This document shows positions 1-64,000 of a DNA stretch of 64,000 bases, piece by piece (position 1 is the first letter of the stretch; every line of letters begins with the position of its first letter). Under the pieces are notes generated by a model. That model saw nothing but the letters and a program-made list of their open reading frames with translations. It was not told the origin of the DNA and made no database searches. The position numbers and the translations under genes were made by a program. This stretch comes from Bdellovibrio sp. ZAP7. Lineage in GTDB: Bacteria; Bdellovibrionota; Bdellovibrionia; Bdellovibrionales; Bdellovibrionaceae. Location: positions 3,782,001-3,846,000 of the forward strand of contig NZ_CP030082.1 in NCBI RefSeq assembly GCF_006874645.1, read 5' to 3'.

Positions 1-69
1 GACGCCAAGGTTTGCGCCCTGGCCAAAGCAGTATAGCAAAGCCCCCCACGATATGCTAGTATCTGCGCC

Positions 70-729
70 ATGAAAAAGCTTTTGATCATCCAGCACGAAT
101 TGGATGGGCCTCCAGGTACTACCTTGGACTGGGCGTCTCAAAATAACTACGCCGTTGAGCTCTGGTCACCTTATCTGGGTGAACCAGCGCCGACTCGTTT
201 AGACTACGATGGGGCAGTGATCTGCGGTGGCAGCATGGACACCTTCGAGGAAGAAAAGTTCCCGTGGTTGCGCGCCGAAAAAAAACTGATTCGTGATTTG
301 ATCGATAACAATGTGAAGATCTTTGGGCTGTGCCTGGGTTCTCAATTGATTGCTGACATCATGGGTGGCAAAGTCCATATTCATGACCCAGGTTGGGAAA
401 TTGGTTTCGTTCCTGTGGAAACAACGGATGGCGAAACTATTCAGGCTTTCCACTGGCATCACTGCACTTTTGATTTACCGCCTGGGGCAGAACTTTTCGC
501 TACAAACAGTTTCTGCAAAAATCAGGGTTATAAAATCGGGAAGAACATCGTCGCCACTCAATTCCATCCAGAAACGACTGAGGATTGGATTAGAGAGTGC
601 GCAGATGAGGTAGGTACCTCTCACAAAGGGATCGTGCAAAATCGCACTGAGATGCTGGCTTCGCTCCCTTTACAAAAGCCCCTTAAAGAGTGGTACTTCC
701 GTCAGCTGGATAAGCTCTTCAATTCTTAA
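70..729 (+). CDS. class I glutamine amidotransferase (GMP synthase-like)
   Basis: The 219-residue protein has the class I glutaminase triad: Cys88 in GLCLGSQ, His166 and Glu168 in FHPE. An oxyanion-type GG pair sits near residue 53. The family releases ammonia from glutamine or hydrolyses related gamma-glutamyl compounds. This is the stand-alone amidotransferase form often annotated as GMP synthase-like; no synthetase domain follows, so the acceptor substrate is unknown. The protein is cytosolic, with no signal peptide. It is monocistronic here and ends at a bidirectional hairpin terminator. Family call is confident, the substrate is not. Confidence 0.88.
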   Translation: MKKLLIIQHELDGPPGTTLDWASQNNYAVELWSPYLGEPAPTRLDYDGAVICGGSMDTFEEEKFPWLRAEKKLIRDLIDNNVKIFGLCLGSQLIADIMGGKVHIHDPGWEIGFVPVETTDGETIQAFHWHHCTFDLPPGAELFATNSFCKNQGYKIGKNIVATQFHPETTEDWIRECADEVGTSHKGIVQNRTEMLASLPLQKPLKEWYFRQLDKLFNS

Positions 730-750
730 TTTCAAATTGTACAAATAAAA

Positions 751-773
751 AAGGCCTGGGATCACCAGGCCTT
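751..773. terminator. bidirectional rho-independent terminator
   Basis: A perfect 9-bp stem (AAGGCCTGG with CCAGGCCTT, 5-nt loop) is flanked by an A-run on the left and a T-run on the right. It lies between two convergent genes and can serve both. Confidence 0.9.
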
Positions 774-792
774 TTTTATATTTTCATTCTGG

Positions 793-2082
793 CTACATGA
801 AGATGCGTTCGCAGCGTAGCATGTAGTTACGTTGCTTACCTTGCTCTACCAGTTTCAGGAACTTTTGACCCGCTGGAAGAACCAAAGAATAACCTTTATT
901 GCGATACATACCCCCCGCACTTGGCTTGCTGTTGTTCACAAGCTGAACGCCCGTTTCTCTGTGGAATTCCTTTTCAAACTCTTTAAAAAAGTCTACGCCC
1001 CATTGATTGTAAACAGCTTCTGACAGCCAAGAAGGTGCCGTATTGCCATGAAGAATACCAACGCTTACTGAAGTTGCTCCACGGATCAGGTTCGATTGTT
1101 CCCAAGCTTGGGTGATATCTGTTCTACCCACTTTATCAAAGAACTCTTGAGTCAAATAAGTATCGCCGTAGTCACGAAGAACGATTTTTCCCGTTGGACG
1201 TGACTTCTCGTCCAGCTCAACCAGGAAGTTTTGAGAGTGAGGCGAATCGTACGTCATACCTGTCAAAGCAAAGAACTCTGCCAAGGCGCGAGCCAATGGT
1301 TTGTTGTAGTGTTCGTTCCAATAGCTTGCAGGAGCGTTTGATCCGTTGAGCTTAGCCAGCTCACGACCTTTTTGCTCGTGCACGATTGAAAAGCCTGGCA
1401 CATAAGTTTTACCCGAGTTCGTCAAAGTGTCATAAGAGCGAATGATCATACCCTGATCGATGACAACCTCACCTTTTGCATTACGAGTCTCGATACCAAA
1501 GGCCACCGGCTCATCCAGCAAAATGATGTTTTCAAGTTTAGGTTGGCTTTTCAATTGGTCATTCACAAAATCCGTCATCATCCGGATTTGCTTACCGTCG
1601 TCCCAGTCCTGATGTTTATCACGCCAGTGACCGCCGGTTTTATCAGTAGAACCTTTAAAGGAGAACTCAGCGTTCGTCACAGGGTCGACGATGATATAAC
1701 TGCGCGATGCAGTCATGTATCCTTTATAATAGACTTTTTTAATGGGAGTGATGCCATTGTCTTTCAGGAAGTTCGCAATCTCCTGCCACCACTTTGTATC
1801 CTCAGGATTGATAATCCAACGCAGGTACTTCACACCATTTTCTTCGTGAATCAAAGAATTTACGAACTTCTCAGGTGCGCGTTCTGCGATATCTGCTTGA
1901 ATCAAGCTAACGGGAATATCGTAGTGATAAACACTGACAGCTTGATCACTGCGAGTGGTAACCGCATTGGCTTTAGTTTCCAACGTCACAAGTTGTTGCA
2001 ATTCCTTACTGATCGCATGCGAGAAAGACGCAAGGACCATATTGGAAATAAGGGCAAAGCTAAGCGCGCGGTTAAACTTCAT
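793..2082 (-). CDS. exported protein with kinase-like or NIS-synthetase-like motifs
   Basis: The predicted start at 2082 (second ATG of the frame) has a GGAG Shine-Dalgarno about 10 nt upstream; the ATG at 2091 lies against the SD and is less likely. The 429-residue product begins with a signal peptide ending near FSHA. The middle and C-terminal parts carry motifs reminiscent of kinase-like folds: a lysine in FSFKGS near residue 143, HSQN near 282-285, and RDYGD near 303-307, as in protein/aminoglycoside kinases or IucA-type synthetases. This resemblance is inference; I do not recognise the family. Periplasmic or secreted location is expected. Its 5' leader holds an 11-bp hairpin (see 2090-2123). 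Confidence 0.7.
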   Translation of the reverse strand: MKFNRALSFALISNMVLASFSHAISKELQQLVTLETKANAVTTRSDQAVSVYHYDIPVSLIQADIAERAPEKFVNSLIHEENGVKYLRWIINPEDTKWWQEIANFLKDNGITPIKKVYYKGYMTASRSYIIVDPVTNAEFSFKGSTDKTGGHWRDKHQDWDDGKQIRMMTDFVNDQLKSQPKLENIILLDEPVAFGIETRNAKGEVVIDQGMIIRSYDTLTNSGKTYVPGFSIVHEQKGRELAKLNGSNAPASYWNEHYNKPLARALAEFFALTGMTYDSPHSQNFLVELDEKSRPTGKIVLRDYGDTYLTQEFFDKVGRTDITQAWEQSNLIRGATSVSVGILHGNTAPSWLSEAVYNQWGVDFFKEFEKEFHRETGVQLVNNSKPSAGGMYRNKGYSLVLPAGQKFLKLVEQGKQRNYMLRCERIFM

Positions 2083-2089
2083 AACGTGC

Positions 2090-2123
2090 ATCTCCTGCGA
2101 ATTAATTTAAATTCGCAGGAGAT
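2090..2123 (-). promoter_or_regulatory. 5'-UTR hairpin burying the Shine-Dalgarno
   Basis: A perfect 11-bp inverted repeat (ATCTCCTGCGA / TCGCAGGAGAT, arms 2090-2100 and 2113-2123) with a 12-nt A/T-only loop. Read on the minus strand, the 3' arm contains the AGGAG that serves the ATG at 2082. Folding would mask ribosome binding. No T-run follows, so it is not a normal terminator. Confidence 0.6.
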
Positions 2124-2250
2124 ACTTCAAATAAAATACCAAGATTTGGCGGATTCAGGCGGATGTATATTGGATTTGAGGGCCTTAAAACCCAACAAAG
2201 AACAAAATACGGCAATCAGTGTTCAGGGCCTAAACACTGGATAACCTGCT

Positions 2251-3189
2251 CTATTTACTGACTTTTCCTAGAGGCTTCAGGGGCCCCACCTTCCCTACTT
2301 TTGAAGGAAGTGCATGCTGTATTTTTTCTGACATCCAAGGATCTATCGCAATGAGCTTTTCAAGGTTTAAACCGGTTTTAATACCCATCCCGTGAAACAT
2401 ATAGACGACATCTTCAGTAGCAACGTTACCCGTTGCACCCGGGGCATAAGGGCAACCACCCAAACCACCCAGGCTTGTATCAAAGACGCGAACACCCGTC
2501 TCATAAGCGGCAAGAATATTAGCCAGTGCCTGCCCGCGAGTGTCATGGAAGTGGCCTGCCAATTTTTTAACTGGAACGACCTTTTTGATTTTCTTAAAAA
2601 GCGATTGAACTTGCCCCACATTAGCCACACCAATAGTGTCGCCAATGGAAAGCTCATACACGCCAAGCTTATGCATTCTTTGCGCAAGCTTCACCACACG
2701 AGCTTCAGGAACTTTGCCTTCAAAGGGACAACCAAAGCACGTGGAAAGATAGCCGCGCACTTTGATTTTATGCTTTTTCGCCAATGCCATCACGGGCTCA
2801 AAACGTTTAAAGCTTTCATCGATGGAACAATTGATGTTTTTCAAAGAGAAAGATTCAGAACAGGCGGCAAAGATCGCAACTTCTTTAACACCACTGGCGA
2901 TAGCGTCTTGCATACCGCGTTCATTTGGAACCAAAACAGAAAATTCAGTTTTCTTAGGAATCTGACCGGACTTTTGAAGGCCGAAAGCAAGGCTCACGAC
3001 CTCTTTTGTTCCCGCCATTTGTGGAACCCACTGCGGAGAAACAAAGGCGCCGATTTCCACACGCTTTGTTCCAGCTTCAATCAGTCGGCGAGCAAATTCA
3101 ACGCGTGTGTCGGCATCCAAAACGACTTTCTCGTTTTGCAGTCCATCTCGTAATCCCATTTCCACAATCGCAACTGAATTCTTAGGCAT
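2251..3189 (-). CDS. mvaB: hydroxymethylglutaryl-CoA lyase
   Basis: Cleaves 3-hydroxy-3-methylglutaryl-CoA to acetyl-CoA and acetoacetate, the last step of leucine degradation. The 312-residue TIM-barrel enzyme shows the N-terminal GLRDGLQNE motif (catalytic Arg14-Asp15), the metal-binding HFHDTRG motif (His213, His215) and the C-terminal GGLGGCPYAPGATGN signature with Cys246. It is the last gene of a minus-strand operon, 7 bp downstream of the biotin-carrier gene. Length is normal for the bacterial family. Confidence 0.95.
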   Translation of the reverse strand: MPKNSVAIVEMGLRDGLQNEKVVLDADTRVEFARRLIEAGTKRVEIGAFVSPQWVPQMAGTKEVVSLAFGLQKSGQIPKKTEFSVLVPNERGMQDAIASGVKEVAIFAACSESFSLKNINCSIDESFKRFEPVMALAKKHKIKVRGYLSTCFGCPFEGKVPEARVVKLAQRMHKLGVYELSIGDTIGVANVGQVQSLFKKIKKVVPVKKLAGHFHDTRGQALANILAAYETGVRVFDTSLGGLGGCPYAPGATGNVATEDVVYMFHGMGIKTGLNLEKLIAIDPWMSEKIQHALPSKVGKVGPLKPLGKVSK

Positions 3190-3196
3190 AAATTTT

Positions 3197-3574
3197 CTAT
3201 TCAGCAGAAGGTTTGATTTTCACAAGTGCTTTACCCAAAGCCACTTGCTCGCCAACAGCACAAGAAATGCTTTCAACAGTTCCCGCGATATCGCACTTAA
3301 GAGTGTACTCCATTTTCATCGCTTCCATCACCAAAACTGCCTGTCCGGCCTTCACTTCCGCACCGGCTTGAACCAGGATTTTTGTAACTTTACCTGGCAT
3401 CGGAGACATCACAGTGTCAGAGGAGCCACCAGCCCCTGCTTTCTTACGTGACTTTCGTCCTGTCCCTGCATCCATTGTGAAAGTGCGACCGTTTGCGTGA
3501 ACCCACAAATTCCCAGCAAGCAATTGCGCTTGAGCTTTGTGATCCACTCCGTTGATGCGTACTTTGACTTCCAT
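3197..3574 (-). CDS. biotin carboxyl carrier protein of methylcrotonyl-CoA carboxylase
   Basis: A 125-residue protein whose C-terminal half is a biotinyl domain with MEAMKME, the acceptor being Lys87. The N-terminal half is a short lead-in and an Ala/Gly/Ser/Lys-rich linker. The start at 3574 is chosen because its ATG overlaps the upstream stop by one base (TAATG) and is preceded by GGAGAGG. In many bacteria this domain is fused to the C terminus of MccA; here it is a separate chain, presumably joining MccA and MccB in the holoenzyme. Confidence 0.9.
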   Translation of the reverse strand: MEVKVRINGVDHKAQAQLLAGNLWVHANGRTFTMDAGTGRKSRKKAGAGGSSDTVMSPMPGKVTKILVQAGAEVKAGQAVLVMEAMKMEYTLKCDIAGTVESISCAVGEQVALGKALVKIKPSAE

Positions 3575-5070
3575 TAGATACCTCTCCAGTAAGTCATCCA
3601 TGGGGATGCACTAGCCGATGCTGTTGCACCCGCATGCTGAGTTCCGCGAGCTTGAGCCAAGGCTGCGGCTGCGATTTTCTTTTCCACTTCCGTTAGCTCA
3701 GGTTCTTTAATCGGATCAGCGAAATAAGTTTCGATGAATCTTGTTGTCATCGTGCCCATCACAAACTCTTTGTGGGACAAGATCTCGATCAAATAAGGAA
3801 TGTTAGTGTGAACGCCGAAAACCACAGAGTCCTTAAGCACACGGATCATTTTTTGAATCGCGCGCTGGCGATTTTCATCCCATACGATCACTTTCGCTAT
3901 CATCGGATCGTAATACGGTGTGATGGTATCACCAGAATCAAAACCATATTCATAACGACGACCTGGGCCCTCTGGCCATTCCACATGACCCAACAAGCCT
4001 GTGCTCGGAACTCCGCCTAGGAATGGATTTTCAGCATAGATACGGCACTCGATTGAGTGACCACGAGGAACACGGATCATTTTTGGATCGTGGATGTATT
4101 CACCTTGCGCTGTCAGGATTTGCATTTTTACCAAATCCACACCCAACACTTCTTCAGTTACCGGATGTTCAACTTGCAAACGAGTGTTTACTTCAAGCAA
4201 ATAGAATTCACCATCTTGCAAAAGGAACTCAACTGTTCCCGCCCCTTTATATTTACCCAAAGTTGCAATCGCGCACGCAGCCTCGCCCATACGACGACGA
4301 AGTTCTTCCGTCAAAGAAGGCGAAGTCGCCTCTTCGATAATTTTTTGGTGACGACGTTGAACAGAACACTCACGGTCAAAGAAATGCACAACATTTCCTG
4401 TCGCGTCTCCGAAGATTTGGAATTCAATGTGTTTGGCGCGATCCAGGTATTTTTCCAGGAAAACTTTTGGCGAACCAAAAGCAGATTGAGCTTCACGTTG
4501 TGCCGATTCAATCAACTCTGCCGCTTCAGCAGAAGATTTGATCAATTTCATACCACGGCCACCACCACCGGCAGCGGCTTTAACGATCACTGGATAACCG
4601 ATACGTTCCGCTTCCGTGATCAAGTTTGCAACTTGTTGGTTCTCGCCTTGATAACCTGGCACCAAAGGCAGGCCAGCTTTTTTCGCAAGTTCTTTACAGT
4701 GAACTTTATCGCCTAAAGAGCGAATCGCTTCCGCGGAAGGACCGATAAACGTTAAACCCGCGTTACTCACTGCCTCAGCAAAGTCAGCATTTTCTGACAA
4801 GAAACCAAAGCCGGGATGAATCGCTTGCGCACCACCAGCCAAGGCTCCATTGATATTCGCTTCGATGTTCAGATAACTCTCAGCGGTTGCTGCAGGACCA
4901 ATACAGATGGTTTTAGTCGCCATTCTGTAAGCTCGAGAATTGATGTCCGCTTCTGAGTGTAAAAGAACCGTTTCGATTCCCAACTCTTCGCAAGCTTTGA
5001 TAATACGAACCGCGACTTCTCCGCGATTAGCGATAGCGATACGAGTGAATTTTCCAGGCATTTTTGTCAT
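3574..5070 (-). CDS. methylcrotonyl-CoA carboxylase biotin carboxylase subunit
   Basis: ATP-dependent carboxylation of biotin, feeding 3-methylcrotonyl-CoA carboxylation in leucine degradation. The 498 residues show the biotin carboxylase N-domain (IAIANRGEVA, 11-20), the ATP-grasp glycine-rich loop GGGGRGM (168-174) and the catalytic EVNTRLQVEHPVTE segment (293-306). The protein ends just after the carboxylase C-domain with an Ala/Ser-rich tail; the biotinyl domain is encoded by the next, translationally coupled gene. Substrate is inferred from the surrounding hydratase, lyase and carboxyltransferase. Propionyl- or acetyl-CoA carboxylase would be the alternatives. Confidence 0.92.
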   Translation of the reverse strand: MTKMPGKFTRIAIANRGEVAVRIIKACEELGIETVLLHSEADINSRAYRMATKTICIGPAATAESYLNIEANINGALAGGAQAIHPGFGFLSENADFAEAVSNAGLTFIGPSAEAIRSLGDKVHCKELAKKAGLPLVPGYQGENQQVANLITEAERIGYPVIVKAAAGGGGRGMKLIKSSAEAAELIESAQREAQSAFGSPKVFLEKYLDRAKHIEFQIFGDATGNVVHFFDRECSVQRRHQKIIEEATSPSLTEELRRRMGEAACAIATLGKYKGAGTVEFLLQDGEFYLLEVNTRLQVEHPVTEEVLGVDLVKMQILTAQGEYIHDPKMIRVPRGHSIECRIYAENPFLGGVPSTGLLGHVEWPEGPGRRYEYGFDSGDTITPYYDPMIAKVIVWDENRQRAIQKMIRVLKDSVVFGVHTNIPYLIEILSHKEFVMGTMTTRFIETYFADPIKEPELTEVEKKIAAAALAQARGTQHAGATASASASPWMTYWRGI

Positions 5071-5183
5071 GGTGCAAAAGCTCCAATTTAAGAGCTTTAT
5101 CTATATCGACGAATCTGGCTTAAAGCAACGAAAAGACGGCGTTTTCGGAGTCCCAAAGGCCTTTGCTGTATTAAAACTAGAGC

Positions 5184-6044
5184 CTAAACATCCGTCGGGA
5201 CATTCGCCGTGCGCGACATCAACGAACTACCGCAAGATGCAACCATGACGCATAAAATAGCCACCATTTGCGTCTTGGTAAGACGTTCGCTTAAAAAAAT
5301 GTACCCCATGAGGGCGGCCACGGCGGGTTCAAGACTCATCAGAACACCGAACGTCTTTGACGGAATACGCCTTAGTGCGATCATTTCTAATGAATAGGGA
5401 ATCGCCCCCGACAATACGGCCATCGCGACAATCATCATCCACATATGACCTGTGTATTCCGCCGGATGCAAATGCGAGAGCGCTGGAATCGTAACCGTTA
5501 AAGCGGCAACAGTCATTCCCATAGCGGTCGCCGTGCCCCCGGGGATTTTTGCACCGACTTTTTTGGCAAGAATAATATAGAACCCCCAGAATGCACCAGC
5601 CACTAATGCCAGAACAACTCCAGTCAGATCAATGCTTTTAGCAAAGTCTGAATGCGGAAGAACCAAAATGATTCCTGCTGCAGCTAGTACTACCCACACA
5701 ATATCCAAAGCGCGCTTAGATCCAAGAATTGCAACTGCCAAGGGACCGGTAAACTCCAAGGCGACCGCAACACCCAATGGAATGCGCTCAATTGACAGAT
5801 AGAAAGTCATATTCATGCACGCCAGACAGATACCGTAAATCGCAACAATACCCAAAGTACTGCGAGAATACTTTTGTCTCCAAGGACGATAGATCACGAG
5901 TAAAATAAACGCGGAAATACTGGCGCGCCAAAATGTAGCGGCTTGAGGCCCTAAGAGTGGAAATAATTGCTTTGCGAAACTAGCGCCACCTTGTACAGAA
6001 AAAATGGCAATCAGAACACAAAGAAGGGCTACTAACTTCTCCAA
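5184..6044 (-). CDS. RhtA-like EamA/DMT-family exporter
   Basis: A 286-residue inner-membrane protein with about ten hydrophobic segments in two EamA halves. The first segment (VQGGASFAKQLFPLLGPQ) closely resembles the E. coli threonine/homoserine exporter RhtA, and the C-terminal MSLEPAVAALMGYIFLSERL is typical of the family. It overlaps the hydratase gene by 13 bp and sits inside the leucine-degradation operon, 113 bp before mccA. Export of a branched-chain amino acid or a related toxic analogue would fit, but the substrate cannot be read from sequence. Confidence 0.85.
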   Translation of the reverse strand: MEKLVALLCVLIAIFSVQGGASFAKQLFPLLGPQAATFWRASISAFILLVIYRPWRQKYSRSTLGIVAIYGICLACMNMTFYLSIERIPLGVAVALEFTGPLAVAILGSKRALDIVWVVLAAAGIILVLPHSDFAKSIDLTGVVLALVAGAFWGFYIILAKKVGAKIPGGTATAMGMTVAALTVTIPALSHLHPAEYTGHMWMMIVAMAVLSGAIPYSLEMIALRRIPSKTFGVLMSLEPAVAALMGYIFLSERLTKTQMVAILCVMVASCGSSLMSRTANVPTDV

Positions 6045-6808
6045 GACGGTTCACGCTTTTCCAGGAAAGACTTCAAACCTTCCTGGCCTTCATCGCTGGC
6101 GCGACGTTCAGCAATTAAATGAGTTGTGCGATCACGCTGTTGTTCCCAAGTCATGTTAGCAATATCGTTCAAAAGTTTTTTAGTTTCGCGAACAGCTTCA
6201 GGCCCACCTTGTTTGTAGTTCGCTAGAACCTTTTGCAAAACATTGTGACCTTCGCCCGCTGGGCAAACATCTGTCACCAGACCAGCTTGTTGCGCCACTT
6301 GCGGATTGAATACCGCTCCAGAAAGCATCAAAGGACGAACTTTACCGGCCACAGCTTTTCTTTGAACAAACGCACTGATAACTGCCGGAGCAATTCCCAA
6401 CTTCACTTCACTGAAACAAAATTGAGTGCCCTCTTCAGCGATAACTTCGTCACAAACAGCGACCAAACCCAGGGCACCACCAAAAGCGGCGCCATGAATT
6501 AAACCAATCACGGGCAAAGAGCATTTAGCGATAGTTTCAAACATGCTGAAAAGGCGCAAAGAATCTTCACGGTTTTGGTGGTAGGAGAAATTCACCATTT
6601 CTCTCATCCAATTCAAATCCGCCCCGGCGCAAAAGGATTTACCCTCCCCTTGCAAAACGATGGCGCGAAGATCCGTACGATTTGCCAACTGATGAAATGT
6701 CTCTGTGATTTCAGAAATCATTTCCGGATTAAAGGCATTGCGCACATCTGGCCTATTCAATTTCACATAGGCCACGTGATCCATCTCAACCGTGTTAATA
6801 AAAGTCAT
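6032..6808 (-). CDS. enoyl-CoA hydratase family, probably methylglutaconyl-CoA hydratase
   Basis: The 258-residue crotonase-fold protein carries the oxyanion-hole segment SFCAGADLNWM and the second segment HGAAFGGALGL, followed by CFSEVKLGIAPAVIS. The ADLNWM sequence is characteristic of methylglutaconyl-CoA hydratases (LiuC/AUH), which hydrate 3-methylglutaconyl-CoA to HMG-CoA. It lies between the two carboxylase subunits' genes and upstream of HMG-CoA lyase, so the chemistry is consecutive. The stop overlaps the start of the exporter gene. Confidence 0.9.
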   Translation of the reverse strand: MTFINTVEMDHVAYVKLNRPDVRNAFNPEMISEITETFHQLANRTDLRAIVLQGEGKSFCAGADLNWMREMVNFSYHQNREDSLRLFSMFETIAKCSLPVIGLIHGAAFGGALGLVAVCDEVIAEEGTQFCFSEVKLGIAPAVISAFVQRKAVAGKVRPLMLSGAVFNPQVAQQAGLVTDVCPAGEGHNVLQKVLANYKQGGPEAVRETKKLLNDIANMTWEQQRDRTTHLIAERRASDEGQEGLKSFLEKREPSWRS

Positions 6809-6817
6809 GAAGCAGTC

Positions 6818-8425
6818 CTACATTCTAAATACGCCTTGAGATTTTTCACCCCAAGACTTGTTAAGGCTGGCAGCGATACCCAAACCCAAAACTTTGCGAG
6901 TATCTGCAGGATCGATGATGCCATCATCCCATAAACGAGCCGATGAGTAATATGCAGAGCTTTCGTGTTCATACTTTTCAAGCGTTGGACGCTTGAACTC
7001 TGCTTGTTCTTCAGTTCCCATCGTTTGGCCTTTAGCAGCCATTTGATCGAGCTTCACCGTCAACAAAACGTTGGCAGCTTGCTCGCCACCCATCACGCTG
7101 ATCTTGGCATTCGGCCACATCCACAATTGACGAGGCTGATAAGCACGACCGCACATACCATAGTTTCCAGCGCCATAAGATCCACCGATCACCACTGTGA
7201 ATTTTGGAACGTGAGCATTGGAAACCGCCATCACCATTTTAGCACCGTGTTTCGCAATACCTTCGTTTTCATATTTTTTACCAACCATGAAACCTGTGAT
7301 GTTTTGCAAGAAGATCAATGGAACTTCACGCTGCTCACAAAGTTCAATAAAGTGAGCCGCTTTCATCGCGCTTTCGCTGAACAATACTCCGTTATTCGCG
7401 ATGATACCGACTGGCATTCCGTAAATGTGTGCAAAACCAGTTACCAAAGTTTTGCCGTACAAAGCTTTGAACTCATGGAATCTGGAACCATCTACGATGC
7501 GCGCGATAATTTCACGAACATCAAATGGTACGCGGCTGTCTTTTGGAATCACGCCGTAAATTTCTTTTGCATCAAACATCGGTTCTTCAGATGGCAAGAT
7601 CTGCATGGTCACGGTTTTCTTGTGATTCAAATGCGCCACGATAGAACGAGTGATCTCCACCGCGTGTCCATCGTCTTCAGCAAAGTGATCCGTTACACCT
7701 GAATTTTCACAGTGAACGTGAGCGCCACCCAATTCCTGAGCGTCAACCACTTCACCAGTTGCGGCTTTAACCAATGGAGGACCACCCAAAAAGATGGTGC
7801 CGTTTTCTTTAACGATAACAGTTTCATCACTCATCGCGGGAACGTAAGCCCCACCCGCAGTACAAGAACCCATGACAACTGCGATCTGAGGAATACCTGC
7901 CGCAGACATGCGTGCTTGATTATAGAAAATACGCCCGAAATGATCACGATCCGGGAAAACGTCGGCTTGCATAGGAAGGAATGCGCCACCAGAATCCACC
8001 AGGTAAATACAAGGCAAACCATTTTCAAAAGCGATCTCTTGGGCGCGTAAATGTTTTTTCACGGTCATCGGGAAGTAAGTCCCACCTTTTACAGTGGCAT
8101 CATTCGCAACGATCACACATTCAGTTCCATGAATCACACCGATACCTGTAACAACACCGGCACCAGGAGCCTGGCCTTCGTACATATCCCACGCAGCCAA
8201 AGTTGAAAACTCCAGGAAAGCGGTTCCGCCATCAACCAAGGCTTCAATGCGCTCACGCGCTGTCATTTTGCCGCGGGCTTTATGTTTCTTGGTGGCATCA
8301 GCACCACCGCCCTGTTTTACCAGTTCAACTCTTTCTCGCCATTCGCCGACGACTTTTAACATCGCATCGCGATTGGCTTTGAAATCAGAGGAATTTGCAT
8401 CAATGTGACTATCAAGAATTTCCAT
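6818..8425 (-). CDS. methylcrotonyl-CoA carboxylase carboxyltransferase (beta) subunit
   Basis: The 535-residue protein belongs to the acyl-CoA carboxyltransferase family, with N and C crotonase-like halves. [16 protein letters not shown] near the N terminus, the [20 protein letters not shown] segment and the C-terminal [20 protein letters not shown] segment are typical of MccB (LiuB/AccD-type). It transfers carboxyl from biotin to 3-methylcrotonyl-CoA. The start lies 7 bp downstream of the thioesterase-like gene. Length matches the family. Assignment to methylcrotonyl- rather than propionyl-CoA rests on sequence style and operon context. Confidence 0.93.
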
Positions 8426-8432
8426 AGAACCT

Positions 8433-9068
8433 TTACTCCGCCGAATTACCGAGCGCTGGAGTGTGTTTTAACTTTAACTGCATTTGCACAGAACCCACGG
8501 CCTGATCGTTATCATCAAAAATCTGCACGTCAGCCGATGAAGTGGCTTCGCGGCGATCCCTAAGATCTGCCAAGACCACTTCGCGGGTATTTTCCGCCAA
8601 TTCCATTCGCAATCTGCAGTCACTTGTTTGCACTTTAAAAAACTCAGATTCAATTCGCGTAACAGCAATCTCGAAATTTCCCATGGGAGCATGGCGCATC
8701 CACAGAATTTTTGCGGCCTCGATGGCAGCGCTTAAAATGGCACCCTCGTGCAGCTGCCCGATTTCATTCATATTGCGAGTGCGAGCCGGAATCACGACTT
8801 CGATTTGCGTATCCTTAAGGCGAGAAATACGTAGACCCATCCCTGCAGAAAAAGGTCTAACGATATCAAGCGCATAACCCAGCGCAGCATGCGACACCTT
8901 CGGAGAAACCTCTTCCAAAAGAGCGGCCAGGTCAGCGGCATTCAGGCGAATTCCACGGTCTTCCAATTGAGTTTTAAGTCCGTCTTTAGCCTGCTGCAGC
9001 TGCTGACGCAGGTTTTGTTCAAGCTCAATTCCCTTAGACATTAAGATTGTCAGCCATTGTTGGTTCAT
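8433..9068 (-). CDS. hotdog-fold (DUF4442/PaaI-like) thioesterase-like protein
   Basis: First gene of the leucine operon. The 211-residue protein has a helical N-terminal 60 residues, then a hotdog-like region with [22 protein letters not shown] (helix and active-site-like turn) and a C-terminal strand pair ending QMQLKLKH. This layout resembles DUF4442/PaaI thioesterase-like proteins. A role in hydrolysing stalled acyl-CoA intermediates would fit the operon, but no catalytic residue is certain. The start at 9068 is preceded on the minus strand by AAAGGATATC. Confidence 0.65.
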
Positions 9069-9151
9069 GAGATATCCTTTTCCCTACGAGTATTGAAAAA
9101 TCTACGATATCATGCTCCGATAAAGACACGAATTTTTCAAAAGGAATCGGG

Positions 9152-9625
9152 ATGAAAAAAATTGTAAGCCTAGTCGTTTTCGTTGCTGCTTTGGTTTGGA
9201 CTTGGAACGTGATTCACACAAATGAAGCTATCGGCTTCGAGACGCACGCTGGCATCCAAACAAAATTAGCTGAGTTGATCAAAGCTACTTTGACTGCAAA
9301 AAAACCAAACGCGAAAGATTTGAGAATCGAAAAGCTTTGGACTGAATCAATGAACGACAACAAAGTTCGCGCTGTGTTCGCATACAAATTCAGTGAAACA
9401 AGCGAAGGTGGCGAAGCTTTGGAACAAATCATCGAGGGCGAAGCTGTTCTTCACCGCGAACCTACCGAAGACAAAACAGACAAATGGACTTTACAGTCAG
9501 TTAAAACAACGAACGATATCGTGGTTTTCTCTGAAGGCTCCACGGTAACTCCTGACACCGCAACACCTGCTGAAGGCACTCCGGCGGCAACGCCTGCGAC
9601 GACCCCAGCCCCTGAACACCACTAA
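9152..9625 (+). CDS. small exported or membrane-anchored protein, unknown function
   Basis: A 157-residue protein with an N-terminal hydrophobic segment (residues 3-19, signal peptide or anchor), a 90-residue mixed alpha/beta domain without recognised motif, and a low-complexity Thr/Pro/Ala tail (residues 128-155). GGAATC precedes the ATG. The stop codon overlaps the ATG of the methyltransferase gene by one base, so the two are translationally coupled. It diverges from the leucine operon. I do not recognise the family. Confidence 0.75.
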   Translation: MKKIVSLVVFVAALVWTWNVIHTNEAIGFETHAGIQTKLAELIKATLTAKKPNAKDLRIEKLWTESMNDNKVRAVFAYKFSETSEGGEALEQIIEGEAVLHREPTEDKTDKWTLQSVKTTNDIVVFSEGSTVTPDTATPAEGTPAATPATTPAPEHH

Positions 9626-10659
9626 TGGCCATTCCTAATCACTTTGTTCAAATTGATGAAGAGGGATTTTGTGTTAGCCGCGAAATGCGCATTCAAGATC
9701 CCAACTCTGGCCGGGAAATCCTGGAAAACCTAAAACTTCATCAAGGTGGAACATTGTTGAGCACCTTCGGCGACACTCCCGTGATCGTCGAAGCCTTCGA
9801 TGAACCTCTGATCGCCTTGCAAATCGATAAAAACGACTCTCACTGGTCTATTCGTTGTCCCTACGACACTGAGTTTTCATTCTCATTGGACAGCTTGTCT
9901 GTGGACGAGTGGGATCGCTTTCATGGATATACAAGGGACCACATTCCTTTCGTCATGTCTCGCAAGGCCCAAGCTGCTTTCTTTAACATGGTTGATGAAT
10001 TCGATGATGATTCAGTCACGGCTGATGGCAAAACTTACGAAGTCCCGCCTTATTGGAATTCTGAAACGGACGTAGAAAAAGAATCCTTCTGGAGCCAGAT
10101 CTACAAACGCGAAGAAAATCCAGGCTGGAATTTAGGCGAGCCCGCAGAAGCCTTAAAAGACATGTTTCAGCGTCTAAAAATCTCTCGCTCCCGCATTCTG
10201 GTTTTAGGTTGCGGCGAGGGGCATGATGCTGCATTTTTTGCGCAAGCAGGACATGTGGTGACCGCGGTGGATATTTCCCCGGTTGCCCTTGAAAGAGCTA
10301 AAAAACTCTATGGTCACATGGAGAACCTGACTTTCGTTGAAGCCGATTTATTCAACCTTCCTCGCAGTTACGATGCGGCATTTGATATCGTGTTCGAACA
10401 CACTTGTTATTGCGCCATCAATCCAGAACTGCGCCAGGATTTGGTGAAGGTTTGGAATCGTGTTCTGGCCGAGGGCGGTCACTTGATGGGTGTTTTCTTT
10501 GCGATGGAAAAGCGTCAGGGTCCGCCATTTGGTGGCAGCGAATGGGAACTTCGCCAACGAGTAAAAAACAACTACATCCCAATCTTCTGGGGCCGCTGGC
10601 AAGCTTCGCTTCCGAATCGCCAAGGCAAAGAATTCTTCGTTTACGCAAAAAAGAAATAG
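9625..10659 (+). CDS. TPMT-family SAM-dependent methyltransferase with extra N-terminal domain
   Basis: Residues about 143-344 form a class I methyltransferase of the thiopurine S-methyltransferase type: PYWNSETDVEKESFWSQIY near 142, motif I VLGCGEGHD (193-201), then AVDIS at 214-218 and the family segment FEHTCYCAI. Residues 1-140 are an additional domain of unknown function not found in ordinary TPMT proteins. These enzymes methylate thiols, selenium or tellurium species, and small anions. The start overlaps the preceding stop (TAATG). The fusion and pairing with an exported protein are unusual. Confidence 0.82.
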   Translation: MAIPNHFVQIDEEGFCVSREMRIQDPNSGREILENLKLHQGGTLLSTFGDTPVIVEAFDEPLIALQIDKNDSHWSIRCPYDTEFSFSLDSLSVDEWDRFHGYTRDHIPFVMSRKAQAAFFNMVDEFDDDSVTADGKTYEVPPYWNSETDVEKESFWSQIYKREENPGWNLGEPAEALKDMFQRLKISRSRILVLGCGEGHDAAFFAQAGHVVTAVDISPVALERAKKLYGHMENLTFVEADLFNLPRSYDAAFDIVFEHTCYCAINPELRQDLVKVWNRVLAEGGHLMGVFFAMEKRQGPPFGGSEWELRQRVKNNYIPIFWGRWQASLPNRQGKEFFVYAKKK

Positions 10660-10681
10660 TTCTTAGTTAAAGAGGTCGTCT

Positions 10682-11206
10682 ATGCATATTGAATTCACTC
10701 AAGCTGATGATAGTCACGTTGAAGACTTGGTTGAGCTCGTTAACTCTGCATATCGCGGAGACAGCTCCAAACAAGGTTGGACAACGGAAGCCGATCTTTT
10801 AGATGGGCAGCGTGTGGATGCAGAAGGAATTTTAGCCGACATCGAGCGCGATGGCTCCGTGATCTTGATTGCTGAAGACGACGATACCGGCCAACTTCTG
10901 GGCTGCGTGCATTTGGAAAATCAAAACGGAAAATGTTATCTAGGCATGCTGACGGTAGCCCCGACCTTGCAAAACAAAGGCATCGGAAAAATGCTCATCA
11001 AAGAAAGTGAAGCTTTCGCCCACTTCTGGGGATGCACGCACCTTTATATGACGGTGATATCGGTTCGTTCTGAACTGATCAAATTCTATGAAAAAGAAGG
11101 TTTCCGTCAAACGGGCGAAAAGAAACCATTCCCCTATGGTGACGAACGCTTCGGCAAGCCCAAAGTCGACAACCTCGAATTCGTGGTCCTCGAAAGAAAA
11201 CTTTAG
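10682..11206 (+). CDS. GNAT-family N-acetyltransferase
   Basis: A 174-residue acetyltransferase with the GNAT core: strand CYLGMLTVAPTLQNKGIGKMLIKESE carries the acetyl-CoA motif (Q/R-x-x-G-x-G/A seen as QNKGIG), followed by FYEKEGFRQTG near residue 140. The acceptor is unknown. It lies 22 bp after the methyltransferase gene with AAAGAGG upstream of the ATG, so co-transcription is likely. Confidence 0.88.
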   Translation: MHIEFTQADDSHVEDLVELVNSAYRGDSSKQGWTTEADLLDGQRVDAEGILADIERDGSVILIAEDDDTGQLLGCVHLENQNGKCYLGMLTVAPTLQNKGIGKMLIKESEAFAHFWGCTHLYMTVISVRSELIKFYEKEGFRQTGEKKPFPYGDERFGKPKVDNLEFVVLERKL

Positions 11207-11335
11207 GTGCGAGGTCCTCTTTCTGTGTACGGTGCTCCATTTTATTTAGCCGTGCATGAATTGCATAATAACTTCTCTTCTATGTATTAAAAGTTTTCCT
11301 CGTTTGGTCCTATCTTTTAGGCAATCGAGGTGCTT

Positions 11336-11863
11336 ATGTTTTCAAAAATTGTTGTTGCAGCGGTTTTGACTCTTACGGCGCCTTTGGCGTTCGCTGATCA
11401 CATGGGCCCAAATGGCGATAAATTCTATGACGAAGCCGCCCACTTCACCAACGCCTGCTCACAAGGTCCGTGCAAAGCGCCTTACTCTGCCATGTTGGTT
11501 TACAGCCAAAATCCAAGATTAAACAAACTAAGTCCTCAACAAACAGACATGCTTCGTGCTGTTGCAAACTATCAAGCGCAAATCTGGGGCGACACTATTC
11601 TGGAAGGTGACTTCCATTCTGCAGGCCGTACACGTTTGGATTCAGCTGTGGTGTACTTTAAAGGTGATCGTGTCGCAGGCTTTAAAATCCGCTACTCCGA
11701 AAAAGCGTGGAATACTTCAGAGTGCGCATTTGATGGCAGCAAGGATTCCCTGAAAGGCTGCAAAGAAGGTCGCATTAGCGAGGAAAGTTACGTTTCCCCT
11801 GATTTCCAAACTTTCTTTACTGACGAGGATCGCCAAGCTGGCTTCTCTTTAGGCTTGAACTAG
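11336..11863 (+). CDS. exported protein, unknown function
   Basis: The ATG at 11336 is preferred because GAGG lies 5 nt upstream. The 175-residue product has a signal peptide ending at FA-DHMG. The mature part contains CSQGPCKAPYS, a second Cys pair (ECAF and GCKEG) and a mixed alpha/beta composition, suggesting disulphide bonds in the periplasm. No family is recognised. The next gene, an ABC ATPase, starts 14 bp downstream, but a functional link is not shown. Confidence 0.72.
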   Translation: MFSKIVVAAVLTLTAPLAFADHMGPNGDKFYDEAAHFTNACSQGPCKAPYSAMLVYSQNPRLNKLSPQQTDMLRAVANYQAQIWGDTILEGDFHSAGRTRLDSAVVYFKGDRVAGFKIRYSEKAWNTSECAFDGSKDSLKGCKEGRISEESYVSPDFQTFFTDEDRQAGFSLGLN

Positions 11864-11877
11864 TCTATGATCGCCGA

Positions 11878-12708
11878 ATGGCGATAGTAATTGAAACTCA
11901 AGATCTGACCCGTGTTTATAAAAGCTACCAAAAGCCCGAGGGATTTACGAATTCCTTGAAAGGTTTTTTTAATCGAAAATATCAGGAAAAAGTAGCTTTA
12001 AACAAAACCACTCTTCAAATTGAATCTGGCCAAATTGTGGGATTAGTCGGAGCCAACGGCGCTGGCAAAACGACTTTGCTAAAAATGCTTTCGGGCCTAG
12101 TCACTCCGACAGGTGGAGAAGCCAGTGTCCTGGGATATCGCCCCTGGGAAAGAAAAAATGAATTCCTTCGCCAGATTAGTATTCTTTTAGGTCAGAAAAA
12201 TCAGCTGTGGTGGGATATCTCCCCGGCTGATTCCTATGCATTGCTGGCACGTATCTATGACCTGGATCCCGCAGCGGCCCGCAAACGTGTCGCTCACTTG
12301 GCAGAGATGCTTCAGTGCACGCATGTTCTGCACACGCAGCTTCGCCGCTTGTCTTTAGGCGAGCGTATGAAGATGGAGATCATCGGCGCCCTTTTACATG
12401 AGCCCCAGATTTTATTCCTGGATGAACCGACAATCGGTTTGGATATCGTGGCCCAAGAAACGATTCGCGAATTCCTGGATCAATACGTGAAAGAAAAATC
12501 TCCGACGATTATTCTTACCAGTCACTATATGGATGATATCGCGCAACTTGCTGACAAATTACTTCTGATCAGCAAAGGCAATATCGTGTACCAAGGCAGC
12601 GTGGAAGAATTCGTTGCTAAATCCAATCAAGAACTAGCTCAAAATGAAGAGGTCGATTTTGAAGAAGTCATTCGCCGTTTTTTGGAAACGGAATCTCGCG
12701 TTCGCTAA
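11878..12708 (+). CDS. ABC-2 type exporter ATP-binding protein
   Basis: The 276-residue ATPase has Walker A GANGAGKTT (58-66), signature LSLGER (158-163) and Walker B ILFLDEP (178-184) with a following H-loop (TSHYMDD). It resembles the COG4586-type ATPases that partner with two different ABC-2 permeases; both are encoded immediately downstream. The substrate is unknown (drug, lipid or polysaccharide are usual in this class). The 3' end overlaps the first permease gene by 65 bp. Confidence 0.9.
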   Translation: MAIVIETQDLTRVYKSYQKPEGFTNSLKGFFNRKYQEKVALNKTTLQIESGQIVGLVGANGAGKTTLLKMLSGLVTPTGGEASVLGYRPWERKNEFLRQISILLGQKNQLWWDISPADSYALLARIYDLDPAAARKRVAHLAEMLQCTHVLHTQLRRLSLGERMKMEIIGALLHEPQILFLDEPTIGLDIVAQETIREFLDQYVKEKSPTIILTSHYMDDIAQLADKLLLISKGNIVYQGSVEEFVAKSNQELAQNEEVDFEEVIRRFLETESRVR

Positions 12709-13477
12709 GCTCGCGATTGTTTCCAATCTCGAGTACAGGCTGAATTATTTCGTCGACGCTGTTTTGCAGCCGGCGCTGACCACAGGAATTGAAATCCTGT
12801 TGTGGGTGGCTGTATTCCGTGGCGCTGCCACTGCGGAAATCGCAGGATTCAGTCGCGAATACTATCTAGCCTATGCTTTGTGGGGCGCTTTCTTTGCGCG
12901 TATTTGCACCAGCTGGATGTATGAGTTCCGCATGATTCAAGAAATTGATTCGGGCAGCATCAACGCGATTTTAACTCGTCCGATGACTTACTATGAATAT
13001 TATTTCTCGCAGTTGATGGGATATAAATTCATTACGACGATCGTTTCCATGATCATTCCTATTTTGGCCGTCATTATCTTTGCATTGCCGACCAAGTTCG
13101 AACGCCTGCCGATGGCGTTTGCTTTGGAATTCTATTATTTGATCTTGGTTCATTCCATCAGCTTCGTGGTTGCAGCATGTGCATTTCATTTGAATAAAAT
13201 CTATTCCTTCACGGGAGCTAAGAATTTAGCTCTGTGGCTGTTGACCGGCGAACTTTTCCCTCTGGATTTGATGCCTGAACCTGTTAAATCGATCGTTATA
13301 GCGCTTCCATTCAGCTCGGGCGTTTACGTACCGGTGGGTTACCTAACCGGTCGTTTGGAAATCGCATCTGTATATCAATCATTCATTTCAGTGACGATTG
13401 GTATTGTCGTGGTGAATATTGTTGGCGCCGTGATCTGGAAACGCGGACTGAACGCTTACACAGGAACGGGAGCCTAA
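12644..13477 (+). CDS. ABC-2 family transporter permease
   Basis: A 277-residue integral membrane protein with six predicted hydrophobic segments and the NLEYRLNYFVDAVLQP sequence typical of the COG4587-type permease. The ATG at 12644 lies inside the ATPase gene. I see no later ATG or obvious SD before the conserved region, so this long overlap seems genuine. It should heterodimerise with the next gene product. The C terminus KRGLNAYTGTGA is typical for the family. Confidence 0.87.
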   Translation: MKRSILKKSFAVFWKRNLAFAKLAIVSNLEYRLNYFVDAVLQPALTTGIEILLWVAVFRGAATAEIAGFSREYYLAYALWGAFFARICTSWMYEFRMIQEIDSGSINAILTRPMTYYEYYFSQLMGYKFITTIVSMIIPILAVIIFALPTKFERLPMAFALEFYYLILVHSISFVVAACAFHLNKIYSFTGAKNLALWLLTGELFPLDLMPEPVKSIVIALPFSSGVYVPVGYLTGRLEIASVYQSFISVTIGIVVVNIVGAVIWKRGLNAYTGTGA

Positions 13478-13478
13478 G

Positions 13479-14273
13479 ATGACAGTTATAAAAAAATACT
13501 GGTTCTTATATCTTTCCATGTTCCGCGCAAGCTTCATCGCCGATCTTGAATACCGCGTGAACTTCTTAACTAGAATCGTGACGGATATTTTCTGGTATAT
13601 CGCTCAGATCGCAACCTTTGAAGTCTTATTCCTGCACACTCCCATGATCGGTGCTTGGAACCAAGCCCAAATGCGCGTCTTTCTGGGAGTGGTTTTCGTC
13701 GTCGATGCCTTGTACATGATTATCCTGTCGGAGAATTTGGATCAGTTCTCTGAAAAAGTCAGAAAAGGCGATCTGGATTTGCTCTTAGCAAAACCCGCGA
13801 ATTCGCAATTCATGATCAGCATGCAAAAAGCCTGCACTCCTGCGATCGGCAACCTTGGGATTGCCACAACGTGGTTCGTGTATAGCTTACTTCAATTACC
13901 TGATTTTGAATGGCTGCGCTTGCTATGGTTGATTATCCTCATCCCATGCGGATTGATCGCATTGTATTCAATGCGCTTTATGATGGCGGCAACAGCAGTG
14001 ATCTTCGCCCGCTCTGAAAACCTGCAGTTCATCTGGTATCAAATCTACAGATTAGGTATGCGTCCGGATTCGATTTATGTGCCCTGGTTAAAATGGATGC
14101 TATTAACAGCATTACCCGTGGGAGTGATCGCCAGCGTCCCCGCAAAAGCATTGCTAGAACCTCCCCCATACGAACTATTCGCGTGGGTCGTAGCCCTGTC
14201 AGTGATCTTAATCTACATCACCAACAAGTTCTGGAAATTCGCCCTAAAGTCCTACTCCAGCGCCAGCTCCTAA
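13479..14273 (+). CDS. ABC-2 family transporter permease (second subunit)
   Basis: A 264-residue COG3694-like permease with about six transmembrane segments and the conserved start LYLSMFRASFIADLEYRVNF. It begins one base after the stop of the first permease gene and completes the ATPase/permease/permease exporter. The region DLDLLLAKPANSQF matches the usual cytoplasmic loop of this family. It ends before a bidirectional hairpin. Confidence 0.88.
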   Translation: MTVIKKYWFLYLSMFRASFIADLEYRVNFLTRIVTDIFWYIAQIATFEVLFLHTPMIGAWNQAQMRVFLGVVFVVDALYMIILSENLDQFSEKVRKGDLDLLLAKPANSQFMISMQKACTPAIGNLGIATTWFVYSLLQLPDFEWLRLLWLIILIPCGLIALYSMRFMMAATAVIFARSENLQFIWYQIYRLGMRPDSIYVPWLKWMLLTALPVGVIASVPAKALLEPPPYELFAWVVALSVILIYITNKFWKFALKSYSSASS

Positions 14274-14274
14274 A

Positions 14275-14291
14275 AGGTGCCGTCGGCACCT
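14275..14291. terminator. short bidirectional hairpin between convergent genes
   Basis: A perfect 7-bp stem AGGTGCC/GGCACCT with a 3-nt loop sits between the ABC permease stop and the stop of the deamidase-like gene. There is only a short A-run on the left and no strong T-run, so termination strength is uncertain. Confidence 0.5.
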
Positions 14292-15507
14292 AAATTCCGA
14301 GCTGCAACCAAGATAGAATTTTGTCGAAGATCTTCATGTGCAACGGCTTCGCAGGAAGCTCGTTGCGAGACTTCTGCGCGTAGTATTCAAATAGGTTTTT
14401 GAAGTAACCGTTGTACCAGCTGGATAGCAGGTGTTCTTTGTCATAGCGAAGACTTTTCCCCGCTGTCAGACGTTGGGGCTCAGTGACATACACGCGAAGC
14501 TTTCCGTCGACATCGTGATTGTGCATACGCGCGTACCATTTTTCGATAGAAACAGCTTTGCCAAAGAATGGATCAATAATCCACCAGCCGCCTTCAGAAT
14601 TTTTCACAGCCGTAGCCACGTGGAAAGTCCAAACTGTATCACCAACTAGCGCTTTCATCTGACCTACAACGTACACCTTGCGAATAGAAGCGTTGTCCAC
14701 TCCCATGCGTAAAGATTCCAAGTGCGAATTCATCGCACGACCAAAGCAAAAACCCAGGTGTCCACTGGGATCATATTTTTTTACATTCAACAGGCGAGTC
14801 ACCGGATTGCGAGTCACTTCTTCATAAATATCTTTTGCTTCAGAAGCATTGATAGAATTCTTACGACCCGTGCCTGGATTTTCAGTGGAGATTTTCTGCA
14901 TCTGCGAAAGGACTTCCGCGTTCAAAGCTGTCGCTTGTTCCGGAGTGACCTTCGCTTGATCTGCATAAAGATTTTCAGCCGCATAACGGGTCAAAGAATC
15001 ATTCACAAGCTTCGCGCCCAACAACGACACACGCTCTGGCAAAGAAAAACCAGCAAGCTCAAGAATTCGATCCTTGCGAGCAATCTGCTCTTTCGTATAA
15101 TTGTCACCAAATCCCGGAAGTGTTTCGTTCAAACCTTTTTCAGTACGCCCCAAAGCACGAGCAAATTGCAAAGCGGTCGCTTCTTGATCAGAGACCTTTC
15201 GATCCAAAAACAATTCCACTTCACGCTTTTGCAAAACATCGTGAGTCGACATAGCCATTAACAATTTAAAGAAATCTTTTTGCTCAACCAAGTTCAGCTC
15301 AGAACGCTGATTCACCACACGATCCACCAGATCCATCTGCGAATCCGTCAAAACACGATTAAATTCATTCTCAACCAAATCGCGAGTCGCCCCATAAACC
15401 GCCGAAGGCTCCAAACCAAAAACCGCCTCACAACGGCTTTGCCCATGAGCCAAGCTGACAAAAAACATAACTCCAAAAACAACAATGAAGCCGCGACCGA
15501 AAGACAT
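14290..15507 (-). CDS. secreted protein with protein-glutaminase-like Cys-His-Asp domain
   Basis: The ATG at 15507 is chosen because GGAG lies about 8 nt upstream and a signal peptide (residues 1-22, ending AHG) follows directly. The 405-residue product has a helical pro-like region (about 25-240) and a C-terminal domain with FCFGRAMNSH (Cys254), WTFHVATAV (His296) and WWIIDPFFG (Asp312). The order and spacing match protein-glutaminases, secreted enzymes that deamidate glutamine side chains in proteins and are made as proenzymes. A transglutaminase-like or papain-like peptidase is the alternative. Secretion plus a long N-terminal region fits a zymogen. The activity is inference. Confidence 0.7.
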   Translation of the reverse strand: MSFGRGFIVVFGVMFFVSLAHGQSRCEAVFGLEPSAVYGATRDLVENEFNRVLTDSQMDLVDRVVNQRSELNLVEQKDFFKLLMAMSTHDVLQKREVELFLDRKVSDQEATALQFARALGRTEKGLNETLPGFGDNYTKEQIARKDRILELAGFSLPERVSLLGAKLVNDSLTRYAAENLYADQAKVTPEQATALNAEVLSQMQKISTENPGTGRKNSINASEAKDIYEEVTRNPVTRLLNVKKYDPSGHLGFCFGRAMNSHLESLRMGVDNASIRKVYVVGQMKALVGDTVWTFHVATAVKNSEGGWWIIDPFFGKAVSIEKWYARMHNHDVDGKLRVYVTEPQRLTAGKSLRYDKEHLLSSWYNGYFKNLFEYYAQKSRNELPAKPLHMKIFDKILSWLQLGI

Positions 15508-15685
15508 GGGTTTTCTCCAATACCCCGTACCAAGCAATCCCAAGGCCAAAAAACCCGCCAACCCATTAGATTTAAAGGAAAATAACTGAACAAACCTTAA
15601 ACAAAGTCCCAAAAAACGCGAGCAGCAAGCGAAAGCGAGCTGCAAGCCACGTCCCCCTGAACGGAGTCAAATCTTCGCGAAATAA

Positions 15686-15787
15686 GAACGAGCTAGAAAG
15701 CGCCAAATGCAAGGCGCGAGGAGGAAGGCGTACTACCTGTACGCCGACGACGAGCAACGCAGTCAGTTGGCGTTTTATAGCTCGTTC
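15686..15787. repeat. 102-bp palindromic repeat-like element
   Basis: Outer arms (15687-15705 and 15768-15786) match at 17 of 19 positions as an inverted repeat beginning AACGAGCTA. Inside is a second perfect hairpin, GGCGTAC/GTACGCC (15727-15733 and 15739-15745). The interior also holds GACGAGCAACGCAG, a string seen in REP/MITE-like intergenic palindromes of other bacteria. It lies 3' of rnpB and upstream of the deamidase-like gene. The surrounding 15508-15804 shows no gene. No second copy was noticed in this window. Confidence 0.6.
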
Positions 15788-15804
15788 CGTCTAAGAAAGT
15801 GGGA

Positions 15805-16186
15805 GTCAGGTTTTGCTTTAAGCCGGATTCTGTCCATCTCACCTGGTCCCATAATTGTCCCGATGAAATTAGATGATCATTCCTCTAGGAGTGACATTAC
15901 TGTCACCCTCAAGCGATCTTACCCGGTGGCTACGGACTGGCCGTCCTACTAATGCCACCCTATTTGATCTTGCTCCGCGCAGAGTTTGGCTGTTTTCACT
16001 CCGGCGGCTCCCCTGACCCTCCCGTTCCCGGTGTCAGGCTCAATGCCCCGGACATTCTCTCTGTTCCACTGTTCCTTACATTACTGTAGAGGGGCGTTAC
16101 CCCTTGCGCTGCCATATGGAGTCCGGACTTTCCTCCCTAATATCAAGTATTTGAGTATTATTAGAGCGATCATCCGCAAAACCGAA
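15805..16186 (-). ncRNA. rnpB: RNase P RNA (type A)
   Basis: On the minus strand the 5' region has GGAGGAAAGTCCGGACTCC and the 3' region has ACAGAATCCGGCTTA, the two most conserved RNase P RNA segments. Helix P1 is formed by GGTTTTGC (about 16183-16176) with GCAAAACC (about 15816-15809), which sets the ends. The length of about 380 nt is normal. This is the catalytic RNA that matures tRNA 5' ends. Apparent small reading frames across it are artefacts. Ends are estimated to within several bases. Confidence 0.95.
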
Positions 16187-16192
16187 GGGTTT

Positions 16193-16220
16193 TTTTAACA
16201 CCCTCCAGCAAAATTCGCAA
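16193..16220 (-). promoter_or_regulatory. candidate sigma-70 promoter for rnpB
   Basis: TTGCGA (16220-16215) and TTAAAA (16198-16193) on the minus strand are separated by 16 bp, ending about 7 bp before the predicted 5' end of RNase P RNA. Both boxes match the consensus only partly. Confidence 0.45.
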
Positions 16221-16283
16221 GAGGGTTTTCTTCGCCCCATATTTATTTTACTTTCATCTCACTGACTACAAAAGGAATTTTAT

Positions 16284-16775
16284 ATGAAGATCTTCGCATC
16301 TCTTATCGTCTCTGCTTTGACCCTGGCTTCGACTACACCTGCGTTCGCAAGTGAAGGTCATACTGGTCCTAACCACCATACTAAAGAAGAACTTGGCCAA
16401 AAAATGAACGAGTTGTTTCCTGAGAAACAAATGAAAGTTGAATCTCAAACAATTCCCGCAAAACCTGAGCTTGCAAGTCCCGAGTACTTTGCAGCAGTTA
16501 AAGGTGATTCCGTTACTTTGAAATGGAAAGAAGCAAAAGATGCACAAGAATACCACGTGCAAGTTGCGACTGATGCAAATTTCAAATGGTTGGTTGCTGA
16601 TGACCAACACGTCAAAGCTACAACATTCGATGTTTCTAAACTTGAGGCTGGAAAACACTATTTCTGGCGTGTGGCATCTGTCAGACCAGACAACTGGAAA
16701 ACATTCCGCAAATCCTATTTTGCGACTTCTATGTTCGAAACTCCAGACGCTGCTACAGCTGCACCTGCAAAATAG
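16284..16775 (+). CDS. exported fibronectin type III-like protein
   Basis: The 163-residue protein has a signal peptide (1-22, ending AFA), a polar 35-residue linker, and one fibronectin-III-like domain (about 60-150). That domain is marked by VTLKWKEAKDAQEYHVQVATD and the closing GKHYFWRVASV, a pattern common in surface and periplasmic binding domains. Its partner is unknown. AGGAA precedes the ATG. It lies just upstream of, and divergent from, rnpB. Confidence 0.8.
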   Translation: MKIFASLIVSALTLASTTPAFASEGHTGPNHHTKEELGQKMNELFPEKQMKVESQTIPAKPELASPEYFAAVKGDSVTLKWKEAKDAQEYHVQVATDANFKWLVADDQHVKATTFDVSKLEAGKHYFWRVASVRPDNWKTFRKSYFATSMFETPDAATAAPAK

Positions 16776-16830
16776 CAATCTCTGACGAATCAAGTTCGTC
16801 GTCTAAATAGGCCCTCATATACTTTCTTTT

Positions 16831-18036
16831 ATGAGGGCTCTTTACTGGTTCCGCAACGATCTCCGATTACATGACAACGAAGCACTGACGTGGCTCTGCC
16901 AAAATGCGCAGCATGCTTTGTTCGTGTATTCCTATCCCTTGAATTTCAGCAGAGCTGGAAAATTTCGGCGCAAGTTTTTATTAGAGACATTGGCCAATCT
17001 GCAAAAAGAGCTGGAGGATCGAGGTCATAAATTAGTGATCACCTATTCTCACCCGGAAGAAGTTCTCCCCCATTTGATTCACAAATATAAAATCGACACT
17101 TTGGTTTACACTGAAGAATACACACCCGAAGAACTGCGTGAAGAAAAACTGGTCACCTCACGCATAGTTCTTGATCGCATTATGCCTTTCGACCAAAGAA
17201 CACTTTTAAAAAAATCTGCCCTGCCATTTCCATTGTTGAATTTACCGAATAATTTGGCGGAGTTTCAGGTGCTTTTAAGCAAGAAACATCCAGAAAAAGT
17301 TTTGCCCATTCCTTTGGTGTGGCCCGATCCCATTAGGGCCGACGAATTTGAATTGGACTTAAATCGCGAGCTTCGCATGTTCATCACGCCCTCGCGATTT
17401 ATTGGCGGAGAATTGCAAGCCCTGACTCGACTAAAAGAATTTATCTGGGACAAGGATCTACTTCGTAGCTTTAAGGATGGATACTCAGAGCTGGTGCACT
17501 TTGATGACAGTTCAAAATTTTCTCCGTGGCTTTCCAACGGCAGCCTTTCACCTCGAGTGATATATTGGGAAGTGAAAAATTACGAGCGCGAACGAGCGGC
17601 CAACGATTCAACAAACTGGATGATGATGGATTTACTTCGTCGCGATTATTTTAAATACTATGCGCTTAAACTTGGACCCTTTTTGTTTCAGGCAGATACC
17701 AATCCCACTCATCAGCCATTGGTGGATGATCGTCTTCAACAAGAGCTTTTCAAAAGTTGGAAGTTGGGATCAACAGGAAAAGATCCCATCGACGGAAGCA
17801 TGAAAGAGCTTAATGAAACAGGCTTTATCTCTTACCGCGGCCGCCAGGATGTTGCGAACTTCCTGACCGAAAACCTGAGCCTGGATTGGCGTTGGGGCGC
17901 ACGGTATTTCGAAGAAATGTTGATCGATTATGATGCCGCCAGCAACTGGGGAAACTGGAACTATATTGTGGGAGTCAGCGAAGTCACCTCCCCTTCAAAA
18001 AATCACGGAGGATTCTATGAGCAACCCGGAATTTGA
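16831..18036 (+). CDS. cryptochrome-DASH/photolyase family protein
   Basis: Begins with the photolyase alpha/beta domain (ALYWFRNDLRLHDNEAL). The FAD-binding half contains GFISYRGRQDVANFLTENL, LDWRWGARYFEEMLIDYD and SNWGNWNYIVGV, matching Cry-DASH proteins, which repair cyclobutane dimers mainly in single-stranded DNA. At 401 residues it is shorter than usual: after NYIVGV, where Cry-DASH proteins normally continue with a DPR segment and a further C-terminal helix region, it ends in 18 unrelated residues. Its last 20 bp overlap the CPXCG gene. Either a shortened subfamily or a 3' frameshift is possible. Confidence 0.88.
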   Translation: MRALYWFRNDLRLHDNEALTWLCQNAQHALFVYSYPLNFSRAGKFRRKFLLETLANLQKELEDRGHKLVITYSHPEEVLPHLIHKYKIDTLVYTEEYTPEELREEKLVTSRIVLDRIMPFDQRTLLKKSALPFPLLNLPNNLAEFQVLLSKKHPEKVLPIPLVWPDPIRADEFELDLNRELRMFITPSRFIGGELQALTRLKEFIWDKDLLRSFKDGYSELVHFDDSSKFSPWLSNGSLSPRVIYWEVKNYERERAANDSTNWMMMDLLRRDYFKYYALKLGPFLFQADTNPTHQPLVDDRLQQELFKSWKLGSTGKDPIDGSMKELNETGFISYRGRQDVANFLTENLSLDWRWGARYFEEMLIDYDAASNWGNWNYIVGVSEVTSPSKNHGGFYEQPGI

Positions 18037-18232
18037 GAGCTTTGATAACGCCGAGATAGAACAATTCTTTCAATGTCCCTACTGCCGAACAGCTATATCA
18101 ATGTTGGTTGATATTTCAGAGCCAGGGCGTCAAACATACGTTGAAGACTGTGAAGTCTGCTGTAAGCCGATTCAAATCACTTACTCCGCTGATCAAGGTC
18201 GCTTAGTGGATTTTTCGGCTCATCGGATCTAA
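18017..18232 (+). CDS. CPXCG-type cysteine-rich zinc-ribbon protein
   Basis: A 71-residue protein starting at the ATG preceded by CGGAGGATTCT. It shows FQCPYCRTAISMLVDIS and EDCEVCCKPIQITY, the two cysteine pairs of the CPXCG (Cys_rich_CPXCG) family, expected to bind one zinc. Function of the family is unknown; it is often encoded beside photolyase or oxidoreductase genes. It overlaps the end of the photolyase frame by 20 bp. Confidence 0.9.
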   Translation: MSNPEFESFDNAEIEQFFQCPYCRTAISMLVDISEPGRQTYVEDCEVCCKPIQITYSADQGRLVDFSAHRI

Positions 18233-18311
18233 ACAACGTAATTACAAAACTTTAATTCCCAGGGCCTTTTGTAATTTTATTTAAATGCGTTTCTACAGAT
18301 AGACTAATCAC

Positions 18312-20706
<2,395 letters not shown>

Positions 20707-20752
20707 TCAAGAATTGATACCATATCAGATTATTTTTGTCTAAAACCGCCGT

Positions 20753-21670
20753 ATGCAGATGATCAAAAACCGCCTTGAAAAGAACTACAAGAAACTAAAA
20801 TCCTGGGCCGAGCGCGCAGGTATTCAGGCGTATCGCCTTTATGATCGCGACATCCCGGAATATCCGTTCATCGTGGATATCTATGGAGAGCATTTTTTGA
20901 TCTACGATAAGGGCGACAGCCGCGACGTCGAAAAGAACCATCTTCCTCACGTCGTCGAAGCTTTGCAGGCTCTTTTCAAAGCTGATGAGTCCAAGATCGT
21001 GATTAAAAAACGCGAGCGCCAAGAGGGCCTTAAGCAATACGAAAAATTGGATCAAAAAGATCAAACATTCACGGTGAAAGAGTCTCAAGCGACTTTCAAA
21101 GTTAACTTGTATGACTACCTGGATACGGGCTTGTTCTTAGATCACCGTCCCATGCGCCAAAAGATCTTTAAAACTGTAAACGGCAAAAAATTCTTGAACC
21201 TTTTCTGCTATACGGGCTCGGTCAGCGTTTTCGCGGCTTTGGCGGGAGCAAAAACCACCTCCGTCGACATGTCTCAGACTTATCTGGCCTGGGCTCAAGA
21301 GAACTTCGCGCTTAATAATATCCCTGCTGACCAACACAGCTTCATCAATGCCAACGTGCTTGAGTGGTTGGACCGAAACCAGGGAAAACCGGCTTTTGAC
21401 GTGATTTTTCTGGATCCTCCGACTTTTTCGAACTCTAAAAAAATGACCGATAGCTTTGATGTCGAACGCGACCAGGAATTGCTGGTGAACGAGTGTATGA
21501 GCATGCTGGAACCAGGCGGAGTTTTGTATTTCTCGAACAATAAACGCAAATTTCACCTGTCACCTGCAATTAAAGAGCAGTACAAGGTTCGCGACATCAC
21601 CGAGGAAAGCATCCCTCAGGATTTCCACGACAAGAAGATCCACGTCTGCTTCGAAATCCGCGCACTTTAG
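20753..21670 (+). CDS. RlmK-like rRNA methyltransferase
   Basis: A 305-residue SAM-dependent methyltransferase matching the C-terminal (RlmK) half of E. coli RlmKL: NRLEKNYKKLKSWAERAGIQAYRLYDRDIPEY at the N terminus, then FLDHRPMR, the SAM-binding LNLFCYTGSVSVFAA and catalytic FLDPPTFSNSKKM. RlmK makes m7G2069 in 23S rRNA; the stand-alone form is common outside gammaproteobacteria. An alternative ATG at 20759 is possible. It is convergent to nothing and followed by a GC-rich hairpin. Confidence 0.87.
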   Translation: MQMIKNRLEKNYKKLKSWAERAGIQAYRLYDRDIPEYPFIVDIYGEHFLIYDKGDSRDVEKNHLPHVVEALQALFKADESKIVIKKRERQEGLKQYEKLDQKDQTFTVKESQATFKVNLYDYLDTGLFLDHRPMRQKIFKTVNGKKFLNLFCYTGSVSVFAALAGAKTTSVDMSQTYLAWAQENFALNNIPADQHSFINANVLEWLDRNQGKPAFDVIFLDPPTFSNSKKMTDSFDVERDQELLVNECMSMLEPGGVLYFSNNKRKFHLSPAIKEQYKVRDITEESIPQDFHDKKIHVCFEIRAL

Positions 21671-21700
21671 TGTTTTCACTTAATTTTTTGATTTTCGCCC

Positions 21701-21725
21701 TGGGGGCAGATTTGTCTTGCCCCCA
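21701..21725 (+). terminator. GC-rich hairpin between rlmK-like gene and speDE
   Basis: An 8-bp stem TGGGGGCA/TGCCCCCA with a 9-nt loop, 31 bp after the methyltransferase stop and 66 bp before the speDE start. It lacks a T-run, so it could be a weak terminator or a leader structure of the polyamine gene. Confidence 0.4.
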
Positions 21726-21790
21726 ACCCCAAAAGGTCCTATTTACCCTTTAAATTTTAAGCACAATTTTAAACTTTGGAGGGCACGGAA

Positions 21791-23074
21791 TTGAATGCTT
21801 TAGGTCGCCATATTTTGGTTGAGTTCAGCGGATGTAACGCTGAGGTGTTAAACGACGTTTCTATCATCGAAAGAAGTATGATTGAGGCGGCACAAATCGC
21901 AGGTGCTACTGTGATCAACTCGACATTCCACCACTTTTCTCCGTGGGGAGTGAGCGGTGTGGTTGTTATCCAGGAAAGCCATTTGGCAATCCATACGTGG
22001 CCGGAATACAGATACGCAGCTGTGGATCTTTTCACATGCGGCGAAACTGTTGATCCTTGGGTTTCTTTTGAACACCTGAAAAAAGCATTCCAGGCAAATT
22101 ACTCTGCGATCGAAATGAATCGTGGTTCTTTGCACGTGATCCAAAAAACAGACTTCAAACCAAAAACGATGCGCGAAAAGCCTTCTTTCGATTTGTCGAA
22201 AGGCGTGCAGATCGAACGCAATGTTTGGTTCACTGACAAAGACGAAAACCAAGCTTTGTCTTTGCGCTACACCGGCGAAGTTTTGTTTGATGAAACAAAT
22301 CCGTTCCAACGCGTTCGCGTTTTGGATTCTTACTCTCACGGAAAATTCCTGGCGATCAATAACATGGTTATGTGTTCTGAGCGCGATGAATTCCATTACC
22401 ACGAGATGATCACTCATCCAGTGATGCAAACTCACGGTAAAGCTAAAAACGTTCTGGTTATCGGTGGTGGTGACGGCGGAACGATTCGTGAACTTTTCAA
22501 ATATGACGTTGATAAAGTAACGATGGTTGAAATCGACGAAGCGGTTGTTCGTGCTTCCAAACTTCATTTGCCAAAAATCGCTTCTGAATTCGGCAACCCG
22601 AAATTGAATCTTATTATCGGTGACGGCATTCAGTTCGTAAAAGACGCTGCTCCAAACTCTTACGATGTTATCATCGTTGATGGTTCGGACCCAGTAGGAC
22701 CAGCAGAAGGTTTGTTCACGGCTGAGTTCTATGCAAACTGCAAAACGGCATTGAAAGATGGCGGCATGGTGATCACTCAGGGTGAATCTCCAATGTTCCA
22801 TGAAGGCACGTTCGTTGAGCTTAATAAGTGCCTAAAAGGCATTTTTGGAGCAAACAGCGTTCACACTATGCTATTCCATGCAACGACTTACCCATCGGGT
22901 ATGTGGAGCTTGCAAATGGGTGTGAAAGGTTCTGCTCACCCAGCAACGGACTTTAACAAAGACAATGCGCGCCAATTTGCTAAGGCTAAGGGCTTGAAAT
23001 ACTACAATGAGGATTTGCACTCTGCAGCGTTCTCATTGCCGACATTCGTTAAGACGATGTTGGGCCAAAACTAA
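21791..23074 (+). CDS. fused S-adenosylmethionine decarboxylase-spermidine synthase
   Basis: The TTG at 21791 is the likely start: GGAGGG lies 7 nt upstream and translation then gives [15 protein letters not shown], the usual SpeD/SpeH N terminus. Residues 1-125 are the class 1B decarboxylase with the self-cleavage site [11 protein letters not shown] (Ser63 becomes the pyruvoyl group). Residues about 145-427 are spermidine synthase with [13 protein letters not shown] and [18 protein letters not shown]. One 427-residue chain thus makes decarboxylated SAM and uses it for aminopropyl transfer. Fusions of these two activities are known in some bacteria. Confidence 0.93.
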
Positions 23075-23094
23075 GATCACCAAATGTCTCTTAG

Positions 23095-23120
23095 GGACTC
23101 CGTCACATTGGGCGGAGTCC
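23095..23120 (+). terminator. hairpin after speDE
   Basis: An 8-bp stem GGACTCCG/CGGAGTCC with a 10-nt loop begins 20 bp after the speDE stop. The T-run is poor. Confidence 0.5.
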
Positions 23121-23179
23121 TGTACAATTCTAAAAAGATAGACCGTCTTCCATTTTCAATATAGTTTCATTAAGGATTC

Positions 23180-23196
23180 CTCCGACCCGGTCGGAG
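23180..23196. promoter_or_regulatory. 17-bp palindrome in the sodB leader, candidate operator
   Basis: CTCCGAC CCG GTCGGAG, 7-bp perfect arms, lies 23 bp before the superoxide dismutase ATG and just downstream of a TATAGT box (23160-23165). The position suits an operator or leader hairpin; the factor is unknown. Confidence 0.4.
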
Positions 23197-23218
23197 ATTA
23201 GAAACAGGAGACGGTTAA

Positions 23219-23839
23219 ATGTTCAAACTTCCTACACTTCCGTATGCAAAAACTGATTTGGCTCCTTTGTTCAACGAAGAACAAATGACTTATCACTATG
23301 ACAAACATCACAAAGCTTATATCGACAATTTGAATAAAGCGATGGAGACAGACTCTTCTTTGAAAGGTAAATCCCTTGAAGAGATCGTTCTTTCTTCTTC
23401 TGGCGGTAACTTCAATAACTCGGCTCAAGCTTGGAACCACACGTTCTATTGGTTCAACATGGCTCCAGTAGGCAAAGGCGGTAAAGCTTCTGCTGACCTT
23501 GAAACTGCAATCAAACGCGACTTCGGTTCAATGGACGAGTTGAAAGCTAAGTTCGTTGACGGTGGTATGAAAACTTTCGGTTCTGGTTGGATCTGGTTGT
23601 GCACAGATGCTTCTGGCAAACTAAGCCTGGTATCTACTTCTAACGCTGCAGTTCCATTCACTAACAACGGCCCAGCTCCAATTATGGTTGCTGACGTTTG
23701 GGAACACGCTTACTACGTAGATTACCGCAACCTTCGCCTTAAATACCTAGAAACTTTCTGGTCACAAGTAAACTGGGATTTCGTATCTCAATGTTACGCC
23801 TCCAAAAAAGTTCAAGATTTAACGAAAGCAATGACATAG
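23219..23839 (+). CDS. superoxide dismutase (Fe/Mn family)
   Basis: Disproportionates superoxide. The 206-residue protein shows all four metal ligands: His26 (MTYHYDKHH), His74 (AWNHTFYW), Asp159 and His163 (DVWEHAYYVDY). The sequence style is closer to the iron type (SodB), but metal choice cannot be settled by eye. It has no signal peptide, so it is cytosolic. CAGGAG precedes the ATG. The stop codon overlaps the first base pairs of a dispersed repeat (23838-23860). Confidence 0.94.
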   Translation: MFKLPTLPYAKTDLAPLFNEEQMTYHYDKHHKAYIDNLNKAMETDSSLKGKSLEEIVLSSSGGNFNNSAQAWNHTFYWFNMAPVGKGGKASADLETAIKRDFGSMDELKAKFVDGGMKTFGSGWIWLCTDASGKLSLVSTSNAAVPFTNNGPAPIMVADVWEHAYYVDYRNLRLKYLETFWSQVNWDFVSQCYASKKVQDLTKAMT

Positions 23840-23860
23840 GTAACAGTTCCCTTTTCGGAA
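23838..23860. repeat. dispersed repeat, copy 1 (one arm)
   Basis: A 23-bp stretch beginning AGGTAACAGTTCCCTTTTCG is identical to 24498-24520. It begins inside the sodB stop codon. The opposite arm is degenerate here (only CAAAAGG is retained at about 23873-23879). Confidence 0.7.
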
Positions 23861-23899
23861 CGCGATGCATTTCAAAAGGTACGGACTTACTTTGTCCAA

Positions 23900-23926
23900 A
23901 AAAGGGAGCTGATGAAGCTCCCTTTT
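23900..23926 (+). terminator. rho-independent terminator of the superoxide dismutase gene
   Basis: An 11-bp stem AAAAGGGAGCT/AGCTCCCTTTT with a 5-nt loop runs into a T-run (TTTTTTTA). Confidence 0.88.
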
Positions 23927-24086
23927 TTTATTTGTTTTGCCCCAGCTAAGAGACTGGGCACGACAACTGACATGTCGGCACCTTGCGAAAGCCCGGTCTG
24001 CAGTTACTTTCCTTTCATACAACAGTTCCCTACTTGTTGCTTCTCACCGTTGTTCCACAATAGAGGCAACCGTAAGGAGGTTCTTT

Positions 24087-24491
24087 ATGAAAACCTTGAT
24101 CGCACTTTTGCTGGCCAGCACATTCTCGTGGGGTGCTTATGCGGCTCCTTCTCATACATTTATGAAAAGTCCCATGCACGCCACCGAGGAAGTCGCGATT
24201 GACTATGATTTCGGTGAAGTCACCGTAGGTAACGGCGCTTCACAAACTTGGGAGTTCACAGCTCCAGATGATGCCGCAGTTTATATTAGCAGCATCACAA
24301 TAACTGGTGACGACTACTGGGCAGATACTGACTGCCTAGGAAAATTAGATGCCACCTACTCATGCACTTTCACACTGTACTTCGTCCCTGCTAAAGAAGG
24401 CGAAGCCATGGGCACTGTGAAAATCATGACCAATATGGATAACGTTACAATCAATGCCAAAGCTAAAGGCATGGCCGCCCCCGCTCAGTAA
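24087..24491 (+). CDS. small exported Ig-like (choice-of-anchor-type) protein
   Basis: The start at 24087 has AAGGAGG 7 nt upstream. The 134-residue product has a signal peptide (1-19, ending AYA) and one beta-sandwich-like domain (about 35-128): FGEVTVGNGASQTWEF opens it, a Cys pair (Cys in DTDCLG and YSCTF) lies in the middle and MTNMDNVTINAKAKG closes it. This resembles single Ig-like or choice-of-anchor domains of cell-surface proteins. Function unknown. It ends 7 bp before repeat copy 2. Confidence 0.75.
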   Translation: MKTLIALLLASTFSWGAYAAPSHTFMKSPMHATEEVAIDYDFGEVTVGNGASQTWEFTAPDDAAVYISSITITGDDYWADTDCLGKLDATYSCTFTLYFVPAKEGEAMGTVKIMTNMDNVTINAKAKGMAAPAQ

Positions 24492-24497
24492 AAACAC

Positions 24498-24562
24498 AGG
24501 TAACAGTTCCCTTTTCGGAATGCCCTGCAGTACGAAAAGGGAACTGTTACCTACTGTTACCT
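24498..24562. repeat. dispersed repeat, copy 2, with perfect 20-bp inverted arms
   Basis: AGGTAACAGTTCCCTTTTCG (24498-24517) and its exact reverse complement (24533-24552) enclose a 15-nt loop containing CTGCAG. The last 10 bp of the right arm (ACTGTTACCT) is duplicated in tandem at 24553-24562. It lies between two convergent genes, supplies the stop codon of the flavodoxin-fold gene on the minus strand, and may act as a terminator. Confidence 0.8.
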
Positions 24563-25142
24563 ACTTAAACCATTTCCTGCGTGGATCTTTTTTATCCACC
24601 GGCCAAGTTGTCCAGGACACTTTCATTTCCATCGCGGCTTTTAGATTTGCTAAAATCAACTCGGCATCTTCGATTTGCCAGAAATCTTTGGCATGCGTGT
24701 TCTTATTTTTAAGGGCTATGTCAGACACCAATGAGTAAACCATTCCACTCATCGGTGGGATTAAGAATCCCATCGTGCTTAAAACGCCTTGAAGACGTGA
24801 CAGAACGGACTTACCACCCACCGAGTGCATCAACACCATGACCGCGCAAGGTTTACCCATTACGGCGGGTGTGGCTTCCATATCGGTCATTTCTTCCAAA
24901 AGTCTTTGCATTGGACTCCCCCATGAGTCCCAGTAGGTACCAGTCACAAAAATCACTCCATCACAGGCAGAGATTTTCTTTTTTAATCCCGCGTTCGGTG
25001 ATGTTCGTGCAAGATGAACAACTTCAAAGTTAAAATCTTTTTTGAGTTTGCTCACCTTTTTAATGAAAGCGGCACAATTGCCTTTTTCTCCGGAAGGACT
25101 TCCATTCAAAACCAATACTGATCTTATAGTTTTATTTTTCAT
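24561..25142 (-). CDS. NAD(P)H-dependent FMN reductase / flavodoxin-fold protein
   Basis: A 193-residue flavodoxin-like protein. SVLVLNGSPSGEKGNCAAFI carries the phosphate-binding loop (NGSP..GN) for FMN, and DGVIFVTGTYWDSWGSPMQRLLEEM is the family's second flavin-contact region. Such enzymes reduce quinones, flavins or iron complexes in the cytosol. The stop codon TAG lies within the tail of the dispersed repeat. It is divergent from the porin-like gene, with two palindromes between them. Confidence 0.85.
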   Translation of the reverse strand: MKNKTIRSVLVLNGSPSGEKGNCAAFIKKVSKLKKDFNFEVVHLARTSPNAGLKKKISACDGVIFVTGTYWDSWGSPMQRLLEEMTDMEATPAVMGKPCAVMVLMHSVGGKSVLSRLQGVLSTMGFLIPPMSGMVYSLVSDIALKNKNTHAKDFWQIEDAELILANLKAAMEMKVSWTTWPVDKKDPRRKWFK

Positions 25143-25221
25143 TTCTCACACTCACTCACCGAACAACACCAAACGTTCCACTGATATTCAGGCGCTCTTC
25201 GGAACATTTGTCGACATCATA

Positions 25222-25257
25222 ACCATCAATTGATGGTGAAATTTTATGTCTAGACAT
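25222..25257. promoter_or_regulatory. two perfect palindromes in a divergent intergenic region
   Basis: ACCATCAATTGATGGT (25222-25237, 16 bp) and ATGTCTAGACAT (25246-25257, 12 bp) are both perfect palindromes, 8 bp apart. They sit between the flavodoxin-fold gene and the porin-like gene and are candidate operators for an unknown regulator. Confidence 0.5.
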
Positions 25258-25360
25258 TAAGTGCACGCAACAATCAGATCGTACCTTCGTTAAAATTATT
25301 CTGACTGCTCTTGGTACGCAACTTGAAATCAAACCTACCATCAACGTTAAAGGAGAACAT

Positions 25361-26701
25361 ATGACGATAAGTAAAAAAAGGTCTTTCAAAAATATCATGA
25401 TGAGCGCGATGCTGTTGGTAAGTTCGGCGAGCCACGCGCAAAGCTCGTATTTCAATCAGGCTCCTCACAGCACTAACGAAGATTTAGAGTGCTATCTTGA
25501 GGGAGGTGTTCTTGCCAAAGGTGTTTGCGTCGCAGCCACCGTTACTGGTCAAGTTGCCGCTGTATTAAATAATGATCTGCGCAAGCATGGGGGTAACGAA
25601 ACCTCCATGGGCGACACAGTTATTGAAGGTGACGCGAAGGTTTCCAATAATATTGCCAATTCTCGTATTAAACAGATCTTTATCACAGTTAGCGCGATTC
25701 CGAAAAACCAGGTGCTCGACTATAATGAAAAAGGGCGACAAAACTTTCATAATGCCAATCGCATGCGCGCAGATGGCTACGTAGATCGTCCATGGTTCCT
25801 AGGGGCCATTGGTGCCAATATCGATATTAGCAAATCCCAAGATGTCACGATCCTTGCCGGAAGTTTTGCGGCCAGCGGTCTTGCGCCGTTGGAAGGAAAA
25901 CCAAGTCGCTATTATATGACAGCGCCTTATGGAATCCAGGTTCGGTATGATCAAGGAATTCAAATGAACTATGAATTGAAAGAGGAACTCGACCGCGTTC
26001 TGTTGGCTTCTTTCTCGGTCATCGATGGTGATGGCGTAAAGGGTGAATCCAATATCACTCCATTTGATTCTCGTGCGAATTCATACCCTTCTGCTGCGGG
26101 CACCATGGAAATGCGCATTACCAATGCACTTCGCAAGGTTTACTCTAAAAGCTCCCCTTATCTTAAAAATCACGACCTTTACATTGGTGTCACGGGATCT
26201 CGTGGAGACACTGGCAGCTATCCTAAGCAAAAACGCGTGCAAGATGATCTGACAACTTATTTGGGCTATATGTTCACTTCCAGTAAAGGTCAGGCCGAGG
26301 TTCGCGTGTTTAGATCGCAATTTGTGCGCAATCCCGAAGGCAATGGCGATGGTACTCACACCAATCTTGTTCACTCCAATGCAACCGGTGCCGAAGTTGC
26401 TTATCGCGGGCTTGAAGCTGGCGCATGTACTTGGGATTTTTACTACAACCAACACGTTTTTGATTCTGAGGCCAACGACGGAGAGTTCACTTCAGGAAAT
26501 GTGCGCGGTCTAAAAGGCTGGACGCTAGGTTCTGCCTGCCGGAATCTTTTGGGAGTTAAAAACCTAACTATCGGAGTTGAATACGGCGAGGCCACACCGA
26601 AATATAAATCGGGATCTAAAGCAACGACGATGGCTTTCGGTGGGAAGCAATTCAATCTGACTTTCAGCTATAAATTCGGACTAAAACGTAATTACAACTA
26701 A
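25361..26701 (+). CDS. outer-membrane beta-barrel (porin-like) protein
   Basis: The 446-residue protein has a signal peptide (to about residue 27, SSASHAQ), then many amphipathic alternating strands and a C-terminal strand NLTFSYKFGLKRNYN; aromatic-rich last strands are typical of barrels. Cysteines at ECYLEGGVLAKGVCV and ACTWDF/SACRN may pair. No specific porin family is recognised. The upstream gap holds two palindromes, and AAAGGAG precedes the ATG. A polysaccharide- or ion-specific barrel is possible. Confidence 0.7.
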   Translation: MTISKKRSFKNIMMSAMLLVSSASHAQSSYFNQAPHSTNEDLECYLEGGVLAKGVCVAATVTGQVAAVLNNDLRKHGGNETSMGDTVIEGDAKVSNNIANSRIKQIFITVSAIPKNQVLDYNEKGRQNFHNANRMRADGYVDRPWFLGAIGANIDISKSQDVTILAGSFAASGLAPLEGKPSRYYMTAPYGIQVRYDQGIQMNYELKEELDRVLLASFSVIDGDGVKGESNITPFDSRANSYPSAAGTMEMRITNALRKVYSKSSPYLKNHDLYIGVTGSRGDTGSYPKQKRVQDDLTTYLGYMFTSSKGQAEVRVFRSQFVRNPEGNGDGTHTNLVHSNATGAEVAYRGLEAGACTWDFYYNQHVFDSEANDGEFTSGNVRGLKGWTLGSACRNLLGVKNLTIGVEYGEATPKYKSGSKATTMAFGGKQFNLTFSYKFGLKRNYN

Positions 26702-26713
26702 GCTCGAAAAAGA

Positions 26714-26736
26714 AGGCGCCCGATTTGAGGGCGCCT
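26714..26736 (+). terminator. hairpin after porin-like gene
   Basis: A perfect 8-bp stem AGGCGCCC/GGGCGCCT with a 7-nt loop begins 13 bp after the stop. It has no T-run on either side, apart from an A-rich left flank. Confidence 0.6.
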
Positions 26737-26789
26737 GTTCATGGAGGGATATTGGGAAAAGGACCGCATGATTTAACTAACAATCACCA

Positions 26790-27320
26790 TCAACCTGCCT
26801 CCTTTGCGGAAGAACCGGAACCATCTGTGTCCCGGTATAAGTTTTGAAAAAAAGGAGCTCGGCGTGGACGGTCTGTAATAACAATATTGTTAATCACATC
26901 CTGTACACCGGAGAGCTCCCATGCCGAGCCGACTGCTAAAGCTTTTAATCTTGGGCGGAATACTTCGCCTTCTAGGGTGACAACGCCGTCTTCAACAAAG
27001 ACTTCGATATGTTCCCCACCGATCATGACAAATTCTTCCATAGCTTCCAGGATCAACTTCTTTAGCTCTTCATCGGAGCGATAATAGTCAGATGGAACCA
27101 CAATGCGGTCTTCTATAGACCATACCCCTTCAAAATCGGAGACGAGTTCCAGAGCTGCCATTTTTTTATATGATGTATCGCAACTGCCTGTAACAATCAC
27201 GGAACATCCGCGCACAATCACATCGAAGTCGGCGGGACTCACTCGTTTATCCCATTTTAATCGCTCGCAGATTTTTGCTCTGAGATCGGTTTCAACTGGT
27301 TTGTTTTTATGAGAACCCAT
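26790..27320 (-). CDS. double BON-domain protein
   Basis: The 176-residue protein has two BON domains: about 13-75 (LRAKICERLKWDKRV...DVIVRGCSVIVTGSCDTSYKK) and about 85-148 (ELKKLILEAMEEF...IEVFVEDGVVTLEGEVFRP). BON domains bind phospholipid or associate with envelope stress. Unlike most, this one has no signal peptide, so it is probably cytosolic. It lies 84 bp downstream of a ribosome-hibernation factor gene on the same strand, opposite a LysR regulator. Confidence 0.85.
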   Translation of the reverse strand: MGSHKNKPVETDLRAKICERLKWDKRVSPADFDVIVRGCSVIVTGSCDTSYKKMAALELVSDFEGVWSIEDRIVVPSDYYRSDEELKKLILEAMEEFVMIGGEHIEVFVEDGVVTLEGEVFRPRLKALAVGSAWELSGVQDVINNIVITDRPRRAPFFQNLYRDTDGSGSSAKEAG

Positions 27321-27403
27321 CGGCCAACTCCTTTCTGATTGCTCGGTTAATTGTTTAATAACTCATTCTATTTAATTTTCATTCCCATCTCTCCAAACTG
27401 GGA

Positions 27404-27805
27404 TTACCACCCAGTTTGGTTTTCTGCCATCAACTGGGATTCTTCCTCAGTTGGGAAATAATTCAGCATCGGATCATGTCGACGATGCATGGCTTTTTTA
27501 GAAGAACGGCGACGCAAAACAGATTTCAAAGAGTCTACGGTTTGCATCACGGCTTTTTTGAAACTGTCATTTGATTTGGCAATTTTAATTACCGCTTTCG
27601 AATGAGTGGGTTTCAAAATAACCTCGCAAGTATAACTTGGTTTGCGAGCGTGAGTGCGATGTCTTGTAGTTTCGACTCTCACGGTGAGGTGAGCAGCACT
27701 ATCGTACTTGAAGAAATCTTCAATGGAGGCTTCCACTTTTTCAAGTAAGTAAGCTTCAAGGTTTTCTGTACGTGTGATGTCTCTGTAGTAGATGTCTGTT
27801 TGCAT
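27404..27805 (-). CDS. ribosome hibernation promoting factor family (HPF/RaiA)
   Basis: The 133-residue protein matches the HPF/YfiA N-terminal domain: DITRTENLEAYLLEKVEASIEDFF, then a strand HLTVRVETTRHRTHARKPSYTCEVIL and the C-terminal helix AVMQTVDSLKSVLRRRSSKK. It binds the 30S decoding region and inactivates or protects ribosomes in stationary or stress states. It lacks the C-terminal dimerisation domain of long HPF. AAGGAGG lies upstream of the ATG. For a predator with a non-growing attack phase, a hibernation role is plausible but inferred. Confidence 0.85.
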   Translation of the reverse strand: MQTDIYYRDITRTENLEAYLLEKVEASIEDFFKYDSAAHLTVRVETTRHRTHARKPSYTCEVILKPTHSKAVIKIAKSNDSFKKAVMQTVDSLKSVLRRRSSKKAMHRRHDPMLNYFPTEEESQLMAENQTGW

Positions 27806-27850
27806 ATCTACCTCCTTGTTCTTTCATTATCGCTGAGACCCAACAATTCT

Positions 27851-27867
27851 TTAAATATATAATTTAA
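27851..27867. promoter_or_regulatory. candidate LysR operator
   Basis: TTAAAT-ATATA-ATTTAA, a perfect interrupted palindrome containing a T-N11-A core, lies between the divergent hibernation-factor and LysR genes. This is the shape of LysR-type binding sites. Confidence 0.4.
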
Positions 27868-28008
27868 ATGACATACATAAGTTAAAGTTATAGGTTCAGT
27901 CTGGGCCCGATGGAATTCCCTAATGCTCTTGGACAGTTGGGCGACCGATGTCGTGGTCCGGGTTCCAAAGTGGAGCCAAATTTCGTCTCTAAAACCGGGT
28001 GGTAATTT

Positions 28009-28932
28009 ATGTTTAATTTTAATCACTTGTACTATTTTTACGTGACGGCAAAAATTGGCGGCGTTTCAAACGCTGCTAAATATCTAAGAATTTCCCAGCC
28101 CAGCCTCTCATCCCAATTAAAAATTTTAGAGAGCAATATCGAAGTAAAACTTTTCGAAAAAAAAGGTCGGGTGCTCCAACTTACGTCTGACGGTGAAAAG
28201 ACTTTCGCCTATGCAAAACGCATGTTCGACGTTGCAAACGAATTAGCTGAGTCCTTGAAATCCCCAGGTGAAAAAATGACAGAAAGATTTCACATCGGAA
28301 TTTCTGAACAAGTGGAAAGACCTTTCATTGCAGACATTCTTTCACCAGTTATTCGCGACAACAGAGGAAAAACCAACAAAATCATTTCAATTAGTTCTGC
28401 TCCTGACGAAGATATTTTACAGCTTTTAAGAACCAAAGAAGCAGATCTGATGCTGACAAACAAACCGATTTATGCAGAAGACGTGGTGGAGCTTGCATCC
28501 ATTGCGGCACCTGTGAATTTAATGGTTTCAACTCAACTTTTGAAAACCTTAAAAATGCGCGTTTCGAAAAACACCAGCATACAGGATTTCCTCGCCGCCT
28601 TTCCCGGTGGCTTAGTAATTCCTTCATATAAAATGAAATTGCGCCACGAAACTGATCTATTCATAGAAAACATCAAGACACGCAAAAAGATCTCTTTTGA
28701 ATCTGACATCATGTCGGTAGTCGGCCGTGCCATCGTTGATGGTGCTGGCTGTGGATTCCTGCCGCTACCTTATGTTTTAGAGGAAATAAAAATGGGTCTG
28801 ATCACCGTCATCGGTCCCAAATCAGGTTACTGGAAACACTCCCTGTACATGATCTCTCACAAAGAAGACGACTATGATGCGCTTACAGAAGACATCGTAA
28901 AGCGCTTTAAACAACTGGATAAGTGGAGCTAA
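28009..28932 (+). CDS. LysR-family regulator, NhaR-like
   Basis: The 307-residue protein begins with a winged-helix domain (FNFNHLYYFYVTAKIGGVSNAAKYLRISQPSLSSQLK) close to NhaR in the NHLYYF segment. A ligand-binding domain follows (about 90-300) with only weak similarity to typical LysR effectors. NhaR responds to sodium or alkaline pH; the cue here is unknown. It is divergent to the hibernation/BON pair, its likely target. It overlaps the end of the next minus gene by 4 bp. Confidence 0.87.
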   Translation: MFNFNHLYYFYVTAKIGGVSNAAKYLRISQPSLSSQLKILESNIEVKLFEKKGRVLQLTSDGEKTFAYAKRMFDVANELAESLKSPGEKMTERFHIGISEQVERPFIADILSPVIRDNRGKTNKIISISSAPDEDILQLLRTKEADLMLTNKPIYAEDVVELASIAAPVNLMVSTQLLKTLKMRVSKNTSIQDFLAAFPGGLVIPSYKMKLRHETDLFIENIKTRKKISFESDIMSVVGRAIVDGAGCGFLPLPYVLEEIKMGLITVIGPKSGYWKHSLYMISHKEDDYDALTEDIVKRFKQLDKWS

Positions 28933-29312
28933 TTTCCACCCAGGAGCGTTGCTTTTTGAGCGCGCCTGTTTTGAACTTCGATAACGCAAGAATATGTCGT
29001 GGGACTTTTTGTGCGAAAAACGACAGTCATTTTCCCGTTCACAAATTTATGAAAGTCGGCCGCGGTATCTTTACCCGGAATGATGACCCAGTACTTGCCA
29101 TTCGATTCATCAACAAAGACCCGGTAAAATACGATGTCTCGGATTTTACCGAGAACGGCCGCCAACTCCTGCTCAACGTTCACCGCCTGGCAAAACTCCT
29201 CCGCATAAGATTTCACTTGATGCGATTCGATTTCCAAATAAGTTACACCGATCAAGCATGTGACCAGAAGTATTAAGAAAACAGCGCTAATGACTTTTAG
29301 GGTACGGCTCAC
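28929..29312 (-). CDS. small single-pass membrane protein, unknown function
   Basis: The start is taken as the GTG at 29312, with TGAGG 5 nt upstream; in-frame ATGs farther upstream lack an SD. The 127-residue product has one hydrophobic segment (about 7-27, ISAVFLILLVTCLIGVTYLE) and a C-terminal extracytoplasmic domain of about 95 residues containing YYRVFVDESNGKYWVIIP-like strands. No family recognised. The 3' end overlaps the LysR gene by 4 bp. Confidence 0.6.
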   Translation of the reverse strand: MSRTLKVISAVFLILLVTCLIGVTYLEIESHQVKSYAEEFCQAVNVEQELAAVLGKIRDIVFYRVFVDESNGKYWVIIPGKDTAADFHKFVNGKMTVVFRTKSPTTYSCVIEVQNRRAQKATLLGGN

Positions 29313-29404
29313 AGTAACCTCAGGAAACATCATGTTAAACAGCTGCAAGTTTATTGTTTATAGTAATCGGAAAATGAAATTCGCGGAAGTGTTAATTACA
29401 ACGT

Positions 29405-29443
29405 TACGAAAAAGAAAAAGCCCCCGGGTTTCCCGCGGAGGCT
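29405..29443 (-). terminator. rho-independent terminator of the M28 peptidase gene
   Basis: Read on the minus strand, an imperfect stem AGCCTCCGCGGG/CCCGGGGGCT with an AAA loop is followed by TTTTTCTTTTTCG. It starts 26 bp after the peptidase stop. Confidence 0.75.
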
Positions 29444-29468
29444 TCCGTCATCAATTTGAAATCGAAGC

Positions 29469-30698
29469 CTAGTAAGGCTGACGAGCCGCTGAGTTGGCCA
29501 GATCCATTGCGAACACAACCGCAAGCTTGGAGTACATTGCGGAGTGAGCAAAGTTTGTCTTATCGTTGATCAAATCTTTCGCTGTGTGGATATTTGGATT
29601 ATCCGCACGCATTGTGGATTCAAATGGCATCAATGTTGGGTAACCTTGTCTGAACCAAGAAGCATGGTCACTGCAACCATAACCGCATTGATCATCAACG
29701 ATACGTGCATGCAAGTAAGCTTCGTTCACAGCTCTTAGGTATTCATGCAACCACTTGCTGGTAAAGTCAGTCATATTACCGATTACGAACTCTCCCGCAC
29801 CTGGATACGAAGTCATATCCAACTGAAGAACTGCAACCACATCACGTTTTTCACCTTTATAAGATTTTGCAATTTCCGCAGAACCCAAAAGACCTGATTC
29901 TTCACCCGCGTACCAGAAAAATTCAATAGTACGTTGCGGTTGTTCTTTTTGACTGATGATACGCAAAGTTTCTAGCAAGTTAGCAGAACCAGAAGCATTA
30001 TCGTCAGCGCCCGGAGCTTGCTGACCGCCACCCCATCCTTGATTGATGGAATCCAAGTGACCACCCAAAACCACGATCTCATTTGGACGAGTCGAACCCG
30101 TCAAACGCACACGCACTGATTGTTGTGGAGTGGAATCATGAGAGATCAAAGAAATTTCGTACGGAATGTTGGAGCTTGCAAGCAAAGTCTGCAAACGTCT
30201 TTTCATGTCTTCCACGTGAACATTTGGTGTTTTGCCACGGTTGTAACGGTTTGGATAAGAAGACAACCAAGTTACCCACTCACGCAGGTTTTGTTCGCTA
30301 ACTTCAGCCACAGCTGCTTCGATTTTAGGGCTTTTTTCAACCGCTACGGCTGCAAAAGGGGCTCTTTCGTAAAGGTCGTTTTTAGCTTTGATTTCTGCCA
30401 AAGAACTCAACATTGAAGTAAAATTCAAAGCCTGGAAGTTCTTTTCCGTAGTCAAATCTTCAAAGCCACCGCATTTGCCCACTTTATGAGCGCGCTCTTG
30501 GATTTTTAGTTGCATTTCCGGAGTGATAACCGCATATCCGACACCTACAGATTCTTCTTTAGCCAGGACAGGAATGTCCAAAGCCTTAAGGTCCGCAAGG
30601 TCAGCCAAAATAGGCTTTGTGGAGAAGGTTTCAAGGGACGCTTGGTGAGCGCCAGCTTGCGATGCGACGAGTAAAAGGGCCATCATGGCAGTTTTCAT
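29469..30698 (-). CDS. secreted M28-family zinc aminopeptidase
   Basis: The 409-residue protein has a signal peptide (1-17, SQAGAH) and the M28 metal ligands in order: GGHLDS, GADDNASG, AGEESGLLG, LQLDM and SDHASW. It resembles Vibrio/Aeromonas leucine aminopeptidases, which release N-terminal hydrophobic residues, with a co-catalytic pair of zinc ions. A pro-region of about 120 residues precedes the catalytic domain. For a predator a role in prey-protein digestion is plausible. It has its own terminator. Confidence 0.93.
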   Translation of the reverse strand: MKTAMMALLLVASQAGAHQASLETFSTKPILADLADLKALDIPVLAKEESVGVGYAVITPEMQLKIQERAHKVGKCGGFEDLTTEKNFQALNFTSMLSSLAEIKAKNDLYERAPFAAVAVEKSPKIEAAVAEVSEQNLREWVTWLSSYPNRYNRGKTPNVHVEDMKRRLQTLLASSNIPYEISLISHDSTPQQSVRVRLTGSTRPNEIVVLGGHLDSINQGWGGGQQAPGADDNASGSANLLETLRIISQKEQPQRTIEFFWYAGEESGLLGSAEIAKSYKGEKRDVVAVLQLDMTSYPGAGEFVIGNMTDFTSKWLHEYLRAVNEAYLHARIVDDQCGYGCSDHASWFRQGYPTLMPFESTMRADNPNIHTAKDLINDKTNFAHSAMYSKLAVVFAMDLANSAARQPY

Positions 30699-30806
30699 GG
30701 AATCATTCCTTTGAAATAGATTACTTGGTTACAATGTTAGCTAAGTTGTCCACAACCAGCAAAGATAAATCTTGAACGCGCGAACTTTAGCTATGATGAG
30801 AACACG

Positions 30807-32375
30807 ATGAAAAATGACATTCTGTTGGTCACACTCAATTCCACTTATCAGCATTCCTCTTTCGGTTTGCGCTATTTGTATGCGAATTTAAAAGAACTCC
30901 AAGAGCGCGCATCGATCCTTGAGTTCACTACACAAAAAGATCCGCGTGACATCGCCGAACAACTTTTAAAACTCAACCCTAAGATCATCGGACTTGGCGT
31001 ATATATTTGGAATGCCAACGAAAGTTACGAACTGGTGAGTCTTATCAAACGCATCAGTCCCGAGACGATTGTGGTGCTGGGCGGCCCCGAAGTAACCCAC
31101 GAAAGTGAGACACAAGCGATCTGCAACACGGCTGACTTCACGTTCAAGGGTGAGGCAGATTTCTTGTTCTATGAGTTTTGTCACAAGTATTTTTCGACAG
31201 GTGATTTGCCTCAAGAAAAGTACATTAAGGGTCCACTTCCAGAAATAAAAAATATCGCATCGCCGTATAGTTTTTATTCCGACGAGGATATCAAGAACCG
31301 TGTTCTTTATGTTGAGGTGTCTCGCGGTTGTCCGTATCGCTGTGAATACTGCCTGTCGTCCTTGGATAAATCCGTACGTAACTTTGAGATCACGACGTTC
31401 CTGGCGGATATGCAAATCCTGTTAGATCGTGGTGCTCGTCAGTTCAAATTCATCGATCGCACGTTTAACTTAAGTCCCACTATCTGCACCCAGATTCTTA
31501 ACTTTTTCCTAGAGCGCATTGAGCTGGGACTGTTTTTGCATTTCGAAATGGTACCGGATCGCCTGCCCACAGAAATCCGCGAGCTGATTAAAAAATTCCC
31601 TCATGGTTCTTTGCAATTTGAAATCGGTATTCAAACCTGGAATGTCGACGTCGCGAGACTTGTCAGCCGCCGAAATGATTTAGCGAAAGTTAAAGAGAAC
31701 TTTAAATTCCTAGCGGAAGAAACGGGTATTCACTCTCACGCGGATCTTATCGTGGGTCTTCCAGGCGAGGATATTGAAAGCTTCGCCAAGGGCTTTGATA
31801 CGTTGGCAGAGCTTCGTCCTGATGAAATCCAGGTGGGTATCTTGAAACGCCTGAAAGGCGCACCTATTTCCCGTCACGATAAAGAATGGGAAATGGTTTA
31901 TTCAGAACATCCACCCTTCCAAATCCTGCGCACGAAAATGATGGATTTCCAAACGATGCAAAAAATGAATCGCTTTGCAAAGTATTGGGACTTGTTTGCG
32001 AACAGCGGTAACTTTAAAAATTTCGTGGCGGCGATCAAAAGCCGTTCTGAACTGGCTGAACACAAATCATTCTTTTGGGAATATTTTGCGTTTACTGAAT
32101 ACATGTCAGCACGTCATGCACAGTCTTTCGGAATTTCGTTGATCAACTTGGTGGAATCGGCTTTGGTTTATTTGACGGATCATCTGCACTGGCCCCATGA
32201 AGAGGCAAGACAGCTTTTGATTTCAGATTATATGGCGCCTGGCACTCGTGAACTTCCAAAAGTTTTAAAGGTTTATCCAGAGCCTAAGCAAAAAGGTCTG
32301 TCACCTGAGATGAGAAACAACCTGCCTAAAAGGCAACAGAGACATCTTGTAAAATCGGAGACTCAGTCTTCTTAG
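30807..32375 (+). CDS. B12-binding-domain radical SAM protein (DUF4080-type)
   Basis: The 522-residue protein begins with a cobalamin-binding-like Rossmann domain (residues 4-130: ILLVTLNSTYQHSSFGLRYL, then IVVLGGPEV). The radical SAM core has SRGCPYRCEYC with Cys175, Cys179 and Cys182 and an FEIGIQTWN motif. A C-terminal DUF4080-like region follows. The classic B12-ligand DxHxxG is not obvious, so B12 may not be bound. The reaction is unknown. The last 50 bp overlap a convergent membrane-protein gene. Confidence 0.87.
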   Translation: MKNDILLVTLNSTYQHSSFGLRYLYANLKELQERASILEFTTQKDPRDIAEQLLKLNPKIIGLGVYIWNANESYELVSLIKRISPETIVVLGGPEVTHESETQAICNTADFTFKGEADFLFYEFCHKYFSTGDLPQEKYIKGPLPEIKNIASPYSFYSDEDIKNRVLYVEVSRGCPYRCEYCLSSLDKSVRNFEITTFLADMQILLDRGARQFKFIDRTFNLSPTICTQILNFFLERIELGLFLHFEMVPDRLPTEIRELIKKFPHGSLQFEIGIQTWNVDVARLVSRRNDLAKVKENFKFLAEETGIHSHADLIVGLPGEDIESFAKGFDTLAELRPDEIQVGILKRLKGAPISRHDKEWEMVYSEHPPFQILRTKMMDFQTMQKMNRFAKYWDLFANSGNFKNFVAAIKSRSELAEHKSFFWEYFAFTEYMSARHAQSFGISLINLVESALVYLTDHLHWPHEEARQLLISDYMAPGTRELPKVLKVYPEPKQKGLSPEMRNNLPKRQQRHLVKSETQSS

Positions 32376-32835
32376 TGAGGACTGAGGCGATCATAAAGCT
32401 AAATCCTGCAACCAGCAGGGCACATCGCCAGTACATCAAATTCAGCCACTGCAAGCGCACGCTCTCCCAATCATTGGGAGGGCCTTGAAACTGCCACATA
32501 TGAATCACGCGGTTTAAAGGCATATTCCCCGTCCACGTCATCACCAGCTCATCGGCCACACAAAGCATCGCAAATAAAACCAAAAAGAATTCAACCCGCT
32601 GCCACTGACGGCGCATCACAATTAAATGCACTGAAAGCTTAAACACTACCACCAGACACAATAACGGTGTCCAAGACAGAAATGATCGCTGCATTGATTG
32701 GTGAAAAGCGATGTAAGAAGACGCTGACAGCTTTTCCATTACCGGCCCCATGCCAATGACAAACGCAAAGGCATTGCCCGCAAGCAGCCCGATCAAGAGC
32801 AAGCTTGTGTACTTCAAGAATTGGTTAAGTTTCAT
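32326..32835 (-). CDS. small integral membrane protein (DUF1772-like)
   Basis: A 169-residue protein with four hydrophobic segments and conserved-looking polar residues between them, e.g. WTGNMPLNRVIHMW near residue 100 and PPNDWESVRLQWLNLMYWR. This pattern (NVPLNN...W) resembles DUF1772/anthrone-oxygenase-like proteins. Its function is unknown. The 3' end overlaps the convergent radical SAM gene by 50 bp. Confidence 0.65.
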   Translation of the reverse strand: MKLNQFLKYTSLLLIGLLAGNAFAFVIGMGPVMEKLSASSYIAFHQSMQRSFLSWTPLLCLVVVFKLSVHLIVMRRQWQRVEFFLVLFAMLCVADELVMTWTGNMPLNRVIHMWQFQGPPNDWESVRLQWLNLMYWRCALLVAGFSFMIASVLTKKTESPILQDVSVAF

Positions 32836-32894
32836 ATAGTGCTACTTATACGCTCCCCAAACAGAAACTCACGTTTCAATTTCTTCACATAACA

Positions 32895-33674
32895 TCAATG
32901 CTCGCGGAATTTTTTAGCGTAGCCCGTGTACGAAACGTGTTTTGATTTGCACCAGGTAAATTGAAAGGTCTGATGAAGCTCGCGGTTTCTTAAAAGATTC
33001 CAAGTGCTCCTCTGAAAAATCACGGGACGAAGCCCGCGCATTGCTTGTATTTCAAGATCAAATTCTTCCAGCCACAATTGCACTTCTTCGGGCTTTCGAA
33101 AAAGACGATACTCGAAATATTTCTCGGGCGTGTGATTTAGGAACCATTTCATGAACTTATTCATCCATAAGTATGAAACTAAAGTTTTGTTTATAGTGCG
33201 AAAAAAGAAAATGCCCCCAGGACGCAACACCCGGCTCATTTCTGAAATAATCTTCTCAGGGTCAGAAACATGCTCGAAAAGATCCATGGCGACCACAACG
33301 TCAAAGCTTTCATTGGGAAAGGGCATACGGTAAGCATCGCCTTCGACATACTTCACGCGCCCGGTGACATCCATCATTTGGGCGACACGTAAGCTCGTGC
33401 GGGAAATATCCATTCCCGTCACATCGTGACCCACTTTAGCGGCAGCGTTCGAAAAAAATCCCGCACCGCTGCCCACATCTAAAATCTCGGCATGAAAGCC
33501 GATGTATTTACGAATTTCTCCTAGAATCCAGGCAAGCTGCGCATTGGTCTCCAAGCGAAGCAAAGCCATGGGTCCCTTATTCGAAGAATACCACTCCTTG
33601 GCAAGCTCATGATAAAGCTCACTCCTGTCCACTTCCTGCTCTTCGAATTTCTGCAGTTCGATTTCTTCATCCAC
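32895..33674 (-). CDS. UbiG-like SAM-dependent O-methyltransferase
   Basis: The 259-residue class I methyltransferase has motif I EILDVGSGAGFFSNAAA, DISRTSLRVAQ and MDLFEHVSDPEKIISEMSRVL. The N-terminal LAKEWYSSNKGPMALLRLETN and overall layout resemble UbiG (3-demethylubiquinone O-methyltransferase) and related S-adenosylmethionine:hydroxyquinol enzymes. Whether this genome makes ubiquinone cannot be seen here; a menaquinone-independent substrate is equally possible. Confidence 0.78.
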   Translation of the reverse strand: MDEEIELQKFEEQEVDRSELYHELAKEWYSSNKGPMALLRLETNAQLAWILGEIRKYIGFHAEILDVGSGAGFFSNAAAKVGHDVTGMDISRTSLRVAQMMDVTGRVKYVEGDAYRMPFPNESFDVVVAMDLFEHVSDPEKIISEMSRVLRPGGIFFFRTINKTLVSYLWMNKFMKWFLNHTPEKYFEYRLFRKPEEVQLWLEEFDLEIQAMRGLRPVIFQRSTWNLLRNRELHQTFQFTWCKSKHVSYTGYAKKFREH

Positions 33675-33785
33675 TCTTTCAAACTAACAAGGAGAGTGAG
33701 CCAACGACGAATCCTGCGAAGTCTAGTGATAATAATCAATCAACAACCTCGACAACACGTCGAAGGCCTGGCTACAATGAGGGAC

Positions 33786-34157
33786 ATGGATATTATTGAA
33801 GTAGTCTGCCGTATTATTTTCGGTTTACAAATGGCCTTTTGGGGCTTGAACGGCTTCTTTAACTGGGTGACAATTCCACCCTCGCCACCGGTCATTGAAA
33901 ATTTCGTTGAGGCTTGCGTTGAAACACGCTTTATTATGCCAACCACAAAGGTGATTGAAATCGTATCGGGGATGCTGTTGGTTCTGGGAGTCGCGGTAAA
34001 CTTAAACCTGATGCTTTTTGCACCGATCGTTTTTGTGATTACCTTCCTGCACTTGCTTCATAATCCCAAACCTTGGAGCGTCGTTGTTCCTATTACTCTG
34101 CCATTTGCAGTGGTGATTGGATTTCATCTGCCCGCATTGTTTGCCGGAAACTTTTAA
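33786..34157 (+). CDS. small membrane protein (DoxX-like)
   Basis: A 123-residue protein with about four hydrophobic segments, opening IIEVVCRIIFGLQMAFWGLNGFFNW. The pattern IFG...GLNGF resembles DoxX-like proteins. The ATG at 33786 is selected because the membrane domain begins there; ATG 33777 is an alternative, and the SD is weak for both. The frame upstream is antisense to the methyltransferase gene. The stop overlaps the stop of the convergent DUF1304-like gene. Confidence 0.65.
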   Translation: MDIIEVVCRIIFGLQMAFWGLNGFFNWVTIPPSPPVIENFVEACVETRFIMPTTKVIEIVSGMLLVLGVAVNLNLMLFAPIVFVITFLHLLHNPKPWSVVVPITLPFAVVIGFHLPALFAGNF

Positions 34158-34510
34158 AGCAAAGCAATCACCGCCAGAATCGCTGGCAACGCCTGAATAA
34201 AGAAAATACGACGACTGACACTGTAGGCACCGTAAAACCCTGCGATGATCACGCAGACCAGGAAGAACATTTTAATCTGATAGGCAAAGACTTCATTGGA
34301 TTGAAACAGACCCCAAAGCAGTCCGGCTCCTAGAAATCCATTGTATAAACCCTGGTTGGCAGCCAGAACGGCCGTAGTTTGAGCTTTTTCGAAAGTATTT
34401 CTGAAAACCTTCAGGCCTGTCGGTTGAGTCCACAAATACATCTCCAAATACATGAAGATAAAATGTTGAACTGCAACTATTGCAACTAACGTCAGGCCCA
34501 AAACTCTCAT
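34154..34510 (-). CDS. DUF1304-family membrane protein
   Basis: A 118-residue four-helix membrane protein. QHFIFMYLEMYLWTQPTGLKVFRNT, AANQGLYNGFLGAGLLWG and the C-terminal GAYSVSRRIFFIQALPA match the DUF1304 family; the function of that family is unknown. The gene abuts the start of its 5' neighbour, the CBS protein gene (stop at 34511), so the two are likely co-transcribed. Confidence 0.85.
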   Translation of the reverse strand: MRVLGLTLVAIVAVQHFIFMYLEMYLWTQPTGLKVFRNTFEKAQTTAVLAANQGLYNGFLGAGLLWGLFQSNEVFAYQIKMFFLVCVIIAGFYGAYSVSRRIFFIQALPAILAVIALL

Positions 34511-34975
34511 CTATATACCCGTCTGGGAGATCTTATAGGCGATCTCATCTAAGCTTTCGATATCAAACAATGTCGAAAGCGTTTGTTTTCTTGGAACTTT
34601 ATCTAAACTCTGCGCCAGCAATCGCAATAAGTCATCAGTTGTTACGATGCCGATTAATTGGTTCTCTTCATCCCCAACCAAAATGGAGCTGATTTTCAGA
34701 TCCAGCATTTTTTCAATGGCAGAATGTAAAGGCAAATCATGGGCCATCCACACCACAGGGCGAGACATAAAGTCTTCGACTCGGGAATGGTAAGAATTGG
34801 CGTTTTTTAGAAGATCTCGTTGAGACAGGACGCCAACAATTTGTTCGTCCGTATCGAGGACTGGTAGGTGTCGAATTTGATTTCGCTCCATCACCTGTCT
34901 TGCATCGGCCAGAGTTGTTCCGACCGAAACCGTGATAACATTATTGGACATGACATCGCGAGCGAGTTTAGCCAT
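34511..34975 (-). CDS. CBS-domain pair protein
   Basis: The 154-residue protein consists of two CBS domains (about 6-60 and 70-125): MSNNVITVSVGTTLADARQVMERNQIRHLPVLD...GVLSQRDLL, then VEDFMSRPVVWMAHDLPLHSAIEKMLDLKISSILVGDE...GIVTTDDLL. Such pairs bind adenosyl compounds and act as energy sensors. No effector domain is fused. It is 27 bp downstream of trpS on the same strand. Confidence 0.9.
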   Translation of the reverse strand: MAKLARDVMSNNVITVSVGTTLADARQVMERNQIRHLPVLDTDEQIVGVLSQRDLLKNANSYHSRVEDFMSRPVVWMAHDLPLHSAIEKMLDLKISSILVGDEENQLIGIVTTDDLLRLLAQSLDKVPRKQTLSTLFDIESLDEIAYKISQTGI

Positions 34976-35002
34976 AAGGGGCTCCTTTGCAGGTCATCCC
35001 CT

Positions 35003-35998
35003 TTAGTACACAATACCCATCGCCTTTTTAACATCAGAAAGAGTTTGTGCTGCAACAGTGCGAGCGGCATCTGTGCCAGTACGCAAGATTTCGCGCACAT
35101 AACCCATGTCTTTTGCGAATTCTTCACGACGTTGGCGCATCGGACCAATTTTGGCTTCCAAAATTTCCAGAATACGCTTTTTAAGGACGCCATCCCCCAA
35201 ACCACCACGACGGTAGTGTTCTTTCAAAGCTTCCACTTCTGCCTGGTTTGGATCAAAAATATCGAGGAATGCAAATGGAACGTGTCCTTCAACTGTACCG
35301 GGATCTTCCACTTTCAAGTGATTTGGATCTGTGTACATCGCATTTACTTTTTTCTTAAGTTCATTTGGAGTATCGCCCAAATAAATGGCGTTACCCAAAG
35401 ACTTGGACATTTTTGCCTTACCGTCGATACCAGTCAGGCGGCCGGTTGTACCGATCATTGCTTTCGTATCGTGGAAAATTTCTGTTTTATACAAGTGATT
35501 GAATCTGCGTCCGATCTCATTTGTTTGCTCGATCATAGGTTGTTGGTCTTCACCAACTGGAACCAAGTCAGCTTTGAAAGCCAAGATGTCTGCCGCTTGA
35601 GAAACCGGGTAAGTGAAGAAACCCGCTGGGATGGAATCCTTCATGTTCTTTTGACGGATTTCATCTTTCAAAGTTGGATTTCTTTCCAAACGAGCAACCG
35701 TCACCAAGTTCATGAAATAAAACGTTAGTTCAAAAAGCTCAGGAACTTGCGATTGAATAAAGATCGTACTTTGCTTTGGATCGATGCCCACCGCCAAGTA
35801 GTCAAGTGCAACCTGCTCAACGTTCTTCCGAACGTGCTCTGGGTTTTCGTAGTAATCCGTCAATGCTTGTGCATCGGCGATCAAAACGTACTGATTGTAT
35901 TCGGATTGCAATTTCACGCGATTTTGCAAAGAGCCGACATAGTGTCCAAGATGTAAAGGGCCCGTGGGGCGATCGCCCGTCAAAATGATCTTTTTCAT
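35003..35998 (-). CDS. trpS: tryptophanyl-tRNA synthetase
   Basis: Charges tRNA-Trp. The 331-residue class I synthetase has the HIGH-type motif [10 protein letters not shown] (14-23) and KMSKSLGN, plus the [19 protein letters not shown] region for tryptophan and ATP. Length is normal for bacterial TrpS. ATG is at 35998 ([13 protein letters not shown]). Confidence 0.96.
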
Positions 35999-36008
35999 GC
36001 CCCCATAT

Positions 36009-37397
36009 TTACCCTAACTTGGGCTTCTGGACAAGCGGACGTGCAAGATGCCGCGCAAATTGCTTCATCACCCACAGATGAACATAGGCCTGCGTCACTT
36101 TATAGAAATACCAGGGCAGCCTTGGCCTGAAATCATGAATCGCCGCCAGACATGCGGTTCCCCCCAGAACTTCACGAAACTCAAGCCGTCCACGGCCGCT
36201 CTTTTTAGAAAATAGCCCTCCCCGAACATAGAAAAGCTCGCGATGTCCCCAGCTGCGATCCGGAGAATACTCCAAAACCAAAAGACGAATGTAAGGAAAA
36301 CGATTGCAGAAATAGACCCAGCGGTCTTTAACTTCCACCTTCATCACCCGCGGCCGCATCACAGGCAGATACGCCATGTACTCCAATGCCACATCCCTCG
36401 CAGTCCATCCCGGCGGCAAAGGAATTCTTTGCACTGAGCGAACTTCGTGTTTTGCATCCCGTGCAGCCTGAAAGGCATGTGGCCTTTTCGCATCCGAATA
36501 GTTCTCAATAGCAAGTTTCAAAGCTTCGCCGATTCCCATGAATTGATGGCCCGGAATTTCCAATCGATGATCTTCACGTACCAACAGTGGATTGCGCAGG
36601 CTTTCAATCAAGGGATTGATCAAGTTTTTGGGAGCGCTAGTAACCAAGCGAACCCAAAGGGCCGAAAGATGCGGAGTTAAAAACGGAACTTTCCATAGGG
36701 TTCGTCTAAGTCCCATTAGATCTGCCACCCTTAACATCATTTCACTGTAGCTTAAGACATTGGGGCCGCCCAAATCATAAATCTTATTATCGGTTGCAGG
36801 ATTTTCCATACAGTAACGAATACTTTTAAGCACATCATCCAACGCCACTGGTTGGCTCGCGGTCGACGTCCACTGAGGGCATATCATGACCGGCAGCCTT
36901 TGCACCAAGCGGGTCATGATCTGAAAAGATGATCCATTTGAACCAATGATTAAAGCAGCTCTAAGAATTGTGGTCGGAATATCGCTGGTTAAAAAAACGC
37001 TTTCAACTTCGCGACGACTTTGCAGATGTGCCGACAGGTTATTACTGTCATCAGGAATCAAACCCCCGACATAAATGATTTTCTTAACTTTGTTTTTCTG
37101 AGCGGCTCTAAGAAAATTATCCGCTACAATCAAATCGAAATCTTCAAAAGACCCTTGAGATAAATGCGCTGACGGCTGCATCGAGTGCACCAGATAAACC
37201 GCGATTTCCGCACCTTCCAACGCTTTCTCTGCGTCCAAGAGGCTAAAGAGATCGCAATTACGCCACTCGCAGGAAGAATGTTCCTCGGAATGAGTGTGCT
37301 GTGAGCGACTTAAGCCCACGATGGAATAAGATCCTTTTAGATTTGCGACCAGAGCTTTACCAATGAATCCACTGGCGCCGGCAATAGCAACTCGCAT
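36009..37397 (-). CDS. NAD(P)-binding SDR-like protein with DUF2867 C-terminal domain
   Basis: The 462-residue protein has an atypical SDR Rossmann fold at the N terminus ([18 protein letters not shown]), with no complete YxxxK. A C-terminal DUF2867-like region (about 310-455) follows, with [17 protein letters not shown] and [22 protein letters not shown]. This is the YbjT-type architecture of membrane-associated proteins of unknown reaction. It lies just upstream of trpS on the same strand (10 bp gap). Confidence 0.82.
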
Positions 37398-37427
37398 GAA
37401 TGCCTCCGGAAGATTTTGACGGAAATA

Positions 37428-39002
37428 TTACTGACCGAGCTCCGCCATAATGTCCCAACCAAATTTTGCCAGCTTTGCTTCGCCGATGCCATGGACATTT
37501 TTAAGTTCATCCAGACTTTGTGGATTTTGGACTGCTAAATGCTTCAGTGTCAAATCGCCAAAGACGACAAAAGCAGGAACATCGAGCTCCTTCGCCTTTT
37601 CTTTGCGCCATTTTTTTAGAAGTTGGAAGCGCGCCTCTTGTGCATCATCAAATACCAGCCCATCCATGTCGACCGTGGTCTTTGACACTTTTGAACGAGT
37701 TTTTGTTTTTGCAGGGGCTTTCAGAGCTGCCACTGGTCTTACGACCTTGCGCTCTGATTGCGGCAAGCAAGTATCACAGTGCCCGCAACGTTCGATACGT
37801 TGGGCATCTTTGTAGTAAGTAAGAATCTCCGCATGGCGGCACTCGCCACCTTCGGCGTAATTCACCAACGCATCCAGATTTCTCCAGCGGGCATTCTTGA
37901 TTTCCTTGGGAGCTTCGGAACTGGTGATGAAATATGTTTGTAGACCTTTATCTTTTTTCGAATAAAGCATCAAACAAGTCGAATCTAAACCATCACGACC
38001 CGCCCGCCCCATTTCTTGATATAAAGAATCAATCGTGGCAGGCATTTGATAATGTACCACCAAGCGGACATCAGGCTGATCAATTCCCATACCGAAGGCA
38101 TTGGTGGCAACCAGGATTCTTAAATCGCCACGCTCATAGGATTCTTGCGTCTCGGTACGTTCTGCGGTGGAAAGACCTGCATGATAATAACCAACTTTAT
38201 CCAAACGACGTTGCAACTGTCCTGCAAGCTCTTCCGTCACCTTACGAGTTCCGCAGTAAATTATAATGCGACCTTCGGGGGTTTGCTGAATTGATTGCAT
38301 CAACAAAGCAGCCTTTGCCTCCTCATCCGCACAGAATTCAACTTGGTAGTAAAGATTGGAACGATAGAACCCGTGAACACGACGCTCAGGGCTTTTTAGT
38401 TTTAAATTAATCGATATATCCGCAAGAACCGTTGGTGTCGCCGACGCGGTCAATGCTAACACCGGAATATCGGGGCGCAATCTTTTTAGTATTTCTAACT
38501 GACTGTACTCTTCGCGGAAATCGTGACCCCACTGTGATACACAGTGAGCTTCATCAATCGCAAACAAAGCGATGGCGCGATTCTGAATCCAACGCTGAAA
38601 GCCTTCCTTCTGAACACGTTCAGGAGAAAGGTATAGCAAATATGTTCCGCCTTTTTCAATGTCCTGAAAAATCTGACGTTTTTCTGCATCCGTCTGGCCT
38701 GAATAAAGACAACCCGATGGAATACCTTTTCTTTGCAAGGACATCACTTGATCTTTCATCAGAGCGATCAACGGAGAAATAACAATAACCAGCTTGTTTG
38801 CGTAAACCGCCGGAAATTGAAAGCACAGGGACTTACCCCCCCCCGTCGGCAAAACCGCGAGCACATCTTTACCCGAAAGAATGCCGGTGATGATTTCCTT
38901 TTGCCCGATACGAAACTGCGACAGACCAAACGACGTTTGCAGCGTTTGTTCCAAATGGTTTTGATCGATAGTTTGTACTTGGGAAACAGGGTCCTGAAGC
39001 AT
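37428..39002 (-). CDS. RecQ-family DNA helicase without winged-helix domain
   Basis: The ATG at 39002 follows AAGGAAA; an upstream ATG at 39038 lacks a good SD. The 524-residue protein has SF2 helicase motifs: VLPTGGGKS (51-59), DEAH (150-153) and the Q-motif region FGLSQFRIGQ. The RecQ zinc site follows (Cys388 to Cys412, in ECRHAEILTYYKD...CGHCDTC), then a Lys/Thr-rich linker and an HRDC domain (about 453-522). The roughly 110-residue winged-helix of E. coli RecQ, expected between the zinc site and HRDC, is missing. Confidence 0.92.
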   Translation of the reverse strand: MLQDPVSQVQTIDQNHLEQTLQTSFGLSQFRIGQKEIITGILSGKDVLAVLPTGGGKSLCFQFPAVYANKLVIVISPLIALMKDQVMSLQRKGIPSGCLYSGQTDAEKRQIFQDIEKGGTYLLYLSPERVQKEGFQRWIQNRAIALFAIDEAHCVSQWGHDFREEYSQLEILKRLRPDIPVLALTASATPTVLADISINLKLKSPERRVHGFYRSNLYYQVEFCADEEAKAALLMQSIQQTPEGRIIIYCGTRKVTEELAGQLQRRLDKVGYYHAGLSTAERTETQESYERGDLRILVATNAFGMGIDQPDVRLVVHYQMPATIDSLYQEMGRAGRDGLDSTCLMLYSKKDKGLQTYFITSSEAPKEIKNARWRNLDALVNYAEGGECRHAEILTYYKDAQRIERCGHCDTCLPQSERKVVRPVAALKAPAKTKTRSKVSKTTVDMDGLVFDDAQEARFQLLKKWRKEKAKELDVPAFVVFGDLTLKHLAVQNPQSLDELKNVHGIGEAKLAKFGWDIMAELGQ

Positions 39003-39108
39003 AGGGCTACTTTCCTTGAAAACAGCCCTTCTTTGCAACCAAGATTCCTGCGTTAAAATGGATTATTTCCCTTGCAGACGCAGATCCCCGATGGAATCTC
39101 GGACAGGA

Positions 39109-40059
39109 TTAATAGCGACTCTCAAAATCCAGCTTTTCGACTTCCACCGTCGCCAATTTTATCTGCGCGGCCTCAGTTAAATCCTTCAATTGCTCAAGTG
39201 AAGTCGCGCTCGCGATTGGAGCGGTAATACTCGGCCTTTGCATCAACCAGGCAAGCGCTATTGTCGCGGGTTTCACTTGGTGATCCAAGGAAATATCATC
39301 CAAGGCGCCAAGGATTTTAACCCCACGCTCGTCCAGATAGCTGATGGCCTTTTCTCCCCGTGCACTTTGTTTTATATCGTCTTTAGAGCGGTACTTGCCC
39401 GTTAAAAATCCGCTCGCCAATGAGTAATAGGGAATAACACTCACCTCTTTATTAAGGCAAAGTGGCTCAAGTTCTTTTTCAAAAGATTCCCGATCATGCA
39501 GATTGTATTTGGGTTGCAAGGTCACGTACGACGCAAAATCTTGTTGTTCCGAAATGTGCAGACTTTCTTTTAACCGTTTTGCGCTAAAGTTCGAAGCACC
39601 AATGGCACGAACTTTTCCCTCTTTTACCAAGGCATCGAATGCTGCCAGAGTTTCTTCGATGGGAGTTTCCATATCATCCGTGTGGGATTGATATAGATCA
39701 ATATAATCCGTCTGCAAACGCTTTAAAGAATCTTCCACGGCTTGTTTGATATAGGCCGCCTTCAAGCCCTTTTTATCAGGGGCAAGCTCCATTCCCACTT
39801 TCGTGGCAATGATCACTTTATCACGAATCCTGCGCTCTTTCATCCAGTTACCAATGATGGTTTCTGATTCGCCACCTTTATTCCCCGGAACCCAGCGAGA
39901 GTAAACGTCAGCGGTATCGACGAAATTGAAACCCGCTTCAACAAAACCGTCCAACAATTGAAAAGACATCTCTTGATCGATCGTCCAACCAAAAACATTT
40001 CCTCCAAAGCACAACGGAGCCACTTCAATTCCGGTTTTTCCAAGCTGACGTTTATTCAT
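39109..40059 (-). CDS. aldo/keto reductase
   Basis: A 316-residue (alpha/beta)8-barrel NADPH oxidoreductase with NFVDTADVYS (catalytic Asp and Tyr), the lysine in IATKVGM, and the His in YQSHTDD. It resembles the YajO/Tas-like group of aldo/keto reductases; the substrate is not deducible. Start ATG at 40059, AGGAG upstream. Adjacent to the glyoxalase-fold gene on the same strand. Confidence 0.93.
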   Translation of the reverse strand: MNKRQLGKTGIEVAPLCFGGNVFGWTIDQEMSFQLLDGFVEAGFNFVDTADVYSRWVPGNKGGESETIIGNWMKERRIRDKVIIATKVGMELAPDKKGLKAAYIKQAVEDSLKRLQTDYIDLYQSHTDDMETPIEETLAAFDALVKEGKVRAIGASNFSAKRLKESLHISEQQDFASYVTLQPKYNLHDRESFEKELEPLCLNKEVSVIPYYSLASGFLTGKYRSKDDIKQSARGEKAISYLDERGVKILGALDDISLDHQVKPATIALAWLMQRPSITAPIASATSLEQLKDLTEAAQIKLATVEVEKLDFESRY

Positions 40060-40070
40060 GCTGCTGACTC

Positions 40071-40442
40071 CTACATTGAATGAAGACCCACACGATTCCC
40101 TTCGGTGTCTTCAAAAATTCCGATATTACCGTACTGACCGATTGATTTTTTACCTGAAAGAATCTTGCCGCCATTATCGCTTACTTTTCTTAAAGCAGCT
40201 TCAATATCTTGTACAGGAATATAGGGAAGCGTTCCATCGTGAGAGGGCTTATATCCCGGTCCCTTAACCAGAGCACCCGAGGCTCCGTATTCTTTCATAT
40301 TTCCCGAAGGGAAAAACGCAAGCTTCAACGGTCCCATTTCTTCCAATTTGAATTTTAGATCAAATGACTTTTCATAGAAAGTCATTGCGCGTGAAATATC
40401 ATTCGCAGCCAGCTCGACCCAATTGAACATATTGGACGCCAT
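40071..40442 (-). CDS. VOC (glyoxalase/bleomycin-resistance) family protein
   Basis: The 123-residue protein has the VOC beta-alpha-beta-beta-beta repeats: FNWVELAANDISRAMTFYEKSFDLKF and IPVQDIEAALRKVSDNGGKIL, ending with the partner strand IGIFEDTEGNRVGLHS. Such proteins bind a metal and act on or bind small molecules. The gene starts 7 bp after a terminator-like hairpin whose 3' arm provides the SD (40449-40497). Confidence 0.88.
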   Translation of the reverse strand: MASNMFNWVELAANDISRAMTFYEKSFDLKFKLEEMGPLKLAFFPSGNMKEYGASGALVKGPGYKPSHDGTLPYIPVQDIEAALRKVSDNGGKILSGKKSIGQYGNIGIFEDTEGNRVGLHSM

Positions 40443-40448
40443 AATAAA

Positions 40449-40497
40449 AAACCTCCATCTTGAATCTGTTCTTAAGAATCAGAATCCGTGGAGGTTT
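40449..40497 (-). terminator. terminator/attenuator hairpin overlapping the SD of the VOC gene
   Basis: 9-bp perfect outer arms AAACCTCCA/TGGAGGTTT (40449-40457 and 40489-40497) with a nested TTCTTAAGAA palindrome in between; read on the minus strand the hairpin runs into TTTTTTATT then the VOC ATG. It can end the upstream cNMP-protein transcript, and its 3' arm holds GGAGG for the VOC gene. Confidence 0.65.
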
Positions 40498-40529
40498 CCG
40501 TCAATATGACATTGCACACTGTTTCGTGG

Positions 40530-41288
40530 TTATCCCGTCAAAGCTTTATTGGCTCTTTTTAAGCGAAGCGCGAGTGTTTTCACAAGGGCCTTAGCCCAGG
40601 CGGGTTTGGAGAAAATCACACTCTCGAGTGCTGACATAGGGATTTCAATCAACTCCACTTCGGTGACCGCTTCGACAGTTGCAGAACGAGGTTCGTGATT
40701 GAAATGTCCCATCTCTCCCACGAATTCACCGGGCCCGATTTCTCCCAAGCGAACTCGGTCGCCAGTCGTTGCTTCCGAAAACGCATTCAAAGTCCCATGT
40801 TTAACGATATAGACAACTTCCGTGTCGTCGCCTTCCTTGAACAAAGTCTCCCCCACAGTCAAACTGCGAAGCTTGTACTGGGAACCATCCTTTACTGGCT
40901 TGGGAGCAACGATTTTAGAGACAACTTCCAACAAAGCCCATTCTCTATTTGGCTCTGACAGGAATGATAATCGTCCGGATTGCACTTCATGTGGAAACAT
41001 ATCGTGATCGGGAACGTAAGACATCATCACTAGGAAGATGCCGTTATTATTCTTTTCTTTAAGTACTTTGGCTATAATATCGTAGCCTGAACCTTTAGGA
41101 AGATACTCGTCGACGAACATGATTTTAGGTCTGACATTGTCAATTTTGTATTTGGTATCAAACCAATCACTGCCGTGAAACACGGAACAATTTGTGAAAT
41201 GTTTATTGAGAATGTCGGAAATCGCGGTGATTCGCGTGGGATCACCACTAACAATCAAAAAGCTGTTTTTATCCTGGCTGCGGCTCAT
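40530..41288 (-). CDS. receiver-like and cyclic-nucleotide-binding-domain protein
   Basis: The ATG at 41288 is preferred because GGAAGG lies upstream. The 252-residue protein has a receiver-like domain (about 8-120) with Asp60 in IMFVDEYLP. The usual Lys near the end is absent (FLSEP), and the N-terminal acidic pair is reduced to one Asp. A cNMP-binding domain follows (about 135-245: GETLFKEGDDTEVVYIVKHGTLNAF, GEIGPGEFVGEMG, RSATVEAVT). No output domain is present. It may be a degenerate signalling module that senses cyclic nucleotides. Confidence 0.82.
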   Translation of the reverse strand: MSRSQDKNSFLIVSGDPTRITAISDILNKHFTNCSVFHGSDWFDTKYKIDNVRPKIMFVDEYLPKGSGYDIIAKVLKEKNNNGIFLVMMSYVPDHDMFPHEVQSGRLSFLSEPNREWALLEVVSKIVAPKPVKDGSQYKLRSLTVGETLFKEGDDTEVVYIVKHGTLNAFSEATTGDRVRLGEIGPGEFVGEMGHFNHEPRSATVEAVTEVELIEIPMSALESVIFSKPAWAKALVKTLALRLKRANKALTG

Positions 41289-41447
41289 ACAAAAACCTTC
41301 CATAATTTTCAGTCCCATTCCTAGGACCCACAGACGTGCCAGATACTTCTATTATCAACCCTAACTGTCTAACTCTCAACATTCTGTCTAAAAGTTACCT
41401 ACATTTTCTCAGGTTGATTCATTCGGTATGTGTCAATCTGGGACTTT

Positions 41448-42206
41448 TTAGTTTAGTTGATATCTTGCGAGATCCGCAGCGAACTCTTGTTTGGATTGAG
41501 GGAAGCGTTTGTTCACCATCTCGATAAGCGACGCTCTCATATTGTGATTGGGGTTATTGGCGATCACAGTTAGTAGACCCTGCTGACAGCCCGCATAGCT
41601 GCCACAGTTGTTCAGATAAATTTCATAAGCGACGATAACCGGAATGTAACTTTGATCCGTTGTCGAAGCGATGTTTCGCTCTTGCTCGGTACGAGCGTTG
41701 TCCATAGTCACTGTCGCTGCGGGTGCATAATCCAACGATTCTGCCAATGCTACCTCAGCCAATTGCTTATCTCCGCCACGGCCATTTAACATATCCAAGG
41801 CTTCCACTCTCTCAAAGTGAGCAGAGTTGGCACTTTGCAAATCTCTATAGTAATCCCACAGCACTTGTTTCTTATTTGGAAGAGCATTGAATTTCGCACG
41901 CAGCTCTCTGACTCGCACGCGCAAATCCGATTTATTTTCCGCTGCTCGAGTTGTCTTAATAAGATCAACCAAAAGAGCGCGTTCTTTCGTTTCCACGGGC
42001 ACAGCAGTGACCTTAGGCACCGTCGCTAAAGGAGCCGATGCCGAAGCAACATTACGGTTTGGAGCTTTCTGAGTCGTTCCATCAACCACGGCCTGCGGTG
42101 GAGGCTGTGGATCGGCTGAATGATCGACGTTTTGCTCTTTCTGACGACTGAAAAATAGAACGGCGATAAGGGCTACAGCGGCTAACACCACGAAAGTTTG
42201 CTTCAT
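41448..42206 (-). CDS. exported or membrane-anchored protein, unknown function
   Basis: Predicted start at 42206 (ATG within a longer frame). The 252-residue protein has an N-terminal hydrophobic segment (MKQTFVVLAAVALIAVLFFS), a low-complexity Pro/Ala/Val linker to about residue 70, and a C-terminal helical region of about 170 residues with no motif I recognise; its repeated-helix texture is compatible with an alpha-solenoid. The remaining intergenic sequence on each side shows no clear gene. Confidence 0.65.
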   Translation of the reverse strand: MKQTFVVLAAVALIAVLFFSRQKEQNVDHSADPQPPPQAVVDGTTQKAPNRNVASASAPLATVPKVTAVPVETKERALLVDLIKTTRAAENKSDLRVRVRELRAKFNALPNKKQVLWDYYRDLQSANSAHFERVEALDMLNGRGGDKQLAEVALAESLDYAPAATVTMDNARTEQERNIASTTDQSYIPVIVAYEIYLNNCGSYAGCQQGLLTVIANNPNHNMRASLIEMVNKRFPQSKQEFAADLARYQLN

Positions 42207-42369
42207 TATTAGATTATCCCCGTGTGCCCTAAGAAATTGCAACTGGAAACAAAGTCCATGCTTTAGTCACCTGCCAAGGTTTGGACAGCTGACCTTCATT
42301 TAATTCGTTTAAAACGAAAATGCCCCCATGGTCCTTTATTTGCTTTGAGTATCTGGCATTGGGGGGCCA

Positions 42370-43428
42370 ATGAAATTTACAGCAACTGCTTTATTTGCAG
42401 CGACCGTTCTCACATACAATATTGCCAACGCAGGGATCACTTGTTCTTCATCTGAATGTAAAGCTGAAGACATGCCACTCCTAGATCAAATGGAATCATC
42501 AGTAAAAGCTAAGTTCGGATCAATGGCTTGTTTGCCAACGTCATCTACCATGGTGATGGAATCGATCTTTAATTCTAAAAAAGATATCGTGGCGGGAAGC
42601 TTCACTGAAAGTCTTTACCAACAGGGTGTTTATGGTGCGGTGGTGATGTTGGGTATCGATATGAAAACCACATCTGCCAACGGTACCTATGTTAATGATG
42701 CCAATAAGACTTTTACTAAAATCGCTCAAGGTTTCTCAAGTGGCGCCAGCGGTTTTAGTTTCCAAAACTCCCAAAAATCTCTGACACCAGCAAATCTTTT
42801 TGCAGAAATGCAGGGTGGAAGTTTAGGTTCAATTCTTTTTGCTTCTTATATTCCTAAATGTTCTGCGATGGCCAGCGGTCGTCAGACTTGCAGTTTCACT
42901 CGTCAGTACGGTCACTCCGTGGCTGTGCAAGGTGCATCTGCTTCTTCAGTTTCAATTTATGACCCGAATGATGAAAAATGGTCTTCTCAACTTTTGAAAT
43001 TGGCAGATGACTCCAGCTTCTCAGGTGCGACTTTATCTTTGCCATCCCATATCGGTGCGGATGCCCGCATTTTGGATAAAAACTACTACACTCAAGGTGA
43101 AGTGGATTTGGCAGAGTATTTTTATGGTTTGAAGACTTCAGCAGGTGCTTCAACACCGGTTGTAACTCAACCACCAGTAGTGACTCAACCTTCACCGGCG
43201 CCATCGCCAGTGGTTACTCAACCAACGCCAGCTCCATCACCTGTTGTGACGCAACCAACACCGGCTCCATCACCGGTCGTTATCCAGCCGACTCCAGCGC
43301 CGTCTCCGGTTGTAACTCAACCTAAACCTTCGCCTTCTCCTGTGGTTACTCAGCCTTCCAAATCGCAAATTTGGCAGCAATGGGCTCAGTACTACCGCAA
43401 TAAAGGGAAATTCGCCTTCCGCAAATAG
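42370..43428 (+). CDS. secreted C39-like cysteine peptidase-fold protein with proline-rich repeat tail
   Basis: The 352-residue protein has a signal peptide (1-21), a catalytic-like domain (about 25-250) with ACLPTSSTMVM (Cys54), QYGHSVAVQG (His182) and SIYDPNDE (Asp198). That order and spacing are as in C39/papain-like cysteine peptidases. A tail of five or six 11-residue repeats (SPVVTQPTPAP) occupies residues 262-329 and a basic C terminus follows. The tail looks like a cell-wall or membrane-spanning linker. Catalysis is inference from the triad. Confidence 0.72.
   Translation: MKFTATALFAATVLTYNIANAGITCSSSECKAEDMPLLDQMESSVKAKFGSMACLPTSSTMVMESIFNSKKDIVAGSFTESLYQQGVYGAVVMLGIDMKTTSANGTYVNDANKTFTKIAQGFSSGASGFSFQNSQKSLTPANLFAEMQGGSLGSILFASYIPKCSAMASGRQTCSFTRQYGHSVAVQGASASSVSIYDPNDEKWSSQLLKLADDSSFSGATLSLPSHIGADARILDKNYYTQGEVDLAEYFYGLKTSAGASTPVVTQPPVVTQPSPAPSPVVTQPTPAPSPVVTQPTPAPSPVVIQPTPAPSPVVTQPKPSPSPVVTQPSKSQIWQQWAQYYRNKGKFAFRK
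43153..43359 (+). repeat. in-gene 33-bp tandem repeat encoding a Pro/Val/Thr-rich tail
   Basis: Roughly six copies of an 11-codon unit (PVVTQPTPAPS) in the C39-like gene. Codon choice varies between units, so the amino-acid repeat is better conserved than the DNA. Not a CRISPR. Confidence 0.85.
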
Positions 43429-43515
43429 TTCCCTCTATGAAAAAACAGGCATAACAGGCGGCAGTTTCGACTGCCGTCTTGCTATTAGAGGGGTTATTGC
43501 GTAGAACCGTTCCCT

Positions 43516-45108
43516 ATGATCAGCACATCCAATATCAGCCTCCGTTTCGGTGGCAAAAAGCTTTTTGAAGACGTAAATGTGAAATTCACTCCAGGCAACT
43601 GTTATGGCCTGATCGGGGCCAATGGCGCCGGCAAATCCACATTCTTAAAGATTCTTTCCAAAGAAATCGAGCCCAACACAGGCGAAGTCATTATCCCAGG
43701 CAACCTACGCCTTTCGATCCTAAAACAGGATCATTATGCCTATGATGAGTACGAAGTCCTTAAGACCGTGCTTATGGGTAACGAGAAGCTTTACAAAGTC
43801 ATGACTGAAAAAGACGCGCTATACGCAAAGCCTGATTTTTCTGAAGATGACGGCCACCGCGCTTCTGAATTAGAAACGACCTTTGCTGAGCTTAATGGCT
43901 GGGAAGCTGAATCCGAAGCCGGCGTGATGTTAGCTGGTTTGGGTATTGGTGACGAACTTCATAACAAACTTATGAAGGAACTAAACCCAGGCGAGAAAGT
44001 AAAAGTCCTTTTGGCGCAGGCTCTATTCGGCCGCCCCGATATTTTACTTCTGGATGAGCCGACGAATCACTTGGATATCTATGCGATCAACTGGCTTGAG
44101 GATTTCCTGTTAAACTTTGACAACACTGTCATCGTGATCTCGCATGACCGTCACTTCTTGAACAAAGTGTGCTCGCATATTGCGGATATCGACTATGGCA
44201 AAGTCACGACATTCACTGGAAACTACGATTTCTGGCGCCAAGCCAGCGAACTAAAACAGCGCATGCTTTCTGATCAGAACAAGAAAAGTGCTGATAAAGC
44301 TGATGAGCTTAAAGCCTTTATCGCGCGTTTCAGCGCGAATGCTTCTAAATCAGCGCAAGCTTCTTCCCGTCAAAAACAATTGGAAAAGCTTGAGTTCAAC
44401 GACTTGCCAGCTTCTTCCCGTAAATCCCCATTCATCGGTTTCGATGTAAAACGCGAATTGGGTAACGACGTTTTAGTGGTAGATAACATTACTAAGACTT
44501 GGGAAGGCGAAACAGTTCTTAAGAACGTTAGCTTCACCCTTAAAAAAGGCGATAAAGTCGCTTTGATGGGTCGTAATGACTTGGCTAAGACTTTACTTAT
44601 GGAAATCATCGCAGGTCAAATGCAGGCGGATTCTGGCTCTTACACGTGGGGTATCACGACGACTCGTGGTTACTTCCCGACAGACAACTCCAAGTACTTC
44701 CAAGGCAACGAGGCTTCCCTGGTTGAATGGCTTCGTGAGTTCTCTGAAGACAAAGACGAAAGCTTCCTTCGTGGATTCTTGGGTAAAATGCTGTTCTCCG
44801 GATCTGATGCCTTGAAACAACCAACAGTTCTGTCCGGGGGCGAGAAAGTTCGCTGCATGTTCTCGAAACTGATGCTGGAAGGCTCTAATATCCTGATCCT
44901 TGATGGTCCGACGAATCACTTGGACCTAGAAAGCATCACGGCTGTAAATGAAGGCCTGCAGCGTTTTAAAGGCACTGTGATCTTCACCTGCCATGACCAC
45001 GAACTTTTGCAAACGGTTGCAAACAGAATCATCGAAATCAACGAGACTGTTACTTACGACAATCACATTGATTACGAAGGTTACGTTCAGGCGACCAAAA
45101 AGCACTAA
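43516..45108 (+). CDS. ABC-F ATPase, YbiT-like, with degenerate second ATPase site
   Basis: A 530-residue cytosolic protein with two ABC domains and a linker (about 240-305). NBD1 has intact Walker A IGANGAGKS (33-41), a weak signature NPGEK (157-161; also weak in E. coli YbiT) and Walker B LLLLDEPTNHLD. NBD2 has GRNDLAKT (352-359) in place of GxxGxGKT and LDGPTNHLD with Gly464 replacing the catalytic Glu, but a good signature LSGGEK (439-444). ABC-F proteins act on ribosomes. A shared substitution within this YbiT branch is possible. Confidence 0.88.
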   Translation: MISTSNISLRFGGKKLFEDVNVKFTPGNCYGLIGANGAGKSTFLKILSKEIEPNTGEVIIPGNLRLSILKQDHYAYDEYEVLKTVLMGNEKLYKVMTEKDALYAKPDFSEDDGHRASELETTFAELNGWEAESEAGVMLAGLGIGDELHNKLMKELNPGEKVKVLLAQALFGRPDILLLDEPTNHLDIYAINWLEDFLLNFDNTVIVISHDRHFLNKVCSHIADIDYGKVTTFTGNYDFWRQASELKQRMLSDQNKKSADKADELKAFIARFSANASKSAQASSRQKQLEKLEFNDLPASSRKSPFIGFDVKRELGNDVLVVDNITKTWEGETVLKNVSFTLKKGDKVALMGRNDLAKTLLMEIIAGQMQADSGSYTWGITTTRGYFPTDNSKYFQGNEASLVEWLREFSEDKDESFLRGFLGKMLFSGSDALKQPTVLSGGEKVRCMFSKLMLEGSNILILDGPTNHLDLESITAVNEGLQRFKGTVIFTCHDHELLQTVANRIIEINETVTYDNHIDYEGYVQATKKH

Positions 45109-45132
45109 AACTGCTATCACATCTGAAAATAA

Positions 45133-45158
45133 AAAAGGCCGGGGTTTCCCGGCCTTTT
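45133..45158. terminator. bidirectional rho-independent terminator
   Basis: An 11-bp stem AAAAGGCCGGG/CCCGGCCTTTT with a 4-nt loop, A-run left and T-run right, lies between the ABC-F gene and the convergent HExxH-protein gene. Confidence 0.92.
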
Positions 45159-45178
45159 CTTTTTAAATCTCAGTATAA

Positions 45179-46246
45179 CTATTTATCCAATTTGACTAGG
45201 GGTTCAAAGCCCATCTCCCCCCAGGACATGGGCTGGAACGGCAAACGAATCACTTTGTACCAAGGATCACGGTACTGCTCGACTACCAACGAGTTCGCAT
45301 CGTACTTCCATTTGTTGTTCAACTTAGTCGCTGTAAAGCTGATAGACATCTTGTATTCGTTGCTACGAAGCAGGATGTTTGTTTTGAATAAGCAAGAGTT
45401 CGAGATATTTCCGATAAGCTTCACTTTCATTTTCGTGTTGCTCTCATCAAATTTATCCCAGTGAAGATTGTAAAGCACAGATCCTGCCGGCTTTTTGCTA
45501 ACCAGGTCCAAATCTGGAATTGGTAAGATAGGAACTGGGATCGAGAAGCGATAACACATAGCTTCGTTTTCAATCGCTTTAGAGATATCGATCAAATCTT
45601 CGCCCACGTTCAAAATTACGTCTGGTGTCGCTGTATAAACGTCTTTCGTAAATACCATTGCCGAGAAATCGTTACTCCAAGGCAAAAGTGGTGTTATCGA
45701 AAGTTTAGATTGAACCAACATCGAAATACGCACCCCCAGAAGATCTAATTCTTCGTGAGGGTATCCACCATAGTGATGACCGAACTCATGAACCAGGATG
45801 GCAACAGCTTCTGGAATTGAAACCGCTGTGTATTCACCTGTCGGGGCTTTGCTATAAAGAAGATCGGAATTGATATAGATCGGTGTTCCTGGAGAGCTTC
45901 CAGTTTTTGCAACTCGAACCAAGCCATCAATTACAAAGAAACCTGGAGTCTTTTGCTCAGAACCAAAGTAAAGCATACGGCTTCTGACTTCTTGTGGAAG
46001 ACCTTTCGCAATCTGAGCGATGATCTGACGCTGACGTGAATCAAGCTTACAAGCATCAGAAGTCAGGCAGACTTCGATGTATTGTTCTAAACGTTCATAA
46101 GCATAAAGAACGTTCTTTTCAGCGATACCGCCGCCATTACCGATAAAGTCACCGCCCACAAGTGCATTCGCTGCAACTGTCGACATCGTGATTGCCATCA
46201 TCACCAAAGAGCGGAATTTTAAAACTGATTTCTTTAGGCTACTCAC
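45179..46246 (-). CDS. secreted HExxH putative metalloprotease
   Basis: The GTG at 46246 is the likely start: GGAGG lies 6 nt upstream, and it overlaps the end of the regulator gene by 8 bp (GTGAGTAG). The 355-residue product has a signal peptide ending near residue 27 (AANA), and HEFGHHYGG (His153, Glu154, His157), a zinc-peptidase-like motif; a third ligand is not clear. The C-terminal half is beta-rich. No known peptidase family is recognised. Co-translation with a TIGR02147 regulator suggests dedicated control. Confidence 0.75.
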   Translation of the reverse strand: MSSLKKSVLKFRSLVMMAITMSTVAANALVGGDFIGNGGGIAEKNVLYAYERLEQYIEVCLTSDACKLDSRQRQIIAQIAKGLPQEVRSRMLYFGSEQKTPGFFVIDGLVRVAKTGSSPGTPIYINSDLLYSKAPTGEYTAVSIPEAVAILVHEFGHHYGGYPHEELDLLGVRISMLVQSKLSITPLLPWSNDFSAMVFTKDVYTATPDVILNVGEDLIDISKAIENEAMCYRFSIPVPILPIPDLDLVSKKPAGSVLYNLHWDKFDESNTKMKVKLIGNISNSCLFKTNILLRSNEYKMSISFTATKLNNKWKYDANSLVVEQYRDPWYKVIRLPFQPMSWGEMGFEPLVKLDK

Positions 46247-47009
46247 TCTGATCCTCCATGCCGCCGTCCACTTTCGTGAGCGGAAACAATTGAAACGAAA
46301 ACGTATATACCTCAGATAACGGGCCATCTTCTAGCAGATCCTCGATCTTTTTACGAGTCTTTAAAATCACGTCGTTAACTAGAGGAAGTTTTTCAGGATT
46401 CACTGCGGTTGTGATCGAATAAAACTGTCGGCGTTCGACGGGATCATTATGGAGTGAATACTCTGCTAAATGTAAATTTTGAGTGTGGTGCTTACGTATT
46501 GCAGCTGACGGTACATCTCTATTAATAAAGATTGGTTTCGCTGTTCGCACCATGCGGTTTCGGTTTTTTTTCAAGAGTTCCAGTCTGAGTAAACGCTCTA
46601 GCGCATGTTCCGCCTCAGACTCTTTTATTCCTAACCGCTTTGCAATCCATCGGGGATTTGCTTTGTTCTCGGGAAGCTTTGCGAGATTTAAAATCGCAAC
46701 GTAGTACCAATCCGACATTAATCGGAACGTATCTTCCTCCATAAGCAGACGATCATCGATTTCGATTTTCTTGGATCCCTGCCTGTATTCCGCCCACAGA
46801 ACTTCTTTTTCCAACGGGGAAACCAACAAGCGCTCCATGACTTTCTCCAGGTTCGACTTGGAAAGAGATCTTCTATCACCCATCACATCAGAGAGAGTCG
46901 TCGAGCCAACGCCCAAATCACGGGCAAACGCACGCAATGAATAAGAAGGATTGCGCATTTGGCGCTTGGCGAGTTCCTGCATTAATAACTTTTTTACAGT
47001 GAGTTCCAT
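46239..47009 (-). CDS. TIGR02147-family regulator
   Basis: The ATG at 47009 gives a 256-residue protein. The N-terminal region (MELTVKKLLMQELAKRQMRNPSYSLRAFARDLGVGSTTLSDVMGDRRSLS) matches the DNA-binding-like start of TIGR02147 proteins, a family found mainly in Bdellovibrio, Fibrobacter and relatives. The middle holds IAKRLGIKESEAEHALERLLRLELLKK, a second winged-helix-like segment. It is read through into the HExxH gene by an 8-bp overlap. Two palindromes upstream suggest autoregulation. The target genes are unknown. Confidence 0.85.
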   Translation of the reverse strand: MELTVKKLLMQELAKRQMRNPSYSLRAFARDLGVGSTTLSDVMGDRRSLSKSNLEKVMERLLVSPLEKEVLWAEYRQGSKKIEIDDRLLMEEDTFRLMSDWYYVAILNLAKLPENKANPRWIAKRLGIKESEAEHALERLLRLELLKKNRNRMVRTAKPIFINRDVPSAAIRKHHTQNLHLAEYSLHNDPVERRQFYSITTAVNPEKLPLVNDVILKTRKKIEDLLEDGPLSEVYTFSFQLFPLTKVDGGMEDQSE

Positions 47010-47049
47010 AGAACCCTTATAGACACAAAACTCTAATAACGCAAGAGTT

Positions 47050-47094
47050 CGGGACACTTTGTCCCGTTCTTTAAAGTCGGGACACAATGTCCCG
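47050..47094. promoter_or_regulatory. tandem palindromic operator pair
   Basis: Two 17-bp palindromes with identical 7-bp arms: CGGGACA-CTT-TGTCCCG (47050-47066) and CGGGACA-CAA-TGTCCCG (47078-47094), 28 bp centre to centre, i.e. near-integral helical turns. They lie 41 bp upstream of the TIGR02147 start and about 100 bp upstream of the divergent 47196 gene. Confidence 0.75.
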
Positions 47095-47195
47095 TTCGGG
47101 GTCTAGACAGCCCAAGACACCTCGGCTATCTCTTGCTCCATACCGCAGCAGCGGAAAAGTGAACGAATAACAAAAAAATCCTTAGGAGGATTAAA

Positions 47196-47690
47196 ATGAA
47201 AAAAGCATTCTTGGTTATCGCAATGGTTTTGGGCTTCTCTCAAGCACACGCATACACAGCTCCAGCTTGGGCTTGTAACTTGAACTTCAAAGGTACTGCT
47301 TCTGGCGTTAAAGTTATCCTTGGCAACTATGAATACAATGGCAAAGGGACATTGGCTTGTATGTCTCCAACAGGTCAAACTGCAGAGTACCCTGTAACTG
47401 TTACTATGAAAGCTAAGCCTTTCTCTCCACAAATCGCATTGGGTAAAATGGAATTGACTGGTCAAGCGGCTGAAATCGCTCTTTTCGATTCTAATCCAGA
47501 ATCAATCCTTGGCACATACTATGTGGCTCAAGCTCAAGGCGCAATCCTTGGTGGCGTAGGTTTGATCACAGCAACTCGTATCGACCTTCCAACAATCGCT
47601 CTTAAAGTTTCCTTCCAGTTCGCTAAAGGTTTCGGCGTAAATCTTGGCGTGAACAGAATGGAAATCGCACTAGATCAAGACCGTAACTAA
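47196..47690 (+). CDS. small exported protein, unknown function
   Basis: The 164-residue protein has a signal peptide (1-19, ending AHA), two cysteines (WACNLN and LACMSP) and a beta-rich mature part with GTYYVAQAQGAILGGVGLI. The pattern resembles small periplasmic DUF992-type beta proteins, weakly. A strong AGGAGG precedes the ATG and codon use is rich in common codons, suggesting abundant expression. It is divergent from the TIGR02147 gene across the twin palindromes and has its own terminator. Confidence 0.78.
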   Translation: MKKAFLVIAMVLGFSQAHAYTAPAWACNLNFKGTASGVKVILGNYEYNGKGTLACMSPTGQTAEYPVTVTMKAKPFSPQIALGKMELTGQAAEIALFDSNPESILGTYYVAQAQGAILGGVGLITATRIDLPTIALKVSFQFAKGFGVNLGVNRMEIALDQDRN

Positions 47691-47721
47691 TTCACTGAAG
47701 AATTGGGTGCGCGAATCCATC

Positions 47722-47749
47722 AAACCGGGGAAATCAAACGCCCCGGTTT
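47722..47749 (+). terminator. rho-independent terminator
   Basis: A 9-bp stem AAACCGGGG/CCCCGGTTT with a 10-nt loop and T-rich tail (TTTCTTT) follows the exported-protein gene by 31 bp. Confidence 0.88.
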
Positions 47750-47798
47750 TTCTTTCCCGAGAAATTATTATTTTTGATTAACCGAAGAGGTATTTTCA

Positions 47799-48221
47799 AT
47801 GTTCCAAGAACTATCCGGAGAGGCATTCGCCCTTCCAAGCCCAATCAAACAAAAAGAGTTAAGTATGATTCAACCAATTCACATCGGTAGCTATCCTGAC
47901 TATCGCGATTTTTTAAAGGAAAAATTTGTTGCCGAGAAGACTAAGAAATACTCGTTCTCTTTGCAATTCTGTGCAGACCGTCTTCACGTATCGAAAACTT
48001 TCGTGAAGCTTGTGTTTGACAAAAAAAGACACTTCTCAATGGATACGCTTCCACGCTTGTGGGATCTATTCAAACTTAGCGACAAGGAACGCCTGCATTT
48101 GACATTCTTGTTCTGCCACACAATTTCCGACAGCGATTTGTTGAAACACCAATTTGAGGTGATCATGCGCAATGTGCAGAATGAAACTTTGGTAGTTCCA
48201 GCCGTAACAGAAGTCCCGTAA
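47799..48221 (+). CDS. N-terminal-only TIGR02147-like protein
   Basis: The 140-residue protein resembles the N-terminal region of TIGR02147 proteins: YPDYRDFLKEKFVAEKTKKYSFSLQFCADRLHVSKTFVKLVFDKKRHFSMDTLPRLWDLFKLSDKERLHLTFLF carries the DYRDFL start, the helix-turn-helix-like LHVSKTFVKLV and the following helix. It ends about 100 residues short of a full family member. GAAGAGG precedes the ATG at 47799; ATG at 47865 is possible. It could be a trimmed regulator or an antagonist of the neighbouring one. Confidence 0.7.
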   Translation: MFQELSGEAFALPSPIKQKELSMIQPIHIGSYPDYRDFLKEKFVAEKTKKYSFSLQFCADRLHVSKTFVKLVFDKKRHFSMDTLPRLWDLFKLSDKERLHLTFLFCHTISDSDLLKHQFEVIMRNVQNETLVVPAVTEVP

Positions 48222-48232
48222 TAGCCTAGGTC

Positions 48233-48296
48233 CACCTCAATTTTTTGTACCCAAGAGTACACTGAGTGCAAGTTCAACCACTCACAAATTGAGGTG
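48233..48296 (+). promoter_or_regulatory. long-range inverted repeat masking the SD of the L,D-transpeptidase gene
   Basis: CACCTCAATTT (48233-48243) and AAATTGAGGTG (48286-48296) are perfect 11-bp complements with 42 nt between. The 3' arm holds the GAGG SD of the ATG at 48301. The left arm is followed by TTTTTTG. Confidence 0.55.
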
Positions 48297-48300
48297 TGAC

Positions 48301-48948
48301 ATGAAAACAAGCCATCACGTAACATGTTTCAGCCTTTCGCTTATGCTACTCGTGGGGAATTATGCGAAGGCCGAAGTTTCCACATACATTGACGATGACC
48401 GCATTCCTAACATGCTCGAACATATCGACCCCTTCGATCCCAACGTAGAACAGATCCTTGATCAGTACGATAAAATCTATGAACAAGAAACCGGTAAGCC
48501 TGCTCACATCAATACGTTGATGGATGACATCCTTGGACCTTTTGGTGGTTGCAGCCGAAACGCATGCTCCGTCTGGGCTCAGGTGGTAAAAAGTTCTCAG
48601 CGCATGTACTTGTATGTGAATGGCAGCTTACGAGGTTCATGGGCGGTTTCTACTGGCATGAAAGGTTATGGCACACCTAATTTTGATCGACATCCCGATG
48701 GTCGTATCTATGACCGCTACACTTCAACGAAATATCCCGAAGGAGACTATAATGGCTTAGGCAACATGCCGTATGCTGTGTTTATCACTGGAGGTTATGC
48801 CCTTCATGGAACTCCACGAGGCAATTGGCCAAAACTGGGTACTCCAGCATCACATGGTTGCATACGCATGCACCCTGATAATGGATACACCTTCAACCGC
48901 TTGGTAAGATCTTACGGAATTAGTAGGGTTTGGATCACGGTTCAGTAA
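48301..48948 (+). CDS. L,D-transpeptidase (YkuD family)
   Basis: The start at 48301 has GAGG 6-7 nt upstream. The 215-residue protein has a signal peptide (to about residue 24, NYAKA), an N-terminal region and a YkuD domain (about 92-215) with ALHG (His169) and SHGCIRM (His185, Cys187), the catalytic motif. Such enzymes form 3-3 peptidoglycan cross-links or attach groups to the wall. In Bdellovibrio, LD-transpeptidases remodel predator and prey walls. A GGCSRNACS Cys pair may form a disulphide. Confidence 0.93.
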   Translation: MKTSHHVTCFSLSLMLLVGNYAKAEVSTYIDDDRIPNMLEHIDPFDPNVEQILDQYDKIYEQETGKPAHINTLMDDILGPFGGCSRNACSVWAQVVKSSQRMYLYVNGSLRGSWAVSTGMKGYGTPNFDRHPDGRIYDRYTSTKYPEGDYNGLGNMPYAVFITGGYALHGTPRGNWPKLGTPASHGCIRMHPDNGYTFNRLVRSYGISRVWITVQ

Positions 48949-48959
48949 GCTGGAGCAGC

Positions 48960-49451
48960 TTAAAGAAATCTACTAGAAGTGACCAGAGTGGGGATGCCTT
49001 TCCCACTCCACTTCGTATATTGATACTTCCCGCCAGGTCTGACTTTTTCTGATTTAATTTCCACGTCAACCAAAGCATTGAATCCCGCAATAACAGTTAA
49101 GAATGCCATACGCATCACCAACTCTTCACGGTCATCACACTCCTTGATCTCAATGGCGTTCTCTTTACGGCTGAACATTTGCGTGAGTTTAGAATCTTCC
49201 TTCATGAAGATGCTAATGCCTTTGGCCTTTTTCATTTTCTGCTCATAGTCCTCAAGGGCCGGCGCAATTTCGCGATCAAAGCAGGGACCACAGAAAACGG
49301 ATTTATCAAGTGGAGCCGGAATCACTTTATAGAAAGAGAACGTGCCTTCATCGACGAACTGAGCACATTTTTTACAAACGTGTTCATGGCATATACCACA
49401 TTCCAAATTGGCTTTAGGTTTTTGGCAGACACAGCAGTTAGTATTTTCCAT
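48960..49451 (-). CDS. cysteine-rich zinc-finger-like protein with YbjQ-like C-terminal part
   Basis: The ATG at 49451 follows GGAAT on the minus strand. The 163-residue protein opens with a Cys-rich region: CCVCQKPKANLECGICHEHVCKKCAQF, then CGPC near residue 54, a cross-brace zinc-finger pattern like RING/B-box-type fingers. Residues about 100-160 include ELVMRMAFLTVIAGFNALVDVEI, a segment like YbjQ-type proteins. No signal peptide. The biochemical role is unknown. It is convergent to the L,D-transpeptidase gene. Confidence 0.7.
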   Translation of the reverse strand: MENTNCCVCQKPKANLECGICHEHVCKKCAQFVDEGTFSFYKVIPAPLDKSVFCGPCFDREIAPALEDYEQKMKKAKGISIFMKEDSKLTQMFSRKENAIEIKECDDREELVMRMAFLTVIAGFNALVDVEIKSEKVRPGGKYQYTKWSGKGIPTLVTSSRFL

Positions 49452-49559
49452 ATTGATAATTCCTTGACCAGAAATTACATGACACACCGTTTCGATGCAA
49501 GGTCCAAAGCATTGAAGCTTTTGTCTACTCAGAGCAGATTCCCCAGATCGGAGATATTG

Positions 49560-50897
49560 ATGGCAGAACATGAGCTCAGCAGAAAAAGACAGGTTGTTTT
49601 TATATACTCACTTAGTTGTTTGATCGGAGTCGCAATGACTTTCGTCGCTAAGGGGCTACTTTTAGCGATTCAGCTTTGTACCAACCTTTTCTATTTTCAA
49701 AGCTTTTCCTTTGAAAACCGTGCGCCGGCGGAAAATACCTTGGGCTGGATTGCCATCATCATTCCTGTGATTGGCGGACTTTTAGTGGGAGTAATGGCAC
49801 GCTGGGGTTCTAAAGCCATTCGTGGTCATGGCATTCCTGAAGCCATGGAAAACATTTTACAACGTGATAGCCGCATCCCTCGTCGCATCACCTTATTAAA
49901 ACCACTCTCTTCAGCAATTGCGATCGGTTCGGGCGGCCCATTTGGCGCCGAAGGTCCGATCATCGCGACAGGTGGAGCTTTAGGTTCTTGGATCGGTCAA
50001 GTTTTGCCGGTTTCTTCCTATGAAAGAAAAATTCTTTTAGCTTCCGGTGCGGCAGCCGGTATGGCAGCGATTTTTGGAACTCCGCTATCGGCCGTGATGA
50101 TCGCGATCGAACTACTGCTTTTCGAGTTCCGTGCAAAATCATTTGTCCCGGTGGCTCTGGCGACTGTCATCGCAGCAACTTTGCGTGGACTATTCATCGG
50201 CTCTGAATCCTTTTTCCAAATGCCACCTTTGGGTGAAACCGGAGTGACACAGCTTTTGGTCTTCTTGGGCTTCGGTGTTGTGATGGGACTTCTTTGCATC
50301 ATCGTGACTAAATCCATTTATTGGATCGAAGATGCCTTTGAAAAACTTCCGATCCACTGGATGTGGTGGCCAGCCCTCGGTGGTCTTGCCGTCGGTATCA
50401 TCGGTTTGGTTGAACCGCGCAGTCTGGGCGTCGGTTATGGAAATATCTCGCTGAGCTTAAGTGGGTCTTTAACTGTGGGAGCCGCAGCTAGTATTCTGGT
50501 TTGGAAGTTCTTATCCTGGGCGCTGGCTTTGGGCAGCGGCACTTCGGGCGGAACTCTTGCCCCCCTTCTGACTTTAGGCGCTTCCTTTGGTTTTATCGTC
50601 GGTACTGGCCTTACGATGCTATTTCCAGAGTGGAATATTGATCCCCATGCGATGGCGTTGGTGGGAATGGCCGCGTTGTTTGCGGGCTCGTCTCGAGCGT
50701 TACTAACGGCAGTTATTTTTGCTTTAGAAGGAACGAAACAGCCAGTGGGATTGGTTCCACTTCTGGGCTGTTGTTCAATTGCTTATGTGGTTTCATCGCT
50801 GTTGATGAAAAATTCTATCATGACAGAAAAGATCGTCCGTCGCGGTTTGGAAGTTCCTCACGAATACTATCCCAAACCGGGAGCCGCAAAAAACTAG
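49560..50897 (+). CDS. ClC-type chloride channel/antiporter
   Basis: The ATG at 49560 follows GGAG and marks the usual N terminus. The 445-residue protein has the ClC motifs: GHGIPEA (89-95; the GSGIPE position), PFGAEGP with gating Glu131 (126-133), and GSGTSGGTLAPLLTLGA. Presence of the gating Glu suggests a proton-coupled chloride antiporter. About ten membrane helices; no C-terminal CBS domains. It is divergent from the zinc-finger gene; the two starts are only 108 bp apart. Confidence 0.92.
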   Translation: MAEHELSRKRQVVFIYSLSCLIGVAMTFVAKGLLLAIQLCTNLFYFQSFSFENRAPAENTLGWIAIIIPVIGGLLVGVMARWGSKAIRGHGIPEAMENILQRDSRIPRRITLLKPLSSAIAIGSGGPFGAEGPIIATGGALGSWIGQVLPVSSYERKILLASGAAAGMAAIFGTPLSAVMIAIELLLFEFRAKSFVPVALATVIAATLRGLFIGSESFFQMPPLGETGVTQLLVFLGFGVVMGLLCIIVTKSIYWIEDAFEKLPIHWMWWPALGGLAVGIIGLVEPRSLGVGYGNISLSLSGSLTVGAAASILVWKFLSWALALGSGTSGGTLAPLLTLGASFGFIVGTGLTMLFPEWNIDPHAMALVGMAALFAGSSRALLTAVIFALEGTKQPVGLVPLLGCCSIAYVVSSLLMKNSIMTEKIVRRGLEVPHEYYPKPGAAKN

Positions 50898-51409
50898 GGA
50901 CGAAACTCTTCGCACTTTTTAGTAGCGATTTCAGTCACGCGATCGTTTTCAGAAACCAAGGGAATATAATGCTTCATTCTTAAAAGTGGAGCCCCTTGGT
51001 CGTACCAATTTTCCACTGACATATCCACGACAGATCCTCTGGGAGTCAGTTGCGTATTTTTCTTTACGATGGAAATATTCGCACCTTGCGGCTGACAAGT
51101 TTTCAGATCCACTCCCCAGATTTCTGTTCCTTCAAAAACGTACAAGACACTTTCAACTGTCGCAGGATCCGGAGTTCCAACTAAAGCAATGCAATAGCCA
51201 GTATTTAATGCACGCGAGGAAGTCCAAGCCGCAACGCTTGCTGCCGAATCTCCCGCAGAAAGGTCGAAACCATCGCGATTATAGTCGACCGCAGAGAATT
51301 CCCACTCCGCTTCATTTTGCTGATATTCACAGGTGATGTGATTGAATTTTTCCGAAGCAAAGACCGGACTTGTCGAAAGCATCACTAAAGTAGCAAACAG
51401 AAATCTCAT
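50894..51409 (-). CDS. exported protein, unknown function
   Basis: The ATG at 51409 follows TGAGG. The 171-residue product has a signal peptide (1-18, PVFA) and a beta-rich mature part with cysteines at ITCEYQ, GYCIALVG, KTCQPQ and KKCEEF, so two disulphides are possible. No recognised family. It ends with a 4-bp overlap with the ClC stop. Confidence 0.72.
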   Translation of the reverse strand: MRFLFATLVMLSTSPVFASEKFNHITCEYQQNEAEWEFSAVDYNRDGFDLSAGDSAASVAAWTSSRALNTGYCIALVGTPDPATVESVLYVFEGTEIWGVDLKTCQPQGANISIVKKNTQLTPRGSVVDMSVENWYDQGAPLLRMKHYIPLVSENDRVTEIATKKCEEFRP

Positions 51410-51511
51410 AATCACCTCAGACGATGATTTGAGTAAGACCGCCAAACCTTGTCAAGAAATGACTGTCTCGTGCATTCCTGTTCAACAAATCCTCAACATA
51501 CTTTGCCATAA

Positions 51512-51933
<422 letters not shown>

Positions 51934-51975
51934 ATCTGTGGTCAAGGTGTAGGACTCTGATACCAGGGAGGTGCT

Positions 51976-52155
51976 ATGGCCGACACACCAGATAAACCAC
52001 GAATTCCATCCAATCCGGTCGAGAATCCTGACAAAGGTGATCCTCGCAAAAATATTCCCGAGATTGATCCGAAGCCCAGCAAGGTTCCCGAAATCGATCC
52101 ACAACCCGGAATGCCAGAAAAAAAATTGCCGCCAGATCCCGAAATTAGACGCTAG
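51976..52155 (+). CDS. 59-residue proline-rich small protein
   Basis: Starts with ATG after GGGAGG (spacing about 7 nt) and ends at TAG just 8 bp before the next gene. The protein is Pro/Asp/Lys-rich with imperfect repeats (IPEIDPKPSK and VPEIDPQPG), no cysteines and no hydrophobic stretch, so it is probably disordered. A strong SD, tight packing and an in-frame repeat make a real gene more likely than not. Function unknown. Confidence 0.6.
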   Translation: MADTPDKPRIPSNPVENPDKGDPRKNIPEIDPKPSKVPEIDPQPGMPEKKLPPDPEIRR

Positions 52156-52163
52156 GAAGTTTT

Positions 52164-52574
52164 ATGAACGTTAAAGACAATGAAATCAAAGGACTGCTGG
52201 AAAAGTATAAAAAGTTTTCCGTCTATGGGCTAAGCCCCGATCAAACCAAAGCCAGCCACTATGTACCGGCGTACATGCGCGATCATGGCTGGGAAATGGT
52301 TGGGACTTATCCAAAGGATCATGAGGAGAACGGGTTCAAAATCTACTCATCGCTGAAAGAGGTTCCCGCAGAGTACAGAAAATTTGTTGATGTTTTCAGA
52401 AGCTCGGACCGTATTCCCGATGTCGTTGATGAAGTCTTGGCGGTCGGTGGCGTTGAAGTTTTATGGCTGCAACTGGGAATCAGTAATCCAGAAGCAGAGG
52501 CCAGAGCAGAAAAGGCAGGGATCAAAGTAGTCTCTGATCGCTGCCTTATTATCGAACATAAACGCTGGTTTTAG
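52164..52574 (+). CDS. CoA-binding-domain protein (YccU-like)
   Basis: A 136-residue CoA-binding Rossmann-fold protein: FSVYGLSPDQTKASHYVPAYMRDHGWEMVGTYPKD, VDVFRSSDRIPDVVDEVLAVGGVEVLWLQLGISNPEA and SDRCLIIEHKRW. These are the hallmark segments of YccU. The first glycine-rich turn reads GLSPDQ, where the family often has GLSPKP. CoA binding is inferred from the family. It follows the small proline-rich gene by 8 bp. Confidence 0.9.
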   Translation: MNVKDNEIKGLLEKYKKFSVYGLSPDQTKASHYVPAYMRDHGWEMVGTYPKDHEENGFKIYSSLKEVPAEYRKFVDVFRSSDRIPDVVDEVLAVGGVEVLWLQLGISNPEAEARAEKAGIKVVSDRCLIIEHKRWF

Positions 52575-53152
52575 TTTTGTGGAGATTGAGTAGCTGCCGG
52601 TTCTACAGCAGGTGTAGTACCTGGCGGCGCCTCTACAACCTTTTTCAAATTTTCAAATCCTTTGTCCATTTGAGTTTTAAACATTTTTTCGCAATCGATC
52701 AAAACCGTCATTAACTTCGTCATAAAGCCACCATCACCGTGCATAGCCCAAGTGAACTTGGTCGACGAACCTTCTGGAATTAATTTATAATTGATCAGTT
52801 GCTCACCGTGCATAGGCTCGGTCATTGTCAGTTTCATTTGCACGAATTCATTCGGTTTGATCTCTAACATTTCCAGCTTTCCCGAGCCGGCGTCTTTATT
52901 GCCTTCGAACTCCATGACTGAGCCCACTTTGCCATCTTCGCCGGTATAGGTTTTCTTCATGGTAGGATCAACCAACTCATAGGGATTCCATTGTCCACCC
53001 AATTTGAAATTCGAAAGATAAGGAAATATTTTGTCCGCGGGGGCACTGATCACGGTGCTGTTTTCATAATGAAAGGAGCCACTACGAGTCGCAACATATC
53101 CCAAAAACAAGAAGATAAGAACTAAGATACCGATGGCTATTTTTTTACCCAT
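52571..53152 (-). CDS. membrane-anchored SRPBCC-fold protein
   Basis: The 193-residue protein has an N-terminal hydrophobic anchor (4-24, IAIGILVLIFLFLGYVAT), then an SRPBCC-like lipid-binding fold (about 32-170) with ISAPADKIFPYLSNFKLGGQWNPYELVD. A Pro/Ala/Thr-rich tail follows. It is likely exposed on the outer face of the inner membrane. Ligand unknown. The stop region overlaps the convergent CoA-binding gene by 4 bp. Confidence 0.8.
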   Translation of the reverse strand: MGKKIAIGILVLIFLFLGYVATRSGSFHYENSTVISAPADKIFPYLSNFKLGGQWNPYELVDPTMKKTYTGEDGKVGSVMEFEGNKDAGSGKLEMLEIKPNEFVQMKLTMTEPMHGEQLINYKLIPEGSSTKFTWAMHGDGGFMTKLMTVLIDCEKMFKTQMDKGFENLKKVVEAPPGTTPAVEPAATQSPQN

Positions 53153-53197
53153 TAGAATTCCTCCGAGCTCTTATGGTGGCTTGATTAGATCTTAAGA

Positions 53198-53635
53198 TCA
53201 ACTAACTAATCCTGCATCACGATAAGCCTGCATCTCGTCCCTGACAACGAAGCCAAATATTTTTGGGCCCTGGTCACTGATCTGAATAAAATAAGTCACG
53301 TCAAAATCAATCGACTTAATTGGTTTTCCTTGGGGAGTATAATCGGCGCGATAATAAACCTTCACCATGTCATGAAAACGATCGATTGGCGTGACCATAA
53401 GGTTGCGAACGTGCATCTCCCTGGTTCCGATTTTTTGATAGAATGAATAGGCTTTCCGCAAAGTCGCGGAGAAAGTAATATTATTTGAACCTGTTTCTAC
53501 CGAATCAGGTCCCGCCGCAAGAAAATGCTCGGTAAAAAAACTTTGGATCAATTCCGTATCAAGATCGCCTTTAAGACCGCGATTATAGGCTTTAACGTAT
53601 TTCTGGAAAAAATCTTTGTACTGCCGGGCAGGCAT
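53198..53635 (-). CDS. NTF2-like/SnoaL-type protein
   Basis: The ATG at 53635 follows TGGAGG at a spacing of about 5 nt. The 145-residue product has the pattern of small NTF2-like folds: a helical start, AYNRGLKGDLDTELIQSFFTEHFLAAGP, then beta strands MVKVYYRADYT and IDFDVTYFIQI. Such proteins bind or isomerise small molecules, but no catalytic residue is evident. Function unknown. Confidence 0.65.
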   Translation of the reverse strand: MPARQYKDFFQKYVKAYNRGLKGDLDTELIQSFFTEHFLAAGPDSVETGSNNITFSATLRKAYSFYQKIGTREMHVRNLMVTPIDRFHDMVKVYYRADYTPQGKPIKSIDFDVTYFIQISDQGPKIFGFVVRDEMQAYRDAGLVS

Positions 53636-53701
53636 AGCGTCCTCCAAAAGAACCCCTATGATAAGCCAACGGCAGATAAGACTCACATGACATTCGTGTC
53701 A

Positions 53702-54616
53702 CTATCTGTTGCTATTTTTCTGGGGATTTTGCTTTATACAATTGCTCAGAAGTTGTTCCCACACAGCGCGGGCAACAGGCCCCATGGGTTTATGCTTCAT
53801 ACGCATGATGTGCAGATCCAGGTAAAAAGGTTTCACGTGTTCATCTTTAATCTGAATCAGAGTGCCACGACTCAATTCTTTTTCGACTTCACTGAAAGGC
53901 AAACTTCCCCAGCCAAAACCATTCATAATCATTCTGTGCTTCAAAGCATGATCAGTGACATAGCTTTTTTTGGAATCAGCGACTAAACCCTTGCCATCTC
54001 TTTTAAGTAAATTTGCCTTATCCCCTTGTTGCAACACCACGATCTGCGGAAACTGTTTTAAAGACTTATAGGTAAGATTCGGTAACTTCTTCGCCAAAGA
54101 TTTCGCAACGACCGGGATCATTTCGATTTTATCAAAAAAGACGCTTTCGATATTTTCATTTTCTCCAGATTTAGTAGAGATAGAAAAATCTGCGTCACCT
54201 GAAAGCAATGAATTCAAGCCACCACTCATAATTTCTGAACGAAAAGTCATTTCAGTGGGATGTTTGCTAAGAATGGTCTCCTGAAACACTCCCTCGATGG
54301 CTTCAAATCTCACGAGTGGATCCAAAACAACTGTCAAAAATGGTTCTACTTTTTTTGAACCCAGCTCTTGCCCGACGGTTTGAAGTTCACGGAAAGATAA
54401 TAAGCACTGCTTCGCCCAGTTATAGAACATCAAACCCTCAGGGGTCAGCTTGGGCCTATATTCCTCACGATTAAAGAGCTGAAGATCAAATTCCTCCTCC
54501 AGCTTCTTAATCGCAACACTTAGACTGGGCTGGGTCTTATTTAGGAACTCAGAGGCTGCCTTAAAGCTTCCTTTTTCCACAATCATTTCAAGTGTTTCCA
54601 GCTGATCTATCGTCAC
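53702..54616 (-). CDS. LysR-family transcriptional regulator
   Basis: The 304-residue protein has a LysR winged helix (DQLETLEMIVEKGSFKAASEFLNKTQPSLSVAIKKLEEEFDLQLFNREEYRPKLT) and an effector domain (about 90-300). It is divergent from the Tat-pirin gene and separated by an A/T-rich region with repeated ACTATATA boxes (54641-54665), its likely operator. The effector is unknown. Confidence 0.92.
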   Translation of the reverse strand: MTIDQLETLEMIVEKGSFKAASEFLNKTQPSLSVAIKKLEEEFDLQLFNREEYRPKLTPEGLMFYNWAKQCLLSFRELQTVGQELGSKKVEPFLTVVLDPLVRFEAIEGVFQETILSKHPTEMTFRSEIMSGGLNSLLSGDADFSISTKSGENENIESVFFDKIEMIPVVAKSLAKKLPNLTYKSLKQFPQIVVLQQGDKANLLKRDGKGLVADSKKSYVTDHALKHRMIMNGFGWGSLPFSEVEKELSRGTLIQIKDEHVKPFYLDLHIMRMKHKPMGPVARAVWEQLLSNCIKQNPQKNSNR

Positions 54617-54640
54617 AAAAACCCCTTTTTCTGGCCCATA

Positions 54641-54665
54641 ACTATATAATTATAAACTATATAGT
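54641..54665. promoter_or_regulatory. A/T-rich repeat boxes, candidate LysR operator
   Basis: ACTATATA at 54641-54648 recurs within the palindrome ACTATATAGT at 54656-54665, 15 bp apart, between the divergent LysR and pirin genes. The arrangement is compatible with paired LysR-dimer sites. Confidence 0.45.
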
Positions 54666-54730
54666 CTATTAAATCTTATTAATTTTTTTAAATATAGAAA
54701 TCGCCGATACTTAGTTCATGGGAGGCACTC

Positions 54731-55537
54731 ATGAACTTGAAGATTCCCCTGAAGCGTCGCGGATTTATCTTAGGCGCATTAACGACAGCAGTAGGTTTAT
54801 TTGCGGGGGCAGGGCCTCTTATTAGAAAGGAAAAAGGTATGTTAACAGTAAGAAGATCAAACGATAGAGGATTGGCAGAGCACGGATGGTTGAAGTCTCG
54901 TCATACGTTTTCCTTTGCAGAATACTATGACCCAGAACACATGCACTTCGGTCCACTACGCGTAATCAACGAAGACCGAATCGCAGCAAGCTCTGGCTTT
55001 GATACACATCCTCACCGCGATATGGAAATCATCTCTTACGTAATCTCTGGCGGTCTACAACACAGAGATTCTATGGGTAACGTGGCAGTGATTAAACCAG
55101 GTGAAGTGCAACGCATGAGCGCAGGCACAGGCGTTCTTCACTCGGAGTATAATGATGAGTCTGACAAAGAAACGCATTTCTTCCAAATCTGGATTATGCC
55201 CAACAAACGTGGCGTCCAGCCAGGTTACGGTCAGAAATCATTCGAGAAAGAACTGGCTTCACAAAAATTGGTGCATGTGATTTCCACAGACGGTCGCGAT
55301 GGCACAATCGGAATTCATCAAGATGCAGATATGTATATCTCGCGCTTGAAAAAATCCGAAGAACTTGAGTTCGAAATTGGTGATGATCGCCGTATGTGGC
55401 TTCAAGTGGTCAAAGGCAACGTCGAAGTAAATGGTGAAAAACTTGCGACCGGTGATGCAATTGCGGCAACCGATGTAGCCACTGCAAACATCAAAGCCAG
55501 CGATGACTCTGAAATGATTTTATTTAAACTTCCGTAA
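54731..55537 (+). CDS. pirin-family protein with Tat-like N-terminal signal
   Basis: The ATG at 54731 follows GGGAGG. The first 35 residues include KRRGFILGALTTAVGLFAGAG, a twin-arginine plus hydrophobic segment resembling a Tat signal. The pirin domain then starts at the usual MLTVRRSNDRG (residue 37), with metal ligands in HPHRDMEI and GVLHSEYN. Pirins are mostly cytosolic quercetinase-like or regulatory proteins; a signal-bearing form is unusual. An internal ATG at 54839 with AGGAAAAAGGT nearby could give a cytosolic form. Confidence 0.85.
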   Translation: MNLKIPLKRRGFILGALTTAVGLFAGAGPLIRKEKGMLTVRRSNDRGLAEHGWLKSRHTFSFAEYYDPEHMHFGPLRVINEDRIAASSGFDTHPHRDMEIISYVISGGLQHRDSMGNVAVIKPGEVQRMSAGTGVLHSEYNDESDKETHFFQIWIMPNKRGVQPGYGQKSFEKELASQKLVHVISTDGRDGTIGIHQDADMYISRLKKSEELEFEIGDDRRMWLQVVKGNVEVNGEKLATGDAIAATDVATANIKASDDSEMILFKLP

Positions 55538-55558
55538 TTTAATATCCCCTCCCAACAG

Positions 55559-55586
55559 AAGGGCGAATCCACGCGGGTTCGCCCTT
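55559..55586 (+). terminator. rho-independent terminator of the pirin gene
   Basis: A 9-bp stem AAGGGCGAA/TTCGCCCTT with a 10-nt loop flows into TTTTTTT, 21 bp after the stop. Confidence 0.92.
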
Positions 55587-55718
55587 TTTTTGGCGCTAAG
55601 ACTGGCTTGCGGCACGATTCACCGCGTTTTCCCTCCCAAAAGTCGAGATATTCTGCGTTTCACGGTTGACGGAGGAACACAGATTTTGTCATATGCGACC
55701 TTCGACGAGGAGGTTCTA

Positions 55719-56129
55719 ATGAAAAAATTCACTCTGATTTTCGCTATCACATTGGTTTCCATGAATGCTTGGTCTTCAGCCATTGTCCTTCGCTGCAATT
55801 CACAAAAAGGTGAAGTACTTATTAACTTCGAACCATTGTCGGCGAGCTGGGTTAACAAAGATGGATCTACAACCCCGTTCCTTCGTTATGGAAACATCTG
55901 CAATCAAGATGTTTCTAACTACAATCCAAAACCAAACTGCCGTGCGGAAGAAAGATCTGAAGATCACTACTGGATCCAAACATTGGAGTGTGAACACGGA
56001 GGTCAATGGTTTGCTGATGCGGTTATGGAAATCAGCCAAATCACGAAAGACGGCCGCTTTCAATGCAAATCTAAATTCGGCAGCAAAGCAGACATCAAGC
56101 TAGAGCTCGATAGCTGCCGTCCGTTCTAA
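55719..56129 (+). CDS. small exported protein, unknown function
   Basis: The ATG at 55719 follows GAGGAGG. The 136-residue product has a signal peptide (1-19, ending AWSS) and six cysteines (LRCNS, NICNQD, PNCRAE, LECEHG, FQCKSK, DSCRPF), so up to three disulphides. The sequence resembles other small exported Bdellovibrio-type proteins of unknown function. The 3' end overlaps the convergent alkyltransferase-like gene by 4 bp. Confidence 0.75.
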   Translation: MKKFTLIFAITLVSMNAWSSAIVLRCNSQKGEVLINFEPLSASWVNKDGSTTPFLRYGNICNQDVSNYNPKPNCRAEERSEDHYWIQTLECEHGGQWFADAVMEISQITKDGRFQCKSKFGSKADIKLELDSCRPF

Positions 56130-56497
56130 GAAAACATTTTCGGCTTAGACGCCTGGCTCTTTGATTTTGCCGGGCGTTTGCTCCATTGGAATTTCAGCAG
56201 ATCTAATTTTCCGTCTGCACTAAACTCCACGCCTTCCTTCTCAAGCTTCTTTTTTTGCTCTCGATAATTTCGACTTTCCACCTCAAATGATATGCGGCCT
56301 TGCGAGTTCAAAACTCGGTGCCACGGCAATTTGTACGTGGTTGAACAGGAATGGAGAATCCAAGAAACTCCTCGAGCCCCTTGGGGTTTACCAGCAAGCT
56401 CGGCAATCTGTTTGTAGGTCGCGACCTTCCCCTTGGGAATTTTCAAAATAGTTTCGATCACTTTTTTAGAAAAAGGTGAAAGTTGAATAACGGCCAT
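56126..56497 (-). CDS. alkyltransferase-like protein (ATL)
   Basis: The 123-residue protein has the MGMT fold with GKVATYKQIAELAGKPQGARGV and LPWHRV (58-62): the acceptor Cys of O6-methylguanine methyltransferase is replaced by Trp59. Such ATL proteins bind O6-alkylguanine and flag it for nucleotide-excision repair rather than repairing it. The C-terminal tail is basic (SKRPAKSKSQASKPK). It overlaps the stop of the metallo-beta-lactamase-fold gene by one base. Confidence 0.93.
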   Translation of the reverse strand: MAVIQLSPFSKKVIETILKIPKGKVATYKQIAELAGKPQGARGVSWILHSCSTTYKLPWHRVLNSQGRISFEVESRNYREQKKKLEKEGVEFSADGKLDLLKFQWSKRPAKSKSQASKPKMFS

Positions 56498-57816
56498 TAG
56501 TTCCCCTGTATAAGGATTCTATCCAGTTGAGCTTTTTGATATGTTCCAAACTCTAAATTAAATAGACAACGAATCAAGGGGTCTTCGACAACATCAACAT
56601 CCACGGTCTTTTCAACACGCAGATAAAGCGAGGTCAGACTCTCCCCTGTGGTTAAAGCAGAATAGAGCTTCGTCGCGATAACTTCTGTTTTCCATTCTGT
56701 AGGCTGGGGACAGGTGTCCACACTTATCATTTCATCGTCAGTCAGTTTGAAATGGAAGACCGTTTCCGTCCCGTCAAAATCAAAAACAGAAAGCTGCCAA
56801 AAGCGAGCCTTATTAAAATAGATATCAGCAGACGGGCCCACATCTTTGTACTTAACTGGCAAATCGTTCTGACAATATGATATCACTCGCGCCATCTGCT
56901 CTTTGGGTAATTCAGGAAAATGCTTCGCAATTGCAGCAGTTGACGGAGGAACCAGCGCGGGATCGTAGTGATAATCAACGTCCTGATTTCCAATGACCCG
57001 AATCCAAGGCAAGGGCTCCGCGGCCTTCATTTCCGAGCCCTCAAGTTTCAGACTTGATCCTGGATTTAAACGAACGATATGTGTCTGAGGTAAAACGGGC
57101 CCAACCTGTTCAGAAAACAATTGATAAGAAATGGGAAAGAACGCCTGATTATACCAAGACCATTCTTCCATACGAAACTGACAGGAACTGGGAATCAGAT
57201 TTTTAGGGGCGAGGAAACGAAGTTGCTCTAACCATTCCTGCGGAATCCTTCTATCGGAAGGTTCCACCCTCAAGGGCTCGATTACTTCCAGCTCTCGCAT
57301 CGTTTGAAAAGGCCACATAACAAGATCCCATGGCTTTTCCTGAATAAGCTGATTCATTGTTTCTTCATCGACCCAAGAATCCACCACATTCAAAATTTTT
57401 AGCCCGTGTACATTGACCTGAAATATAGAATCAACATCCACATCCAATGCTGGCAAGGATTTCAACGCAAAAGGACCTACTTGAACAGATCCCCCCAGCT
57501 TTAAAGCGTGAACATTCTTAAATCCCAGCTGTCTGATCCAGTCAAACATTTCTGGGTGCACGCAAAACATGTAAATCGGCGTATTTCGATTTAGGAGCTT
57601 AAGACTATCCAACGAACAGTGATCATCATGATGGTGGGATATAAAGACAGCCGCGAGGCTTAGGGCCCGAATACTGTCATAATCAAATTCAAGAGCCGGA
57701 TAAGCATAACAGTTACGGCTGAATGGATTTTCAAAAATCGGATCAAAGGCGATTTGCACACCCTTGCTTTCGAATACATAGCCCGCATGAAAAATTCTGG
57801 AAACTTTGACAGCCAT
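56497..57816 (-). CDS. metallo-beta-lactamase-fold hydrolase
   Basis: The 439-residue protein has an N-terminal MBL domain with the dinuclear metal motif HHHDDH (His61-His66) and further metal ligand candidates in later strands, e.g. NVVDSWVDEE. It resembles UlaG/NAPE-PLD-type members. A C-terminal region of about 180 residues is unassigned (motifs YHYDPALVPPSTAAIAKHFPEL). The substrate is unknown. The stop abuts the alkyltransferase-like gene, so the two are probably co-transcribed. Confidence 0.87.
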   Translation of the reverse strand: MAVKVSRIFHAGYVFESKGVQIAFDPIFENPFSRNCYAYPALEFDYDSIRALSLAAVFISHHHDDHCSLDSLKLLNRNTPIYMFCVHPEMFDWIRQLGFKNVHALKLGGSVQVGPFALKSLPALDVDVDSIFQVNVHGLKILNVVDSWVDEETMNQLIQEKPWDLVMWPFQTMRELEVIEPLRVEPSDRRIPQEWLEQLRFLAPKNLIPSSCQFRMEEWSWYNQAFFPISYQLFSEQVGPVLPQTHIVRLNPGSSLKLEGSEMKAAEPLPWIRVIGNQDVDYHYDPALVPPSTAAIAKHFPELPKEQMARVISYCQNDLPVKYKDVGPSADIYFNKARFWQLSVFDFDGTETVFHFKLTDDEMISVDTCPQPTEWKTEVIATKLYSALTTGESLTSLYLRVEKTVDVDVVEDPLIRCLFNLEFGTYQKAQLDRILIQGN

Positions 57817-57873
57817 GATCTCGCTTATACTAGATCATGGCTGCAGACGGCAATTCACATATTCGAATCTGTC

Positions 57874-59394
57874 TTACGACGCAAATCTGACGGGCTGACC
57901 AAGTGAAATTGAGTCTTCATCTTGAGCGCCCTCAGCAGCAGCAACGGACCGTCCTGCCACAATTCGATCTAAATCATCAACATTAGTACGGAGCTGCTTT
58001 GCTTGATCTGCAAGCTGTTGAGCCGAGACGGCTGCTTCTTCCGAAGCTGAGGCATTTTGCTGTGTGACTTCATCCAGATCATTCATGGCTTTACCCATTT
58101 GGACGATGCCGTTGGCTTGCTCATGACTAGCTGTAGAGATTTCTCCACTTAAATCCGCAATTTTCTTAATTGAGGTTACGATTTCCGAAAACACGACACC
58201 GCTTTGTTCCGCCTTCGCGCTGCCCTCTGCAATTCTTTCAACGCTTTCGTTAATAAGAGTGGCTATACTTTTCGCTGACTCTGCGCTTCGTTGCGCTAAA
58301 CTTCTAACGGCATCAGCAACCACCGCAAACCCTCGTCCTTGCTCGCCGGCACGAGCGGCTTCCACTGCCGCATTGAGCGCCAACAAGTTCGTTTGAAAAG
58401 CGATATCGTCAATCACCGAAGTAATCTCGGCGATCTTTTTGGAATCAGATGAAATCAATTGAATAGAGGTAATTAAGGAATGAATATCCTGCTCACCTTT
58501 CACAGCACTTTCACGAGTAGAAGTGGCAAGGTGCGCCGCTTGCTTTGCATTTTCGGAATTTGTTTTCACCATGGCGGTCAGTTCCTCAATCGTAGCCACT
58601 GTTTCCTCAAGGGAGGCAGCTTGTTGTGAGGAAGCAGAAGACAAAGCATGCGAAGAATCCGTGATTTGCTCCGAAGCATGCTTCACTTGCTCCGCACCCT
58701 TTGCGATCTCTTCAGATACTTGAGCAATGGATTTAGACAAAGAGACGGCAACCCAAGCTCCGCAGCCCATTCCTAAAATCACCCCGAAAAGAATTGTAAC
58801 TAACACCGTGGTATTCGTTTCTTTGCCGGTGTCGCGGGCTTCCTGAACCCACGCCTCTCCATTCATATGATGGAATGAAACCAGACTGGCTATAGCCTTA
58901 TCATAAGCTGCGGCGTACTTTGGGCAATCAATCAGAAAGATACCAATCAATTTCAGCTTATCTTCGTTCGTTCCAGAAAGATAAAGTTTCAAGGCTTCTG
59001 TACCTAAACTTTTAAATGCCACCCAAGTGGAATTTACTTCGTCATATTTTTCTTTCTCACCCGGCAGGAAGCCATAAGACTTATAAAGTTCATCAGCCTT
59101 TTCATAAGCCGCGATACTGTCAGTCACTTCTTTTACGTACTGTAAGCCTTGCTCATGAGACAAACCAGGCAGCCCCAAACTTCTTAGGCTGATACGAATA
59201 GAACGAAAATGAAGGTACATTTTATCAGCAACTTCGATATTCCCCAGAACATCGCCTGTTACCTTTTCATAGGATCTGCCAATTCCTTGGATACCCCAGA
59301 ACGCAACCCCACCCACAACAACCGGTATCGCCGCCATAAATATGCAAAGCGCGAACAACTTTGCCTTCAGACTCATTTTCATATTCACATCCAT
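57874..59394 (-). CDS. methyl-accepting chemotaxis protein
   Basis: The 506-residue protein has a transmembrane segment (about 13-34), a periplasmic four-helix-bundle-like domain (35-190), a second transmembrane segment (about 194-218), no obvious HAMP, and a signalling domain with the hairpin tip [45 protein letters not shown]. No C-terminal CheR/CheB pentapeptide. The ligand is unknown; chemotaxis toward prey or nutrients is plausible. Weak SD, so the start is approximate. Confidence 0.9.
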
Positions 59395-59593
59395 CTCGCA
59401 CTAAAATGTTCATAAATAGAAGAAGGGAGGAACCACGAATACTGCTTACCTTCTGAATCCACCAAGGTCGATGGACACATTCATTTCGGGAATGTCTTAA
59501 GAAAACTTGATTGGTATTTAGCAAGCAAGACTCTTATCTGCGCAGAAAAGGAGTTGTTCGGTCTCACATTCGAGAAATCCTCGGCGAAATCAC

Positions 59594-60589
59594 CTAAGAC
59601 ATATGTGCGACCTCGTTTTCACACCGTGTTCCATTAATCAAACAAACAAGATTCCTTTTAGTCGTGTCAGCAATATTCATTAAGGCCTCTTGAGTAAGAA
59701 AGGCTTGGTGAGAAGTCATAATAACATTTGGGAACGTCGTTAAACGGGCCAGGATATCATCTGTGATACCTTCGCTGGATTGATCTGTGAAAAACACTCC
59801 CTCTTCTTCTTCATAAACATCAAGACAGGCTCCGCCAATACGATGAGCTTTCAATGCTTTGATCAAAGCTTGAGTGTCAATCAAGCCACCCCGGCCGGTG
59901 TTAATCAAAACGGCATTGCTCTTCATTTTCGCAAAGGCGCTTTCATCAATAAGATGCTTGGTGGCCTCGTTCAACGGACAGTGCAAAGAAATGATGTCAG
60001 ATTTTCTAAGCAGTTCATCCAGATTAACGTACTTTGCCATCGCCTCAATTTCAGGGTCAGTTTTAATATCATGGACTAAAATTGAACATCCAAAGCCATT
60101 CATAATCTTCGCAAAGACATGTCCAATCCTTCCGGTTCCGATAATACCCACGGTCTTTCCATGAAGATCAAAGCCGACAAGCCCCTCCAGTGAAAAATTC
60201 ATTTCACGAACGTGATAGTGCGCCTTATGAATCTTTCTATTCAAGGTAAGCAGCAATGCCACCGCATGCTCCGCGACTGCATAAGGTGAATATTCAGGAA
60301 CGCGCACCACTCGCAAACCTAACTTTGTAGCCGTCGGCAAATGGACATTGTTAAATCCTGCGCAGCGAAGTGCGATAAAGCGAACGCCCAGTTTATGAAG
60401 CTCCGTAAGAACTGCTTCGTTTAAAACATCATTAACGAAAACACATATCCCTTGATAACCGCTTGCGAGTTGCACGGTCTTTTCAGTAAGTCTTGCCTCC
60501 AAAAAATCAAACTCGATTTCAGAATCTTTCTGAGCCTCTTGAAAAAACTTTTCTTCGTATTTGCGAGCACTGAAAAACGCTACTTTCAT
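59594..60589 (-). CDS. D-2-hydroxyacid dehydrogenase (D-lactate dehydrogenase-like)
   Basis: The 331-residue protein has the NAD-binding GIIGTGRIGHVFA segment, the catalytic triad region with RCAGFNNVHL near residue 75, NTGRGGLIDTQAL and TSHQAFLT with the catalytic His. Its closest style is fermentative D-lactate dehydrogenase (LdhA). The substrate is inferred. The gene stands alone, with 200 bp of non-coding sequence to the chemoreceptor gene. Confidence 0.9.
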   Translation of the reverse strand: MKVAFFSARKYEEKFFQEAQKDSEIEFDFLEARLTEKTVQLASGYQGICVFVNDVLNEAVLTELHKLGVRFIALRCAGFNNVHLPTATKLGLRVVRVPEYSPYAVAEHAVALLLTLNRKIHKAHYHVREMNFSLEGLVGFDLHGKTVGIIGTGRIGHVFAKIMNGFGCSILVHDIKTDPEIEAMAKYVNLDELLRKSDIISLHCPLNEATKHLIDESAFAKMKSNAVLINTGRGGLIDTQALIKALKAHRIGGACLDVYEEEEGVFFTDQSSEGITDDILARLTTFPNVIMTSHQAFLTQEALMNIADTTKRNLVCLINGTRCENEVAHMS

Positions 60590-60718
60590 GGCAACCTCTG
60601 GTTTGGATTTATAAACAATAACCGTAGTATTTGCGGGACGCCATCTCTGACACAGTCCTTTTGCAGAAAATCTTCTCCACCCCCTATCTATAGGATATTA
60701 CCCAGCATTCTCTAATTT

Positions 60719-60746
60719 TTGACAAGTTCACAAACCCTGGTATACT
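60719..60746 (+). promoter_or_regulatory. sigma-70-type promoter of the ArsR-AHSA1 operon
   Basis: TTGACA (60719-60724), a 16-bp spacer, then TATACT (60741-60746): a near-consensus promoter 34 bp before the ArsR ATG. The predicted start of transcription lies inside the palindrome at 60749-60774. Confidence 0.75.
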
Positions 60747-60748
60747 TA

Positions 60749-60774
60749 ACCTATAAGTTAATTAACCGATAGGT
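60749..60774. promoter_or_regulatory. 26-bp palindromic operator of the ArsR-type repressor
   Basis: ACCTAT-AA-GTTAATTAAC-CG-ATAGGT, centred at 60761.5: 11 of 13 positions in each half are symmetric. It overlaps the expected transcription start downstream of TATACT, the classic place for a repressor site of the adjacent ArsR gene. Confidence 0.7.
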
Positions 60775-60779
60775 AAAAT

Positions 60780-61145
60780 ATGGATCAGTTAAGTCAAACA
60801 TTTCAGGCACTCGCAGACCCCACCCGTCGGGCGATGCTTGCGCACTTGGCAAAGGGCGAATCAAATGTGACAGATCTGGCAAAGCCATTTCTGAAAGAAA
60901 TGAGTCTGCCCGCTGTCACCAAACATTTGAAAGTTCTTGAAAAGGCCGGACTGATCACCAAAACCAAAGAGGCACAATGGCGTCCCTGCAAAATCAATGC
61001 AGATGGACTTCGTGATGTTGCCGATTGGATGGAACATTACCGAACATTTTGGGAAGAAAGTTTTGATCGACTGGATGCTTACTTAAAAACCGTCACTGCC
61101 AAAGAAAAGACATCGAAAGGGAAAAAAAATGGGCGCAAGAAATAA
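60780..61145 (+). CDS. ArsR-family winged-helix regulator
   Basis: A 121-residue ArsR-type regulator: MDQLSQTFQALADPTRRAMLAHLAKGESNVTDLAKPF, then LPAVTKHLKVLEKAGLITKTKEAQWR. No metal-binding CxC is present, so an organic ligand or protein signal is likely. It belongs to the group paired with AHSA1/SRPBCC proteins. The C-terminal tail is Lys/Gly-rich. It shares an operon with the next gene by a 17-bp overlap and likely represses its own operon. Confidence 0.92.
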   Translation: MDQLSQTFQALADPTRRAMLAHLAKGESNVTDLAKPFLKEMSLPAVTKHLKVLEKAGLITKTKEAQWRPCKINADGLRDVADWMEHYRTFWEESFDRLDAYLKTVTAKEKTSKGKKNGRKK

Positions 61146-62091
61146 ACCTAACGAAATATATCTCACCCGTGTGTACGATGCCCCGGTAAAACTCGTATGG
61201 GATGCTTGGACAGATCCAAAGCAAGTGGCCCAATGGTGGGGACCTCGCGGTTTCACTATCACAACTCACAGCAAGGACCTTCGCGTCGCCGGCCATTGGT
61301 CTTATACAATGCATGGACCCGACGGTAAAGATTGGGAAAATAAAACGGTCTATCACGAAGTCGAAAAGTATTCTCGTTTGGTTTATGACCATGGTGGTGG
61401 CGAAGATCGCCCGCCCCTTTTCAGAGTTACCGTGACATTTGAAGAAATCAAGGGTGGCAAAACGAAAATGGATATGACCATGGCTCTGGAAACTGCTGAA
61501 GCCGCGAATGAGACGAAAAAATTTATCAAACAGGCAAGCGGCAACTCCACTTGGGATCGCTTGGCAGAATTCTTGGACAAAGAGTCCACGGGCAAAGAAA
61601 AATTCGTTATCAATCGAGTTTTTGAAGCTCCAATTAACACGATGTTTGAGATGTGGACGAATCCGACTCATTTCGCAAAATGGCTGGCACCGACGGGCTT
61701 TAATATGAAGTTCTTGCGTGCTGATATTAAGGCCGGGGCAACGACGTTCTATTGTATTGAAAACGATGCAGGTTTAAAAATGTATGGCCGAGCAAAGTAT
61801 TTGGAAATCTCCGCTCCGAACAAACTGGTTTACACTCAAGAGTTCACCGACGAGAAAGAAAATCAATCACGTCATCCGATGGCGCCCACATGGCCTGCTG
61901 TTATGCAGACCACAGTCCTATTCGCCGAAGAAAGTCCCACAGAAACTCGCGTGACTGTGACTTGGGAAGTTGTCGGCGATTACACAGCGGAAGAGCTTGA
62001 GACCTTTATCAAAGGACGCGCCGGCATGACTCAAGGCTGGACGGGATCATTTGATAAGCTTGAAGACTACATCGCTAGCAACAGAAATTAG
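61129..62091 (+). CDS. tandem AHSA1/SRPBCC-domain protein
   Basis: The 320-residue protein carries two AHSA1-like domains: one opens near residue 8 (IYLTRVYDAPVKLVWDAWTDPKQVAQWWGPRGFT) and the second near 155 (FVINRVFEAPINTMFEMWTNPTHFAKWLAPTGF). Each is a hydrophobic-ligand-binding fold; the family is named from an Hsp90 co-chaperone but bacterial members often bind or sense small molecules. The start lies inside the ArsR gene. The 3' end overlaps the convergent membrane-protein gene by 45 bp. Confidence 0.88.
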   Translation: MGARNKPNEIYLTRVYDAPVKLVWDAWTDPKQVAQWWGPRGFTITTHSKDLRVAGHWSYTMHGPDGKDWENKTVYHEVEKYSRLVYDHGGGEDRPPLFRVTVTFEEIKGGKTKMDMTMALETAEAANETKKFIKQASGNSTWDRLAEFLDKESTGKEKFVINRVFEAPINTMFEMWTNPTHFAKWLAPTGFNMKFLRADIKAGATTFYCIENDAGLKMYGRAKYLEISAPNKLVYTQEFTDEKENQSRHPMAPTWPAVMQTTVLFAEESPTETRVTVTWEVVGDYTAEELETFIKGRAGMTQGWTGSFDKLEDYIASNRN

Positions 62092-62409
62092 TGTTCCTAA
62101 AACTCCCCCGTGCACCAGAATACGGAGCGCGATGGGGAAATTTTGAACCCTCCCGTAAGCTAGGATCATCGTGGGTAGCATACCAAAAAAGCCCACGATG
62201 AATCCCTTCAGCCAAGGCTGTACATCCCAATTAACAAAGGGAATCAGCAGTCCCAGCAAAACCCACTGAAAGAAAACCGAAACAATTGAATAGCGATATA
62301 TCGGAGGCTTAGACTTCATATCCTTTAGCATCGGTATGATGTCCAGGCCACCCGCAACAATTCCAATAAGCAGTGCAATTATGATTTGAACTAACATATC
62401 GCTTATCAT
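62047..62409 (-). CDS. small integral membrane protein, unknown function
   Basis: A 120-residue protein with four hydrophobic segments and conserved-looking GGLDIIPMLKDM and GFFGMLPTMILAYGR turns. No family recognised. The ATG at 62409 or 62397 has no clear SD. It is antisense to the end of the AHSA1 gene for 45 bp. Confidence 0.55.
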   Translation of the reverse strand: MISDMLVQIIIALLIGIVAGGLDIIPMLKDMKSKPPIYRYSIVSVFFQWVLLGLLIPFVNWDVQPWLKGFIVGFFGMLPTMILAYGRVQNFPIALRILVHGGVLGTLISVASDVVFKLIK

Positions 62410-62486
62410 AGGAAGTCTTTATTTCCGTGTCATCGGAAGTTTGCTATAATAAGCAAACATTGTTATCAGGCTAATGAGGTCTAAAA

Positions 62487-63260
62487 ATGAAATTGATTTC
62501 CTGGAACGTGAACGGTCTTCGTTCCGTTCATAAAAAGAACTTCCGTGAATGGTTTGAAAAAGAAAAGGCAGATGTTGTCTGCCTTCAGGAAATCAAAATT
62601 ACTGACGAGGCGATTAAAAAGGATGAAACATTTTATCATCCGGCAAAGTATCACTCTTCATGGGCGTTTGCGGAAAAGCCGGGATACTCGGGTCTCGCGA
62701 TCTATTCTAAGAATGAACCCGATGATGTCCGGGTCGGTTTGGGAATCCCCAAATTTGATTCTGAAGGTCGCTGGATCGAGGCGGACTTCGGCCCGATTAC
62801 CGTGGTGAACAGCTATTTCCCAAATAGCCAAAGAGAACACACTCGATTACCTTTTAAACTGGAGTTCTGTGCGGCTGCAGAAAAGCGCCTGCAAGCTTTG
62901 AGAAAAAAAGGGCGCGAAGTGATGATCTGTGGTGATTTTAATATCGCTCACAAAGAAATTGATCTTCGTAATCCCAAAACCAATATGAAAAATGCGGGCT
63001 TTCTGCCGGAAGAACGTGCGTGGATGACAAAGTTCCTGGATAAGCTTGAATGGGTTGATGCTTTCAGAAAATTCGAGCAAGGCCCAGATCACTACACGTG
63101 GTGGAGCTATCGACCTGGAGTGCGGGAAAAGAACATTGGTTGGCGCTTGGATTACTTCCTGGTGAACAAAGAAGCGTCGGATAGATTAAAGGCTGCAGCC
63201 CATTGCCCAGATGTTATGGGTTCTGACCACTGCCCTGTTCGTCTTACTCTGAAAAAGTAA
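62487..63260 (+). CDS. xth: exodeoxyribonuclease III
   Basis: A 257-residue AP endonuclease/3'-exonuclease: MKLISWNVNGLRSVHKKNFREWF, metal-binding VVCLQEIK with Glu, CGDFNIAHKEIDL with Asp-Asn, and the C-terminal GSDHCPVRL with catalytic His. It cuts at abasic sites and removes 3' blocking groups during base-excision repair. Length is normal. Confidence 0.96.
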   Translation: MKLISWNVNGLRSVHKKNFREWFEKEKADVVCLQEIKITDEAIKKDETFYHPAKYHSSWAFAEKPGYSGLAIYSKNEPDDVRVGLGIPKFDSEGRWIEADFGPITVVNSYFPNSQREHTRLPFKLEFCAAAEKRLQALRKKGREVMICGDFNIAHKEIDLRNPKTNMKNAGFLPEERAWMTKFLDKLEWVDAFRKFEQGPDHYTWWSYRPGVREKNIGWRLDYFLVNKEASDRLKAAAHCPDVMGSDHCPVRLTLKK

Positions 63261-63269
63261 TCTCTCGTT

Positions 63270-64000
63270 TTATTGCAAAGCTTTCTTCACGGTATCTTCT
63301 AGTGAAGAAGGCTTGCGACCCAAAAGCTTTTTAAGATCATCGCGATCCGTATAAAGATCTCCTCTGACAATCCCAGCATCTGAATCGGCAAGAATTTCGG
63401 CAAATCCCTGTGGAACTCCGAAGCTCATCAATAGTTTCGCGTATTCGCCGGTAGGCATATCTTTATATTCAATAGTCTTACCACTGAGTCGCGAAGTTAC
63501 TGCCGCCAGTTCAGATAAAGTAAATGAATCACCGGCAAGTTCATAGATAGCATTTTTAGAAGTATCTCCCAGAACAACTGCTGCGGCAGCTGCTGCATAG
63601 TCCGCTCGGGTAGCAGCACTCACTTTTCCATTTTGAGCGGCACCAGCGATCACACCACTTTTTAAAACGTTGCCGAATTGCTCTGTGTAGTTTTCGATGT
63701 ACCAGCTATTTCTTAAAAACGCATGAGGGATACCCGATTGAGAAATCATTTTTTCAGTCGCCAAATGTTCCTGAGCTAAAAGCATTTTGCTGGTGTCAGC
63801 CTTTAAGATGCTTGTGTAAGCAATGAATTTTACCTTTGCGTTTTTTGCGGCATTAATAACATTCGTGTGTTGAGGAACGCGTTGACCTGCTTCACTTCCT
63901 GAAATGAAAAGAAGCTTATCCACACCTTCCAACGCCTTTTGCAAACGATCTACATTACCATAGTCTGCCTCACGAACCGTGATTCCTTTTGAGACAAGGT
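63270..64000 (-). CDS. NmrA-type NAD(P)-binding oxidoreductase (YtfG/QorB-like), cut by window edge
   Basis: The visible 243 residues run to the right edge. Translation continues upstream of the TTG at 63944 (ITVREADYGNVDRLQKALEGVDKLLFISGSEAGQRVPQH), so the start is outside the window. Conserved features are VDKLLFISGSE, VKFIAYTSILKAD, LRNSWYIENY and the C-terminal VTSRLSGKTIEYKDM. It resembles the YtfG NAD(P)H:quinone oxidoreductase group. Convergent to xth, 9 bp apart. The substrate is inferred. Confidence 0.88.
   Translation of the reverse strand, partial: LVSKGITVREADYGNVDRLQKALEGVDKLLFISGSEAGQRVPQHTNVINAAKNAKVKFIAYTSILKADTSKMLLAQEHLATEKMISQSGIPHAFLRNSWYIENYTEQFGNVLKSGVIAGAAQNGKVSAATRADYAAAAAAVVLGDTSKNAIYELAGDSFTLSELAAVTSRLSGKTIEYKDMPTGEYAKLLMSFGVPQGFAEILADSDAGIVRGDLYTDRDDLKKLLGRKPSSLEDTVKKALQ

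Follow-up and report, generated by a model that had tools for sequence, protein, structure and literature searches.

The window analysed here, a 64,000-nucleotide stretch of the Bdellovibrio sp. ZAP7 genome, encodes what is likely to be an exported thiol enzyme with the protein-glutaminase fold that would deamidate proteins outside the predator cytoplasm, and the N-terminal module of this enzyme probably places, holds or delivers it. Protein-glutaminases (EC 3.5.1.44) convert protein glutamines to glutamates. In the proposed reaction, Cys254 would attack the side-chain amide of a protein glutamine, ammonia would leave, and water would then release glutamate; the most likely targets would be proteins of the envelope or of the prey, located in the periplasm or the bdelloplast. 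We infer the deamidase activity and its substrates, any involvement in predation and the role of the module, and the reaction is a predicted one in a superfamily that also holds peptidases, transglutaminases and acyltransferases.

Table 1. Features of the gene and its product, in window coordinates.
Feature	Position	Strand	Basis
Whole gene, 405 aa; exported protein-glutaminase-like enzyme (predicted)	14290..15507	-	ORF, relatives, purifying selection
GGAG, likely ribosome-binding site	15515..15518	-	Read from sequence; 7 bases upstream of ATG 15507
Residues 1-22, signal-peptide-like	15442..15507	-	Arg, hydrophobic stretch and Ala-His-Gly ahead of likely cleavage site
Residues 100-172, undescribed module	14992..15210	-	Profile matches; shared with other exported Bdellovibrionota proteins
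Residues 189-205, predicted helix joining module to enzyme	14893..14943	-	AlphaFold2 model
Residues 206-385, catalytic domain, protein-glutaminase fold (predicted)	14353..14892	-	Profile and fold matches
Cys254, predicted nucleophile	14746..14748	-	Invariant; aligned with Cys42 of 2zk9
His296, predicted triad	14620..14622	-	Invariant; aligned with His83 of 2zk9
Asp312, predicted triad	14572..14574	-	Invariant; aligned with Asp103 of 2zk9

The ORF starts at the ATG at 15507, and its product begins with MSFGRGFIVVFGVMFFVSLAHGQSRC (Table 1). The gene is under purifying selection, which is strongest in the catalytic part (dN/dS of 0.013 and 0.052 against two relatives), and the window protein, used as query against the 4.12 Mb genome, found no second copy. 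The N-terminal sequence supports the view that the protein is exported: the segment has no lipobox on sequence reading, similar signal-like N-termini are found in relatives, and the export signal expected of a protein-glutaminase is present, as judged solely by sequence reading and a hydropathy heuristic.

The initial annotation had named Cys254, His296 and Asp312 in this ORF as residues in the order and spacing of secreted protein-glutaminases. All three are present and are among the nine invariant columns in 23 Bdellovibrionales relatives and the ten in 43 relatives from several phyla; invariance of the triad is far above chance. The residues are separated by 42 (Cys-His) and 16 (His-Asp) positions, compared with 41 and 20 in the Chryseobacterium enzyme, whose triad is Cys42/His83/Asp103 (PMC3498931). 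In the solved protein-glutaminase 8z3i the aligned His-Asp distance is about 15, and the spacing therefore varies within the family; the proposed likeness holds.

Protein-glutaminases were the sole family reached by sequence profile. The subfamily profile found PDB entry 8z3i at E 2.9e-8, and its weak alignment with 2zk9 and 2ksv (E about 0.1) pairs Cys254, His296 and Asp312 with the 2zk9 triad. A search against Pfam Gln_deamidase_2 (PF18626), which the initial annotation had suggested, gave a divided answer: the window protein matched with 19.6 bits (E 0.0011), and with 19.6-22.7 bits across the scans made, short of the gathering cut-off of 25 bits, while the full-length homologues L033 (29.0 bits) and the G005 copy (31.5 bits) exceed it. 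Because the window protein is under the cut-off, we file it as part of a divergent sister group and not as a PF18626 member. A PF18626 match at E 1 or better was found in 22 of the 23 relatives. The window protein had no meaningful match in NCBIfam.

The AlphaFold2 model has pLDDT values of 87-98 across residues 221-350. In it, a helix begins at Cys254, a strand carries His296, and Asp312 comes after the strand that follows, so that the predicted secondary structure puts the triad residues where expected; a fold that sets the three residues apart was looked for in the model and was not seen. Foldseek returned six matches at E 0.001 or better, all of them protein-glutaminases (E 1.5e-5 to 2e-4). 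Nothing in a viral structure library matched at E 0.001 or better. VIA-align gave Z scores of 10.2-11.6 against protein-glutaminases over 143-155 residues, at only 15-20% identity to the solved enzymes. With the known protein-glutaminases (PF18626; Chryseobacterium proteolyticum 2zk9, 2ksv, 3a54 and 3a56; Flavobacterium FBPG 8z3i) the window protein has in common the catalytic fold, the ordered Cys-His-Asp, the motifs C-[YF]-x-R-A, W-x-[FY]-H-V and D-P, and the export signal. Unlike them, it carries CFGRA instead of CYARA, scores below the Pfam cut-off and has an activity that is predicted. Taken together, the profile and fold matches support a putative protein-glutaminase-like enzyme with a Cys-His-Asp triad, as originally proposed.

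Two other assignments were weighed against these fold matches. The first is a deamidase (or transglutaminase) that acts on one specific envelope or prey protein, like the Tox-PLDMTX enzymes, and not a broad protein-glutaminase. SseI and the Pasteurella multocida toxin belong to the same superfamily and have the same triad and fold (Z 6.6 and 5.5, respectively), and their His-Asp spacing of 15 is near the 16 of the window protein (PMC3498931). However, the fold match to protein-glutaminases is clearly better, no Pfam or other sequence-profile match to Tox-PLDMTX was reported for the window protein (nor a Pfam match for its relatives), and the short spacing also occurs in 8z3i, which makes this assignment unlikely. 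The second is an exported envelope enzyme that acts as a cysteine peptidase or as another papain-like amide hydrolase, for example in the manner of the periplasmic protease LapG. After the protein-glutaminases, LapG gives the next-best fold match (Z 7.2-7.4), and the superfamily mixes peptidase and amide hydrolase activities (PMC10318531). NTAQ1, an N-terminal glutamine amidohydrolase that also deamidates glutamine, follows at Z 6.9 (6.2-7.4 for NTAQ1 and LapG together), and both enzymes have the papain-like core of the window protein, but their fold matches are weaker than those of protein-glutaminases and come with no sequence match. The window protein matches no peptidase family in Pfam, and the better match to a different peptidase family that would have spoken against the initial annotation was not found; we regard a LapG-like hydrolase as very improbable.

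The favoured protein-glutaminase-like enzyme is preceded in the AlphaFold2 model by about 200 mainly helical residues. The initial annotation had described some 230 residues of pro-like helix here, of which the helical character stands and the pro-region reading is not supported. An inhibitory pro-region that is removed for activation, as in secreted protein-glutaminases, would suit a helical N-terminal half that lies after a signal-like segment and ahead of the catalytic domain, and the pro-regions of characterised protein-glutaminases are 108-118 residues long (PMC9396377). We find this doubtful: residues 100-172 have counterparts in proteins that lack a deamidase, sequence alignments to protein-glutaminases span only the mature enzyme with no match to the pro-region, and many relatives have short N-termini. 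Since the module is shared with non-deamidase proteins, it is unlikely to be a dedicated protein-glutaminase pro-region or inhibitor, and in this the N-terminal half differs from the recognisable pro-region of those enzymes; residues 23-99 could be a pro-region.

The module of about 70 residues (residues 100-172) matches portions of unrelated proteins. Searches with its profiles located it in 42 of 141 genomes of the order and, across Bdellovibrionota, in 119 of 369; in the phylum that was reached through an Elusimicrobia locus, 2 of 150 genomes have it, in ORFs of 2390-2462 aa (L159, L160 and L161; G439 and G467). A module profile built without deamidase rows scored the window protein at 43.3 bits, compared with 4.1 bits for the best of 200 shuffles. 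The usual Ala-His of the module is Ala-Arg in this protein. By the same loose heuristic, a signal-like start was found in 41 of 46 carriers with complete N-termini and in 251 of 596 background ORFs. The 55 C-terminal parts of carriers fell into 28 BLAST clusters, a number that truncated ORFs may inflate, and among the partners that match Pfam are helicase, RamC-like and DnaJ domains. The module had no consistent match in Pfam, PHROGs or PDB sequences; searches of plasmids and phages did not find it, nor did a search of ten Elusimicrobia and Riflebacteria genomes with the enzyme domain. When the N-terminal half was folded alone (three sequences, pLDDT 72.6), the best PDB match had E 0.49, and a model this weak does not justify calling the fold new. 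A wider reading makes the module a general sorting, holding or release domain on many exported Bdellovibrionota enzymes and the window protein one of a modular set of prey-directed effectors, in which the partner would be a deamidase here and helicase-, kinase- or DnaJ-like parts elsewhere; we consider this conceivable and rather improbable.

Other carriers were also inspected. L040:1357-3216 (+), in G128:C9, starts with a signal-like segment, carries the module and has ResIII and Helicase_C domains after it; it is apparently an exported helicase-like protein. Several module ORFs, two of them adjacent (L075:334-2310 and 2330-4345, +), occur in the 1.4-2.0 Mb genomes of one genus (also L070 and L072; G128 and G130), which suggests a local expansion. 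The C-terminus of L019:160-2040 (-) had been read by eye as a CdiA-type nuclease; no Pfam family matches it, and we do not claim it as one.

Full-length homologues were found in four further genomes of the genus and in a second genus of the family (L033, a contig also labelled L077, Bdellovibrio sp. LF-bin-439), and the same two parts occur in a third lineage, an uncultured Bacteriovoracaceae (L099). Many other relatives have only the C-terminal domain in common with the window protein. A single-protein scan of genome contigs gave no match; a scan with an alignment of closer sequences brought a further 47 loci, from Bdellovibrionales, Bacteriovoracaceae, Oligoflexia, Elusimicrobia and Riflebacteria, and viral contigs held no relatives of the catalytic domain. 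The PF18626 cut-off is exceeded in 45 of 60 relatives, among them one canonical gene of this genome. In a tree of 34 sequences, the window group and the canonical sequences are split with support of 100/99; the tree is midpoint-rooted and shows the split, not its direction. The canonical Bdellovibrio proteins (for example, G000:C1:4048818-4049132 and L146:4555-5340) come from the same genome and superfamily and are detected by the profile of the window group, but they lie on the other side of the tree, reach 115 bits with PF18626 and lack the module. Most canonical sequences read have CYARA at the place where the window group has CFGRA. The window protein is a member of the divergent "CFGRA" group, which stands next to the canonical "CYARA" protein-glutaminases. 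At E 1e-6 the profile of the window group matched 116 of 359 genomes of the phylum, with some of these matches being canonical genes. G053 and G089 (L013, L022 and L024-L026) carry five or six copies of the enzyme domain of this group.

Genome G006, which we take to be B. bacteriovorus HD100, has two PF18626 matches and none of the window group at E 1e-6, which could explain the silence of the literature on this group. The text of the HD100 predation proteome does not mention deamidases (PMC12546842). The initial annotation knew of no characterised protein deamidase in Bdellovibrio, and the literature searched likewise yielded none; canonical relatives are present, however, in nearly every Bdellovibrio genome tested, and the protein-glutaminase kind, though uncharacterised there, is not new to Bdellovibrio.

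The window gene runs toward an ABC-2 transporter operon. Its neighbourhood is common to two near relatives and to none of three more distant ones, and this lack of conservation means that no partner or immunity gene is indicated. Scanning for promoters and terminators yielded no signal beyond chance level. Elsewhere, the canonical gene L146:4555-5340 (+) is about 4.4 kb away from the gene of a 536-aa protein that carries the module (L146:9107-10717, -), with obg-, nadD- and rlmH-like genes between them, and a similar spacing is seen in about 13 genomes of the genus. We rejected a functional link between this pair on the basis of constant spacing, since the intervening genes are housekeeping ones and common descent of the region is explanation enough. 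Elusimicrobia and Riflebacteria also have members of the enzyme group, and predation is therefore not needed to explain it.

These results document that protein-glutaminase-like enzymes of Bdellovibrio and its relatives form two distinct groups, and they name predicted catalytic residues. Protein-glutaminases are used in food processing, and new exported versions may have practical use. Roughly one in three of the Bdellovibrionota genomes searched carries the module, and the exported proteins that bear it have C-termini unrelated to one another; should it direct proteins into prey, it would provide a simple signature with which to look for effectors of predation, a class with many unknown members.
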